Positions 1 to 45,736 of a stretch of 45,736 nt of DNA are shown piece after piece. Positions within the stretch are counted from its first letter, which is position 1; each line of letters opens with the position of its first letter. Source of the stretch: Actinomycetes bacterium. Its GTDB lineage: Bacteria; Actinomycetota; Acidimicrobiia; Acidimicrobiales; JAKAOS01. The DNA is taken from assembly GCA_021791675.1 (NCBI GenBank), contig JAJYWE010000001.1, positions 1 to 45,736 on the forward strand. The letters run 5' to 3'. Position numbers and translations under genes: made by a program. The notes beneath the pieces are model-generated. The model searched no databases and was not told where the DNA came from. It was given only the letters and a program-made list of their open reading frames with translations.

Positions 1-548
1 CCGTAGATCTGGGCTCGCTCGCCGGGGAGGAAGAAGTCGCCGGTGAGCGAGGCAACCGCCGGGCCGGCGACGGCGACCACCGCGCCGAGCGCAAGCCGAG
101 TCGCGAGCAGCACCCCGTAGCTGGGGGCGAGACCCGAGGCCGCCTGGGCAACCGACCAGAGCGCCACCGACGCGACCAGCAGGCGCACCCGCGAGACACG
201 GTCCACGAGCACGCCGAAGGGGAGCGTGGCCAGCGCTGCGACGGCCGTCGTGACCGTCACCAGCAGGCCGAGGCGGACCGCACCGACACCGAGCGAGTGC
301 TCGAGTGGGAGGGCGACGGCACCCACCGTGGCCCCGTCCGCGCTCGAGAGCGCGAGGACGCAGGCGAGGAGCGTGACAACGCGGAGTCGGGCCAGACCGC
401 CCACTCGCTCCGCGAGCCGTCCCTCGAGGTTCCGGCCGAACCACGTCGGGAGATGGAACGCCTCGTGGGCCTGCACCCCCGCAGCGGCGTCGGCTTCGCG
501 GGCTCGAACTCCCCGCCTGGCCCACCTTCGGCCGCTCGGGAAGTCCAC
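1..548 (-). CDS. MFS transporter, N-terminal part (gene runs off the left edge)
   Basis: This is the first ~182 codons of a major facilitator superfamily permease; the 3' part lies outside the window. It is absent from the ORF track because it is incomplete. Reverse-strand translation gives a hydrophilic N-terminus of ~45 residues, then hydrophobic segments (VVTLLACVLALSS; RLGLLVTVTTAVAALATLP). These are followed by the MFS motif-A-like loop FGVLVDRVSRVRL, then LVASVALWSVAQAASGL and LATRLALGAVVAVAGPAV. The frame is open from a TGA near 564. I chose the GTG at 548 because GGCGGGA lies just upstream, but later GTG codons (about 476 and 404) would give a more usual short N-terminus. The substrate is unknown. 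It is transcribed away from the tRNA pair. Confidence 0.8.
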   Translation of the reverse strand, partial: MDFPSGRRWARRGVRAREADAAAGVQAHEAFHLPTWFGRNLEGRLAERVGGLARLRVVTLLACVLALSSADGATVGAVALPLEHSLGVGAVRLGLLVTVTTAVAALATLPFGVLVDRVSRVRLLVASVALWSVAQAASGLAPSYGVLLATRLALGAVVAVAGPAVASLTGDFFLPGERAQIY

Positions 549-714
549 TCCCGCCGACGCTACTCATGCCCCGCTCGAGTCGGTCCCCCTGAAGCGAAGA
601 GCCGGCGCGGAGCCGGTGCAGCCTCGTCGTTCGCAGATCGGCCCCGCGTCGGGGCGTGCGCTGGGGTCGGCGGCGGCACCGGGGAGCGCCATCGCGCCGG
701 TGGGCCCCGGGGGC

Positions 715-720
715 TAGCAT
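715..720 (+). promoter_or_regulatory. Candidate -10 box for the tRNA pair
   Basis: TAGCAT ends 11 bases before the first base of tRNA-Pro, the spacing expected for a -10 element. No good -35 hexamer is seen 16-18 bases further upstream, so this rests on one hexamer and its position. Confidence 0.3.
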
Positions 721-731
721 GAGCCCGACCT

Positions 732-803
732 CGGGGAGTAGCGCAGTGGTAGCGCACCTGCTTTGGGAGCAGGAGGTCGGGGGTTCAAATCCCCCCTCCC
801 CGA
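732..803 (+). tRNA. tRNA-Pro (anticodon UGG)
   Basis: Full cloverleaf. The acceptor CGGGGAG pairs with CTCCCCG, with A as discriminator base. The D arm is GCGC..AGCGC. The anticodon stem CCTGC/GCAGG encloses the loop TTTGGGA, giving anticodon TGG. The T arm GGGGG-TTCAAAT-CCCCC is perfect. No CCA is encoded at the 3' end, unlike the tRNA-Gly four bases downstream. Confidence 0.95.
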
Positions 804-807
804 CGGC

Positions 808-881
808 GCGGGCGTAGCTCAATGGCAGAGTCCCAGCCTTCCAAGCTGGTCATGCGGGTTCGATTCCCGTCGCCCGCTCCA
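808..881 (+). tRNA. tRNA-Gly (anticodon UCC)
   Basis: The acceptor GCGGGCG pairs with CGCCCGC, followed by discriminator T and an encoded CCA (879-881). The anticodon stem CCAGC/GCTGG encloses CTTCCAA, giving anticodon TCC. The T arm is CGGG-TTCGATT-CCCG. It lies 4 bases after tRNA-Pro and is probably co-transcribed with it. Its 3' end borders the decayed region at about 900-2040. I looked for a second copy of its 3' end, as an attachment site would leave, and saw none nearby. Confidence 0.95.
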
Positions 882-1063
882 GCGCTTTTCCCCTCCTGAG
901 CAGCAAACCTCCCCACTCCCTGCGCAAGGCGTCGCGGCGCTTCGCGCGCTTTCACGCGGCCTTGTGCCAGAAAGATATGGCACGGGGCTGGCACGAGCCC
1001 CCGCTGCGTTCGCCGCGCCACGCGTGGCGGGGAACGCGGGGCAGGGCGCCTCTCCGCGTCGGG

Positions 1064-1377
1064 CGCGACGAGCGGATCGCTCGAAGACTTCGCGCCGCCG
1101 AGCTCCACGTCGGGGAGCGGCGGGACCGTCTCGAACACCCTCGGCACCACCGCCACGCCCCCGCGTGGAGCGGCGCGGACCGCCTCTCCTCGACCGGCAC
1201 GGCGGGTAGCTGGTCCTGGAACGTGCCCGTGATGCTCAACCCGGGTGAGACCACGCTCACCGCGTCGAGCTTCGACCAGAACGAGATCCTCTCAGACAAC
1301 CCCTCGGCACAGAACGCCCCGACCGCCGCAGCGCTCACGGGCGGCCAGACCGAGGGCGTCCTGAAGGGCAAGGGGCT
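1064..1377 (+). pseudogene. Remnant of a secreted Ig-like-domain protein
   Basis: No intact gene occupies 882-1377, but two frames read like natural protein. One (about 1064-1190) is a Ser/Thr/Gly-rich linker such as DFAPPSSTSGSGGTVSNTL, typical of low-complexity spacers in secreted proteins. After a frame change, about 1195-1370 gives GSWSWNVPVMLNPGETTLTA followed by SSFDQNEI. This has the shape of bacterial Ig-like modules (G-x-W-x-x-x-V-x-L-x-x-G-x-N-x-ox-V-x-A-x-D). The frame break and the abrupt arrival of the inverted repeat at 1378 suggest a gene that decayed or was interrupted. The identification rests on pattern only. I see nothing recognisable in 882-1063. Confidence 0.3.
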
Positions 1378-1404
1378 TGGGGAACAACGGAACGGAAAGT
1401 CACG
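1378..1404 (+). repeat. Left terminal inverted repeat
   Basis: 27-bp end beginning TGGGGAACAACGG. It matches the reverse complement of 1683-1709 at all but one position (A versus G at position 20). Confidence 0.8.
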
Positions 1405-1682
1405 CCAAGGGCTGCGACCGCCCGAGACCAGATGCCATCCTCCGCTGCTCCAGTGCCTGTGGGCGCCGGCTTCGCCCAGTTCAGGACCACCGTGACACCT
1501 CGCGTAGCGCTCGGTTGCGGAGGGCCGACGCTCTGGCCACGAGTGGACTGTCCTACGTGCCGACGAAGTTCGGTCGTGTTCTTGGGCCCTGGCAATCCTG
1601 GGCCCGCTCGGTGCACATTCCCTGGTGATGCCTGGTACGGCCCCCCAGAAGCTGTCCGCCGACGAAGACTCGGCTTGCCTAT

Positions 1683-1709
1683 CGTGACTCTCCGTTCCGT
1701 TGTTCCCCA
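1683..1709 (-). repeat. Right terminal inverted repeat
   Basis: 27-bp end finishing CCGTTGTTCCCCA, the mirror partner of 1378-1404 with one mismatch. Confidence 0.8.
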
Positions 1710-1747
1710 TGGGCCGTGTCCGCCGGAGCTCACGGGATCGCAGGAGG

Positions 1748-1987
1748 TCAGGTAATCGGCTCGACCGGGCGCCCGATGGCGGCCGCGTTGTTGCTGAGCG
1801 GGCCGTCGAGCGTCCACACCTGGGTTCCGGCCTGCTCCGCCAGGTGTTCGGTCAGCGACCCGCCCGGCGCGTACGAGTCCTCGCCGGGAGCCACCCAGCT
1901 TCGAGCTACGCACGCAGGCCTGGCTGGCTGGCGTTCGTCGCCAACCATGAGGGCGACGAGCAGGCCGGCGTCGACCACGACACCCAT
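1748..1987 (-). pseudogene. Internally deleted PIN-domain (VapC-like) toxin
   Basis: A 79-codon frame starts MGVVVDAGLLVALMVGDE, the first strand and catalytic Asp of PIN-domain ribonucleases. It ends QVWTLDGPLSNNAAAIG followed by RPVEPI, the usual PIN C-terminus with its late T-L-D acidic residue. A normal VapC is ~130 aa. The middle, which carries the second and third acidic residues and the L-A-P-x-L-x-x-E-V helix, is reduced to a short degenerate piece (around SYAPGGSLTEHLAE). The frame is still open, so this is an in-frame internal deletion, not a frameshift. I see no antitoxin reading frame upstream. It is probably non-functional and belongs with the decayed DNA between the tRNAs and the GH3 gene. 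Confidence 0.6.
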
Positions 1988-2054
1988 CCCGGCCGGCCGA
2001 CCTCGAAGGGGGCCGCGCGGGAACCAAGCCGGCCGGTGAGAGGTCGGAGCCACC

Positions 2055-3458
2055 GTGCCCGTCCCCGCTCGCCACTCCGTCGCGCCGTCCCGCCCCGGGC
2101 TGCCGGGTCCGCCTGCCCCGGAGGCTCGCCCGGCGCCGAGGTGGCTGGCCGGACCGACCCCGGCGCGGTCGCGAGCTCGCCGTGCCGGACCCCTCCTCGC
2201 GCTCGGGCTCGCTGCACTCTGCACCGGGTGCTCTTCGGCCCCGGCACCCAGCTCGCGATCCTCCGAGCCGCCCCCGAGGAGCGCCACGACCGGGGTGCCC
2301 GGCACCGCGACGGTGCCGCCTCGCACGACGACTTCGCCGAGCACCTCGAACGCCGGAGGAGGCACCACCAGCACGGCGCCACCTCCCACCACGATTGTGG
2401 CTCCCACCGTGACGTCCAGCGCCCACTGCGACGCGACGGCGGCGATCGACTCCTGGAGCCTCGCACGCCGGGCCGCCCAGCTCCTCGTGGCCCCGGTGGA
2501 GGAGGACGACGTCGCGGCCGCGCTGCCCCTGGTGCGAGCCGGGGCGGGTGCCATCATCCTCTTCGGCAGCGCGGCGCCGGCAAACCTCGCCGCCCAGCTC
2601 GACGCGCTCGACGCGGCTGCGCAGGGCGGGGTCGCCCCGATCGTGATGACCGACGAGGAAGGGGGCGCGGTCCAGCGGATCGCGAACGTGGTCGGCGACG
2701 TGCCCTCGGCTCGGACCATGGCCGCGACCATGACCCCGGCGGCGGTGACGGCGCTCGCTCGCCAGCTCGGCACCCGGATGCGATCCCTCGGGATCCGGAT
2801 GGACCTCGCCCCCGTGCTCGACGTGAACGACGGGCCGGGACCGAACGCCAGCTATCCCGACGGCACCCGCTCCTTCAGCGCCGACCCCGCAGTCGCCGCC
2901 ACCTACGGGCTCGCCTTCGCGACCGGGCTCGAGGAGGCGGGCGTGGTGCCGGTGGTGAAGCACTTCCCCGGGCTCGGCCACGCGAGTGGGAACACCGACG
3001 TCGGACCGGCTACGACCCCACCGCTCTCGTTCCTCGAGGGTGACGACCTGATCCCGTTCCGGGACGCGATTGCAGCGGGCATCCCTGTCGTGATGGTCTC
3101 GAACGCGACCGTCCCCGGGCTCACCAGCGGACCGGCAAGCCTGTCGGAGGCGGCCGTCACCGGGCTCCTCCGGGACCGGCTCGGCTTCCGGGGCCTCGTC
3201 ATGACGGACTCGCTCTCCGCCGGGGCGATCGCCGCGACGGGTCTCGGCGTGCCCACCGCCGCGGTGGTCGCCGTGCTGGCTGGCGTCCAGATGCTCCTCT
3301 ACACCGCCCCGAGCGCGACGGCCGCCACGACGACCGGCTTCGCGACGATCCAGGCGCTCGTCGCCGCAGTCCAGGACAGGAGGCTCAACGTCTCGGTGCT
3401 CGATGCCGACGTCGCGGCCGTTCTCCGGTTGAAAGGGGTGTCACCCTGCGCTACCTGA
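2055..3458 (+). CDS. Glycoside hydrolase family 3 lipoprotein (NagZ-like beta-N-acetylhexosaminidase)
   Basis: 467 aa. GTG start with GGAG six bases upstream. Residues 1-60 form a long basic leader and hydrophobic stretch ending LAALCTGC, a lipobox-like site (Cys59). A Ser/Thr/Pro-rich tether runs to about residue 120. The GH3 barrel then shows TDEEGGAVQR (~199), LAPVLDVN (~250), VVKHFPGLGHASGNTD (~291) and LVMTDSLSAG (~372). The last carries the expected Asp nucleophile. In NagZ enzymes this family removes N-acetylhexosamine from muropeptides or glycoconjugates. Here the protein would act outside the membrane as an anchored enzyme. The canonical KHFPGHG is KHFPGLG, and the D-S-H loop of NagZ is not obvious, so exact substrate is uncertain. 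Its 3' end overlaps the convergent mechanosensitive channel gene by 18 bp. Confidence 0.85.
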   Translation: MPVPARHSVAPSRPGLPGPPAPEARPAPRWLAGPTPARSRARRAGPLLALGLAALCTGCSSAPAPSSRSSEPPPRSATTGVPGTATVPPRTTTSPSTSNAGGGTTSTAPPPTTIVAPTVTSSAHCDATAAIDSWSLARRAAQLLVAPVEEDDVAAALPLVRAGAGAIILFGSAAPANLAAQLDALDAAAQGGVAPIVMTDEEGGAVQRIANVVGDVPSARTMAATMTPAAVTALARQLGTRMRSLGIRMDLAPVLDVNDGPGPNASYPDGTRSFSADPAVAATYGLAFATGLEEAGVVPVVKHFPGLGHASGNTDVGPATTPPLSFLEGDDLIPFRDAIAAGIPVVMVSNATVPGLTSGPASLSEAAVTGLLRDRLGFRGLVMTDSLSAGAIAATGLGVPTAAVVAVLAGVQMLLYTAPSATAATTTGFATIQALVAAVQDRRLNVSVLDADVAAVLRLKGVSPCAT

Positions 3459-4562
3459 CGGCGCCTTCGAAACGCCGGCAGGCAGGGTCGTGCTGGTGCC
3501 GGTCGACACCGGGCCCGGTGTGGCCGTAGGCGAGCTCGAGCTGCTCGACCCCGAGCTCAACTTCGGGAGCATGTCCGGGTACTCCCGCGCGAGGAACGCG
3601 AGCAGGCCCTCGCGCACCGCTCCCTGGAGGCGCCACCCCGCCCAGGGATCCGGCGCGCTCACCGTGGCATGGAGCTGCGCGCCGCCCTGCCCGGCCCAGG
3701 TGACGTCCAGCCGGCCGATTCGGCCGTCCCAGTCAGCGAGCGTGCCGAGGAGCCGGGACAGCTCTTCCCTGACCGGCTCCACAGGGAGGCGGGGGTCGAC
3801 CAGGACATCCACGACCTCCACGCGCCGCATCCCGGTCCGGGTCCAGTTCTCGAAGCTCGTCCCGACGAAGGTCGAGATCGGCAGCACCAGGCAGCGTCGG
3901 TCCCAGAGCCGGAGCACCACGTGGGTGAGCCGGATCTCCTCGACCTGCCCCCAGGTCCCGTTGACGACGACGATGTCGTCGACGCGGACCGGCTGCGCAA
4001 TGGCGATCTGGATGCCGGCGAGCAGGTTCTCCGTGATGGGACGCGCGGCGATGCCGACGACGACCCCCAGGATCCCCGCCGACGCGAGCAGGCTGGCCCC
4101 GGCGACGCGGACCTGCGGGAAGCTGAAGAGGATGAGTGCGAGCGCCAACAGCACGATCGCAACCCCCGCCATCCGACGGAAGACGATGACCTGCGTCTTC
4201 GAGCTGCGAGCAGCGATCGCGTCCTTGCCCTCAGAGGGCAGCCGGTCGACGAACAGGTCCTCCAGCACCGAAATGGCCCGATAGGCGACCCAGGCCCCCG
4301 CGGCGACCCCCGCCACGTAGAGCCCGTGGGCGACCCCGGCGCCCGCCGCGCCGGGGACCGGGCGGACGGTCTGGGTCAGCGCCGCGCCGATCACCGTGAG
4401 CAATGCTCGGCCCGGCCCCGTGAGACGGTCCAGGACGGGGTGTTCGGCCGTGTCCGAGACTCGGCGGGCGCCGCGCCGAACGACGAACCCGAGGACCACG
4501 GCGACGACGAGGCCGGCGAGTCCGCCGCCGACCACGACTGCGATGTGCTCGAGCTCCCCCAC
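3441..4562 (-). CDS. MscS-family mechanosensitive ion channel
   Basis: 373 aa. The N-terminal hydrophobic segments are AVVVGGGLAGLVVAVVLGF, a second around residues 70-100, and a third (VIVFRRMAGVAIVLLALALI). These lead into the pore helix region VRVAGASLLASAGILGVVVG. The family signature follows: ARPITENLLAGIQIAI, then the beta domain (QPVRVDDIVVVNGTWGQVEE, LWDRRCLVLPIS, FENWTRT). The C-terminus is a Ser/Pro/Thr-rich low-complexity tail. MscS channels open under membrane tension and release solutes during hypo-osmotic shock. The start at 4562 (MGELEHIAVV) places the first membrane segment directly at the N-terminus. It is convergent with the GH3 gene. Confidence 0.9.
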   Translation of the reverse strand: MGELEHIAVVVGGGLAGLVVAVVLGFVVRRGARRVSDTAEHPVLDRLTGPGRALLTVIGAALTQTVRPVPGAAGAGVAHGLYVAGVAAGAWVAYRAISVLEDLFVDRLPSEGKDAIAARSSKTQVIVFRRMAGVAIVLLALALILFSFPQVRVAGASLLASAGILGVVVGIAARPITENLLAGIQIAIAQPVRVDDIVVVNGTWGQVEEIRLTHVVLRLWDRRCLVLPISTFVGTSFENWTRTGMRRVEVVDVLVDPRLPVEPVREELSRLLGTLADWDGRIGRLDVTWAGQGGAQLHATVSAPDPWAGWRLQGAVREGLLAFLAREYPDMLPKLSSGSSSSSSPTATPGPVSTGTSTTLPAGVSKAPSGSAG

Positions 4563-4714
4563 GACCCCCCCTCACTCCCCTGAGCTCCGCCGAGGCTGCC
4601 TACGCCCCCTGCCTGGTCCCCCTGGCCTGCCCCCGCCGCTCACCCGCCCGCCTCTCTGCGCCCGGCCGGTCGCTCCCCCAGCCGTCGGCGCCTGCACCGC
4701 GGGCCGCAGCGCCG

Positions 4715-5908
4715 CTACGGCCGCGGGAGCGCGCTCGCGACCACCTTGTAGCAGTGCCCGCCTCGCGGCCCGGTCAACGCGACGACCAGGAAGTACGGCT
4801 CCCAGCCGAGCCGACGCCGCAGCGCTGCCGGCGGTATCGGTGAGGTCCTGGTGCCGGCGAGGCGGTCGACCAGGGTCGCATCGAGCACCGGGAGGTCCTG
4901 GTCCGTCCCGCCCCAGCGGAACCGGGCGCGGAGGCCGCCGTCGGTTCCCCACCGGAGCGCGAGCTCCCTCCCGACCTCGACCACCGCGACCGACCCGTGG
5001 TCTCCCTGGAGCTGCCAGTACGCGATCGAGGGTCCGTTGAAGCCGAGCAGGGGCCGCCCGGCGGGCGCGACCGCCGAGCCGAGGATGCGACGCGCCTGGA
5101 GGGGACCTGCACCGCCGAACAGGACGGGCGGCTCCTCGAGGAGCACCCCCTCCGGTCGGCTGGGGTCGAACAACGGGGCGTCGGACGCGATCCTGCCCCG
5201 GACGAGACAGAGCGGCTGCAGGTGCACCTGCGGCGGTCCATCCGCCACTCCCGGCGGAGGTCCCGGCGCGGGAACCGGCGGAGGTCCCGGCGCAGGGGCC
5301 TGCGTTGGCCCCCGCTCCTCCGGGTCGTCTCCTGCCCCGAGACGGGGCCCTGCACCAGCCTCGCGGTCGGCCGTCAACCCCTCGGGCGCTTCGCCCTCCG
5401 GACGGAGTGCCGGTGCCGCCTCCGCTCCGGCGCCTGCTTCCGCACCGGACGGGGGGGGATCCGCTCCCTCCAGCTCGAGCCCGAGGAAGCCCCCCCAACG
5501 GCGAAACCGACCCCCCTCGCCAGACGCTCCGCGCTCCCGCTCCTCACGCCCCCCGCTCCCCCTGGGGTGACGCCGATGTGCTGTGCGTCTGGACGTCTCC
5601 TGCACACGGGCCCTCTCCTCCAACCCGTCGCGGAGATCCTCCACGTCCACCGTCGCCGTGACGTCGTGCCACTCGGGATCGGTGAGGTCGGCAACCGAGG
5701 GATCCACCACGGCAGCCGGCCACGAGGCGCGCACGAAGGCGCCGGAGGCGAGGTCCACCGCAACGCAGCCCCCGTCACCCGCCGCCAGCACGAGCAGCTC
5801 GAGCTCGGCACCCGGGCGGGTCTCCCGGAGGGCGAGCTGGCGCCCGCGACCGTGGCGCTGGAGGCGCTCCGCCGGGGAGCGGCCAGCCGACGGGCTCGCG
5901 TCGATCAC
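4715..5908 (-). CDS. Conserved-looking protein of unknown function, last gene of a four-gene run
   Basis: 397 aa, GTG start (5908) preceded by GGAGGGACGGC; the longer track frame up to 6346 overlaps the DUF255 gene and is not needed. There are three parts. An N-terminal ~100 residues look folded (LELLVLAAGDGGCVAVDLAS, DPEWHDVTATVDVEDL). A ~130-residue middle is rich in Pro, Gly and charged residues. A C-terminal ~160 residues look folded and are rich in aromatic and hydrophobic residues (GPSIAYWQLQGDHGSVAVVE, GWEPYFLVVALTG). There is no signal peptide or membrane segment. I do not recognise the family. It lies 25 bp after the DUF255 stop and is probably co-transcribed with it. Confidence 0.6.
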   Translation of the reverse strand: MIDASPSAGRSPAERLQRHGRGRQLALRETRPGAELELLVLAAGDGGCVAVDLASGAFVRASWPAAVVDPSVADLTDPEWHDVTATVDVEDLRDGLEERARVQETSRRTAHRRHPRGSGGREERERGASGEGGRFRRWGGFLGLELEGADPPPSGAEAGAGAEAAPALRPEGEAPEGLTADREAGAGPRLGAGDDPEERGPTQAPAPGPPPVPAPGPPPGVADGPPQVHLQPLCLVRGRIASDAPLFDPSRPEGVLLEEPPVLFGGAGPLQARRILGSAVAPAGRPLLGFNGPSIAYWQLQGDHGSVAVVEVGRELALRWGTDGGLRARFRWGGTDQDLPVLDATLVDRLAGTRTSPIPPAALRRRLGWEPYFLVVALTGPRGGHCYKVVASALPRP

Positions 5909-5933
5909 CGCCGTCCCTCCGTCCCCGAGTCGA

Positions 5934-8192
5934 TCATCGCCGGACCCCCCCGATCGCATCGAGCTGGGTCCCGAGCTCGTCGGCGCGCTCGGCCGGGAGC
6001 CCGCACGCGTAGCCCCTGCAGACATAGGCGCGCCCCGTCTGGCGCCCCGCCCAGAGCGGGGAGTCGTACGGGTCGCCCCAGGCCAGGACGGCACCCGGCA
6101 GGAAGCGCCGTCCGACCTCGGCCACGAGGTCGGGTGCGACCCCCGGGACGACGACCTCGGAGGGGGTGGCGCAGGTGGCATGGAGCGCAACGAGCGCCCA
6201 GCCGGCCCCGAGCGGCGCGGCGCGCATCCAGTCGGCGAGCATCGCAAGGATCCGCTCCCCCTTGGCCACCAGCTCCTCGTTCCCGAGGAGCCGCCCGAGT
6301 CGCCAGAGGGCGAAAGCCGCCGTGGCGTTGGCAGAGGGGATCGCACCGTCGAACACGTCCTTCATGCGCACCGCGAGCGGTGGCGCGTCGCGACCGACGG
6401 TGTCGAAGCCTCCGTCCTCGGCGTCCCAGAAAAGCCGGACCAGCTCGGCTGCGGCCGTGTGGGCCTCGTCGGTCCAAATGGCCCGCCCACTTGCCTCGCC
6501 GAGCCGGGTGAAGGCGTCCACGAGCCAGGCGTAGTCCGCCGCGACGGCCAGCTGACCGGCCCGTCCCTGTCGGTAGGAGCGCAGCCAACGGCCGTCGGCG
6601 CGCCGGAGCGCGCCGAGGAGGAACGTCCCGATGCGCTCCGCAGCGGCGAGCCAACGCGACGACCCGGTCGCAAGCGCCGCCTCCGCGAGGACGCCGGCGG
6701 CCATTGCGTTCCACTCGGTGAGCACCTTGTCGTCGCGGCCGGGGCGCGCACGGCGCAGGCGAGCGGCGGCCAGTCGGGCGCGCGCCGCCTCGATATCCGC
6801 CGGCAGCTCCCCTCGCGAGAGCCGGAGCGTATCGGCGGCTGCCGTGCCCCCGGGTGGCGGCCATGGCCGGTGGAGGATCGAGCGGCCAGCGAAGTTGCCG
6901 CGGTCGGTCACGCCCCACCACTCGCACGCAAGGCCGGCGAGCTCGGGGCCGAGCACCCCCTCGACCTCGGCGGGCGTCCAGACGTAGTACCGCCCCTCAC
7001 CCTCGGGCGAGTCGGCGTCCTCCGAGGAGTGCAGCCCCCCCGCCGGATCGCCGAGCTCGTCACAGAGGTACTCGAGGGTCTCCTCTGCGAGGCCGAGCCA
7101 GGTCGCTCGTCCCGTGGCCTGCCAGGCGTGCAGGTATGCCCGCGCCAGACCAGCCTGGTCGTAGGCCATCTTCTCGAAGTGCGGCACCAGCCAGGCGGCA
7201 TCCGTGGCGTAGCGTGCGAAGCCGCCCCCCAGATGGTCACGGATGCCCCCTGCGGCCATGGCCCCGAGGGCGCTCTCCAGGATCTCCACGGCGAGGCCCG
7301 GATCGACACCGCCGACCGGAGCGACGCCGAGGCGTGCGAGGAGGTCGAGGACGGCAGGCTGGGGGAACTTCGGTGCTCGGCCGAAGCCGCCGCGGGCACG
7401 GTCCCACTCCCGGACGAGGGCAGCGAAGGCTTGCGCGAGGACCGCCGGACCGTCCACCCCCTCGAGCGGCGCTACGCCAGAGCTTGCCGTGGGGCCCAGC
7501 CGAGCGTCGCTCGCGGCGCTCCCGCCCGCATCGGCACCTTCGCGCGGGGCCCTCGGAGCGACCGTCCCCACCGCCCCGCCACGCGCCGGCAGCCGGGTGC
7601 GCTGGCGGACTGCCGCGAGGAGGGAGTCCGCGTCGGCGAGCACCGCCGCCCGGCGCTCCCGCCAGGCCGCCGAGACGGCGGCGAGCAAGCCGGGAAAACC
7701 GGGCAGGCCGTGGCGGGCCTCGGGAGGGAAGTAGGTCCCCCCGAAGAAGGGCCGGCCGTCCGGCGTCAGGAAGACGGTCATCGGCCATCCCCCTTGGCCG
7801 GTGAGCGCCTGGACCGCCTCCATGTAGAGCGCGTCGACGTCCGGGCGCTCCTCGCGGTCCACCTTGATCGGGACGAAGGAGTCGTTCAGCACCGCCGCCA
7901 CATCGGGGTCCTCGAAGGACTCGTGCGCCATGACGTGGCACCAGTGGCACGCGGCGTAGCCGACCGAGAGGAGGATGGGGACGTCCCGCCGTGCGGCCTC
8001 GGCGAGGGCCTCGGGACCCCACTCCCACCAGTCCACGGGGTTCCCGGCGTGTTGGAGCAGGTAGGGGCTCGAGGAGCCTGCGAGCCGGTTCGGCCGCCGC
8101 GACCCGCCGCCCACGCCACTCGAGCCACTTCGATCGCCCGCGCCGCCTGGGCCGCCCACGGCACCAGCCGCGCCGCTCGTGTCACTGCTCAT
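5934..8192 (-). CDS. DUF255 thioredoxin-like protein (YyaL/SSP411 family)
   Basis: 752 aa, the usual family size. The N-terminus after a Gly/Ser-rich leader has the family signature [18 protein letters not shown], followed by [19 protein letters not shown] with the C-H-W-C thioredoxin-like motif, then [18 protein letters not shown] and [20 protein letters not shown]. The C-terminal ~500 residues form the alpha/alpha-barrel (six-hairpin glycosidase-like) region, with [51 protein letters not shown] and [10 protein letters not shown]. Family members are widespread; their biochemical role is not settled. Its ATG overlaps the stop of the upstream patatin gene by 4 bp (ATGA), which implies translational coupling. 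Confidence 0.9.
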
Positions 8193-9130
8193 GCCACGGC
8201 CAACCCGGCGTCCAGGGACGCGACCGCCCGCTCGTAGGCCACACGCGCAACGGCGTCGAGACCGTCGTTCCGCATCAGGCGGAAGCCCTGGACCCGCACC
8301 TCGTCGGCCGAGGGCAGGAAGCGCAACACCCGGATCCCCGAACGCTCGACGCGCGCCGCCTCGCGGGCGAGGCCGAGCGTGGGGAGACGGCGAGCGATCC
8401 GGTCCGCTGGCGCCGGTGGGTCTGCCGGGTCGTAGGCCATCGGTGCAACCACCACCACGAGCTCGACCGGCTCCGCCGCCACGAGATCGAGGTTGGTCGT
8501 CGAATGCGTCCCGCCGTCCACCAGCACCTGCCGGCCGACCCGGACCGGTGGATAGAGACCGGGAACCGCGCAGGACGCGCGCACGGCCTGGGCGAGCCCT
8601 GCGCGAGCCTCTTCCCCCTCACGCCCGAGCACCACGCGCCGACCGGAGAAGATGTCCACGCCGCAGAGCCAGAGCGGCGCGTCCGGCCAGGCGTCGGGAA
8701 GGTCCGTCTCGAGGCGGAACCGGCTCGCCCCGAAGGTGAGCAGCCCCGCCGGGAAGGCCTGCCCGAGGACGGCCGGGACGGGCGGGATGGGCACCCGCAC
8801 AGCGCTTCGCGCGAGGACGAACGCCGAGCCGGTGAGGCGCCGGACGAAGCCGAGCGGGCTGCGGTAGGAGGGTTCGGGGATGGAGCCCGTCTGGGTGACG
8901 AGCCCCCAGAGGGTTTCGGGGCTGTGACCCGTTCGGAGGTAGGCAGCGACAACGCTGCCCGCGGAGGTCCCGACCAGGAGCCGGGAAGCCGAGACGTCGA
9001 GCCCGCCCACCTCACCGAGGGCCCGGAGGACCCCGATCTCGCTTGCGATCCCGACCAGCCCTCCCGCCCCCAGCACCACGGCGACCCGCTCCGGGGGGGG
9101 AACGGAGCCCCGCGCCGTCTGGACGGTCAC
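8189..9130 (-). CDS. Patatin-like phospholipase
   Basis: 313 aa. GTG start at 9130 overlaps the TGA of the upstream gene (GTGA). The longer track frame to 9676 is antisense extension. Patatin motifs are clear: an oxyanion-type glycine stretch [20 protein letters not shown] near residue 15, the nucleophile elbow [15 protein letters not shown] (G-T-S-A-G) and the catalytic Asp motif [14 protein letters not shown] (D-G-G). These proteins are Ser/Asp-dyad lipid acyl hydrolases. No signal peptide is seen, so it likely acts in the cytoplasm or at the inner membrane face. It sits between the GNAT-like gene and DUF255 in the coupled run. Confidence 0.85.
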
Positions 9131-9804
9131 CCGGGCAGCTTGCCTGCAGCCAGGTCCTCGGCCATCGCCCACCCGAACGCCACCAGGCAGTCTCCCCGTG
9201 CGGCGTCGACGCCTGCGAAGAGCGAGCCGAGCTCGGGATCCGGCGACCACGCCGCGCTTCCCGCCGGAAGGTCGAGGGCCGGCGGGGGCGACCCCGTACC
9301 GGCGAGGACGAAGCTCCGGTCGTCGATGCGCCCCTCGGCCCCGAATCGCTTCGCGAGCCGCCGCCCCCAGGCACGCTCCTCCCCAGTCGCCCGGTGGTCG
9401 GGTCGGGGGATCACGTCCTGCAAGCCGGCGAAGACCTGGAAGCCGACCGGCCGGAGGAGCCTGGTCCCGAGCAGCACGTCCTCGTCGGGGAACGCGAGCA
9501 GCGCCCTGCGGTACTCCTCGGCCAGCAGGGCCGCGAGCACCTGGTCCTGGGCGGGGCCTGCGGCGATCGACGCCAGGCCGACCAGGACGGCGGGAGTACC
9601 GCCGATGCGCTCGAGCGTCACGAAGGCAAAGCCCACGAGCCGGTCGCCGTCGCGTGCCTGGGTGTTGAGCACCCACTCCTCGACCTGCTTGGAAACCAGG
9701 CCTACATCCAGGCCGGACTCGCCGGCCGCGCAGAGGTCGGCCATCTCTGCGACCTCGGCATCACTGAGCGCCGTCGTGTCCTTGGTCGTCACCTCGATCG
9801 CCAT
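9127..9804 (-). CDS. Conserved hypothetical protein, possibly GNAT-like
   Basis: 225 aa, first gene of the four-gene minus-strand run. The N-terminal half (SDAEVAEMADLCAAGESGLD, RLVGFAFVTLERIGGTPAVL, GLASIAAGPAQDQVLAALLA, EYRRALLAFPDEDVLLGTRL) has the alternating strands and central glycine-containing stretch of a diverged N-acetyltransferase fold. I do not see a clear Q/R-x-x-G-x-G/A acetyl-CoA loop. The C-terminal part (AKRFGAEGRIDDRSFVLAG) is hydrophilic. There is no signal peptide or membrane segment. Function is unknown; the coupling to a lipase is the only context clue. Confidence 0.65.
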   Translation of the reverse strand: MAIEVTTKDTTALSDAEVAEMADLCAAGESGLDVGLVSKQVEEWVLNTQARDGDRLVGFAFVTLERIGGTPAVLVGLASIAAGPAQDQVLAALLAEEYRRALLAFPDEDVLLGTRLLRPVGFQVFAGLQDVIPRPDHRATGEERAWGRRLAKRFGAEGRIDDRSFVLAGTGSPPPALDLPAGSAAWSPDPELGSLFAGVDAARGDCLVAFGWAMAEDLAAGKLPG

Positions 9805-9900
9805 CGCGCTTCGCCCACTCCCTCCGAGAAACCTCCCACCAGGTTACGGGACGGGAGCTTCTTCCATCCAGATGCGCAGGTCAAAAGGGCCCGCGAGGCC

Positions 9901-10016
9901 CGCTACGGCGACGAGACCGCAGCCTGGGCCACCCTCGCGTCCACAGCCTGGCGGCGACGGCTGTTGCCCGGCACGGCGACGAGGCCGCAGCCCTGCCGGC
10001 TACGAGACCGCAGCCC
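9901..10016 (-). repeat. Three short direct repeats around the dnaE 3' end
   Basis: ACGGCGACGAGACCGCAGCC at about 9905, ACGGCGACGAGGCCGCAGCC at 9973-9992 and TACGAGACCGCAGCCC at 10001-10016 are near copies in the same orientation. The last copy forms the final codons and stop of dnaE. The remaining intergenic sequence (9805-9900) shows nothing recognisable. Confidence 0.55.
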
Positions 10017-13000
10017 GCTCGGCCCACCCGCCCGCCTCCGGGGTCGAGTCGGGCTGCCCCTCGGGCAGGATCGCCGCCGGTCCGAACAGCTCGACGAGCT
10101 CCCCGAGCAGCCCGTTGCGGACCTCCACACCGAGCTCCGGGGGGAGTCGGAGGACCTTCGCGCCGACGTGCAAGAGCACGGGCACGGACCCGGGGTGGCT
10201 CTCGAGCACCGCGCGCAGCCGGGCCACGTTCTCGTCGCTCAACACAGCGAGGGGGACCTGGACGCGAAGTGGGTGCTGGTCGCGATTGGCGAGCACCGGC
10301 CGGCTGAGGTCGAGCACCACGAGGCGGGGCGTGTCCTCCCGGGTATCGAGGCGCCCCCGCACGACGACGACAGCGTCGTCCTCGAGCAGCTGGCCACAGG
10401 CCGCCATCACCTTCGGGAAGACGAACGCCTCCACCGCCTTCTCGAGGTCCTCCAGCACGAAGGTCGCCATGGGCGCCCCCGCCTTGGTGTAGCGGCGCGA
10501 GAGGCCGGACACGACACCGCCGACCGAGTGCGCCTCCCCCTCCCGAGCGGTCCCGGCGAGCTCGAGCAGCTCGGCGAGCGTGCAGTCGGTGAAGCGGGCG
10601 AGCGCCCGCTCGAGCCCGAGCAGCGGGTGGTCCGAGAGGTAGAGGCCGAGCATCTCCTTCTCGAGGGCGAGCCGAGCCGTCTTGTCGAACTCGATGTCGG
10701 GGATCGGCACCCTGGTGTCGTCGAAACCGGCGTTCCCGCCGGCATCGAGCGACCCGAACAGCGTCATGATGCCGGCCTCCGCTTCCCGCCGACGCGCGAG
10801 CGCCTTGTCGATGACGTGCTCGAAGACCATGGCGAGACCCTTGCGCGGGTGGCCGAGGGAGTCGAAGGCGCCGGCCTTGATGAGCGACTCGACGGTTCGC
10901 TTGTTGAGCACGCTCATGTCGACCCGCTGGCAGAAGTCGTAGAAGTCACCGAACGGGCCGCCCACCTCCCGAGCGGCGACGATGTGGGCGACCAGCCCGG
11001 CGCCGACGTTGCGCACCGCGGCGAGGCCGAACGCGATACGCCCGCGGCCGGAACCGTCCGCCGGGAGGGGGGTGAAGTCCGCCTCGGAGGTGTTGACGTC
11101 GGGCACGAGGACCTGGATGCCCATGCTCCGGCACTCGGCGAGGTAGACCGCCGTCTTGTCCTTGTCGTCCTTCACCGAGGTGAGCAGGGCCGCGAGGTAC
11201 TCGACTGGGTAGTGCGCCTTCAGCCAGGCGGTCTGGTAGGCGACGAGGCCGTAGCCGTAGGCGTGGCTCCGCCCGAACGCGTAGTCGGCGAAGGGCTCGA
11301 TGATGTCGAACAGCGCAGTGCCGAGCTCGGCCCCGTAGCCGCGTTCGACGCAGCCCGCGACGAACTTCTCGCGTTCGGCGGCGATGAGCGAGCGGATCTT
11401 CTTCCCACACGCCTTGCGGAGGTTGTCCGCCTCCTCGAGGGAGTAGCCGGCGATGCGTTGGGCGACCCGCATCATCGACTCCTGGTAGATCATGAGCCCG
11501 TAGCTCTCCCCGAGGACCTCCTCCAGGTCGGGGTGGAGGTACGTCACGGGCTTGCGGCCGTTCTTGCGGTCCGCGTAGTCGTTGTGCATGTTGGCCGCCA
11601 TCGGACCGGGCCGGTAGAGGGCGAGCAGCGCGGCGACGTCGTCGAAGGTCGTCGGCGCGAGGCTGCGGAGCAGCGTGCGCATCGGGCCGCCCTCCAGCTG
11701 GAACACGCCGATCGAATCCCCGCGTCGCAACAGCGCGAACGTCTCCTCGTCGTCGAGTGCCAGCCGGTCGATGTCGGGACGGGTGCCGGTGCTCGCCTGG
11801 ACGAGGTCGAGGGCCCGCTCCATCACCGACAGGTTTCGCAGGCCGAGGAAGTCCATCTTCAACAGCCCGAGCTCCTCGACGCCGTGCATCTCGTACTGCG
11901 TGACGATGGGCGCTTCCTCCGGGAGCGCACCGGGCTCGGGCTTGCGCTGGATCGGGAGGTGGGAGACGAGGGGCTCCTCGGTGATGACCACCGCGGCGGC
12001 ATGGATGCCGTCCTGGCGACGCAACCCCTCGAGGCCGCGCGCGACGTCGACGACCCGGCGGACGTCCGGGTCCGCCTCGTACATCTCACGCAGTCCCGCT
12101 GCGGCCTTCCAGCCGTCCTCGTAGGCGTCCTGGCGCTCGAGGCAGGCGGCGAGTGGCGTGTCCCGGCCCATCACCAGCGGCGGCATCGCCTTCGCGATCC
12201 GGTCGCCGAGCGCGTAGGGGTAGCCGAGCACCCGAGCTGCGTCGCGCACGGCCGCACGTGCCTTGATCGTCGAGAAGGTCACGATCTGCGCGACGTGGTC
12301 CACCCCGTAGCGCTCGGCGGCGTAGCGGATCATCTCCCCGCGAAAGCGCTCGTCGAAGTCCATGTCGATGTCCGGCATCTGCTTCCGGCCCGGATTGAGG
12401 AAGCGCTCGAAGAGCAGGTCGTAGCGGATCGGGTCGAGGTCGACGATCTCGAGGCAGTAGGCGACGCAGGAACCCGCCGCAGAGCCCCGACCGGGCCCGA
12501 CCCGGATCCCGTGGGTCTTCGCATGGTGGATCAGGTCCCAGACGACCAGGAAGTAGGCCGGGAAGCCCATGTCCTCGATGACCGAGAGCTCGTAGGCGAG
12601 GCGCTCCTCGACCACCGCGGGGAGCGGCGTGTCGTAGCGGCGAGCCGCGCCCTCGAAGGTGAGATGCCGGAGGTACGCCCGGGCGGATTCGTCGTAGGTG
12701 GACCGGCGGAACTGCTCCGGCACCGGGAACTCCGGGAGCCGCGGCTGGCCGAGCTCGAGCTCGACGCGGGCGCGCTCGGCGATCCAGAGCGTGTTGTCAC
12801 AGGCCTCGGGCAGCTCGGCGAAGAGCCGGCGCATCTCCTGGGCGGTCTTCAGGTAGTGCTCGTCTCCGTCGAACTTGAACCGGTTCGGGTCGGAGATCGT
12901 GGCGCCGGTCTGCACGCAGAGGAGCGCGTCGTGGGCGATCGCGTCCTTCCTCGCCACGTAGTGGCTGTCGTTCGTCGCGACCAGCGGGGCACCGAGGCGG

Positions 13001-13638
13001 CGCGCGATCCGGACCAACGCCGGGTTCGTCGCCGTCTGGGCTGCGAGCCCGTGGTCCTGCAGCTCGACGAAGAGGTGGTCCTTGCCGAAGATGTCCTGGA
13101 GCCGGCCCGCGAGCCGTTCGGCCTCCGCCTCGTCCGAACGCTGGAGCGCCTGGAGCACGACGCCGCCGAGGCACCCGGTCGTCGCGACCAGCCCCTCGTG
13201 GTGACGGGAGAGGAGCTCCCAGTCGACGCGTGGCTTGTAGTAGTAGCCCTCCAAGAAGGCAGCGGAGGAGAGCCGGATCAGGTTCTCGTAGCCCTGGGTC
13301 GTCTCGGCGAGCAGCGTGAGGTGGTAGTAGAGCTTCTCCCCGGCGTCACCCTCACCACCGGTGTCGTCGACCCTCCCCCGGCGCACCGGACGCTCGTGGC
13401 GGCTCTCGGCCGCCATGTACGCCTCGGTCCCGATGATCGGGTTCAGCCCGGCGTTGCGGCAGGCCTTGTAGAAGTCGAGGACGCCGTACATGTTGCCGTG
13501 GTCGGTGATGGCCATCGCAGGCTGGCCGTCCTCGACCGCCGCCTGGACGAGGTCCCCGATCCGGGCAGCCCCGTCCAGCATCGAGAACTCGGTGTGGGTG
13601 TGGAGGTGGCAGAACGAGCCGCCCTTCGCTACCGCCAC
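10000..13638 (-). CDS. dnaE: DNA polymerase III alpha subunit (replicative polymerase)
   Basis: 1212 aa. GTG start with a strong Shine-Dalgarno (AAGGAGG) seven bases upstream. The PHP domain opens the protein (CHLHTHTEFSMLDGAARIGD, AMAITDHGNMYGVLDF, GTEAYMA). In actinobacterial DnaE1 this domain is known to carry the 3'-5' proofreading exonuclease. The palm contains GPGRGSAAGSCVAYCL and the catalytic PDIDMDFDERFRGEMIRY. Fingers include DGIHAAAVVITEE, GLLKMDFLGLRNLSVM, YRPGPM and IYQESMMRVAQ. A helix-hairpin-helix region and a C-terminal OB fold (around 1010-1100) follow. Length is normal for DnaE1. The long antisense frame over this gene (9043-13776) is a GC-bias shadow. The next gene upstream is a DapA-like aldolase 79 bp away. 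Confidence 0.97.
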   Translation of the reverse strand: MAVAKGGSFCHLHTHTEFSMLDGAARIGDLVQAAVEDGQPAMAITDHGNMYGVLDFYKACRNAGLNPIIGTEAYMAAESRHERPVRRGRVDDTGGEGDAGEKLYYHLTLLAETTQGYENLIRLSSAAFLEGYYYKPRVDWELLSRHHEGLVATTGCLGGVVLQALQRSDEAEAERLAGRLQDIFGKDHLFVELQDHGLAAQTATNPALVRIARRLGAPLVATNDSHYVARKDAIAHDALLCVQTGATISDPNRFKFDGDEHYLKTAQEMRRLFAELPEACDNTLWIAERARVELELGQPRLPEFPVPEQFRRSTYDESARAYLRHLTFEGAARRYDTPLPAVVEERLAYELSVIEDMGFPAYFLVVWDLIHHAKTHGIRVGPGRGSAAGSCVAYCLEIVDLDPIRYDLLFERFLNPGRKQMPDIDMDFDERFRGEMIRYAAERYGVDHVAQIVTFSTIKARAAVRDAARVLGYPYALGDRIAKAMPPLVMGRDTPLAACLERQDAYEDGWKAAAGLREMYEADPDVRRVVDVARGLEGLRRQDGIHAAAVVITEEPLVSHLPIQRKPEPGALPEEAPIVTQYEMHGVEELGLLKMDFLGLRNLSVMERALDLVQASTGTRPDIDRLALDDEETFALLRRGDSIGVFQLEGGPMRTLLRSLAPTTFDDVAALLALYRPGPMAANMHNDYADRKNGRKPVTYLHPDLEEVLGESYGLMIYQESMMRVAQRIAGYSLEEADNLRKACGKKIRSLIAAEREKFVAGCVERGYGAELGTALFDIIEPFADYAFGRSHAYGYGLVAYQTAWLKAHYPVEYLAALLTSVKDDKDKTAVYLAECRSMGIQVLVPDVNTSEADFTPLPADGSGRGRIAFGLAAVRNVGAGLVAHIVAAREVGGPFGDFYDFCQRVDMSVLNKRTVESLIKAGAFDSLGHPRKGLAMVFEHVIDKALARRREAEAGIMTLFGSLDAGGNAGFDDTRVPIPDIEFDKTARLALEKEMLGLYLSDHPLLGLERALARFTDCTLAELLELAGTAREGEAHSVGGVVSGLSRRYTKAGAPMATFVLEDLEKAVEAFVFPKVMAACGQLLEDDAVVVVRGRLDTREDTPRLVVLDLSRPVLANRDQHPLRVQVPLAVLSDENVARLRAVLESHPGSVPVLLHVGAKVLRLPPELGVEVRNGLLGELVELFGPAAILPEGQPDSTPEAGGWAERAAVS

Positions 13639-13717
13639 TGCGCCTCCTTCGTCGCCGCCCGGATCGACCCGCCCCGAACCACACGGGTGTCGTTCAGGGT
13701 AGCGCTACGGGGGGTGC

Positions 13718-14533
13718 TCAGCCGTGCAACCGCGCGCTCGCCGAGCAGCCAAAACGTTGTGCGACCAGCGACTTGATCCCGCTCGGGAACCCCACCTCGC
13801 TCGTCGCCTGGGCGTCGGCGAGCTGGAGCTGCGCGCGTGCGTCGCCGGCGAAGGCGGCGACGCAGCGCTCCGGCTCGGCGTTGGCGAGCGCCAGGATCAC
13901 CCCGGTCGCGCCGAGCGCGCCCGCCGTCAGGGCGAGGGGTGCCGCCCCGACGTAGAGCCACCCGTCGAAGCTCGCCAGCGTGGCCGCGAGGCGGGCGGGG
14001 TCCCCCGAGGAGTCCTTGCAGCCCGAGACGGCGAGCGCCCCGAGCAGCGACGAGGGGAACCCCGGTGCCGACGCCCGTGGGTAGTGGTAGGCGAGGAGTG
14101 GCACGCCTTCCGCCACTCGGGCGAGCTCGTCGTAGTACGCGCGCGGGTCGTCCGTCCCCGGCGGGGAGAGCGCGACCAGCCCGTCGACACCCTCTGCGGC
14201 GGCGTCTGCGGTGAAGCGCCGGGCCTGGCGCGCCGAGGGCGCTCCCGTACCGGCGAGCAGCGCGACCCCGGCCGGGAGGGCTGCTCGGACCGCGCGGATC
14301 AGCGCCACTCGCTCGGCGGCGTCGAGCGTTCCCGCCTCGCCCGTCGTCCCGGCGACGAGCACCCCGGCAACCCCGCGGCCGGCGAGCTCCGCGGCGAGTG
14401 CGCCGGTCGCCTTCGCGTCGAGCTCGCCGTCGTCGTCGAAGAGCGTGACCAGGGCGGCACCGACGCCCCGGAAGGGTGGGGACCCGGCCTGCCCGCCGGT
14501 CCCCGGCGCTTCGTGCTCGACCTCCACGCGCAC
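13718..14533 (-). CDS. DapA-family (dihydrodipicolinate synthase / NAL superfamily) aldolase or lyase
   Basis: 271 aa from the GTG at 14533, which follows GGGAGAGGGAGA. The track start at 14608 has no ribosome site. Family motifs: AALVTLFDDDGELD at the N-terminus, GVLVAGTTGEAGTLDAAERV (the G-T-T-G-E loop, ~62), YHYP (~150, pyruvate-binding Tyr) and VSGCKDSSGD with the Schiff-base Lys (~173). The superfamily condenses or cleaves pyruvate with an aldehyde. True DapA, 2-keto-3-deoxygluconate aldolase and N-acetylneuraminate lyase cannot be separated by eye. No lysine-pathway neighbour is present, so I leave the gene unnamed. It runs divergently from the pore-like protein. Confidence 0.85.
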   Translation of the reverse strand: MRVEVEHEAPGTGGQAGSPPFRGVGAALVTLFDDDGELDAKATGALAAELAGRGVAGVLVAGTTGEAGTLDAAERVALIRAVRAALPAGVALLAGTGAPSARQARRFTADAAAEGVDGLVALSPPGTDDPRAYYDELARVAEGVPLLAYHYPRASAPGFPSSLLGALAVSGCKDSSGDPARLAATLASFDGWLYVGAAPLALTAGALGATGVILALANAEPERCVAAFAGDARAQLQLADAQATSEVGFPSGIKSLVAQRFGCSASARLHG

Positions 14534-14643
14534 TCTCCCTCTCCCCCACACCGCCAGCGAAGACCTCACACTACCGTCACGCCAGACGGGGAGCCCGAGG
14601 GACGTCACGCTAGACGGGGGGCCGGAGACAGGAGGAGGTGGCG

Positions 14644-15876
14644 GTGGACGCGCTCCGGTGGTTCGCGCTCGGTGTGGGGATCGTGCTCGTCGCGAGCGTG
14701 GGGGTCAGTGTGCTCCGCGCGCTCGTGGTCCCGCGACCACCGAGCAGGCGGAGCGCGATCTCGCTCGTGAGCCGGCTCATCCGGCGCGGCTTTCGCAGCC
14801 TGGCCGGCTTCCGACGCACCTACGAGGCGCAAGATCGTCTCCTGGCGATGGCGCAGCCGGTCGGCGTCGTCGTCGTGCTGGCGATCTGGATGGGTGCAGC
14901 CCTGCTCGGCTACGCCCTGATCCTCTGGCGGATCCCGCCCTACTCCCTGCCGGCGGCGCTCACGGAGGCCGGCTCGTCGATGTTCACGCTGGGCTTCGCC
15001 GCCCACGGCGGGGGCGTGGCGCGCCTCGTCGACTTCCTGGCCGCGGGAACCGGCCTCGTCGTCATCGCCCTCCAGATCGCCTATCTCCCGACCCTCTACG
15101 GCGCCTTCAACCGCCGAGAGCAGCTCGTGACCATGCTCGAGAGCCGCGCAGGGATCCCGGCGTGGGGACCGGAGCTGCTCGCTCGCCACCAGCTCATCTC
15201 GACCGTCGACGAGCTGCCCAGCCTCTACGCCGCCTGGGAGGCGTGGGCAGCCGACCTCGCCGAGACGCACAGCACCTACCCGTCCCTGCTCTTCCTCCGC
15301 TCCCCCCGCCGCCACAGCTCGTGGATCGTCGCCCTCGTCGCCGTTCTCGACTCGGCAGCCCTGCTGCTCGCGTTCAACCCCTCGAGCGCGCCGAGCCAGG
15401 CCCGGCACTGCCTGCGCATGGGCTTCACCGCGCTCCGGGATGTCGCGACGACCGTCGGGATCGACTTCGATCCCGACCCGGCGCCGTCGGACCCCATCCT
15501 GCTCGAAGAGGACGAGTTCCGCGAGGCGGCGGCCATCCTCCGAACCATCGGGTTCCCACTCGAACGCACGGACGCGGAGGCTTGGCCCCACTTCCGTGGC
15601 TGGCGGGTCAACTACGAGGCGATCGCGTACGAGATCGCCGCCCGTGTCCTCGCCCCAGCGGCGCCGTGGACCGGCCCTCGTCCGGTGCTCGTCCCCGTGC
15701 CGGTCGCGCCCCGTCGCCCGGTCGACCGCCGGCCCGAGTCCCCCGGCGGGCTCGCGAGCGGGGCACACGGGGCGCACGAGCCGGCCGACCGCGAGCCGAC
15801 CCGAGGCGAGCCCACCGGCGACGACGGCGTCATCGGTGGAGCCGACACGAGGACGGGGGGCGAGGCGCCAGGCTGA
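14644..15876 (+). CDS. Membrane protein with an ion-channel-like pore motif
   Basis: 410 aa from the GTG at 14644, spaced correctly from GGAGGAGG at 14631; the track start at 14638 touches that site. It has an N-terminal membrane helix (WFALGVGIVLVASVGVSVL), a second (PVGVVVVLAIWMGAALLGYALIL), then a re-entrant-looking segment EAGSSMFTLGFAAHGG and a third helix (FLAAGTGLVVIALQIAYLPT). The order helix - S-x-x-x-T-L-G-F - helix resembles the pore loop of two-TM potassium channels, although the filter is not T-x-G-Y-G. The cytoplasmic part (~200 residues) begins YGAFNRREQLVTMLESRAG. The last ~70 residues are disordered and Pro/Gly-rich. Ion selectivity is unknown. Confidence 0.7.
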   Translation: MDALRWFALGVGIVLVASVGVSVLRALVVPRPPSRRSAISLVSRLIRRGFRSLAGFRRTYEAQDRLLAMAQPVGVVVVLAIWMGAALLGYALILWRIPPYSLPAALTEAGSSMFTLGFAAHGGGVARLVDFLAAGTGLVVIALQIAYLPTLYGAFNRREQLVTMLESRAGIPAWGPELLARHQLISTVDELPSLYAAWEAWAADLAETHSTYPSLLFLRSPRRHSSWIVALVAVLDSAALLLAFNPSSAPSQARHCLRMGFTALRDVATTVGIDFDPDPAPSDPILLEEDEFREAAAILRTIGFPLERTDAEAWPHFRGWRVNYEAIAYEIAARVLAPAAPWTGPRPVLVPVPVAPRRPVDRRPESPGGLASGAHGAHEPADREPTRGEPTGDDGVIGGADTRTGGEAPG

Positions 15877-15903
15877 GGGCGTGCCTCGAGAGTTCGTCGA
15901 GGT

Positions 15904-17040
15904 TCAGTCGCCGGCGAGGCGCACGACGGTCCTCCCCCGCGCCTCGGCGCGCAGCAGCCCCGCGAGCACGTCGGGAACCGCCTCCAGCTCGCACTCGGTC
16001 GTGGTGGCGTCGAGGTGGGGAGGTCGCAGGTCGGTAGCGAGACGGCCCCATATCGCCCGGCGGCGCGGCATCGGCGTCTCGACCGAGTCGATCCCGAGCA
16101 GGGAGACACCGCGGAGGATGAACGGGAAGACCGTCGTCGGCAGGTCACCACCGCCGGTCAGGCCGCTCGCTGCAACTGCCGCACCGTAGCGCAGGCTGCG
16201 CAGGACACCCGCGAGCGTCTGGCCCCCGACACAGTCCACGGCGCCGGCCCAGCGCTCCCTGGCGAGCGGCCGGGACGGGTCCCCGACGACCTCCTCACGC
16301 GACACGACCGACGATGCCCCGAGCTCGGCCAGCCAGCCGGCGGCATCCGCCTTCCCCGTGCTCGCCACCACCTCGTAGCCCCGCGCGGCGAGAATCGACA
16401 ACGCGAGGCTCCCGACCCCGCCGGTCGCGCCGGTGACGACGACCGCGCCCGAACCCGGCGTCAGCCCTGCCTCCTCGAGCGCGACGACCGAGAGAGCGGC
16501 CGTGAACCCCGCCGTACCGATCGCCATCGCGTCGCGTGGCTCCAGACCCCCTGGAAGGGGGACCAGGTTCTCCGCGGGCACCGAGGCGAGCTCGGCGAAG
16601 CCCCCGTGGCGGGAGACCCCGATCTCGTAGCCGTGCGCGATGACGATCTCGCCCGGCTTCGGCAGCCACGCGCCGGGAGCGTCGGTCCCGGCCCGACTGG
16701 TCTCCCCTCCGGCGCCCGGCGCCGGCTCGGCGCCTCGTGCCTCGGTCGGCGGCGCCGCGTCCCCGCGAGCCGCAGCGAGCGCCGTGGGAACCCGGACCAC
16801 CCGGCCGACGAGGTCCACGCCCGGCACCAGGGGCGAGATCCTCGCCACCCTCCCCGTCGGGCTCGCCGCGAGGGCGTCCTTGTAGTTGACGCCGGACCAG
16901 AGGACCTCGAGGACCACCCCGTCCGGCGCGAGACGTCCCTCGTCCCAGGTTTCGACCCGCGGCCCGTCGCCGGTAGCCCCCTCCCCCGGCTTCTCCACGA
17001 CCAGCGCCCGGAACGCAGCTCCGGTCGGCGACAGACTCAC
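15904..17040 (-). CDS. Medium-chain oxidoreductase, YhdH/AcuI (acryloyl-CoA reductase) type
   Basis: 378 aa. GTG start at 17040 overlaps the rpiB stop (GTGA). Family motifs are FRALVVEKPGEG, VLWSGVNYKDALA, PLVPGVDLVGRVV, HGGFAELASVPAENLVPLP, AMAIGTAGFTAALSV, the NADP-binding VVVTGATGGVGSLALSILAA and ILRGVSLLGIDSVETP. YhdH/AcuI enzymes are zinc-independent NADPH quinone or acryloyl-CoA reductases of ~325-330 aa. This one is ~45 residues longer because of a Gly/Ala/Pro-rich insertion (about residues 80-125) in the GroES-like domain, just before KPGEIVIAHGYEIG. Last gene of bpa-rpiB-acuI. Confidence 0.85.
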   Translation of the reverse strand: MSLSPTGAAFRALVVEKPGEGATGDGPRVETWDEGRLAPDGVVLEVLWSGVNYKDALAASPTGRVARISPLVPGVDLVGRVVRVPTALAAARGDAAPPTEARGAEPAPGAGGETSRAGTDAPGAWLPKPGEIVIAHGYEIGVSRHGGFAELASVPAENLVPLPGGLEPRDAMAIGTAGFTAALSVVALEEAGLTPGSGAVVVTGATGGVGSLALSILAARGYEVVASTGKADAAGWLAELGASSVVSREEVVGDPSRPLARERWAGAVDCVGGQTLAGVLRSLRYGAAVAASGLTGGGDLPTTVFPFILRGVSLLGIDSVETPMPRRRAIWGRLATDLRPPHLDATTTECELEAVPDVLAGLLRAEARGRTVVRLAGD

Positions 17041-17489
17041 TTCGCGGCCTCCTCGTCCTCGATGGCTCGTATCTCCTCCAGGCGCGCGACGTGACGGCCA
17101 CCCTCGAAGGACTCCGAGAGGAAGGTGTCCACGATCGCGAGCGCGTACTCCGGCGCGAGCACCCGGGCACCGAGGGCACACACGTTCGCGTCGTTGTGCA
17201 GCCGGGCGAGGCGGGCCGTGTACTCATCCGGGCAGAGCGCGGCGCGAGCTCCACGCACCTTGTTCGCCGAGATCTGCTCGCCCTGGCCGCTCCCACCGAT
17301 CACGATCCCGAGGTCCGCCGCCCCCTTCACGACCTTTCGCGCCACGGCCGAGCAGTACACCGGGTAGTCGACGGGCTCGGTCGAGTGCGTGCCGAGGTCC
17401 TCGACGTGGTGGCCGAGGTCGCGCAGGTGCTCCGCGACGACGGACTTCAGCGCGAAGCCGGCATGGTCGGACCCGATCGCAATCCGCAC
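17037..17489 (-). CDS. rpiB: Ribose-5-phosphate isomerase B
   Basis: 150 aa. It interconverts ribose-5-phosphate and ribulose-5-phosphate in the pentose phosphate pathway. The N-terminus MRIAIGSDHAGFALK carries the conserved D-H-A-G phosphate-site motif. The active-site segment LGIVIGGSGQGEQISANKVR is the mycobacterial type, in which a Gly replaces the catalytic Cys of E. coli RpiB and the Glu of G-E-Q acts as base. RLHNDANVCALGARVL is also conserved. It lies 25 bp after bpa and overlaps the next gene by 4 bp. Confidence 0.95.
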   Translation of the reverse strand: MRIAIGSDHAGFALKSVVAEHLRDLGHHVEDLGTHSTEPVDYPVYCSAVARKVVKGAADLGIVIGGSGQGEQISANKVRGARAALCPDEYTARLARLHNDANVCALGARVLAPEYALAIVDTFLSESFEGGRHVARLEEIRAIEDEEAAK

Positions 17490-17514
17490 GGGGCGCTCCA
17501 GTCGCTCAGAGGGC

Positions 17515-18027
17515 TCAGAGGTAGGTCCCGGGCCGGGCCGCAGCCTCGGCGCTCGGGCCGGGCGGGAGCCCGCGTTGGCGCATGTCCTCCAGCTGGCCCC
17601 GAGCCGCCATCTGCTGCGCGAACAGGGTGGCCTGGATGCCGTGGAAGAGACCCTCCAGCCAGCCGACCAGTTGCGCTTGGGCGACTCGGAGCTCGGCGTC
17701 GCTCGGGACGTCCCCGCCGTCGAAGGGGAGGGTCAGGCGTCCGAGCTCGCCCGCGAGATCCGGGGAGAGCGTCGAGGCGAGCTCGCGGACGGAGGTGTCG
17801 TAGACCTCGCGGAGGCGCTCGCGGCTCGCCTCGTCGAGCGGCGCCTGACGGACCTCTTCGAGGAGCTGGCGGATCATCGACCCGATCCGCAGGACCTTCG
17901 CCGGCTGCTCGATCGTCTCGCGCTCCGCGCCCTCCTTCGGTGCCGGCAACTCCTCCGACCCCGGCGGCGCGCTCTCGACCACGAGGAGAGGGGAGACCCG
18001 GGGTGCCGACCCGCGCTGTTCGCTCAC
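17515..18027 (-). CDS. bpa: Bacterial proteasome activator Bpa/PafE
   Basis: 170 aa, GTG start. It closely follows the M. tuberculosis Bpa (Rv3780) pattern as I remember it: EQPAKVLRIGSMIRQLLEEV, APLDEASRERLREVYDTSVR, LTLPFDGGDVPSDAELRVAQ and AQLVGWLEGLFHGIQATLFA, ending GTYL. That tail matches the hydrophobic-Tyr-X (HbYX-like) motif that docks into and opens the 20S core particle. Bpa forms a ring and promotes ATP- and Pup-independent degradation of unfolded proteins. Residues 1-40 are low-complexity and disordered. Its presence predicts a 20S proteasome elsewhere in this genome. It is the first gene of an apparent operon with rpiB and the AcuI-like reductase. Confidence 0.93.
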   Translation of the reverse strand: MSEQRGSAPRVSPLLVVESAPPGSEELPAPKEGAERETIEQPAKVLRIGSMIRQLLEEVRQAPLDEASRERLREVYDTSVRELASTLSPDLAGELGRLTLPFDGGDVPSDAELRVAQAQLVGWLEGLFHGIQATLFAQQMAARGQLEDMRQRGLPPGPSAEAAARPGTYL

Positions 18028-18158
18028 CCCACTGTTCTACCGCTCGACCCCGAGGACAGCGACCGCCTCGCCGGAGCTGCACCCCGAATGCCGCTGGCGG
18101 AGCGCCCCGACCGGCGCCGCGGCTGGGACGAGGCGGCCCCGGGGCCAGCGGCGGGCAC

Positions 18159-19349
18159 TCAGGGCACGCAGACGCGTAGCGGGACCGACAGCTCCGCAGC
18201 CGTGAGCGACCCATGCCGGCTCACGAGGGCCAGCTCACCCTGGTCGGCGGGATCGGCGAAGGCGACGGGCGCGCGCGCGAGCAGCGCGACATCCCCGAGC
18301 CGAGCCCGGACCTCGGCCCCGAGCGACCCGCCGAAGGCGTTCGCACGCTCGAGGTCCCGGCGGAGCCGGACCCAGGCCAGCTGGCCGTAGGCCTGCTCCA
18401 GCCGCGCAGCGAGGGCCTCCTCCCGGCCCGGTCGGACGTGGAGCCAGCGCCAGCGGCCCTCACCCGAGAGCTGTACGACGTCGCCAGCCAGGACGTCGGG
18501 CTCCAGGGCCACGACCGACGGACCGACTTCGACCTGACCGTGGTCGGACGTCACCACGAGGGCGGAGCCTGGCGGGAGCGCGGCGGCGACGTCGCCGACC
18601 AGTCGATCGGTTGCGCGCAGCTCTGCCCGATAGTGGCGCCCGAGGCCGCGCTCGTGCGCGACCTTGTCGACACCGTCGTAGTAGGCGAACACGAAGGGCG
18701 CGCCCCCCTCCAGTGCGAGGGCGACCTCGACCGGCAGTGACGACGGGACCCGCCAACCGCGAAGCTCGGCGCCGCGCAAGTGCGCCTCGCTGAAGCCCGT
18801 CCCGGCGAACTCGGCCCTCGTCACGGCCGTCACCGCGCGGCCGCCGAAGGGCGGGTTGGGCTGGAGTAGTTCCGGTGGCTCGGCCCCGCGGGCGTCACCC
18901 GACGGAGCGCACCACCGGAGCACGTTCAGGATCTCGCCGTTCCTGGCCCGGATGCGGTACCCCACCACCCCGTGTCGGGCGGGCGAGAGGCCGGTCGTGA
19001 TCGACGTGAGTGCAGTCGCCGTCGTCGTGGGCGCGACCGAGGAGATCGCCCCACCCGGCATCCCCGCGAGGAAGGGCGCGTCTTCCCGGTGCTGCTCGAG
19101 CTGCTCGGCGCCGAGGCCGTCGAGCACCAACAGCACAACCTGGCGCGCCCCTTCGATCTCTGCGGGGAGCCAGGACGGCTGGTCTGGCATGCCCGCGAGA
19201 ACTGCCTGGAGCGCGGGCAGCAGGTCGGCCAGGCTCCCCCGGCCGTAGGCGGGCCAGATCGGCCCGGGCCAGATCGTCGAGGAAGGGGTCGACCCCGGCG
19301 CGCCGGACTCCCCGAGGGCGGGCCCGGACGAGCCGGGCGCGGTCGGCAT
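18159..19349 (-). CDS. Alkaline phosphatase superfamily protein (nucleotide pyrophosphatase/phosphodiesterase type)
   Basis: 396 aa from the ATG at 19349; the GTG six bases earlier is equally possible and neither has a clear ribosome site. The superfamily metal-site motifs are present: QVVLLVLDGLGAEQLEQH (first Asp), then SVAPTTTATALTSITTGLSP with the Thr nucleophile, ARHGVVGYRIR, FVFAYYDGVDKVAHERG (Asp/His) and ALVVTSDHGQVEVG (D-H). This is the type I phosphodiesterase/nucleotide pyrophosphatase pattern. No signal peptide is seen. The substrate is unknown. It is divergent from the Rrf2 gene, with 108 bp between the starts. Confidence 0.85.
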   Translation of the reverse strand: MPTAPGSSGPALGESGAPGSTPSSTIWPGPIWPAYGRGSLADLLPALQAVLAGMPDQPSWLPAEIEGARQVVLLVLDGLGAEQLEQHREDAPFLAGMPGGAISSVAPTTTATALTSITTGLSPARHGVVGYRIRARNGEILNVLRWCAPSGDARGAEPPELLQPNPPFGGRAVTAVTRAEFAGTGFSEAHLRGAELRGWRVPSSLPVEVALALEGGAPFVFAYYDGVDKVAHERGLGRHYRAELRATDRLVGDVAAALPPGSALVVTSDHGQVEVGPSVVALEPDVLAGDVVQLSGEGRWRWLHVRPGREEALAARLEQAYGQLAWVRLRRDLERANAFGGSLGAEVRARLGDVALLARAPVAFADPADQGELALVSRHGSLTAAELSVPLRVCVP

Positions 19350-19457
19350 CGACACGGCACGAGCGTAGGCATCCCGGCGTGGTTGGACTCGCCCAGCCGG
19401 GCCGCCTGCGTCGCGGCGCTGCCAGCCCCGCCGGGGCCCGGGCAGTACGATCAGCCC

Positions 19458-19904
19458 GTGAGGGTCTCGACCAGGGGCGACTACGCGAGCCGCGCGCTCC
19501 TCTCCCTCGCCCTCCACGCCAGCGCGGAGACCCCGACGTCGGTGCAGCGGCTCGCCGAACGCACGGGGCTCCCCCAGCCCTACCTCGAGCAGATCCTCCT
19601 CGCGTGCAAGGGCGCAGGCCTCGTCCGCTCGAAGCGTGGCGTGGGGGGCGGCTACGTGCTGGCGAGCTCCCCGGAACACATCACCCTGGGCCAGATCGTC
19701 GCGGCCGTCGACGGGCCCATCACGGCCGGTGACTTCGGCGAGCCGCACCAGAACGGTGCCTGCGACCACGAGGGCCAGTGCGTTCTCCTGGCGGTGTGGT
19801 CCGAAGTGGGGGCCCACATGCGCAGCCACCTCGACTCCTTCACCCTGGCCGACATGGTCGAGCGGGCGCGGGGGAACCGCCCCGCCCGCGCGCTGCTGCA
19901 CTGA
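19458..19904 (+). CDS. Rrf2-family transcriptional regulator
   Basis: 148 aa from the GTG at 19458; the longer track frame reads through the promoter region. The N-terminal winged helix begins VRVSTRGDYASRALLSLALH, the classic Rrf2 opening, with VQRLAERTGLPQPYLEQILL and LVRSKRGVGGGYVLASSPEH as helix-turn-helix and wing. The sensory part has C-x5-C (ACDHEGQC) followed by VLLAVWSEV. That is two of the three cysteines that hold an Fe-S cluster in IscR/NsrR-type members, so redox or NO sensing is possible but unproven. Its stop overlaps the next start by one base (TGATG), tying it to the GNAT-ligase fusion. Confidence 0.9.
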   Translation: MRVSTRGDYASRALLSLALHASAETPTSVQRLAERTGLPQPYLEQILLACKGAGLVRSKRGVGGGYVLASSPEHITLGQIVAAVDGPITAGDFGEPHQNGACDHEGQCVLLAVWSEVGAHMRSHLDSFTLADMVERARGNRPARALLH

Positions 19905-22792
19905 TGCGGGAGTCGGGAGCGTCGCCGGCCGGGGAGTCGGGCGACTCGCGCCCCGTTACGGGGGAGCGCCAGGGAGGCGACCGGCCGGCGGGCTACTCGG
20001 CCCGCTTCGAGGCAGACGTCGTCCTGAGGGACGGCAAGACGGTGACGGTTCGCCCGATCCTCCCGGGGGATGCCGAGGCGATCCGCGCCCTCCACGCTCG
20101 CCTTTCGCCGGAGACCCGCTACCTCCGCTTCTTCTCCCCCCTGCCGCAGCTCTCCGAGCAGATGCTCGCCCGTTTCACACAGGTCGACTACGCCGACAGG
20201 TTCGCACTGGTGGCGCTCCTCGCGAAGGACATCATCGGCGTGGGCCGCTACGACCGCCTGCCCGGCAGCGACGAGGCGGAGGTGGCGTTCGTCGTCGACG
20301 ACGCCCACCAAGGGCGCGGGCTCGGCACCCTCCTCCTCGAGCACCTCGCCCTCGCCGCGCGCGAGGCAGGGATCAGGCGGTTCGTCGCCGAGACCCTGCC
20401 ACACAACCAGCGCATGCTCGCCGTCTTCGCGGACGCGGGGTTCGCCGAGCGGACTCGCCTCGGAGACGGGGTCGTCCACGTCGCTTTCGACATCGCGCCG
20501 ACTGCCGCGTCGGTCGCCGCCATGCACGAGCGCGAGCGCCGGAACACGATCGAGTCGGTGCGGAAGCTCCTCGCCCCCCGCTCGGTCGCGGTCGTCGGTG
20601 CGAGCCGGCGGCGGGGCACGGTCGGCCAGGTTCTCCTGCGGAACATCCTCGCCGGGCCCTTCACGGGGCCGACGTACCCGGTGCACCCGACCGCCACGTC
20701 CGTTGGCGGCGTTCGCGCCTACCCGAGCGTGCTCGACATCCCCGACGACGTGAACCTGGCCGTCGTCGCGGTGCCGGCCGAGATGGTCGAGACCGTCGCT
20801 GGCGAGTGCGCCGCCAAGGGGGTCGGCGCCCTGGTCGTGGTGAGCGCCGGTTTCGCCGAGGAAGGCGAGGCCGGGGCAGCGCGCGAACGCTCGCTCGTGC
20901 GCAGCGCGCGGCGGCACGGCATGCGCGTGCTCGGACCGGGCTCGATGGGAATCGTCAACACCGCAGCCGACGTCTCACTGAACGCGACGGTCTCGCTGCG
21001 CCCGCCCCTCGGCGGCACGGCAGCCCTGCTCGCCCAGTCGGGTGCCCTCGGGCTCGCCATCCTCGAGGAGGCCTTCGAGCGCGGCCTCGGGATCTCGACC
21101 TTCGTCTCCACAGGCAACAAGGCGGACATCTCCGGCAACGACCTCCTCCACTTCTGGGAGTCCGACCCCCAGACCGATGTCGTCCTCCTCTACCTCGAGA
21201 GTTTCGGCAACCCACGGACGTTCTCGCGGGTCGCGCGGCGAGTGTCGCGGACGAAGCCGATCGTTGCCGTCCGAGCGGGAGGCGGTCGGTCCGTCCCCGC
21301 CGGGTGGGACCCCTCACGCGCAGGCCCTGGAGGAGGCCGCCTCGGCGGCGACGGCGAAGCCGACGACACGGCCGCCGCGACGTGGGCGAGCGCCGAGGCG
21401 CTCCAGCCGAGCGAGGACGAGGCGATCGCAGCGCTGTTCCGCCACACCGGGGTCGTTCGCGTGGACACGCTCGAAGCCCTCGTGGACGTCGGTCGTACCC
21501 TTGCGACGCAGCCACTCCCCGCGGGCCGGCGGGTCGCCATCCTGTCCCACCAGGGGGGCCCGGTGGCGCTCGCCGTGGACTCCTGCCTCGGGAACGGGCT
21601 CGAGCTCGCCCGGCCGACCGGCTCCGCTCTTTCGGCAGGCTCCGATCGAGCAGAGCCGGCGGCGCGCACCAACCCGGTAACCCTTCCCCTCGACGCACCG
21701 CCGTCAGCATGGGGAGCAACGCTCGAGCGCCTGCTCGACGACCCCGACGTGGACGCCGTGCTCGCCTGCTTCGTCCCGACGGTGCTGACCGAGGCACCGC
21801 TCGCCATCGCCGAGCGCGGTGGGCAGGAGCCCGGTGGGCAGGAGCCCGGCGACCCGCGCACCGCGAGCGTGGCCCGTATCGAGGCGGTGACGCGTGCGCT
21901 CGCGCAGGGCGTGCACGCTGCGGCGCGCCGCGGGTACCGCAAACCAGTGGTCGCGAACGTGCTGACGGTCTCGGCCACCCGGCCCGCCGACGCGAGCGGG
22001 GGCCACGCTGCTCCTGCGCACGACGCCCGTGGCAGCCCCAGTAGCGCCGACTCCTCCGCCCGGGGTACAGACGTCACGGGCGGTCCCGGTCGCGCTGCGG
22101 CCGCCCGCGGCGCGCCTGCGAGCCCCCATCGCTCCGAGCCGATCCCCCCGGTGCCCGCCTACCGCTTTCCCGAGACAGCCGCGCTCGCGCTCGCCAGCCT
22201 GGCCGACTACGCGACCTGGCGTCGGCGCCAGGGCAGCGTCGTCGAGCGCCCCCGGAACTTCTCGTCCGCCGAAGCGTGCGGCCTCGTATCGCGCGCACTC
22301 GCCTCCCGCGGCGCAGGGAGCCTGCCCGCCCCCGAGGCGGCCCGTCTGGTCGCCTCGCTCGGCCTCGTCGTCGGGCCGGACCGGACGGCTGCCGCCGGCG
22401 GCCGCCCCGACCAGCTCCGGTTGGTGGGACTCCTGGTACAGGACCCCACCTATGGCCCGCTGCTCTCGCTCCAGACCGCTGCGGGCGCGCCCTCCTCCCT
22501 CCGGCGCGTCCCACCGACGCCCCACGCCGTGTGTCTCCTCCCGCTGGCAGCACCGGATGCGGCCGGCGTCCTCGAGGCCGCCGCCGGACCCGATGCCGGA
22601 AACCGCTGGCCTGGTGCGCTCGACGCGCTCGTCCGGCTCGGCCTCCTCGCCGAGGACGCACCCGAGCTCGCCCGGGGCCTCTTCTACCTCGACTGTCGCG
22701 AAGGAGACGGCCGAGCAGCGGCCACCCTCGAGCTCGCCGAGGTCAGGCCCTGGCGGACCCGACCGGAGTGGGCCCTCCGGCGGCTTCGCTGA
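19904..22792 (+). CDS. GNAT acetyltransferase fused to a degenerate NDP-forming acyl-CoA synthetase (Pat-type)
   Basis: 962 aa. Residues ~35-200 are a GNAT domain: VRPILPGDAEAIRALHARLS, AEVAFVVDDAHQGRGLGTLL (acetyl-CoA loop) and VAETLPHNQRMLAVFADAGF. Residues ~220-350 are a CoA-binding Rossmann domain (LAPRSVAVVGASRRRGTVGQ). Residues ~350-600 are succinyl-CoA-ligase-like (ALLAQSGALGLAILEEAFER). The C-terminal part corresponds to the ATP-grasp half but is short and lacks recognisable ATP-grasp motifs. The family L-G-P-N-C-x-G is LGPGSMG, and the S-H-T loop with the phospho-His is replaced by a Gly-rich stretch. In PatZ/Pat proteins an inactive ligase part regulates a lysine acetyltransferase that typically silences acetyl-CoA synthetase. 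The same role is inferred here. Confidence 0.88.
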   Translation: MRESGASPAGESGDSRPVTGERQGGDRPAGYSARFEADVVLRDGKTVTVRPILPGDAEAIRALHARLSPETRYLRFFSPLPQLSEQMLARFTQVDYADRFALVALLAKDIIGVGRYDRLPGSDEAEVAFVVDDAHQGRGLGTLLLEHLALAAREAGIRRFVAETLPHNQRMLAVFADAGFAERTRLGDGVVHVAFDIAPTAASVAAMHERERRNTIESVRKLLAPRSVAVVGASRRRGTVGQVLLRNILAGPFTGPTYPVHPTATSVGGVRAYPSVLDIPDDVNLAVVAVPAEMVETVAGECAAKGVGALVVVSAGFAEEGEAGAARERSLVRSARRHGMRVLGPGSMGIVNTAADVSLNATVSLRPPLGGTAALLAQSGALGLAILEEAFERGLGISTFVSTGNKADISGNDLLHFWESDPQTDVVLLYLESFGNPRTFSRVARRVSRTKPIVAVRAGGGRSVPAGWDPSRAGPGGGRLGGDGEADDTAAATWASAEALQPSEDEAIAALFRHTGVVRVDTLEALVDVGRTLATQPLPAGRRVAILSHQGGPVALAVDSCLGNGLELARPTGSALSAGSDRAEPAARTNPVTLPLDAPPSAWGATLERLLDDPDVDAVLACFVPTVLTEAPLAIAERGGQEPGGQEPGDPRTASVARIEAVTRALAQGVHAAARRGYRKPVVANVLTVSATRPADASGGHAAPAHDARGSPSSADSSARGTDVTGGPGRAAAARGAPASPHRSEPIPPVPAYRFPETAALALASLADYATWRRRQGSVVERPRNFSSAEACGLVSRALASRGAGSLPAPEAARLVASLGLVVGPDRTAAAGGRPDQLRLVGLLVQDPTYGPLLSLQTAAGAPSSLRRVPPTPHAVCLLPLAAPDAAGVLEAAAGPDAGNRWPGALDALVRLGLLAEDAPELARGLFYLDCREGDGRAAATLELAEVRPWRTRPEWALRRLR

Positions 22793-22856
22793 GCGGGGTC
22801 ACCGGGGAGAGGCGGGTCGGGGTGGAGTCGGTCGCCACTCGGAGGGCGGGCCGGCG

Positions 22857-23099
22857 CTACTGGCGGTAGGACTCCACGACCGCGCCCGGGCGGAGCGTCG
22901 CCTCATCCGGGTCCTGGCCCGCAGCCCGGCGCGCCCGCCGCTGGCGGAGGAGGTCCCAGCACTGGTCCAGCTGCACGGCGAGCTCCTGAATCCGCCCCGC
23001 CACTTCGTCGTCGACCTCGGAGCCGGTGTGGAGCCGCTCGAGCGCGTGCTCCTCCTCGACGAGCTCGCCGATCCTCGCCACGATCTCCTCGTCTCGCAC
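22857..23099 (-). CDS. DUF2630 family protein
   Basis: 80 aa, small, charged and helical. It reads MRDEEIVARIGELVEEEHAL at the start and LDQCWDLLRQRRARRAAGQD then PDEATLRPGAVVESYRQ at the end. This matches the small actinobacterial DUF2630 family as I remember it. There is no membrane segment or signal; the sequence predicts a helical hairpin or coiled coil. The function of the family is unknown. It is convergent with the GNAT-ligase gene (64 bp apart) and 72 bp downstream of the ALDH-like gene. Confidence 0.85.
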   Translation of the reverse strand: MRDEEIVARIGELVEEEHALERLHTGSEVDDEVAGRIQELAVQLDQCWDLLRQRRARRAAGQDPDEATLRPGAVVESYRQ

Positions 23100-23171
23100 G
23101 TGTGCTCCTCTCTCTCGATTCCGCCAGCCGACCGAGACACTCCCGCCGGGCCGGGGGTGGCCCCCCGAGTG

Positions 23172-24662
23172 TCAACCCCTGCCGAGGAGGAACCGCCGCC
23201 GTCGGGAGAACGGGTCGAGCGGGCTCCCACCCGCCGTCGGCGCGCCCACCGGCCAGAGGCTACCCAGGCCGGGGCCGGCCAGGCTCGCGGGGCTCGCTTC
23301 GTTGCAGCTCACCGTTGCCGCCTCGAGCAGTTCCGCGACGCGAAGCGCCCGACCGAGATCGCCGGTGTGGACGAACGCCAACTCCGTCGGCGGCAGCTCC
23401 CCCAGCCCCGTCCCGCCCGGGTCGGCACGGGCCAGCGCCTCGGCGTCGGAGGAGAAGGTCTCCACCGCCACGAGCGGGCCGTCGATCCGCTCGGTCACGA
23501 CTCGGCTGCTCGGGTGCACCGAGGCGAGGACGGTCGGGGGGAAGAAGTATCCCGGGCCGGGGTCTGGGGCACCACCGGTCACCACGGTCGCACCCAGCCA
23601 GCGGGCGTCTTCGACACTCTCCGCGAGTGCCTCCACCGCCGCCGCCGAGCCCAGTGGGCCGAGCTCGACCCCGGGCATCGTGCCGCGGCCCCGCACCATC
23701 CCCGCCGCCCTGGCCGCCAACCGCTCGACGAAGTCCTCTGCGACACGGCCCGACACGAGGAAGCGCGTCGGCACCGCACCGGCAACCGCGGGGCTACGGA
23801 TGCGCGAGGCCACTGCAGCCTCGACGGCGAGGTCGAGGTCGGCATCGGCGAAGACGAGGAACGGGACGGGGGGGCCGCCAGAGGACACGATCCCCCCGGG
23901 CGGTACGCGCATCGATGCGAGGCCCGCCAGCGCGACCGCGCCGTCAGGGGCGACGACCTGCGCCACACCACCCCGGGCGAGCCCGGCCTCGAGGAGCGGG
24001 GGCAGCTCACCCGCGACCAGTGCCCCGAGGAGCCCACCCTCTGCGCCTGCCTCGGAGAGTGCCGCGGCGAGTGCGAGCACGGAGAGCGGCGCCGCTCCCG
24101 GCGCGATCAGCACCACCGGGCTCCCGGCCGCGAGCGCACTCCCGGCGTGGGCCGCCGCAGCAGCGAGCGGGCTCGCCGGCGGCGCCACGACGACCGTGGG
24201 ACCGATCGCGCGCGGCGCCACGAGGACGCGAGCAGCACCGTCTGCGCTGCTGCCGGTGAGCCCAGCTTGCTGTACCGCGGCGTTTCCTGCCCAGTGGAGC
24301 CACGCGGCCGCCACCCGCACCTCGCTACGCGCTTCGTCGAGCGGCTTCCCGGCCTCGAGGCTGAGCAACAGGGCGAGATCCTCTGCCCGGCCGACCACCA
24401 GCTCGGCCGCCTCGATGAGGACGGCGCCACGACGTGCCGGCGCGGCCCGACGCCAGGTTCGCGAGGCAGCCGCCGCATGCTCGATCGCGTCGGCGACGTC
24501 CACGGCTTCCGCAAGCGCGACCTGGGTCAGCGGGAGCTCGGTCGCCGGGTCGAGAACCGGGATCGTCACACCACCGGCCCCGGCCCGCCACCGCCCACCG
24601 AGGAGGAGTGCGGTCGGGCTCGCCTCGAGGAGCCCCGTCTCTCGGGCGAGGATCTCGGTCAC
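23172..24662 (-). CDS. ALDH-superfamily paralogue lacking the catalytic residues (likely pseudoenzyme)
   Basis: 496 aa, full ALDH length, GTG start. The N-terminal third is ordinary ALDH sequence: PVLDPATELPLTQVALAEAV, ASRTWRRAAPARRGAVLIEA and LLSLEAGKPLDEARSEV. The catalytic core has lost its signatures. The P-W-N-x-P loop reads APPASP. The L-E-L-G-G motif holding the general-base Glu reads VSSGG (~259). F-x-N-x-G-Q-x-C with the nucleophilic Cys reads RSPAVAGAVPTR (~290), with no Cys, although FADADLDLAVEA between them is kept. The C-terminal GYFFPPTVLASV and interface region also survive. The frame is intact over 1.5 kb, which argues for a retained protein with a non-catalytic or changed role and against random decay. 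It could also be a young pseudogene. Confidence 0.8.
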   Translation of the reverse strand: MTEILARETGLLEASPTALLLGGRWRAGAGGVTIPVLDPATELPLTQVALAEAVDVADAIEHAAAASRTWRRAAPARRGAVLIEAAELVVGRAEDLALLLSLEAGKPLDEARSEVRVAAAWLHWAGNAAVQQAGLTGSSADGAARVLVAPRAIGPTVVVAPPASPLAAAAAHAGSALAAGSPVVLIAPGAAPLSVLALAAALSEAGAEGGLLGALVAGELPPLLEAGLARGGVAQVVAPDGAVALAGLASMRVPPGGIVSSGGPPVPFLVFADADLDLAVEAAVASRIRSPAVAGAVPTRFLVSGRVAEDFVERLAARAAGMVRGRGTMPGVELGPLGSAAAVEALAESVEDARWLGATVVTGGAPDPGPGYFFPPTVLASVHPSSRVVTERIDGPLVAVETFSSDAEALARADPGGTGLGELPPTELAFVHTGDLGRALRVAELLEAATVSCNEASPASLAGPGLGSLWPVGAPTAGGSPLDPFSRRRRFLLGRG

Positions 24663-24816
24663 GGGTGGGACGCTCCGACTTCGTCACGCGTACCAGTCCC
24701 GAGCGACGAGGTCCGTTCCCGGTGCACGCCCGAAGCCTAGGCCACGGATCACCGTCGCGCCCGAGACGCTGCGGCGCCGAGAGGGCCGGGACGGGCGCTC
24801 GTCGGTCCCGCCTGCC

Positions 24817-24978
24817 TCAGCGAGGCCGACGAGGGGCGCGTTGGTCGACGCGGACCGGAATCGGGAGAACCGCCGGACCCCGGCGCCCTCGGCGGCCCCG
24901 AGAGGACACGACGCGGGCCCAGCCAGCGCCGAGCGCCCCGACCACCACGACCGCAACCGGCACCGCGCTGTCGACCAT
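24817..24978 (-). CDS. Possible small single-pass membrane protein
   Basis: 53 aa, not in the ORF track. An ATG at 24978 follows GGGGAGAGAGGGACG, a good ribosome site in an otherwise empty ~500-bp interval. It translates to MVDSAVPVAVVVVGALGAGW, one hydrophobic segment, then a strongly basic tail (SSRGRRGRRG). The composition could arise by chance at this GC content, and the overlapping 160-codon track frame (24684-25166) has no protein-like features. I see nothing else in 24663-25169. Confidence 0.35.
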   Translation of the reverse strand: MVDSAVPVAVVVVGALGAGWARVVSSRGRRGRRGPAVLPIPVRVDQRAPRRPR

Positions 24979-25169
24979 CGTCCCTCTCTCCCCGAGCGTT
25001 GCCCGGCTCCTCCGTTCTGTTCTAACGCCCTCGGCTCCCCGTTGGTTCCCACCCTCGCGTCGACACCAGCGGACCCAGGGCTCTCAGGCATCCGAACAGG
25101 ACTTCCTGACCGGGCCCTTCCGGCTGCGCCCGGGCGGCCGGGCCTACCGGCTGGATGTGCGGGCACCGG

Positions 25170-25808
25170 TCACGGCTCCCCCGAGGCGACCACCCTCCCT
25201 TCGGCCACGGTGGCATTCCAGAGCTCGAGCGCCGGCAGCTCGTGCTCCCAGCCGAGCACACCCACGCGTGCCGGACCGAGCACGAAGCCCGAGGCTGCCA
25301 CGGGAGCGAGGTCGAGCCAGCGCGCCGTCACGACGCGTAGGAGATGCCCGTGGGCGACCAACACCACGGGCGCCGAGTATGCCCGGAGGCGGTCGAGCAC
25401 GGCATCGGCGCGGCGCGCGACGTCCTCCAGGCGCTCCCCTCCGGGGACGCCGTCACGCCAGAGCAACCAACCCGGTCGCTGCGTGCGGATCTCCGGGGTC
25501 GTGCGACCCTCGTAGTCCCCGTAGTCCCACTCGGCGAGGTCGTCGAGCACGACCGCCGGGCCGGTCGCCTCGAGGCCGGCGAGCGCACAGGTCTCACGTG
25601 CGCGCGAGAGCGGGGAGGTCGCCACGAGCCCCGGAGCCGGGACACCGACGAGGTCGGCGACGCCGACCAGCCCCCGAGCAGCAGCGCGCCCCGCCTCGTC
25701 GAGCGGCACGTCGGTGCGGCCGGTGTGACGCCCGACACGGCTCCAAGCCGTCTCGCCGTGACGGACGACGAGGACCTGGGGCGGCCTCCTCACGTCGTCG
25801 GCCGTCAC
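25170..25808 (-). CDS. Histidine phosphatase (phosphoglycerate-mutase-like)
   Basis: 212 aa from the GTG at 25808, which overlaps the ROK gene stop (GTGA); the track start at 25817 is nine bases earlier. The motif QVLVVRHGETAWSRVGRHTG carries the phospho-accepting His (R-H-G). DVPLDEAGRAAARGL, LVATSPLSRARETCALAG, EWDYGDYEG and VVLVAHGHLLRVV (second active His) complete the fold. These are small-molecule phosphatases or mutases of sugar or cofactor phosphates. Coupling to a ROK-type kinase suggests a sugar-phosphate substrate, but the specificity is not visible. Confidence 0.9.
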   Translation of the reverse strand: MTADDVRRPPQVLVVRHGETAWSRVGRHTGRTDVPLDEAGRAAARGLVGVADLVGVPAPGLVATSPLSRARETCALAGLEATGPAVVLDDLAEWDYGDYEGRTTPEIRTQRPGWLLWRDGVPGGERLEDVARRADAVLDRLRAYSAPVVLVAHGHLLRVVTARWLDLAPVAASGFVLGPARVGVLGWEHELPALELWNATVAEGRVVASGEP

Positions 25809-26884
25809 AGCGCGCACCGCGACGGCCTCCCAGCCCCACGAGCGGGGTGCGCCGGTTGCACGCTCGTCCCTGCTGCTGTCGCCCAGGCACCCGTCCCGGC
25901 GAGGCCGGCGTCGTCACCGAGCGCCGACGGCACGACGGCCAGCTCGGCGGGATCGAAGGCGGGGCGGTCGAGGGCGTGCAGCGCCGTGACGACGCGGGGG
26001 AAGAACCCGGGGGCGAGCCCCAGGCCACCGCCGAGCACGACCACATCCGGCGCGAAGCAGAGCGCGAGGTTCCCGACGCCCAGCGCGACCGCCTCCGCTA
26101 CCTCGTCCAGGATGGCCGCCGAGCGTGCGTCGCCCTCGAGCGCGAGTCGGGCGAGCTCGGCACCACCGGCGTTGCTCCCCTCCCGGCGCGCCAGCCGTTC
26201 GAGGGCAGGTCCCGCCCCGAGCTCTTCGAGGGTCGCCGGCTGTCCGGCGCGCAGGGCGCAGGCATCCAGCACCGTGTGGCCGACCTCGCCCGCAGAGCGT
26301 CGCCCGCGGACCAGCCGCCCGCCGAGCACGACGCCGGCGCCGATCCCGGTGGAGACGGTGAGATAGACCACGTCTCGATAGGTGCGACCAGCTCCGAAGG
26401 TCGCCTCGCCGACGGCCGCGAGGTCGGCGTCGTTTGCCAACTCGACCGGCGCACCGAGCGCCGCTTCCAGCCCGTCTGCCGACAAGGCGCCGACGACCTC
26501 CCGGTCGAGGTTGGGCGCGACGAGCACGCGCTGGTCCTGGTAGTCAACGGAGCCGGGCACCCCCATCACCACACCGGTCACCCCGAGCAAGTCCTGACCC
26601 GTGCCTGCTCCTGGCGCCGGGGCAGCCCGGACGGAGGGCGGAGGAGTAGCGCCGGCGTCCGCGGCGTGTCCGGCGACGCCCAGCTGGCCGGTGAGCTCGG
26701 CGAGACTGCTCCGCAAGAAGTCGACGAGCTGGCCCGCGCTCCCAGGACCGCGGGGTGTGGGGCGCGCGCGCCGCTCGAGCACGACACCACCCTGGGTGAC
26801 GAGTCCGGCCCGGACGTTGGTTCCCCCGAGATCGACGCCCAGCACCGGCGCGCCAGCTGCACCTGCAGGGGTCTCACGCAGCAC
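25805..26884 (-). CDS. ROK-family sugar kinase (glucokinase-like)
   Basis: 359 aa from the GTG at 26884; the GTG at 26908 is also possible, and neither has a strong ribosome site. The ATP site is PVLGVDLGGTNVRAGLV, followed by GVPGSVDYQDQRVLVAPNLD, PVELANDADLAAVGEATFGA (N-D catalytic motif) and VYLTVSTGIGAGVVLGGRLV. DVVVLGGGLGLAPGFF lies toward the C-terminus. ROK kinases usually carry G-H-x9-C-x-C-G-x2-G-C-x-E for zinc. Here the region reads GHTVLDACALRAGQPATLEE and keeps only one of those cysteines. The likely reaction is ATP-dependent phosphorylation of glucose or a related hexose. It is coupled to the histidine phosphatase. Confidence 0.88.
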   Translation of the reverse strand: MLRETPAGAAGAPVLGVDLGGTNVRAGLVTQGGVVLERRARPTPRGPGSAGQLVDFLRSSLAELTGQLGVAGHAADAGATPPPSVRAAPAPGAGTGQDLLGVTGVVMGVPGSVDYQDQRVLVAPNLDREVVGALSADGLEAALGAPVELANDADLAAVGEATFGAGRTYRDVVYLTVSTGIGAGVVLGGRLVRGRRSAGEVGHTVLDACALRAGQPATLEELGAGPALERLARREGSNAGGAELARLALEGDARSAAILDEVAEAVALGVGNLALCFAPDVVVLGGGLGLAPGFFPRVVTALHALDRPAFDPAELAVVPSALGDDAGLAGTGAWATAAGTSVQPAHPARGAGRPSRCAL

Positions 26885-26984
26885 GCCCCGAACCGTACCA
26901 ACTGCCACGCCGGTCTGCGCGCAGCGTGCCGAGCCGGTGCCCTCGTGTCCGAGCCGCCGCGGGGTGACGCCGTACGATGAGCGG

Positions 26985-28466
26985 GTGGCAACCGGGGCAC
27001 TTCGCGCGAGGGCGCGCCGCTTCGTGGACGGCCCCGTCGACGACCTGGTCCATCCGACGACCCCGCTCGGCCGGCTCGCACGCACGCACGTGCTCATGGT
27101 CTCGGGCGACACCTTGGTCACGGTCGCGCTGGCCGGCTCGCTCTTCTTCTCGATCTCGCCCGATGCCGCGCGGAGCCAGGTCCTCCTCTACCTCGTCCTC
27201 ACGATGGCACCGTTCATCGTGGTCGCGCCGCTGCTCTCGCCCCTTCTGGACCGAACACGTGCCGCCCGGCGAACGATGGTCATCCTCTCCGCCCTCGTTC
27301 GGGCGGTCCTGTGCCTTCTCATGGCACGAGACCTGCACAGTCTCGTCCTGTTCCCCGAGGCGTTCCTCGTGCTCATCGCCTCGAAGACTTACACCGTGAC
27401 CAAGGCATCCCTCGTGCCGGGCACCGTCGACTGCCACCACCAGCTCGTCGGGGCGAACTCCCATCTCTCGCTGCTCTCGGGGCTCAGCGCGATCGTCGCA
27501 GGCGGCGTCGGTGCGGCGATGCTGTCGATCCCAGGCCTCGGCTCTGCGTGGGTGCTCCGGCTCGACGCGGTCGTGCTCGTGGGCGGTGCGCTCGCGGCGA
27601 GCACGCTCCTCGTCCGCCAGCCCGGGTGGCTGCGCAAGTCCGAACCGGAGGCCCGGCGGACGGATACCGGGGTGCTCGAGTCCCATCCCCACGCGTCCAC
27701 GACGGCCGGGTGGGACCCCGGGACATCCGAGCTCGCCGGTGACACCGCCGCTCGGCCGGGCGTCCGTGCCGGGCGTGGGGCCACCGAAGGGCGAGGGTCA
27801 GGGAGTGCCGGGCACCGGCAGGGGCAGGCGCGGCGGCCGGCTGGCCTGCGGCACGGTGGGCGACATCTCCTCTTCGGCGCCTGGGCACCGCTGACGCTCG
27901 TCGCGGCGACGGCGATGGCGGTGCTGCGCGGCGGCGTCGGATATCTGATCTTCCTCGTCGCGTTCAACCTGCGTGACGCGCACGCGCCCCTCTACATCTA
28001 CGGCGCCGCGCTCGTGGCGAGCGCAGGCGGCAACCTGGTCGCAACACGCGTCGCGCCCCGGCTCCGACGGCACGTGCGGGAGGACACCATCCTCGTCGCG
28101 AGCCTGCTCAGCGTCGTGGTCGCCAGCGTCGCAGTCGCCGCTGCCGGCGGCGGGGACTGGCCGACCATCGGGCTCGCCGCCGTCATGGGCCTGGCGGCCG
28201 GGTGCGGGAAGGTCTCCTTCGACGCGCTCGTCCAGCGCGACGCCCCGGAGCTCCACCAGGGACGCGCCTTCGGGCGCTTCGAGTCTCGCTTCCAGCTCGC
28301 CTGGGTGCTCGGTGCGCTCATCCCCGTCGTGGCAGCAATCTCGCTCCGAGCGGGATCGGAGGTGCTGGCATTCGGGATGGCCGTCGCCGCGGCGTCGTTC
28401 ATGGCCGCCCGGAACGCCCTCGACGCCCAGCGCCGGCCGAGCCCCCCGGTCGGCCCGACCGGCTGA
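26985..28466 (+). CDS. MFS-like multi-pass membrane protein
   Basis: 493 aa from the GTG at 26985 (an in-frame GTG at 26964 is an alternative). The N-terminal half has several helices (VALAGSLFFSISPD, VLLYLVLTMAPFIVVAPLLS, LLDRTRAARRTMVILSALVR, LSLLSGLSAIVAGGVGAAML, AVVLVGGALAASTLLV). A ~70-residue disordered Gly/Arg-rich loop divides it from a second half (AMAVLRGGVGYLIFLVAFNL, DTILVASLLSVVVASVAVAA, VLGALIPVVAAISL). The D-R-x-R-A-A-R-R loop resembles MFS motif A. The substrate is unknown. It diverges from the ROK kinase gene, and its last 68 bp overlap the convergent helicase gene. Confidence 0.8.
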   Translation: MATGALRARARRFVDGPVDDLVHPTTPLGRLARTHVLMVSGDTLVTVALAGSLFFSISPDAARSQVLLYLVLTMAPFIVVAPLLSPLLDRTRAARRTMVILSALVRAVLCLLMARDLHSLVLFPEAFLVLIASKTYTVTKASLVPGTVDCHHQLVGANSHLSLLSGLSAIVAGGVGAAMLSIPGLGSAWVLRLDAVVLVGGALAASTLLVRQPGWLRKSEPEARRTDTGVLESHPHASTTAGWDPGTSELAGDTAARPGVRAGRGATEGRGSGSAGHRQGQARRPAGLRHGGRHLLFGAWAPLTLVAATAMAVLRGGVGYLIFLVAFNLRDAHAPLYIYGAALVASAGGNLVATRVAPRLRRHVREDTILVASLLSVVVASVAVAAAGGGDWPTIGLAAVMGLAAGCGKVSFDALVQRDAPELHQGRAFGRFESRFQLAWVLGALIPVVAAISLRAGSEVLAFGMAVAAASFMAARNALDAQRRPSPPVGPTG

Positions 28467-29736
28467 GCCGCCGGGAGGGCGTCCCCGCCACGGCCGGCCG
28501 GGGGGCATTCCCGCTTGCGGGCTCACCCCCGACGGGCTGCGGGCGAACCGGGCGCCCTGCCGGGGTCGTCGGCGCCCCGCCCGGTCGCACACCAACCGTG
28601 GCCACTTGCCCGGCGGCGCCTCCCGCCGGGTCGCCGGTCCGCTCGATCCGCAACCCGAGGCCGCGCTCGAGGGCGCGAAGCCCTGTCCGCTCCGCCGACG
28701 CGACGAGCGACACGACCACACCGTCGGCGCCGGCTCGGCCGGTCCTGCCGGACCGGTGCACGTAGTCCTTGGCGTCGGTGGCCAGGTCGAAGTGGACCAC
28801 GCACGCAACGTCGTCGACGTGGATGCCTCGTGCCGCGACATCCGTCGCGACGAGGGCGTCTGCGCCACCCGCGCTGAAGGCGCTGAGCGCCCGCTCGCGC
28901 TGCGCCTGGCTGCGGCTCCCGTGTATCGGGACCGCGGCGACGCCCAGCTGGCCGAGCTGGCGCGTCACCCGATCGACGCCGTGGCGGGTCCGGCAGAAGA
29001 CGATGGTCCGTCCGTGGGCTGCGATCAGGCCGGCGGTCAGGCCAACCCGCTGCGGCCGCTCCGCCTCGCAGTACAGGTGGGCGACCTCGCCCTGGTCCGC
29101 CTCGGGCACGACCACCTCGTGGCGGCGTGGGGAACGCTGGTAGCGACGGACGAGGGCGTCGACCTCCCCGTCGAGGGTTGCCGAGTACAGCAGGGTCTGG
29201 CGGGCCGGTGCGGTCGCGTCGACGAGCTTCCGCACGGCAGGCAGGAAGCCCATGTCGGCCATCCGGTCGGCCTCGTCGACCACCACCAGCCCGACCGACG
29301 AGAGATCGAGCGCGCGCCTTTCCACGAGATCGAGTGCCCGACCGGGCGTGGCGACGACGACGTCGACACCCCGTGACAGGCTGGCCTGCTGACCGCCGTA
29401 GCCGACGCCCCCGTAGATCGCGAGCACCCTGCGCGGAGACGACTGCCAGACGAGGGCCAGCTCCCGCTGGACCTGGCTCGCGAGCTCGCGGGTCGGCACG
29501 AGGACCATCGCGCTCGGGCGCCGCGACGCCCCCTGCTCCGCTCGCAGCGCGAGGGCCAGCCCGAACGCGAGCGTCTTCCCGGAGCCGGTCGGGGCCCGAC
29601 CACAGACGTCGTGCCCGGCGAGCGCGTCGGGGAGGGTGGCAGCCTGGATGGGGGTCGGCTCGATGATCCCGCGTTCGGCGAGCGAGGCAACGAGGCGCGC
29701 GGGGACGCCGAGGTCGAGGAAGGTCTGGGTGGTCAT
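28399..29736 (-). CDS. DEAD-box ATP-dependent RNA helicase
   Basis: 445 aa from the ATG at 29736, five bases after GGAGC; GTG at 29739 is adjacent. All helicase motifs are visible: the Q-motif (TFLDLGVPARLV, EPTPIQAATLP), motif I GRAPTGSGKT, Ia VPTRELASQV, Ib VVVATPGRALD, II VVDEADRMADMGF, III YSATLD, IV TIVFCRTRHGVDRV, V ALVATDVAARGIHVDDV and VI YVHRSGRTGRAG. The last ~80 residues are a Gly/Arg/Pro-rich tail of the kind that binds RNA. Such helicases remodel RNA during ribosome assembly or decay. It overlaps the MFS-like gene convergently by 68 bp, an unusually long overlap for this window. Confidence 0.95.
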   Translation of the reverse strand: MTTQTFLDLGVPARLVASLAERGIIEPTPIQAATLPDALAGHDVCGRAPTGSGKTLAFGLALALRAEQGASRRPSAMVLVPTRELASQVQRELALVWQSSPRRVLAIYGGVGYGGQQASLSRGVDVVVATPGRALDLVERRALDLSSVGLVVVDEADRMADMGFLPAVRKLVDATAPARQTLLYSATLDGEVDALVRRYQRSPRRHEVVVPEADQGEVAHLYCEAERPQRVGLTAGLIAAHGRTIVFCRTRHGVDRVTRQLGQLGVAAVPIHGSRSQAQRERALSAFSAGGADALVATDVAARGIHVDDVACVVHFDLATDAKDYVHRSGRTGRAGADGVVVSLVASAERTGLRALERGLGLRIERTGDPAGGAAGQVATVGVRPGGAPTTPAGRPVRPQPVGGEPASGNAPRPAVAGTPSRRLSRSGRPGGSAGAGRRGRSGRP

Positions 29737-29884
29737 CACTGCTCCAGTCGGACGGGAAGACCGACGCGACGAGCCGTGACGGACTTCTGGGGTGGCGCCG
29801 CGAGCTGCGGCGACGACCTGATGCTAGTCGCAGACCCACCCCACTCCTCCTGGACGGGCCGGCGGCATCCGCGGGCGAACGCGC

Positions 29885-31090
29885 TCAGGCGCTCGGGAGG
29901 GCCCAGGGGTGCTCGTGCTCGCGCCGCCGGCCCGCCCAGCGCAGCAGCCCCCACGCACCCCAGCCGATCGGTACCAGTGCCCAGAAACTGATGATCCGGT
30001 AGAGGAGGACCGCCGCGATGGCGTCCCGCACCGGCATCCCGTAGAGGATCAGCGCGTACGTGAGGCTGCCCTCGACGACACCGAGCCCACCCGGGGTGAT
30101 CGGCAGGCTGGCGCCGATCTGGGCGACCCCGTAGGCGACGAGCACGCCGGGCCAGGGGATCCCGCCACCCACTGCCAGGATCGATGCGGCCAGGCAGCCC
30201 GCGTCCTCGACCCAGTTGAGCCCGCCGAGGCCGAAGGCCGAGAGCCACTCCCGCGGTCGCAAGCGGACCGCCGTCGCCCGCTCCCAGGCGGCGGCTCCCA
30301 AGCGACGAGCCCACGCCCCCCACGCCGCGCGCTCGAGCATCCCGAGCGCGCGGCGTGCCGTGGTCGCCGCCCACCCGGAACGGCTGATCACGACGGCGAG
30401 CACGCCGACGACCACCGGGATCGCCGCCAGCACGAGCCCTGCGAGGCGAAACTCGCTCGCGGGCCCACGCCGGCCGGCCAGCTCCACCCCGAGCACCAGG
30501 AGGACGAACAGCGCGAAGCTCGAGAGCGCACCGGCGACCAGCAGTACCCAGATGGACAACATCCGTGAGGCACCGCGTCGGCGGAGCTGGGCGAACGCAA
30601 ACCCGGCCGACCACGCCGCACCCCCGGGCAGCGAGACGGCGAGCGCGTTGCCAGCGAGGGTGATCTCCACCATCGGCCAGAGCGAGAGCCGCACCCCGCC
30701 GGCGCGAAGGAGCGCCCGCTGGAGACGCGCGAAGACGACCATCGAGGCGACCTCGGCGATGCTTGCCACGACGACCCACTCCCAGCGGAGCTGGACGAGC
30801 AACGCCGCCCCCTCCCCGACCGCCCGCCGCTCGGAGTAGAGGGCGTAGGCGCCGCCGCCGACCAGCGCCAGCTCGAACGCGCGGCGCAGGAGGCGCCACC
30901 AGCGCGGCCCCCTCCGCCGGAACTGGCTCGGCGCGACGGGGGCGGCTCGGTCGTCGTGATCGCCGCGAGCCGGGGCCGAGCGCGGGCTCGACCCGCTGCC
31001 CCCCGTGTCGTCGAGGAGCACCCGTTCGTCGAGGGGCACTCGGTCGTCGAGGAAGACCTCGCTGGGAGCGGACTCGACGACATCCCCCAT
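29885..31090 (-). CDS. Lysylphosphatidylglycerol synthase/flippase-type membrane protein (UPF0104)
   Basis: 401 aa from the ATG at 31090 (MGDVVES). Residues 1-65 are acidic and disordered. After that come about eight membrane segments, e.g. FELALVGGGAYALYSE, WVVVASIAEVASMVVFARLQ, SIWVLLVAGALSSFALFVLL and AGLVLAAIPVVVGVLAVVIS. Family features are the early TLAGNALAVSLPGGAAWSAG and the later GASLPITPGGLGVVEGSLTY, both typical of the integral-membrane (flippase) part of MprF-like proteins. There is no C-terminal synthase domain, so lipid translocation or another membrane function is more likely than aminoacyl transfer. Confidence 0.85.
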   Translation of the reverse strand: MGDVVESAPSEVFLDDRVPLDERVLLDDTGGSGSSPRSAPARGDHDDRAAPVAPSQFRRRGPRWWRLLRRAFELALVGGGAYALYSERRAVGEGAALLVQLRWEWVVVASIAEVASMVVFARLQRALLRAGGVRLSLWPMVEITLAGNALAVSLPGGAAWSAGFAFAQLRRRGASRMLSIWVLLVAGALSSFALFVLLVLGVELAGRRGPASEFRLAGLVLAAIPVVVGVLAVVISRSGWAATTARRALGMLERAAWGAWARRLGAAAWERATAVRLRPREWLSAFGLGGLNWVEDAGCLAASILAVGGGIPWPGVLVAYGVAQIGASLPITPGGLGVVEGSLTYALILYGMPVRDAIAAVLLYRIISFWALVPIGWGAWGLLRWAGRRREHEHPWALPSA

Positions 31091-31131
31091 ACCGGAGACG
31101 CTAGCCGTGTCCGTGGGGCGGAACTGGCCGC

Positions 31132-31608
31132 CTAACGGGTGCCCCACGTGTAGGTCTGCTTGGCGAGCCGGAGGTAGACGAAGGTCTCCGTGTCGCGGAC
31201 CCCCGGGATCGCCCGGATCGTCTCGTTCAGGATCACGAGCAGGTGGTCGTCGTCCTCGCAGACCACCTCGGCGAGGACGTCGTAGGCGCCGGCACACATG
31301 ACGACGTAGTCGATCTCGGGCACGGCGACGAGGGCCGCCGCCACGGCGCGCACGTCACCTTCGACTCGAACCGCGATCAGCGCCTGGCGAGTGAATCCCA
31401 GCATGAGGGGATCGGTGACGGCGACGATCTGCATCACCCCGGCTCGCAGGAGGTGCTGGACGCGCTGGCGGACGGCCGCTTCCGAGAGCCCGATCGTGCG
31501 CGCCAGTGCCGAGTAGCTCCGCCGCCCGTCGACCTGGAGCTCCTCGACGATCCGCTTGGAGATGTCGTCCAGCACCACGGGTTCGGCGTTGCCTCGGCGG
31601 CGTCGCAC
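31132..31608 (-). CDS. Lrp/AsnC-family transcriptional regulator
   Basis: 158 aa from the GTG at 31608 (preceded by GGGGGA). The track frame runs ~200 codons further upstream but that part is low-complexity. The helix-turn-helix is VLDDISKRIVEELQVDGRRS followed by YSALARTIGLSEAAVRQRVQ. The RAM effector domain follows (FTRQALIAVRVEGDVRAVAA, VPEIDYVVMCAGAYDVLAEV, IRAIPGVRDTETFVYL). Lrp-type proteins bind small molecules, usually amino acids, and control nearby or distant genes. It lies 41 bp upstream of the UPF0104 gene in the same direction and may share its transcript. Confidence 0.9.
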   Translation of the reverse strand: MRRRRGNAEPVVLDDISKRIVEELQVDGRRSYSALARTIGLSEAAVRQRVQHLLRAGVMQIVAVTDPLMLGFTRQALIAVRVEGDVRAVAAALVAVPEIDYVVMCAGAYDVLAEVVCEDDDHLLVILNETIRAIPGVRDTETFVYLRLAKQTYTWGTR

Positions 31609-32162
31609 GTGGTCCCCCGAGCCAGCGCTCCGGTCGGTGTGGCCCGGGGGGGCCGCTCCCGCTGCCGCCGGGAAGGAGGCGCCCGTCTCCGCGCACGGCT
31701 CCTCCCCCTCGTCGACCTCCGCCCCTCCCGAGCGCGCCGCACCGTTCCTTCCTCCGTGGGCACTCTCCCCGCAGGTGCTCTCCCCGTGGATCGTCTGTCC
31801 GTGGACGGCCTCCGCATCCGCGCCGGCTCCGGGGACCGCGGCGCCGCGGGCTCGACCTCCCCGCCGGGTGCTCACGCCATCTCGTCCGGCCTCGCCGTCC
31901 ACATCCCCTCCTCTCCCGGCCACAACCCGCTTCGCGGCGCAGCATGACCCGTAGCAGGCCTCGGCGAGCCGTGCGGTGGCGATCCCATCCGGGATCGCCC
32001 GCCCCTGCACGACCGGTCTCGGGCGCCCTCCTGACCCTACCCCCGTCCCGGCGGAGCCTGACGGAATAGGGCGTGGACGCGCCCACATCCCATGGATTTC
32101 GTCGACGGAGCGCGTCATCTCAACGGGACGCTGGCCGGTTCCCCGGACCCGATGGGGCCGGC
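31609..32162. other. Intergenic ~550 bp without a convincing gene
   Basis: Frames are open on both strands because of the base composition, but none shows protein-like motifs. The only clear structure is the hairpin at 31978-31999. Repetitive GGGGAG/GTGC-type runs lie at about 31760-31810. Confidence 0.5.
31978..31999 (-). terminator. Hairpin, possible terminator of the ABC operon
   Basis: GGCGATCCC-ATCC-GGGATCGCC forms a perfect 9-bp stem with a 4-base loop, ~165 bp after the permease stop. No T tract follows on either strand, so factor-independent termination is not assured; it may instead be an operator-like palindrome. Confidence 0.4.
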
Positions 32163-32969
32163 TCAGGCGAGCACGTCGGACGTCGTGAAGCGTGCCCACG
32201 CCGCGAGCACAGCCACCAGTCCCCAACCGAGCTGGAGCTCGAGGTCGGACACGATGCCGCCCCAGGAGATCGGCACGCGAAACAGGTCCGCGAAGGCGTC
32301 CCAGTGCTCCGTGAACAGGTACGGGTGGAGGAAGCTCAGCTGGGAGATCCCCCCGATGACGAGGCTCGCGATGAAGAAGCCGGCCGTGCCCGCCATCGCG
32401 CCGACGGGCGTCTCGGTCAGCGTCGAGACGAACAGCCCGATCGCGGCAACGCCGAACATGGACACACCGAGGACGACCGCCGCGAGGAGTGCCCGCCCGA
32501 TCCCGTCGACGAGCGAGATCTGGAAACCCGAGATCGTCGTGAGCGACCCCACGGGAAAGAGGATCGAGCCGGCGATCAGCCCCACGACGGCGATGTCGAT
32601 CGCCGCGACCAGGCAGTAAGCCAGGGCCGACACGAGCTTGGCCGCGAGCAGCCGAGTCCGCCCCACGGGGCGGACGAGGAGGTAGCGCAGCGTCCCGAGA
32701 CCTGCCTCGCCTGCGATGGTGTCCCCGCCGACGATCGAGACCGTGAGGGGGAGGAAGAAGCCGCTCGCGACGGTGAGTGCGGCCAGCGAGAGGAAGACCC
32801 CGTTGTTCGTCACCTGGTTGAAGAAGGCCGGCCCGCCCCCGCCCCCGCCGTGCGGGCTCCCGAAGAATCGGAGCGCCAGCCCGGCGAGGATCGGGAGCAG
32901 GGCGAGCACCCCGAGCAACACGAGAGTCCTGCGCCGGCGAAAGAGCAGGACGAGTTCAGCCCGCAACAT
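32163..32969 (-). CDS. ABC-2 type transporter permease
   Basis: 268 aa, about six membrane helices. MLRAELVLLFRRRRTLVLLG opens the protein, followed by a Gly-rich extracytoplasmic loop (GSPHGGGGGG). LAALTVASGFFLPLTVSIVG, GDTIAGEAGLGTLRYLLVRP (the ABC-2 E-x-x-x-G-T-L-x-x-L-L coupling segment) and AKLVSALAYCLVAAIDIAVV come next. The ATG lies inside the 3' end of the ATPase gene (14-bp overlap), so the two are translationally coupled. It forms the membrane half of an exporter or lipid/peptide transporter with the ATPase at 32956-33966. Confidence 0.92.
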   Translation of the reverse strand: MLRAELVLLFRRRRTLVLLGVLALLPILAGLALRFFGSPHGGGGGGPAFFNQVTNNGVFLSLAALTVASGFFLPLTVSIVGGDTIAGEAGLGTLRYLLVRPVGRTRLLAAKLVSALAYCLVAAIDIAVVGLIAGSILFPVGSLTTISGFQISLVDGIGRALLAAVVLGVSMFGVAAIGLFVSTLTETPVGAMAGTAGFFIASLVIGGISQLSFLHPYLFTEHWDAFADLFRVPISWGGIVSDLELQLGWGLVAVLAAWARFTTSDVLA

Positions 32970-33966
32970 CGAAGCCCTCCCCGGTCAGCGCGACGAACGC
33001 GTCCTCGAGGCTCGGGCGGGAGCTCGCGAGACCACGGAGGCGAACGCCCGCGGTGACCAGCGCGGCCGCCAGCTCCTCGGGTGCGCCGGCGAGCAGCTCC
33101 ACCACGAGGGAGTCCGGGCCGTCGGGCCGAGCCGGTCCGAACCGTGCCATGCCGTCGAGGGTCCGCACCGCGAGGTCGACATCGGGCGTCTCCACCCTGG
33201 CAACCACGCGCTGGCCGGCCCGGAGCTCGTCGAGGGAGCCCGAGGCGACGAGTCGTCCCTGGCTCATGATGCCGGCATGCGTGCAGACCTGTTCCACCTC
33301 GGCGAGGAGGTGGCTCGAGAGGAACACGGTGGTGCCGTCGTCCGCAAGGCGGCGGAGCAACCCGCGGACCTCCCGCATGCCCTGTGGGTCCAACCCGTTC
33401 GTCGGCTCGTCGAGCACCACGAGCCGGCAGGGCCGACTCAGCGCCGCTGCGATCGCGAGCCGCTGGCGCATCCCGAGGGAGTACTTGCGCACGGCCTTCT
33501 CGCCCGCGGCGAGCAGGCCCACGCGACCGAGCGCCGCCTCCACTCGCTGCTCGCGGGTCGCCGCCGCCTCCTTCCGGGTGCTGCCTGCGGGAGGCGGCCC
33601 GACACGGTCGAGGCGGATCAAGTTCTCCCGCCCGGAGAGCCAGGGGTAGAAGGCGGGGCCTTCCACGACGGCACCCACCTCCGCCAGCGCCTCACCCGCA
33701 AGCGCGGGCACCTCCCTGCCGAGGAGGCGAACCTGGCCCGCGGTCGGGAACGCCAACCCGAGCAGCATGCGGATCGTGGTGGTCTTCCCCGAGCCGTTCG
33801 GTCCGAGGAACCCGAACACCGACCCCTCGGGGACGACGAGACCGAGCCCATCCACCACGGTCTGGGAGCCGAAGCGCTTGGTCAGTCCGGACGTCTCGAT
33901 CGCCACGCCGTCCGGCGTCGGCCCGGGCGATCCGGTCTTGGAGGCTTCCCGGGTCGGGACGCTCAA
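32956..33966 (-). CDS. ABC transporter ATP-binding protein
   Basis: 336 aa if translation begins at the TTG (33966) that overlaps the upstream stop as TTGA; a GTG at 33906 would remove 20 residues. It has VAIETSGLTKRFGSQTVVDG, Walker A GFLGPNGSGKTTTIRMLLG, the ABC signature KYSLGMRQRLAIAAAL, Walker B CRLVVLDEPTNGLDPQG and the His switch VFLSSHLLAE. The C-terminal ~100 residues have the regulatory strands common in ABC-2 exporters (bacitracin/antibiotic-type). An insertion of about 15 residues (PPPAGSTRKEAAATRE) sits before the signature. Substrate unknown. It pairs with the downstream permease and is preceded by the LolA-like gene. Confidence 0.93.
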   Translation of the reverse strand: MSVPTREASKTGSPGPTPDGVAIETSGLTKRFGSQTVVDGLGLVVPEGSVFGFLGPNGSGKTTTIRMLLGLAFPTAGQVRLLGREVPALAGEALAEVGAVVEGPAFYPWLSGRENLIRLDRVGPPPAGSTRKEAAATREQRVEAALGRVGLLAAGEKAVRKYSLGMRQRLAIAAALSRPCRLVVLDEPTNGLDPQGMREVRGLLRRLADDGTTVFLSSHLLAEVEQVCTHAGIMSQGRLVASGSLDELRAGQRVVARVETPDVDLAVRTLDGMARFGPARPDGPDSLVVELLAGAPEELAAALVTAGVRLRGLASSRPSLEDAFVALTGEGFDVAG

Positions 33967-35147
33967 GGTGCCAGCTGCGACGCGGCGGCGGCAAGCGCTC
34001 CGGGGGTCACGGCGCCGATGAGCATCCGCCCGTTCGCCAGGACGAGCACGTTCACCAGGCTCGTCGAGACGAGGCGTCCGCCGGCGAGCTTCGGAGAGGA
34101 CCGGAGGAGTGCTCGGAGCATCGGCGAGCGGATCGCTGTCGGTGCCGTCACGACGATCGCGGACCACCCTCGCCCGAGCACCTTCACGCCCCGTGACGTC
34201 TTCCCCGCGACCGAGCCGAACGGCGCGGCGGAGCCGGTGACGGCACCCATCCGGGCAGGAGACGCACCGCGGAGGCTGGCGAGCGAGAGCGACTTCGTCT
34301 TCACCGTCGCTCCCCGGGGTGGGACGAAGTCGAAGTTGCTCGACGACGGCAGGGCGAACGAGACGCTCGAGAAGCCCACGGAGAACGCCGGCGAGGTCTG
34401 GTTCCGCGCGAGCACCTGGACCTCCAACGGGAGACCGTTCGCTGCGTCGACGGCGACCAGGACGTCGGCTACGAGCGAGTCCGCCGCCCGCGGCGCGAGC
34501 GCGAGCTCGTAGGCCGCCTGGCCGGCGACCCACGCGGTCCCGACGACGGAGACCCGCGTCGTCGGCGCCAGGTGGCTGAGGATGGGCACCGCCACCGTCT
34601 GCGGCATCGGCATCCCCGCAGCCATTGCCGCCTGGCCCGTCGCCGACCCCGCGGGACGGGACGTGGCGGGCAGGAGCAGATGCGTCGCCGTCTGCGTTGC
34701 GCTGTTCCAGAGCCACGCAGAAGCCCCGTCGACGACGAGGTCACGCTCGGAGGTTCCCGACGGCGTGGCGACGCGGAGCTGGCCCGGCCGGCCGATCCAG
34801 ATCTGGCGGCTCGTCGGGCCGGTGAGGAACGACGGGATCGACAGTCCCGCGCTCGCTCCGCCCGCGAGCGACGACGACAGGTCGGGCAGCCCCAGGTCGG
34901 CGTTCGTGGTGACCGTGCCGGACAGGTGGCGCACCGGCGAGGTCAGGATCCGCTGGACGAGGCTCGTCGGGCTGACCGTCGGGAGCTTCGGCGGCGTGCG
35001 AGTGCCGGCGAGCGCGGGCCCGATCCCCGCCGCACCGGCCAGTACGAGCCCCGCGACAGGCGCTGCCAGCCAGCGGCTGCGGGAAGGCAGACCCCCCGAC
35101 CGGCTCGAGCCCTCGCTCGTTCTTCCCCGATCCTCGGAAACGCTCAT
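33963..35147 (-). CDS. Exported LolA-like protein (lipoprotein-carrier fold / DUF2092 type)
   Basis: 394 aa from the ATG at 35147 with GAGGAGGGCG upstream. A basic N-terminus is followed by the signal segment WLAAPVAGLVLAGAAGIGPA and an A-L-A-G cleavage site. The mature part reads like the half-barrel of LolA-type proteins: VRHLSGTVTTNADLGLPDL, RQIWIGRPGQLRVATPSG, RDLVVDGASAWLWNSATQTA, AYELALAPRAADSLVADVLV and GLPLEVQVLARN. Actinobacteria lack a classical LolA-LolB route, so a lipid or lipoprotein handling role is inferred from the fold only. Its stop overlaps the ATPase start. It diverges from the two-component genes across ~110 bp. Confidence 0.7.
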   Translation of the reverse strand: MSVSEDRGRTSEGSSRSGGLPSRSRWLAAPVAGLVLAGAAGIGPALAGTRTPPKLPTVSPTSLVQRILTSPVRHLSGTVTTNADLGLPDLSSSLAGGASAGLSIPSFLTGPTSRQIWIGRPGQLRVATPSGTSERDLVVDGASAWLWNSATQTATHLLLPATSRPAGSATGQAAMAAGMPMPQTVAVPILSHLAPTTRVSVVGTAWVAGQAAYELALAPRAADSLVADVLVAVDAANGLPLEVQVLARNQTSPAFSVGFSSVSFALPSSSNFDFVPPRGATVKTKSLSLASLRGASPARMGAVTGSAAPFGSVAGKTSRGVKVLGRGWSAIVVTAPTAIRSPMLRALLRSSPKLAGGRLVSTSLVNVLVLANGRMLIGAVTPGALAAAASQLAP

Positions 35148-35257
35148 GGACGCCCTCCTCGAGACCTCGCTAGCCGCCCTACGGCCGCCTGCCCCCGCCC
35201 GCTGCCCAGGCTCTGGCGGGGTCACCTCCCACTCAAGCGGCCGAAGCTGAACATCTC

Positions 35258-36019
35258 ATGAACGCGCGGGCGACGAGCGACGGCGCCCGAGAAGGCGAAC
35301 CGAGGGCGGACGGCGGCGAGAATGTCGGGGTGCAGGTGCTCGTGGTGGACGACGAACCGGCGGTCCGGGCGGCGGTCTCGCGTGCGCTGTCCCTCGAGCG
35401 CTACACGGTCTCGACCGCTGCCGACGGCGAGCAGGCGCTGGCGCTGCTCGAGCGTGGCCGGTTCGACGCGGTGGTGCTGGACGTCCTCCTCCCCGGCCTC
35501 GACGGGATGGAGGTCTGCCGGCGCCTCCGCGCCCGGGGGGACGAGACGCCGGTGCTCATGCTCACGGCCCGGACCGAGGTCGCCGACCGAGTGTCGGGGC
35601 TGGACGCAGGCGCAGACGACTACCTCGTCAAGCCGTTCGCACTCGAGGAGCTGCTCGCACGGCTCCGTTCGCTGCTCCGGCGCCGACCGGCGGCCGCCGG
35701 ACCCGGACCGTTGCGCTTCGCGGACCTCGTCCTCGACGTGGACGCGTGGAGCGCGAGCCGCAACGGTCGGCCCCTCCGCCTCACCAAGACCGAGCTCGCC
35801 CTGCTCGAGCTCTTCCTCACCCATCCTCGCCAGGTCCTGACCCGCGCCGTCCTCACCGACAACGTCTGGGACTACGACTTCGGCCCGAGCTCCAACTCCC
35901 TCGAGGTCTACGTCTCCTACCTGCGGAAGAAGACCGAGGCGGGTGGCGAGCCCCGCCTGATCCACACCGTCCGAGGGGTCGGCTACGTGCTGCGCGAGCC
36001 CGACGAGGAGGGCCGGTGA
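35258..36019 (+). CDS. OmpR/PhoB-family response regulator (MprA-like)
   Basis: 253 aa. The receiver domain starts VQVLVVDDEPAVRAAVSRAL, with the phospho-acceptor in FDAVVLDVLLPGLDGMEV (Asp75) and the switch residues LMLTART and DDYLVKPF. The winged-helix effector has RNGRPLRLTKTELALLELFL, RAVLTDNVWDYDFGPSSNSL and LEVYVSYLRKKTE, ending HTVRGVGYVLREPD. The N-terminal 23 residues before the receiver are hydrophilic and may not be translated; GTG at 35330 is an alternative start. Its stop overlaps the kinase start (GTGA). It faces the LolA-like/ABC operon and is a natural candidate to control it. Confidence 0.93.
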   Translation: MNARATSDGAREGEPRADGGENVGVQVLVVDDEPAVRAAVSRALSLERYTVSTAADGEQALALLERGRFDAVVLDVLLPGLDGMEVCRRLRARGDETPVLMLTARTEVADRVSGLDAGADDYLVKPFALEELLARLRSLLRRRPAAAGPGPLRFADLVLDVDAWSASRNGRPLRLTKTELALLELFLTHPRQVLTRAVLTDNVWDYDFGPSSNSLEVYVSYLRKKTEAGGEPRLIHTVRGVGYVLREPDEEGR

Positions 36020-37407
36020 CGCTGCGCGCGCGGCTCGGGTTCGCAACCGGGGGCTCGGTGTTCGTCCTCCTCGCCATCCTCGGCGGGCTCTTCGTCGGAC
36101 GGGTTCATGCCTCGGCGCTCGCAGCGCTCACGGGCGAGCTCCGGACCGACGCCCTCGCCCTGTCTCATCAGGCAGTCCCCGGCTCGGGGGGTACGCCCGC
36201 GCCCGCTGCGCTCGACCTCCTCGACGGCCAGGACCTCGACGCGCAGTTCGTGACCGCTTCGGGAACCGTGGTCCACGTGGGTCCGAGCGGGCTCACGCTC
36301 CCGATGGTGGCGGGTGCCGAGGCGGTGGCAAGGGGCGCTCGCCCCGGGTTCCGCTCCACGGTCGACGTGGGGGGCCTCGATCTCGAGGTGCTGACGGTTC
36401 GAGCTCGCCCCGGTGTCGCGATCGCCGTCGCCGCACCCCTGCAGGGAATCGACAGCGAGCTCCGTTCTCTCGAGCTGCTCGCCGTGGTCCTGGCGCTCGG
36501 CGGCGGCGCGCTGGGCGGGGTCCTCGGACACTGGATGGCCGGACGGCTGGTCGGGCCGCTCGAGGCGCTCGGATCGGACCTCGACGCGCTCGCGCGCCGG
36601 CGAGACCTCGCGGCACGCGTGACCGTCCGCGGGCCCGACGAGGTCGGGCGGGTGGCCTCCGCCGCCAACACCTTGCTCTCGACGCTCGAGGGAACCCAGG
36701 CAGCACAGCGCCGCCTGGTCGCCGACGTCTCGCACGAGCTGCGCACCCCGCTCACCGCCCTCTGGACGAACCTCGAGGTGCTCCAGCGATCCTCTGCCCT
36801 CGACGAGGACGTCAGAGAGGAGCTGCTCACCGACCTGGTCTCCCAGACCCGAGAGCTGGGAGTGCTCGTCTCGGACCTGATGGACCTGGCCCGGGAAGCG
36901 CCCTCGGGCGAGCCGGAGGTGCTCGACCTTGCCGGCGTGGTCGAGGAGGTCCTCGCGCGCCAGCGCGGCCCCCTGGCCGGCCTGTCCGTCGCGGCGACGC
37001 TCGCCCCGACACCGGTCAGCGCAAACCGTGACCTGCTGGCCCGAGCCGTGGCCAACCTGGTCGACAACGCGAGGAAGTGGAGCCCTCCCGGAGCCACGAT
37101 CTCCGTCCGCGTCGAGAGCGACGGAGAGGCCGCCCGCCTCGAGGTCGCCGATCGCGGTCCGGGCATCCCACCAGGCGACCTCCCCTACATCTTCGAGCGC
37201 TTCTACCGTGCGCCGGCGGCCCGACGGTTGCCCGGGAGCGGGCTCGGCCTGGCCATCGTCCGGCAGGTCGCGGACTGGCACGGAGGGGTCGTCCGCGCCG
37301 AGAACCGGCCCGGCGGCGGCGCACGTCTGGTACTCGAGCTGCCCCTGCTCCCGAGTCCGGCCGGTCCGGAGCGAAAGCGCGAGACAGACCCCGGCGAGAT
37401 GCGCTAA
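36016..37407 (+). CDS. Sensor histidine kinase (MprB-like)
   Basis: 463 aa from the GTG at 36016. Two membrane helices (residues ~11-29 FATGGSVFVLLAILGGLFVG; ~151-174 LELLAVVLALGGGALGGVLG) enclose an extracytoplasmic sensor of ~120 residues. A HAMP segment follows (RLVGPLEALGSDLDAL). The H-box is LVADVSHELRTPLTALWTN (His240). The catalytic domain shows the N-box LVDNARKWSPPGATI, G1 LEVADRGPGIPPGDLPYIFE, F-box RFYRA and G2 GSGLGLAIVRQVADWHGG. It phosphorylates the response regulator at 35258. The sensor region has no recognisable ligand domain; envelope stress is a reasonable guess from the neighbours. Confidence 0.94.
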   Translation: MTLRARLGFATGGSVFVLLAILGGLFVGRVHASALAALTGELRTDALALSHQAVPGSGGTPAPAALDLLDGQDLDAQFVTASGTVVHVGPSGLTLPMVAGAEAVARGARPGFRSTVDVGGLDLEVLTVRARPGVAIAVAAPLQGIDSELRSLELLAVVLALGGGALGGVLGHWMAGRLVGPLEALGSDLDALARRRDLAARVTVRGPDEVGRVASAANTLLSTLEGTQAAQRRLVADVSHELRTPLTALWTNLEVLQRSSALDEDVREELLTDLVSQTRELGVLVSDLMDLAREAPSGEPEVLDLAGVVEEVLARQRGPLAGLSVAATLAPTPVSANRDLLARAVANLVDNARKWSPPGATISVRVESDGEAARLEVADRGPGIPPGDLPYIFERFYRAPAARRLPGSGLGLAIVRQVADWHGGVVRAENRPGGGARLVLELPLLPSPAGPERKRETDPGEMR

Positions 37408-37541
37408 GGTCGTGGGGCTCTCCCGGCGCGGGTTCGCGCGACCACTGGCCGAGGGCCTCGGCTGGAATGGGACTTGGAGCCTCGACGTTGGAGCATAGGA
37501 GTACCCGGCTCGTCGTCGGGTAGGGAGAGGATCGATCAGGG

Positions 37542-38426
37542 ATGGGTACGAGGACGGAGGCGCTTGACGTGGAGGCAGCTCGCCGGCGGGGCCGCATGGA
37601 CGGCATGACGGGCGGACCAGACCTCATCCGGCTGTTCCTGGACGACATGGCACGCCACCCGCTGCCCACCCCCGAAGAGCAGGTCGAGCTGGCGAAGCGG
37701 GTCCAGGCCGGGGACGCCGAGGCAAAGGCTGCGATGGTTGCCGCCAACCTCCGCCTCGTGGTGCACTGGGCACGCCGCTACCAGGACCGGGGGGTCGACT
37801 TCGCCGACCTCATCCAGGAGGGGACCTTCGGTCTCGTGCGGGCGGTGGAGAAGTTCGACTGGCGGCGCGGGTTCCGCTTCTCGACCTACGCCACGTGGTG
37901 GGTCCGCCAGGCACTGCAGCGGGCGATCCACCACCACGGGCAGACGATCCGGCTCCCGATGGAGGCGGCCGAGCGCGCTCGGCGCGTCGAGGCCGTGACG
38001 CGCGAGCTCGCGGTGGAGTTCGGTCGTCCCCCGACCGACGAGGAGGTGGCGATCGCTGCCGGCGTCACGAACTCGCAGCTCTCGGACCTCCGCAACGCCG
38101 CACGGGTCGTGGCAAGCCTCGACCAGCCGGTCGGTGCGGACGCCGAGGCGACCCTCGGCGAGCTGCTCCCTGGCTCGACCGAGAACTTCGAGGACGGCGT
38201 CGACAAGGCACTCGGCATGGACCAGCTGTACCTGGCCATCCGCGACCTGGAGCCACTCCAGCAGGACGTCATCCGGATGCGCTTCGGACTGGACGGCCAC
38301 GAGCCAGCCTCGCTCGAGGCCACGGCCCGAGCGCTCGGCATCGGTCCACGCCGTGCGCGTCAGCTCGAGGCAACCGCGCTCGCGCAGCTCTCGACCGTCC
38401 CGGGCCTCGAGGCGCTCGCCGCCTAG
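37542..38426 (+). CDS. Sigma-70 family RNA polymerase sigma factor (group 2, SigB/HrdB-like)
   Basis: 294 aa. Region 1.2-2 is present: PDLIRLFLDDMARHPLPTPE, EEQVELAKRVQAGDAEAK, MVAANLRLVVHWARRYQDRG, VDFADLIQEGTFGLVRAVEK and FDWRRGFRFSTYATWWVRQA, which continues into LQRAIHHHGQTIRLP. Region 3 begins EAVTRELAVEFGRPPTDEEV. Region 4 ends LEATARALGIGPRRARQLEA, the promoter -35 recognition helix. There is no long N-terminal region 1.1, so it is shorter than the primary RpoD and probably an alternative or stress group-2 factor. No anti-sigma gene is adjacent. The 134 bp upstream show only weak promoter-like hexamers. Convergent with the rluD-like gene (3 bp apart). Confidence 0.92.
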   Translation: MGTRTEALDVEAARRRGRMDGMTGGPDLIRLFLDDMARHPLPTPEEQVELAKRVQAGDAEAKAAMVAANLRLVVHWARRYQDRGVDFADLIQEGTFGLVRAVEKFDWRRGFRFSTYATWWVRQALQRAIHHHGQTIRLPMEAAERARRVEAVTRELAVEFGRPPTDEEVAIAAGVTNSQLSDLRNAARVVASLDQPVGADAEATLGELLPGSTENFEDGVDKALGMDQLYLAIRDLEPLQQDVIRMRFGLDGHEPASLEATARALGIGPRRARQLEATALAQLSTVPGLEALAA

Positions 38427-38429
38427 GGC

Positions 38430-39428
38430 TCAGCCCGGCGGCGCCTGCTCGGCGTGAGTACCCCAACTCCCGGCCGAGCTCAACCCGACCGCCTCGAGCA
38501 CGTCGTGGAGCTCGGCCGGCAGCGGTGCGCTGCACTGCACCCACGACCCAGTTCGTGGGTGGGTGAAACCGAGGGATGCCGCGTGCAGGAACGGCCGGCC
38601 GAGCCCGGGCAGGTCGGGTCCTCCATAAGCCGAGTCGCCCGCGACAGGGTGACCGATCGCTGCGAGGTGGACCCGGATCTGGTGGGTTCGACCGGTCTCC
38701 AGGCGAACCCGGAGCAGGCTGAGTGCCAGACTGCCGGTTGCCTCAGCGCTCTTGCGCCCCGCGACGCGGTAGTGCGTCCGCGCCGCACGACCGTCCGCGA
38801 CCACGCTCACGAGCGTCGGGCGCCTCCGCGAGCGGCCGAGGGGTGCGTCGATCGTCCCGGCGTCCGCCCGGACCGTGCCGGCGACGAGTGCGACGTACTC
38901 GCGCCGCACCGCGTGCGCAGCGATCTGCTCGCTGAGTGCGGCGAACGCGTGTGGCGTCCGCGCGACCAGCAACAGACCCGAGGTGCCGAGGTCGAGCCGG
39001 TGGACGATCCCAGGCCGCGCCGGGGGGCCCACTGCCGCGAGCTCGGGATAGCGGCCGAGGAGCAGGTTGACGAGCGTGCCTCCGGGACGGCCGGCCCCGG
39101 GATGGACCGCCAGCCCCGCCGGCTTGGCCACCACGAGGACATCGTCGTCCTCGAAGTAGACGTCGAGGCTCGACCCGGACTCGGCTGCAGGACGTGTCTC
39201 GTCTCGGGCAAGCGGTCGGAGCGAGACGACCTCGCCGGCCCGGACCCGCCGCCGGCCCTCCGAGATCGCCGCCTCGCCGAGCCTGGCGCCGCCCGAGCGC
39301 AGGATCACGCTCGCCACCGCTCGGGAGCAACCGGTCAGCGTGGCGAGAACCCGGTCGAGCCGTTCGCCGTCGAGCGCGTCCGGGACCACCACGGTCACCC
39401 AATCCTCGTCCGACTGGCTCGTCGTCAC
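38430..39428 (-). CDS. rluD: RluD-family 23S rRNA pseudouridine synthase
   Basis: 332 aa. GTG start overlaps the lspA stop (GTGA). An N-terminal S4 domain (ERLDRVLATLTGCSRAVASV, GEAAISEGRRRVRAGEVVSL) is followed by the catalytic domain: EDDDVLVVAKPAGLAVHPGA, then GIVHRLDLGTSGLLLVART with the catalytic Asp (H-R-L-D). Later come RREYVALVAG, the ETGRTHQIRVHLAAIGHPVA motif and GDSAYGG. RluD-type enzymes convert specific uridines of the large rRNA to pseudouridine. The dksA-like/lspA/rluD arrangement is usual in actinobacteria. The gene symbol is by family; the exact target uridines cannot be read. Confidence 0.92.
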   Translation of the reverse strand: MTTSQSDEDWVTVVVPDALDGERLDRVLATLTGCSRAVASVILRSGGARLGEAAISEGRRRVRAGEVVSLRPLARDETRPAAESGSSLDVYFEDDDVLVVAKPAGLAVHPGAGRPGGTLVNLLLGRYPELAAVGPPARPGIVHRLDLGTSGLLLVARTPHAFAALSEQIAAHAVRREYVALVAGTVRADAGTIDAPLGRSRRRPTLVSVVADGRAARTHYRVAGRKSAEATGSLALSLLRVRLETGRTHQIRVHLAAIGHPVAGDSAYGGPDLPGLGRPFLHAASLGFTHPRTGSWVQCSAPLPAELHDVLEAVGLSSAGSWGTHAEQAPPG

Positions 39429-39913
39429 GAGCGAGCCACGCTCACGAGGAGGAGCACCGAGCCGACCACGATCGCCGAGTCCGCGACGTTGAACGTCGGC
39501 CAGAACGTCGATGCGAGGAAGTCCACGACCGCACCACCTTCGTGGCGAAAGAGCCGGTCGGCGAGGTTCCCGAGCGCCCCACCGAGGATCAGGCCGAGCG
39601 ACACCGCGAGCATCGCCCGCTCGGCGCGGGCCGCGGCGACCACGATCCCAGCACAGACCAGCACCACGAGCGCCGTCACGAGGTCGGGATGCCCCTGGCC
39701 AAGGCTGAACGCCACACCGGAGTTCAGCTCGAGGCGGAGGGAGAATGGTCCGACGAGCCGAACGGGATGGTGCAGATCGGCAAGGACCAACGAGGTCGTG
39801 ACCTGGTCGACGGCGACGACGGCGGCCGCGACGGCCAGCGCCAGCCAGAGCTGTCGCCAGCGGACACGCCCGCCTACCGGCGCGACAGCCCCCCGCTCTT
39901 GCAGGCGACGCAC
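39425..39913 (-). CDS. lspA: Lipoprotein signal peptidase II
   Basis: 162 aa, GTG start inside the end of the upstream dksA-like gene (40-bp overlap). Four membrane helices carry the family motifs: AVDQVTTSLVLADL with the first conserved Asp region, LELNSGVAFSLGQ, GGALGNLADRLFRHEGGAVV followed by DFLASTFW (catalytic Asp) and FNVADSAIVVGSVLLLVSVA (second catalytic Asp). It cleaves prolipoproteins at the lipobox, so the GH3 lipoprotein in this window is a potential substrate. Coupled at both ends to its neighbours. Confidence 0.95.
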   Translation of the reverse strand: MRRLQERGAVAPVGGRVRWRQLWLALAVAAAVVAVDQVTTSLVLADLHHPVRLVGPFSLRLELNSGVAFSLGQGHPDLVTALVVLVCAGIVVAAARAERAMLAVSLGLILGGALGNLADRLFRHEGGAVVDFLASTFWPTFNVADSAIVVGSVLLLVSVARS

Positions 39914-40320
39914 AGGCGGGCGGAGGGGATCACCTGGAGCCGGGCACGGCCGATCGGCTCCTGGCAGGATTCACAACGACCGTACGTGCCAGCCGCCAGG
40001 CGCTCGAGGGCGGCCTCGGTCTCGAGGAGCGCAGCTCGGGCCTGCGCCGCGAGCGTGAGGTTGCGCTCCCGCTCGACCGTTGCGGTCCCGCCCTCTCCGG
40101 ACTCCTCGTCGAACTGGGTGTCACCGGGCTCGGACTCGCGCGCGAGGGTCTCCGCCTCGATGAGCAGTCCCTCGAGTTGGGACGCCTGCTCCGCCTGCTC
40201 CGCGAGCAGCAGCACGCGCTGGCGAGCGAGGAAGTCAGCCTCGGAGAGCGCCGCCAGAGCGCCAGCTTCGAGCTCCTCCGGCTCCGGAACGGCCGTCGCC
40301 TGGACATCTGGATACGTCAT
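39874..40320 (-). CDS. TraR/DksA-type C4 zinc-finger protein
   Basis: 148 aa. A helical coiled-coil-like N-terminus (LSEADFLARQRVLLLAEQAE, QASQLEGLLIEAETLA) is followed by ALLETEAALERLAAGTYGRC. The zinc finger is C-E-S-C ... C-V-A-C: CESCQEPIGRARLQVIPSAR followed by LCVACK. This is the prokaryotic DksA/TraR finger. In actinobacteria, small members of this family lie upstream of lspA and bind or regulate RNA polymerase in related species; here that is inferred. The catalytic-like D-x-x-D-x-A tip of true DksA is not obvious in the coiled coil. It is the first gene of the lspA/rluD operon. Confidence 0.88.
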   Translation of the reverse strand: MTYPDVQATAVPEPEELEAGALAALSEADFLARQRVLLLAEQAEQASQLEGLLIEAETLARESEPGDTQFDEESGEGGTATVERERNLTLAAQARAALLETEAALERLAAGTYGRCESCQEPIGRARLQVIPSARLCVACKSGGLSRR

Positions 40321-40468
40321 CTACCCTCCAGAGCACGTCGTGCCCTTCCGGACGCGCTGCGTCGAGATCCTAGCGAACAGCTGCGACGCCGTCCGCCAGT
40401 GGATCCTCCGCTCTCGAGCGTCGGCGGCCGTTGGACCCCCCGCGCCCGGCCGTCGTGGGAACGACGAA

Positions 40469-40545
40469 CCCGCTTGGCGGGAGAGCTGGGCTGTCCCGCT
40501 CGGCGGAAGAGCTGGCTGCCCCGCTTGGCGCAGGAGCTGGGCTGT
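40469..40545 (+). repeat. Three tandem copies of a ~26-bp repeat upstream of the dehydrogenase gene
   Basis: The units are CCCGCTTGGCGGGAGAGCTG + GGCTGT (40469-40494), CCCGCTCGGCGGAAGAGCTG + GCTGC (40495-40519) and CCCGCTTGGCGCAGGAGCTG + GGCTGT (40520-40545). They sit 39 bp before the ATG of the dehydrogenase in a 263-bp intergenic region. The arrangement is like iterated operator sites or a small tandem duplication. The remaining intergenic sequence (40321-40468) shows no gene. Confidence 0.8.
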
Positions 40546-40583
40546 GCTATCCCTTCGGCATCACGAGTGAACGGAGAACCTCC

Positions 40584-41948
40584 ATGACCATCTACGCGGT
40601 CGTCGACCCTGCAAGCGGAGAGACCCTTCGGGAGTACCCCACCGCATCCGATGACGAGCTGCGGGAAGCGATTCGGCGTGCCGACCAGGCGCACCGGTCC
40701 TGGTCGGCGACGGCAGCCGAGCGTGGCGCCCTCGTCGGGCGCGTCGGCGAGCTCCACCACGAGCGACGTGACGAACTGGCAGCGATCATCACTCGGGAGA
40801 TGGGCAAGCCGATCGAGCAGGCCCTCGGGGAGGTGGACTTCGCTGCGGCGATCTACGGGTTCTACGCGGAGAACGCGGAGGGGCTCATGGCCGACGAGCC
40901 GATCGAACTGCACGATGCGGAGGGCTCGGCCGTCGTCCGGCGGTCCTCCGTCGGGGTGCTCCTCGGGATCATGCCCTGGAACTTCCCCTACTACCAGGTG
41001 GCGCGCTTCGCCGGCCCGAACCTCGTGATCGGCAACACGATCCTGCTCAAGCACGCCCCGCAGTGCCCCGAATCCGCCGAGGCAATGCAACAGATCTTCG
41101 ACGACGCCGGTTGCCCACGAGGCGTCTACGAGAACATCCGGGCCACGAACGAGCAGATCGAGTGGGTGATCGCCGACCCCAGGGTGCGCGGGGTATCGGT
41201 GACCGGCTCGGAGCGGGCCGGCTCGGCGGTTGCTGCGGTCGCCGGTCGCAACCTGAAGAAGGTGGTCCTCGAGCTCGGCGGCTCGGACCCGTTCATCCTT
41301 CTCAGCACCCACGACCTCGACAGGACCGTGCAGGACGCGGTCGCCGCCCGCCTCGACAACACGGGCCAGAGCTGCAACGCCGCCAAGCGCTTCATCGTCG
41401 CGGACGAGCTCTACGACGCCTTCCTCGCGAAGTTCACCGCCGCCATCGCTGCGGTGCGTCCCGGAGATCCCCGCTCGCCCGACACCGCGATCGGCCCCTT
41501 GTCGTCGAAGGTCGCTGCCGACCGGCTCGAGGACCAGGTCGCGCGAGCGGTCGCACAGGGGGGGCGGATCGTCACGGGCGGTGCGCGCACCGGCAACTTC
41601 TTCGAGCCCACGGTGCTCGTCGACATCGGACCCGACAACGAGGCCTACCGCGAGGAGTTCTTCGGCCCGGTAGCGCAGGTCTACCGGGTCGGCTCCGAGG
41701 ACGAGGCGGTCGAGCTCGCCAATGCAACGCCCTTCGGGCTCGGCTCCTACCTGGTGACGACCGACCCCGAGCAGGCAAAGCGGGTCGCGGACCGGATCGA
41801 AGCAGGCATGGTCTACGTGAACATCGTCGGCGCCGACGCCCCGGAGCTGCCCTTCGGGGGGGTCAAGCGCTCCGGGTTCGGCCGCGAGCTCGGCCGGTAC
41901 GGGGCAGACGAGTTCGTCAACAAGAAGCTCATCCGCGTCGGCGCCTGA
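40584..41948 (+). CDS. NAD(P)-dependent succinate-semialdehyde dehydrogenase (GabD-like ALDH)
   Basis: 454 aa from the ATG at 40584, eight bases after GGAG; the track frame to 40431 reads through the tandem repeat. All ALDH active-site motifs are intact: GIMPWNFPYYQ (~129), KHAPQ (Lys156), VTGSERAGSAVA, VVLELGGSDPFILL (Glu230) and NTGQSCNAAKRF (Cys264). The C-terminus ends with the catalytic-loop-flanking PFGGVKRSGFGRELGRYG and the NKKLIRV tail common in SSADH enzymes. It would oxidise succinate semialdehyde or a related aldehyde; the substrate is by family resemblance. It is convergent with the FGGY kinase, so a link to that cluster is uncertain. Confidence 0.9.
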   Translation: MTIYAVVDPASGETLREYPTASDDELREAIRRADQAHRSWSATAAERGALVGRVGELHHERRDELAAIITREMGKPIEQALGEVDFAAAIYGFYAENAEGLMADEPIELHDAEGSAVVRRSSVGVLLGIMPWNFPYYQVARFAGPNLVIGNTILLKHAPQCPESAEAMQQIFDDAGCPRGVYENIRATNEQIEWVIADPRVRGVSVTGSERAGSAVAAVAGRNLKKVVLELGGSDPFILLSTHDLDRTVQDAVAARLDNTGQSCNAAKRFIVADELYDAFLAKFTAAIAAVRPGDPRSPDTAIGPLSSKVAADRLEDQVARAVAQGGRIVTGGARTGNFFEPTVLVDIGPDNEAYREEFFGPVAQVYRVGSEDEAVELANATPFGLGSYLVTTDPEQAKRVADRIEAGMVYVNIVGADAPELPFGGVKRSGFGRELGRYGADEFVNKKLIRVGA

Positions 41949-42016
41949 GCACGGCGCGCCACGCCCCCGGGCGCTGGGCGGATCCAGGGCCTGACCCCGG
42001 TCCCGGCGACGGCTGG

Positions 42017-43468
42017 TCAGGGTTCCGGGGCGAGGGGCCGGCCGGCGAAGAGTGGCGACGAGCGCTCGAACACCGGGTCGGTACGGGCGGGGATCGAGTC
42101 GTAGATCGGCTGAATCCGGCGGTAGAGCTCGTGGTGGGCGGGCTCGGGGGGCACGTCGAGCTCTTTCGCGACCATCGCCTCCATCGCGTCCTCGAACGAG
42201 GCGTGCCAGCCGAGGCCGACCGTTGCGCAGATGGCCGCGCCGAGGCCCACCGCGTTGTGGACCCGGGTCCGCTCGGCAGGCAGGCCGAACACGTCCGCGA
42301 AGAGCTGGAGGAACAACCGCGAGGCCGACCCGCCGCCGGATACGACGAGACGCCGGAAGTCCCGACCGAGCTCGCGAGCCATCTCGTTCGCGCAGCGTCC
42401 GATGGTGAGCGCGATTCCTTCCAGGATCGCGCGATGCACGTGGAAGCGCCCGTGGCGGTTGTCGAAGCCGAGCATCGAGCCCTTGCGGAAGGGAGCGGAC
42501 GGGGTCGCAAGCCAGTCGAGGACGACCATGAGCCCGTCGCTCCCCGGCGGGACCGTGGCTGCCGCCTGCTCGTCGAGCCAGGCCTCGGGACTCAGCCCCG
42601 CTGCAGCCGCAGGACCCGCCGCCTCGGCGCCGAGCAGGTCTCGCCACCAGCTGACGGTCCACATGCCACGCCGGATCCCGCCACTCTCGTAGAGGTAGCG
42701 GTAGGGCACGCTCGCGAAGTTGGACCAGAAGCTCGCGCCCTGGCGGTTCTCCTCCCCAAGGGTCATGGAGGCGATGTACGTGCCGAGCGACACGAGCAGG
42801 TCGCCCGGGTCCGAGAGACCGCAGCCGAGCGCCTCGACCGCCTTGTCGTTCGCGGTGGCGAAGACGGGCAGTCCCTCCGGGAGCCCGGTCTCCTCGGCCG
42901 CCGACGCGGAGACCCGGCCGAGCTCGTCGCCGGGCATCACGAGCTCGAACAGCGCGTCGCGAGGCATGTTGCACGCGGCGAAGCCCTCGTTGTCGTCCAA
43001 CCACGACCAGCGGTCGGTCGACAACGGCCACATGCCCTGGTAGTTGGCCACGGTGTCCCGGAACTGGCCGGTCATGCGAGCGGTCGCGTAGCCCGAGGAG
43101 GTGGTGATCCATGCGACCTCGGGCACCTCGGGCTCGTAGGCCCCCGACACGCGTTCATCCATCCAGCTCATCACCGGGGCGGCGAGCCTGCCGTCGGCGC
43201 GGAGCAGCGCCCGGCAGTAGCGGATCGTGCACAGGCCGACCCCGGCGATCTCTCGAGACTCCCCCGGGAAGGCGGCCATGGCGGCCCGGCTGGCCTCGCG
43301 GATCGAGTCCCAGATGTCGTCGTCGGGGTGCTCGGCAACCCCGGGCCGTGGGGTGCAGTAGGCCCGAAGGGGCCGGGTGGCACTGGACACCACGCCGCCC
43401 CACTCGTCGAAGATCGAGACCTTGGTGCTCTGGGACCCGTTGTCGATCCCGACCACGTAGCGACCCAT
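42017..43468 (-). CDS. FGGY-family carbohydrate kinase (YgcE-like)
   Basis: 483 aa. The ATP-fold start VVGIDNGSQSTKVSIFDEWG is followed by GVGLCTIRYCRALLRADGRL, SWMDERVSGAYEPEVPEV, the second-domain LLVSLGTYIASMTLGEENRQ, RAILEGIALTIGRCANEMAR and the C-terminal VVSGGGSASRLFLQLFADVF then LGAAICATVGLGWH. FGGY kinases phosphorylate sugars or polyols. Its ATG overlaps the FAD oxidase stop (TGATG), and it is the last gene of the SDR-oxidase-kinase run. The same trio occurs as E. coli ygcW-ygcU-ygcE. The substrate is unknown. Confidence 0.88.
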   Translation of the reverse strand: MGRYVVGIDNGSQSTKVSIFDEWGGVVSSATRPLRAYCTPRPGVAEHPDDDIWDSIREASRAAMAAFPGESREIAGVGLCTIRYCRALLRADGRLAAPVMSWMDERVSGAYEPEVPEVAWITTSSGYATARMTGQFRDTVANYQGMWPLSTDRWSWLDDNEGFAACNMPRDALFELVMPGDELGRVSASAAEETGLPEGLPVFATANDKAVEALGCGLSDPGDLLVSLGTYIASMTLGEENRQGASFWSNFASVPYRYLYESGGIRRGMWTVSWWRDLLGAEAAGPAAAAGLSPEAWLDEQAAATVPPGSDGLMVVLDWLATPSAPFRKGSMLGFDNRHGRFHVHRAILEGIALTIGRCANEMARELGRDFRRLVVSGGGSASRLFLQLFADVFGLPAERTRVHNAVGLGAAICATVGLGWHASFEDAMEAMVAKELDVPPEPAHHELYRRIQPIYDSIPARTDPVFERSSPLFAGRPLAPEP

Positions 43469-44979
43469 CAGCCCTCGCCGCCGGCCCAGCCCGGCCCGAT
43501 CGGGAAGATCGTGCCGGCGTTCATCACCCCGTTCGGATCGAGCGCGGCCTTGACCCGGCGCAACAGTTCGTACGCGCTGCCGTGCTCCTCGGCACTCCAG
43601 GCCGCGCGGTACTTCCCGATGCCGTGGTGGTGGACCATCGACCCACCGTGACGGAGCGCCTCCTCCACGACGATCGCATTGATCGGGACGTGATACTTCT
43701 CGAGCTCTTCCGAGGGCTCGCAGTCGATGTGGTAGTCGTAGACGAAGTACAAGTTGGTACCGGTCTGGTAGCTGTGCGAGGAGTGCGCTCCGAGCATCGT
43801 GATGTCACCCGCAAAGGGGTACTCCTCACGCACCCGCCTCATCACCGCCTCGTAGATCGGGACCACCGCAGACCACCGGGCGGACACCTCGGTGGTGTAG
43901 CCGAGCCAGTGCTCCGCCAGCATCTTGCGGGTCTCGGCCTCGAGGCGCTCCGGACCCCAGTTCAGGTCCGAGAACCAGGCCTCGATGAGCGCCGAGTCGA
44001 GGCGGTCGTGGGCCCGGGAACGCATCACCGCTTCCACCGCCTCTGCGGTCACGGTCACCACCGGGCGCGGGCCGTCGCAGACGAACACGAGCAGGCACTT
44101 CCCGCGGGTGTGCTCCCCGAGGTGCTGGCGGGCGTCCTCTTCCGAGTAGAGCCGGCACACCGAGGGCCGGTACCCTGCGGTCACCACCTCGCGCAGGACC
44201 TCCACACCAGTCGCCATGTCCCCGACCAGGTAGCCGAGGTGCACGGAGTTCTCCGGCTGGTACCGAAACAGCTCGACGGTGACCTCGGTGATGAAGCAGA
44301 ATGCCCCTTCGTTGCCGATCGCGAGATGGCGGATATCCGGCCCCGCCGCGCGCCGAGGGACGTTCTTCACCCGGCACACCGTCCCGTCGGGTAGAACCGC
44401 CTCGAGTCCGACGACGAGGTCCTCGATGCCGCCGTACAGCGTCGAGAACTGCCCGATCGAGCGGGTCGCGACCAGGCCGCCCAGCTGGGCGATCGGTTTG
44501 GACTGGGGCGAGTGGCCGGTCGTGAGGCCCTTCGCGCGAGCCGCGTCCTCGAGCACCTGCAGCGGCGTCCCACACTGGACCGTGGCCATCATGTCGGTCT
44601 CGTCGACGCTGAGAATGGCGTTCATCGCGGACCCGTCGAGGACCACGGTGTCCTCCACGATCGTCTCCAGACCACCCTCGGTCGCGGTGCCCCCGGTGCG
44701 TGCCACCACGTTCACACGGTGGGCGTCGAGATAGGCCAGCACCCGCGAGACCTCCGCCGTCGAGCGCGGACGAACGATCGCCGCCGGTATCGGGGCGGTG
44801 AAGATGCCGTTGACCGCCTGGTACTTCTTGTAACGGTCGACGCTCGAGCGGCGCAGCTCCTGCTCGTCGATGTCGACCGCGTCGGCTCCGAGAAGCGCCT
44901 CGAGGCCCGCGCGGAGCTCGGCGCGAGAGAGGTCCGAGCGGCTCGGTAGCGGTGCAGGGATGCGACGGTCAGCGGACAA
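43468..44979 (-). CDS. FAD-linked oxidase of the VAO/alkyl-DHAP-synthase family (YgcU-like)
   Basis: 503 aa, beginning at a TTG (44979) that lies within the SDR gene's 3' end (11-bp overlap) and follows GGGGG; no other start is close. The FAD-binding PCMH domain has PAAIVRPRSTAEVSRVLAYL, VVARTGGTATEGGLE and HSPQSKPIAQLGGLVATRSI then GQFSTLYGGIEDLVVGLEAV. The cap and C-terminal domain include GGSMVHHHGIGKYRAAWSAE. The H-H-H-G-x-G motif is that of alkyldihydroxyacetonephosphate synthase relatives. Most members oxidise a hydroxy acid or sugar-type substrate, so a sugar alcohol or sugar-acid oxidation is plausible. Upstream is the SDR and downstream the FGGY kinase. Confidence 0.87.
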   Translation of the reverse strand: MSADRRIPAPLPSRSDLSRAELRAGLEALLGADAVDIDEQELRRSSVDRYKKYQAVNGIFTAPIPAAIVRPRSTAEVSRVLAYLDAHRVNVVARTGGTATEGGLETIVEDTVVLDGSAMNAILSVDETDMMATVQCGTPLQVLEDAARAKGLTTGHSPQSKPIAQLGGLVATRSIGQFSTLYGGIEDLVVGLEAVLPDGTVCRVKNVPRRAAGPDIRHLAIGNEGAFCFITEVTVELFRYQPENSVHLGYLVGDMATGVEVLREVVTAGYRPSVCRLYSEEDARQHLGEHTRGKCLLVFVCDGPRPVVTVTAEAVEAVMRSRAHDRLDSALIEAWFSDLNWGPERLEAETRKMLAEHWLGYTTEVSARWSAVVPIYEAVMRRVREEYPFAGDITMLGAHSSHSYQTGTNLYFVYDYHIDCEPSEELEKYHVPINAIVVEEALRHGGSMVHHHGIGKYRAAWSAEEHGSAYELLRRVKAALDPNGVMNAGTIFPIGPGWAGGEG

Positions 44980-45736
44980 GGTAGCCCCCGTCGACCACGA
45001 GAGTGTGGCCGTTCACGTAGTCCGACGCTCGGCTCGCCAGGAACACGAGTGCTCCCATCAGGTCGGCCGTGTCTCCCCACCGCCCCGCCGGGATGTGCTC
45101 GAGCACCCGCCGACTGGACTCGGGATCTGCGCGGGTCGCCGCCGTGATCGCCGTTGCGAAGTATCCCGGGGCAATGGCGTTGACTTGGATATTGTGCGCC
45201 GCCAGCTCGTCGCAGTATGCCTTGGTGAAGCCCACCAACCCGTGCTTGGTGGCCGCATACGCAGGGGAGAGGCGGCCACCGAGGAACGAGAACAGCGAGC
45301 CGATGTTCACGATCTTCCCCGAGCCCCGCGCGACCATGACCGCAGCCGCCGCGTGGGCGAGCTCGAACGCTGCGGTCAGGTTGAGCGCGATCATCGGATC
45401 CCACTGCTCCCGGCCGAACTCCTCGACCGGCGCGAGCGTGGAGATCCCCGCCGAGTTGACGAGGATGTCGAGACCCCCGAGGGCCTCGACGCAACCTCGC
45501 ACCACCTCCGCGGGCGCGCCGGCTCTGGTGATGTCGGCCCGGACCACCATCGCACGCGAACCAGCCTCCTCGACCAGGCGCTCGGTCTCACCGTCGTCGT
45601 CGGTGACCGTGGGGATGTAGACCGACGCACCGGCCTTTGCGAGCGCTACCGAGAAGGCCTGGCCGAGGCCGGTGTTGCCGCCGGTGACGATCGCTACTCG
45701 GCCCGCGAGCGAGAACAGATCGAGCGAGAACTCCTG
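44969..45736 (-). CDS. Short-chain dehydrogenase/reductase (YgcW-like), partial at the right edge
   Basis: 255 codons; the N-terminus lies outside the window (the track start at 45550 is internal). The visible protein starts FSLDLFSLAGRVAIVTGGNT + GLGQAF, with the cofactor loop T-G-G-N-T-G-L-G. It continues DILVNSAGISTLAPVEEFGR, NIGSLFSFLGGRLSPAYAAT + KHG (Y-x-x-x-K catalytic), QVNAIAPGYFATAITAAT and HIPAGRWGDTADLMGALVFL, ending VNGHTLVVDGGYLVR. These phrases closely match what I recall of E. coli YgcW and related SDRs. It would oxidise or reduce a sugar or polyol with NAD(P)H. First visible gene of the SDR-oxidase-kinase run. Confidence 0.9.
   Translation of the reverse strand, partial: QEFSLDLFSLAGRVAIVTGGNTGLGQAFSVALAKAGASVYIPTVTDDDGETERLVEEAGSRAMVVRADITRAGAPAEVVRGCVEALGGLDILVNSAGISTLAPVEEFGREQWDPMIALNLTAAFELAHAAAAVMVARGSGKIVNIGSLFSFLGGRLSPAYAATKHGLVGFTKAYCDELAAHNIQVNAIAPGYFATAITAATRADPESSRRVLEHIPAGRWGDTADLMGALVFLASRASDYVNGHTLVVDGGYLVR

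Follow-up and report, generated by a model that had tools for sequence, protein, structure and literature searches.

Locus and extent of the element

The window, that is, the whole 45,736-nucleotide stretch of DNA analysed here, contains a 344-bp element (1372–1715) that sits in an intergenic gap and consists of a left 38-bp terminal inverted repeat (1372–1409, plus strand; GGGGCTTGGGGAACAACGGAACGGAAAGTCACGCCAAG), a 268-bp non-coding core (1410–1677) and a right 38-bp terminal inverted repeat (1678–1715, minus strand; GGCCCATGGGGAACAACGGAACGGAGAGTCACGATAGG). The context outside the element includes genes for tRNA-Pro and tRNA-Gly (732–881, plus strand), the only two features that Rfam recognised in the window. 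The left flank (1197–1371) holds a short stretch resembling a secreted protein (SGTGSWSWNVPVMLNPGETTLTASSFDQ...), an apparent gene fragment without a Pfam match. To the right of the element, a minus-strand frame (1748–1990), likewise without a Pfam match, resembles a decayed VapC (PIN-domain) toxin gene, and DNA similar to 1864–1988 is present in the related genome G001 (L191, 76%).

The original prediction described inverted repeats at 1378–1404 and 1683–1709, paired at 26 of 27 positions, and this pairing was confirmed: a scan of the window tolerating up to three mismatches returned just these two sites, with none in shuffled sequences. The repeat pair thus stood, whereas the limits originally drawn around the element proved 6 bp too short on each side when copies were compared. 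Alignment of end copies from related genomes set the end length at 38 bp, and homology to a full-length homologue (L071:785–1130, see below) ends at the termini thus defined. At this length the repeats are imperfect, the two window ends being identical at 31 of 38 positions and differing over the outermost 7 bases (GGGGCTT versus GGCCCAT). A second repeat family, found in G178, provides another, largely independent mark of the same boundary, judging from where similarity between its copies begins: homology of 107–137 bp among the copies sets in exactly with the outermost base of the 38-mer or at most 1 base away from it, with one pairing extending 7 bases further. The three copies (L074:3151–3286, L075:6497–6633 and L076:602–708) share a variant end (GGGCCGTGAGGAACATCGGAACGAAAAGTGCCG) and the subterminal sequence; no partner end was found for them.

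Tn3-type ends

The end sequence had not been assigned to any family in the original prediction. It is now placed in the Tn3 family by a query with a Tn3 end and by a profile of the ends that scores highly at loci of the transposase TnpA. When all 38-mers of the window were compared with the classical 38-bp Tn3 end (confirmed in at least 5000 plasmid records), the two best matches coincided with the two termini in exact register, at 1372 (plus strand, 26/38) and 1678 (minus strand, 23/38). Among the Tn3-transposase loci of the order, gathered with the Tn3 DDE model PF01526, the end profile scored 31.5 bits at an end located downstream of TnpA in L026 (G386:C211) and 22.5 bits at L047, compared with a background of at most 14.4 bits in 10 Mb of simulated sequence and 7.4 bits in the window. 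In L026, TnpA is followed by the matching end on the opposite strand, as a right end should be, and this end agrees with the right window end at 27 of 38 positions, its best match in the window, and with the left one at 24 of 38.

In the Tn3 family, the transposase and resolvase genes are the two partners. An intact serine resolvase gene (PF00239, 1.2e-43) is located 44 bp inside the same end in L080/L108, and a resolvase remnant (PF00239, 2.1e-8) lies inside the end in L057; L072 has an apparent remnant in the same place, read by eye alone. No autonomous transposon with an identical end was found among the PF01526 loci of the order, the closest TnpA-linked end being the one matching at 27 of 38 positions, and the outer ends of the window element are just partly Tn3-like, as might be expected if the element belonged to another transposase family and its GGGG-type ends were a coincidence. 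We regard this as very improbable, given that the Tn3 end finds both termini in register, that TnpA-linked ends fit the profile and that resolvase genes lie just inside such ends. The TnpA locus L077 of G397 (G397:C192) was rejected as a partner because its contig carries no matching end; there, the Tn3-family TnpA gene (938–3661) is found beside a tyrosine-recombinase-like gene (269–883) with weak N-terminal SAM-like matches.

A core without coding capacity

No transposase gene is present in the element, and the earlier claim that the core lacks a credible gene was borne out by comparison with the L071 core, in which substitutions are distributed 24/18/16 over the three codon phases and the gaps are 1 or 2 bases long. 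Such gaps, combined with the flat phase pattern, imply that no reading frame has been preserved; a coding core is thus excluded by frame-breaking indels and by the lack of a codon pattern relative to the homologue. The long open frames found on several strands reflect the GC-rich sequence. A structured-RNA core was also rejected, as the folding of two copies was no better than that of shuffled sequences (z 0.92 and −0.77).

We also compared the cores of two copies with the sequence preceding the L108 resolvase gene. The best matches (p 0.004 and 0.13) lay off the expected position of a res site, and since the best L108 match lies at a distance of ~200 bp and extends into the next genes, it provides no evidence of such a site. 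It appears unlikely, if conceivable, that this order of uncultured actinobacteria harbours a separate lineage of Tn3-derived mini-elements of its own, whose core was kept across genomes for a functional site, for example a resolution site for the resolvases adjoining the ends.

Homologous copies and probable past mobility

Similarity between the whole window element and L071 (G397:C411:785–1130) amounts to 79% over 340 bp and stops at the ends, with no homology detected between the flanks of the two. A different contig of the same genome as L071 carries paired ends spanning about 359 bp (L008), and the core between them, when reversed, is collinear with that of L071 (score 215, compared with a maximum of 173 in shuffles). 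L008 appears to be a third, more diverged copy; on the strength of these alignments, the window element, L071 and L008 appear to be complete copies of a single ancestral mini-element, located at three different sites and distributed over two genomes. A truncated copy in L055 retains about 51 bp, made up of the end and the subterminal sequence next to it, and is 88% identical to L071. Few genomes carry the end: at a tolerance of three mismatches, it was found in 3 of the 397 genomes searched in the order and in 2 of 395 genomes of the class sample, both counts including the window's own genome.

In the original prediction, a single-copy sequence present at the same site in distant relatives was to speak for a stable hairpin. 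The first half of this description applies, as no further copy of the element was found in its own genome; the second does not, the homologue in another genome being located elsewhere, with unrelated flanks. A homologue at an unrelated site, with homology stopping at the ends, is strong evidence against a fixed hairpin and favours mobility in the past. The element is short and bounded by inverted repeats (344 bp, 38-bp ends), and L071 and L008 represent copies at different genomic sites. Accordingly, the proposal of a transposase-free, MITE-like miniature element is supported by the 38-bp ends, the non-coding core and the homologues at other sites.

The target duplication anticipated by the original prediction was not recovered: no 5-mer is shared within 4 bp of the ends of the window element, L071 or L008, and hence none of the three copies displays the 5–6-bp duplication that a TIME is expected to leave on insertion. 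The lack of a duplication fits an old insertion without proving it. Nor was an empty site found in the 1.55 of about 2.6 Mb covered of the relative G001, in which orthologues of the two flanks are on different contigs. No Tn3 transposase (PF01526) was detected in the window's own genome, the assembly of which is 91% complete, suggesting that the window copy is probably stranded. Since no TnpA was detected in its own assembly and no copy is flanked by a target duplication, this is probably an old insertion that is no longer active.

The solitary ends with resolvase remnants found in related genomes, along with the missing target duplications, would also suit a relic that arose by independent deletion from one full Tn3 transposon and never moved as a unit. 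This explanation is highly improbable, because the cores of the window element, L071 and L008 are collinear from end to end, at total lengths of 344–359 bp, a pattern indicative of descent from a single mini-element. An immobile chromosomal hairpin or regulatory structure, to which the single copy in the genome and the intergenic position could be attributed, can be set aside almost completely, as it is contradicted by L071 at an unrelated site and by a core that shows no excess folding.

We favour, with a probability of roughly 90%, the interpretation of 1372–1715 as a non-autonomous, Tn3-derived miniature transposon, that is, a MITE of the TIME type. For such an element, a Tn3-family TnpA supplied from elsewhere, presumably in trans, would bind at both 38-bp ends; replicative transposition would then place a copy of the 344-bp unit at a new site, leaving a cointegrate for a serine resolvase or homologous recombination to resolve. 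The window copy would now be immobile, considering that its own assembly contains no detectable Tn3 transposase.

Relation to known miniature elements

TIMEs are Tn3 derivatives that lack a transposase, have 38-bp ends and measure a few hundred base pairs (PMC4133298, PMC13367494). Of the elements that the 2014 TIME survey found in databases, only four had direct repeats (PMC4133298), so that a duplication is not required of old copies. The closest known element (262 bp) resembles the one described here in its 38-bp Tn3-type ends, its length of a few hundred base pairs, the absence of a transposase gene and the non-coding core, and most database copies also lack direct repeats; the two differ in length (344 versus 262 bp), and their host lineages are unrelated. 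Tn3-family ends and a short non-coding core are likewise shared with TIME244, IS101, MITESen1 and IMU, which are found chiefly on plasmids of Enterobacteriaceae and are able to form composite transposons (PMC13367494), in contrast to the window element, for which no clear res-like match and no match in the plasmid collection was found. As its ends are related to those of the Tn3 family and its structural features are all those of TIMEs, we describe the element as TIME-like, a provisional assignment based on structure.

The finding extends TIME-like elements, reported in the cited literature mainly from Pseudomonas and Enterobacteriaceae, to uncultured actinobacteria; in other respects it is an ordinary parasitic mini-transposon of an established class. 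Within the incomplete literature covered, nothing was found on MITEs in Acidimicrobi- taxa or on Tn3-family MITEs in Actinobacteria, which is weak evidence of novelty. The 38-bp end profile can be used to annotate Tn3 remnants in these genomes.

Other matches and genes near the ends

The element had no match in the viral collection. Two weak matches to the core, in G054 and G075, were attributed to chance, as they comprise 29–36 bp inside unrelated sequence, and further cross-genome 18-mer matches (L004–L007, L009, L010, L012–L014) were discarded because either the remainder of the end or a partner is missing; one of them, in Ktedonobacter (L007), looks end-like, with no partner or transposase nearby. 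Toxin-antitoxin genes of the YefM-YoeB and PIN-domain VapC types occur repeatedly close to these Tn3-type ends: outside the end in L016/L057 (928–1462 of L016), at 4372–4773 in L011, and at 1931–2326 and 2779–3471 in L108. In addition, solitary ends adjoin what appear, by eye, to be broken fragments of EAL and HD-GYP genes, near 6138–6300 in L055 and near 9950–10130 in L056.
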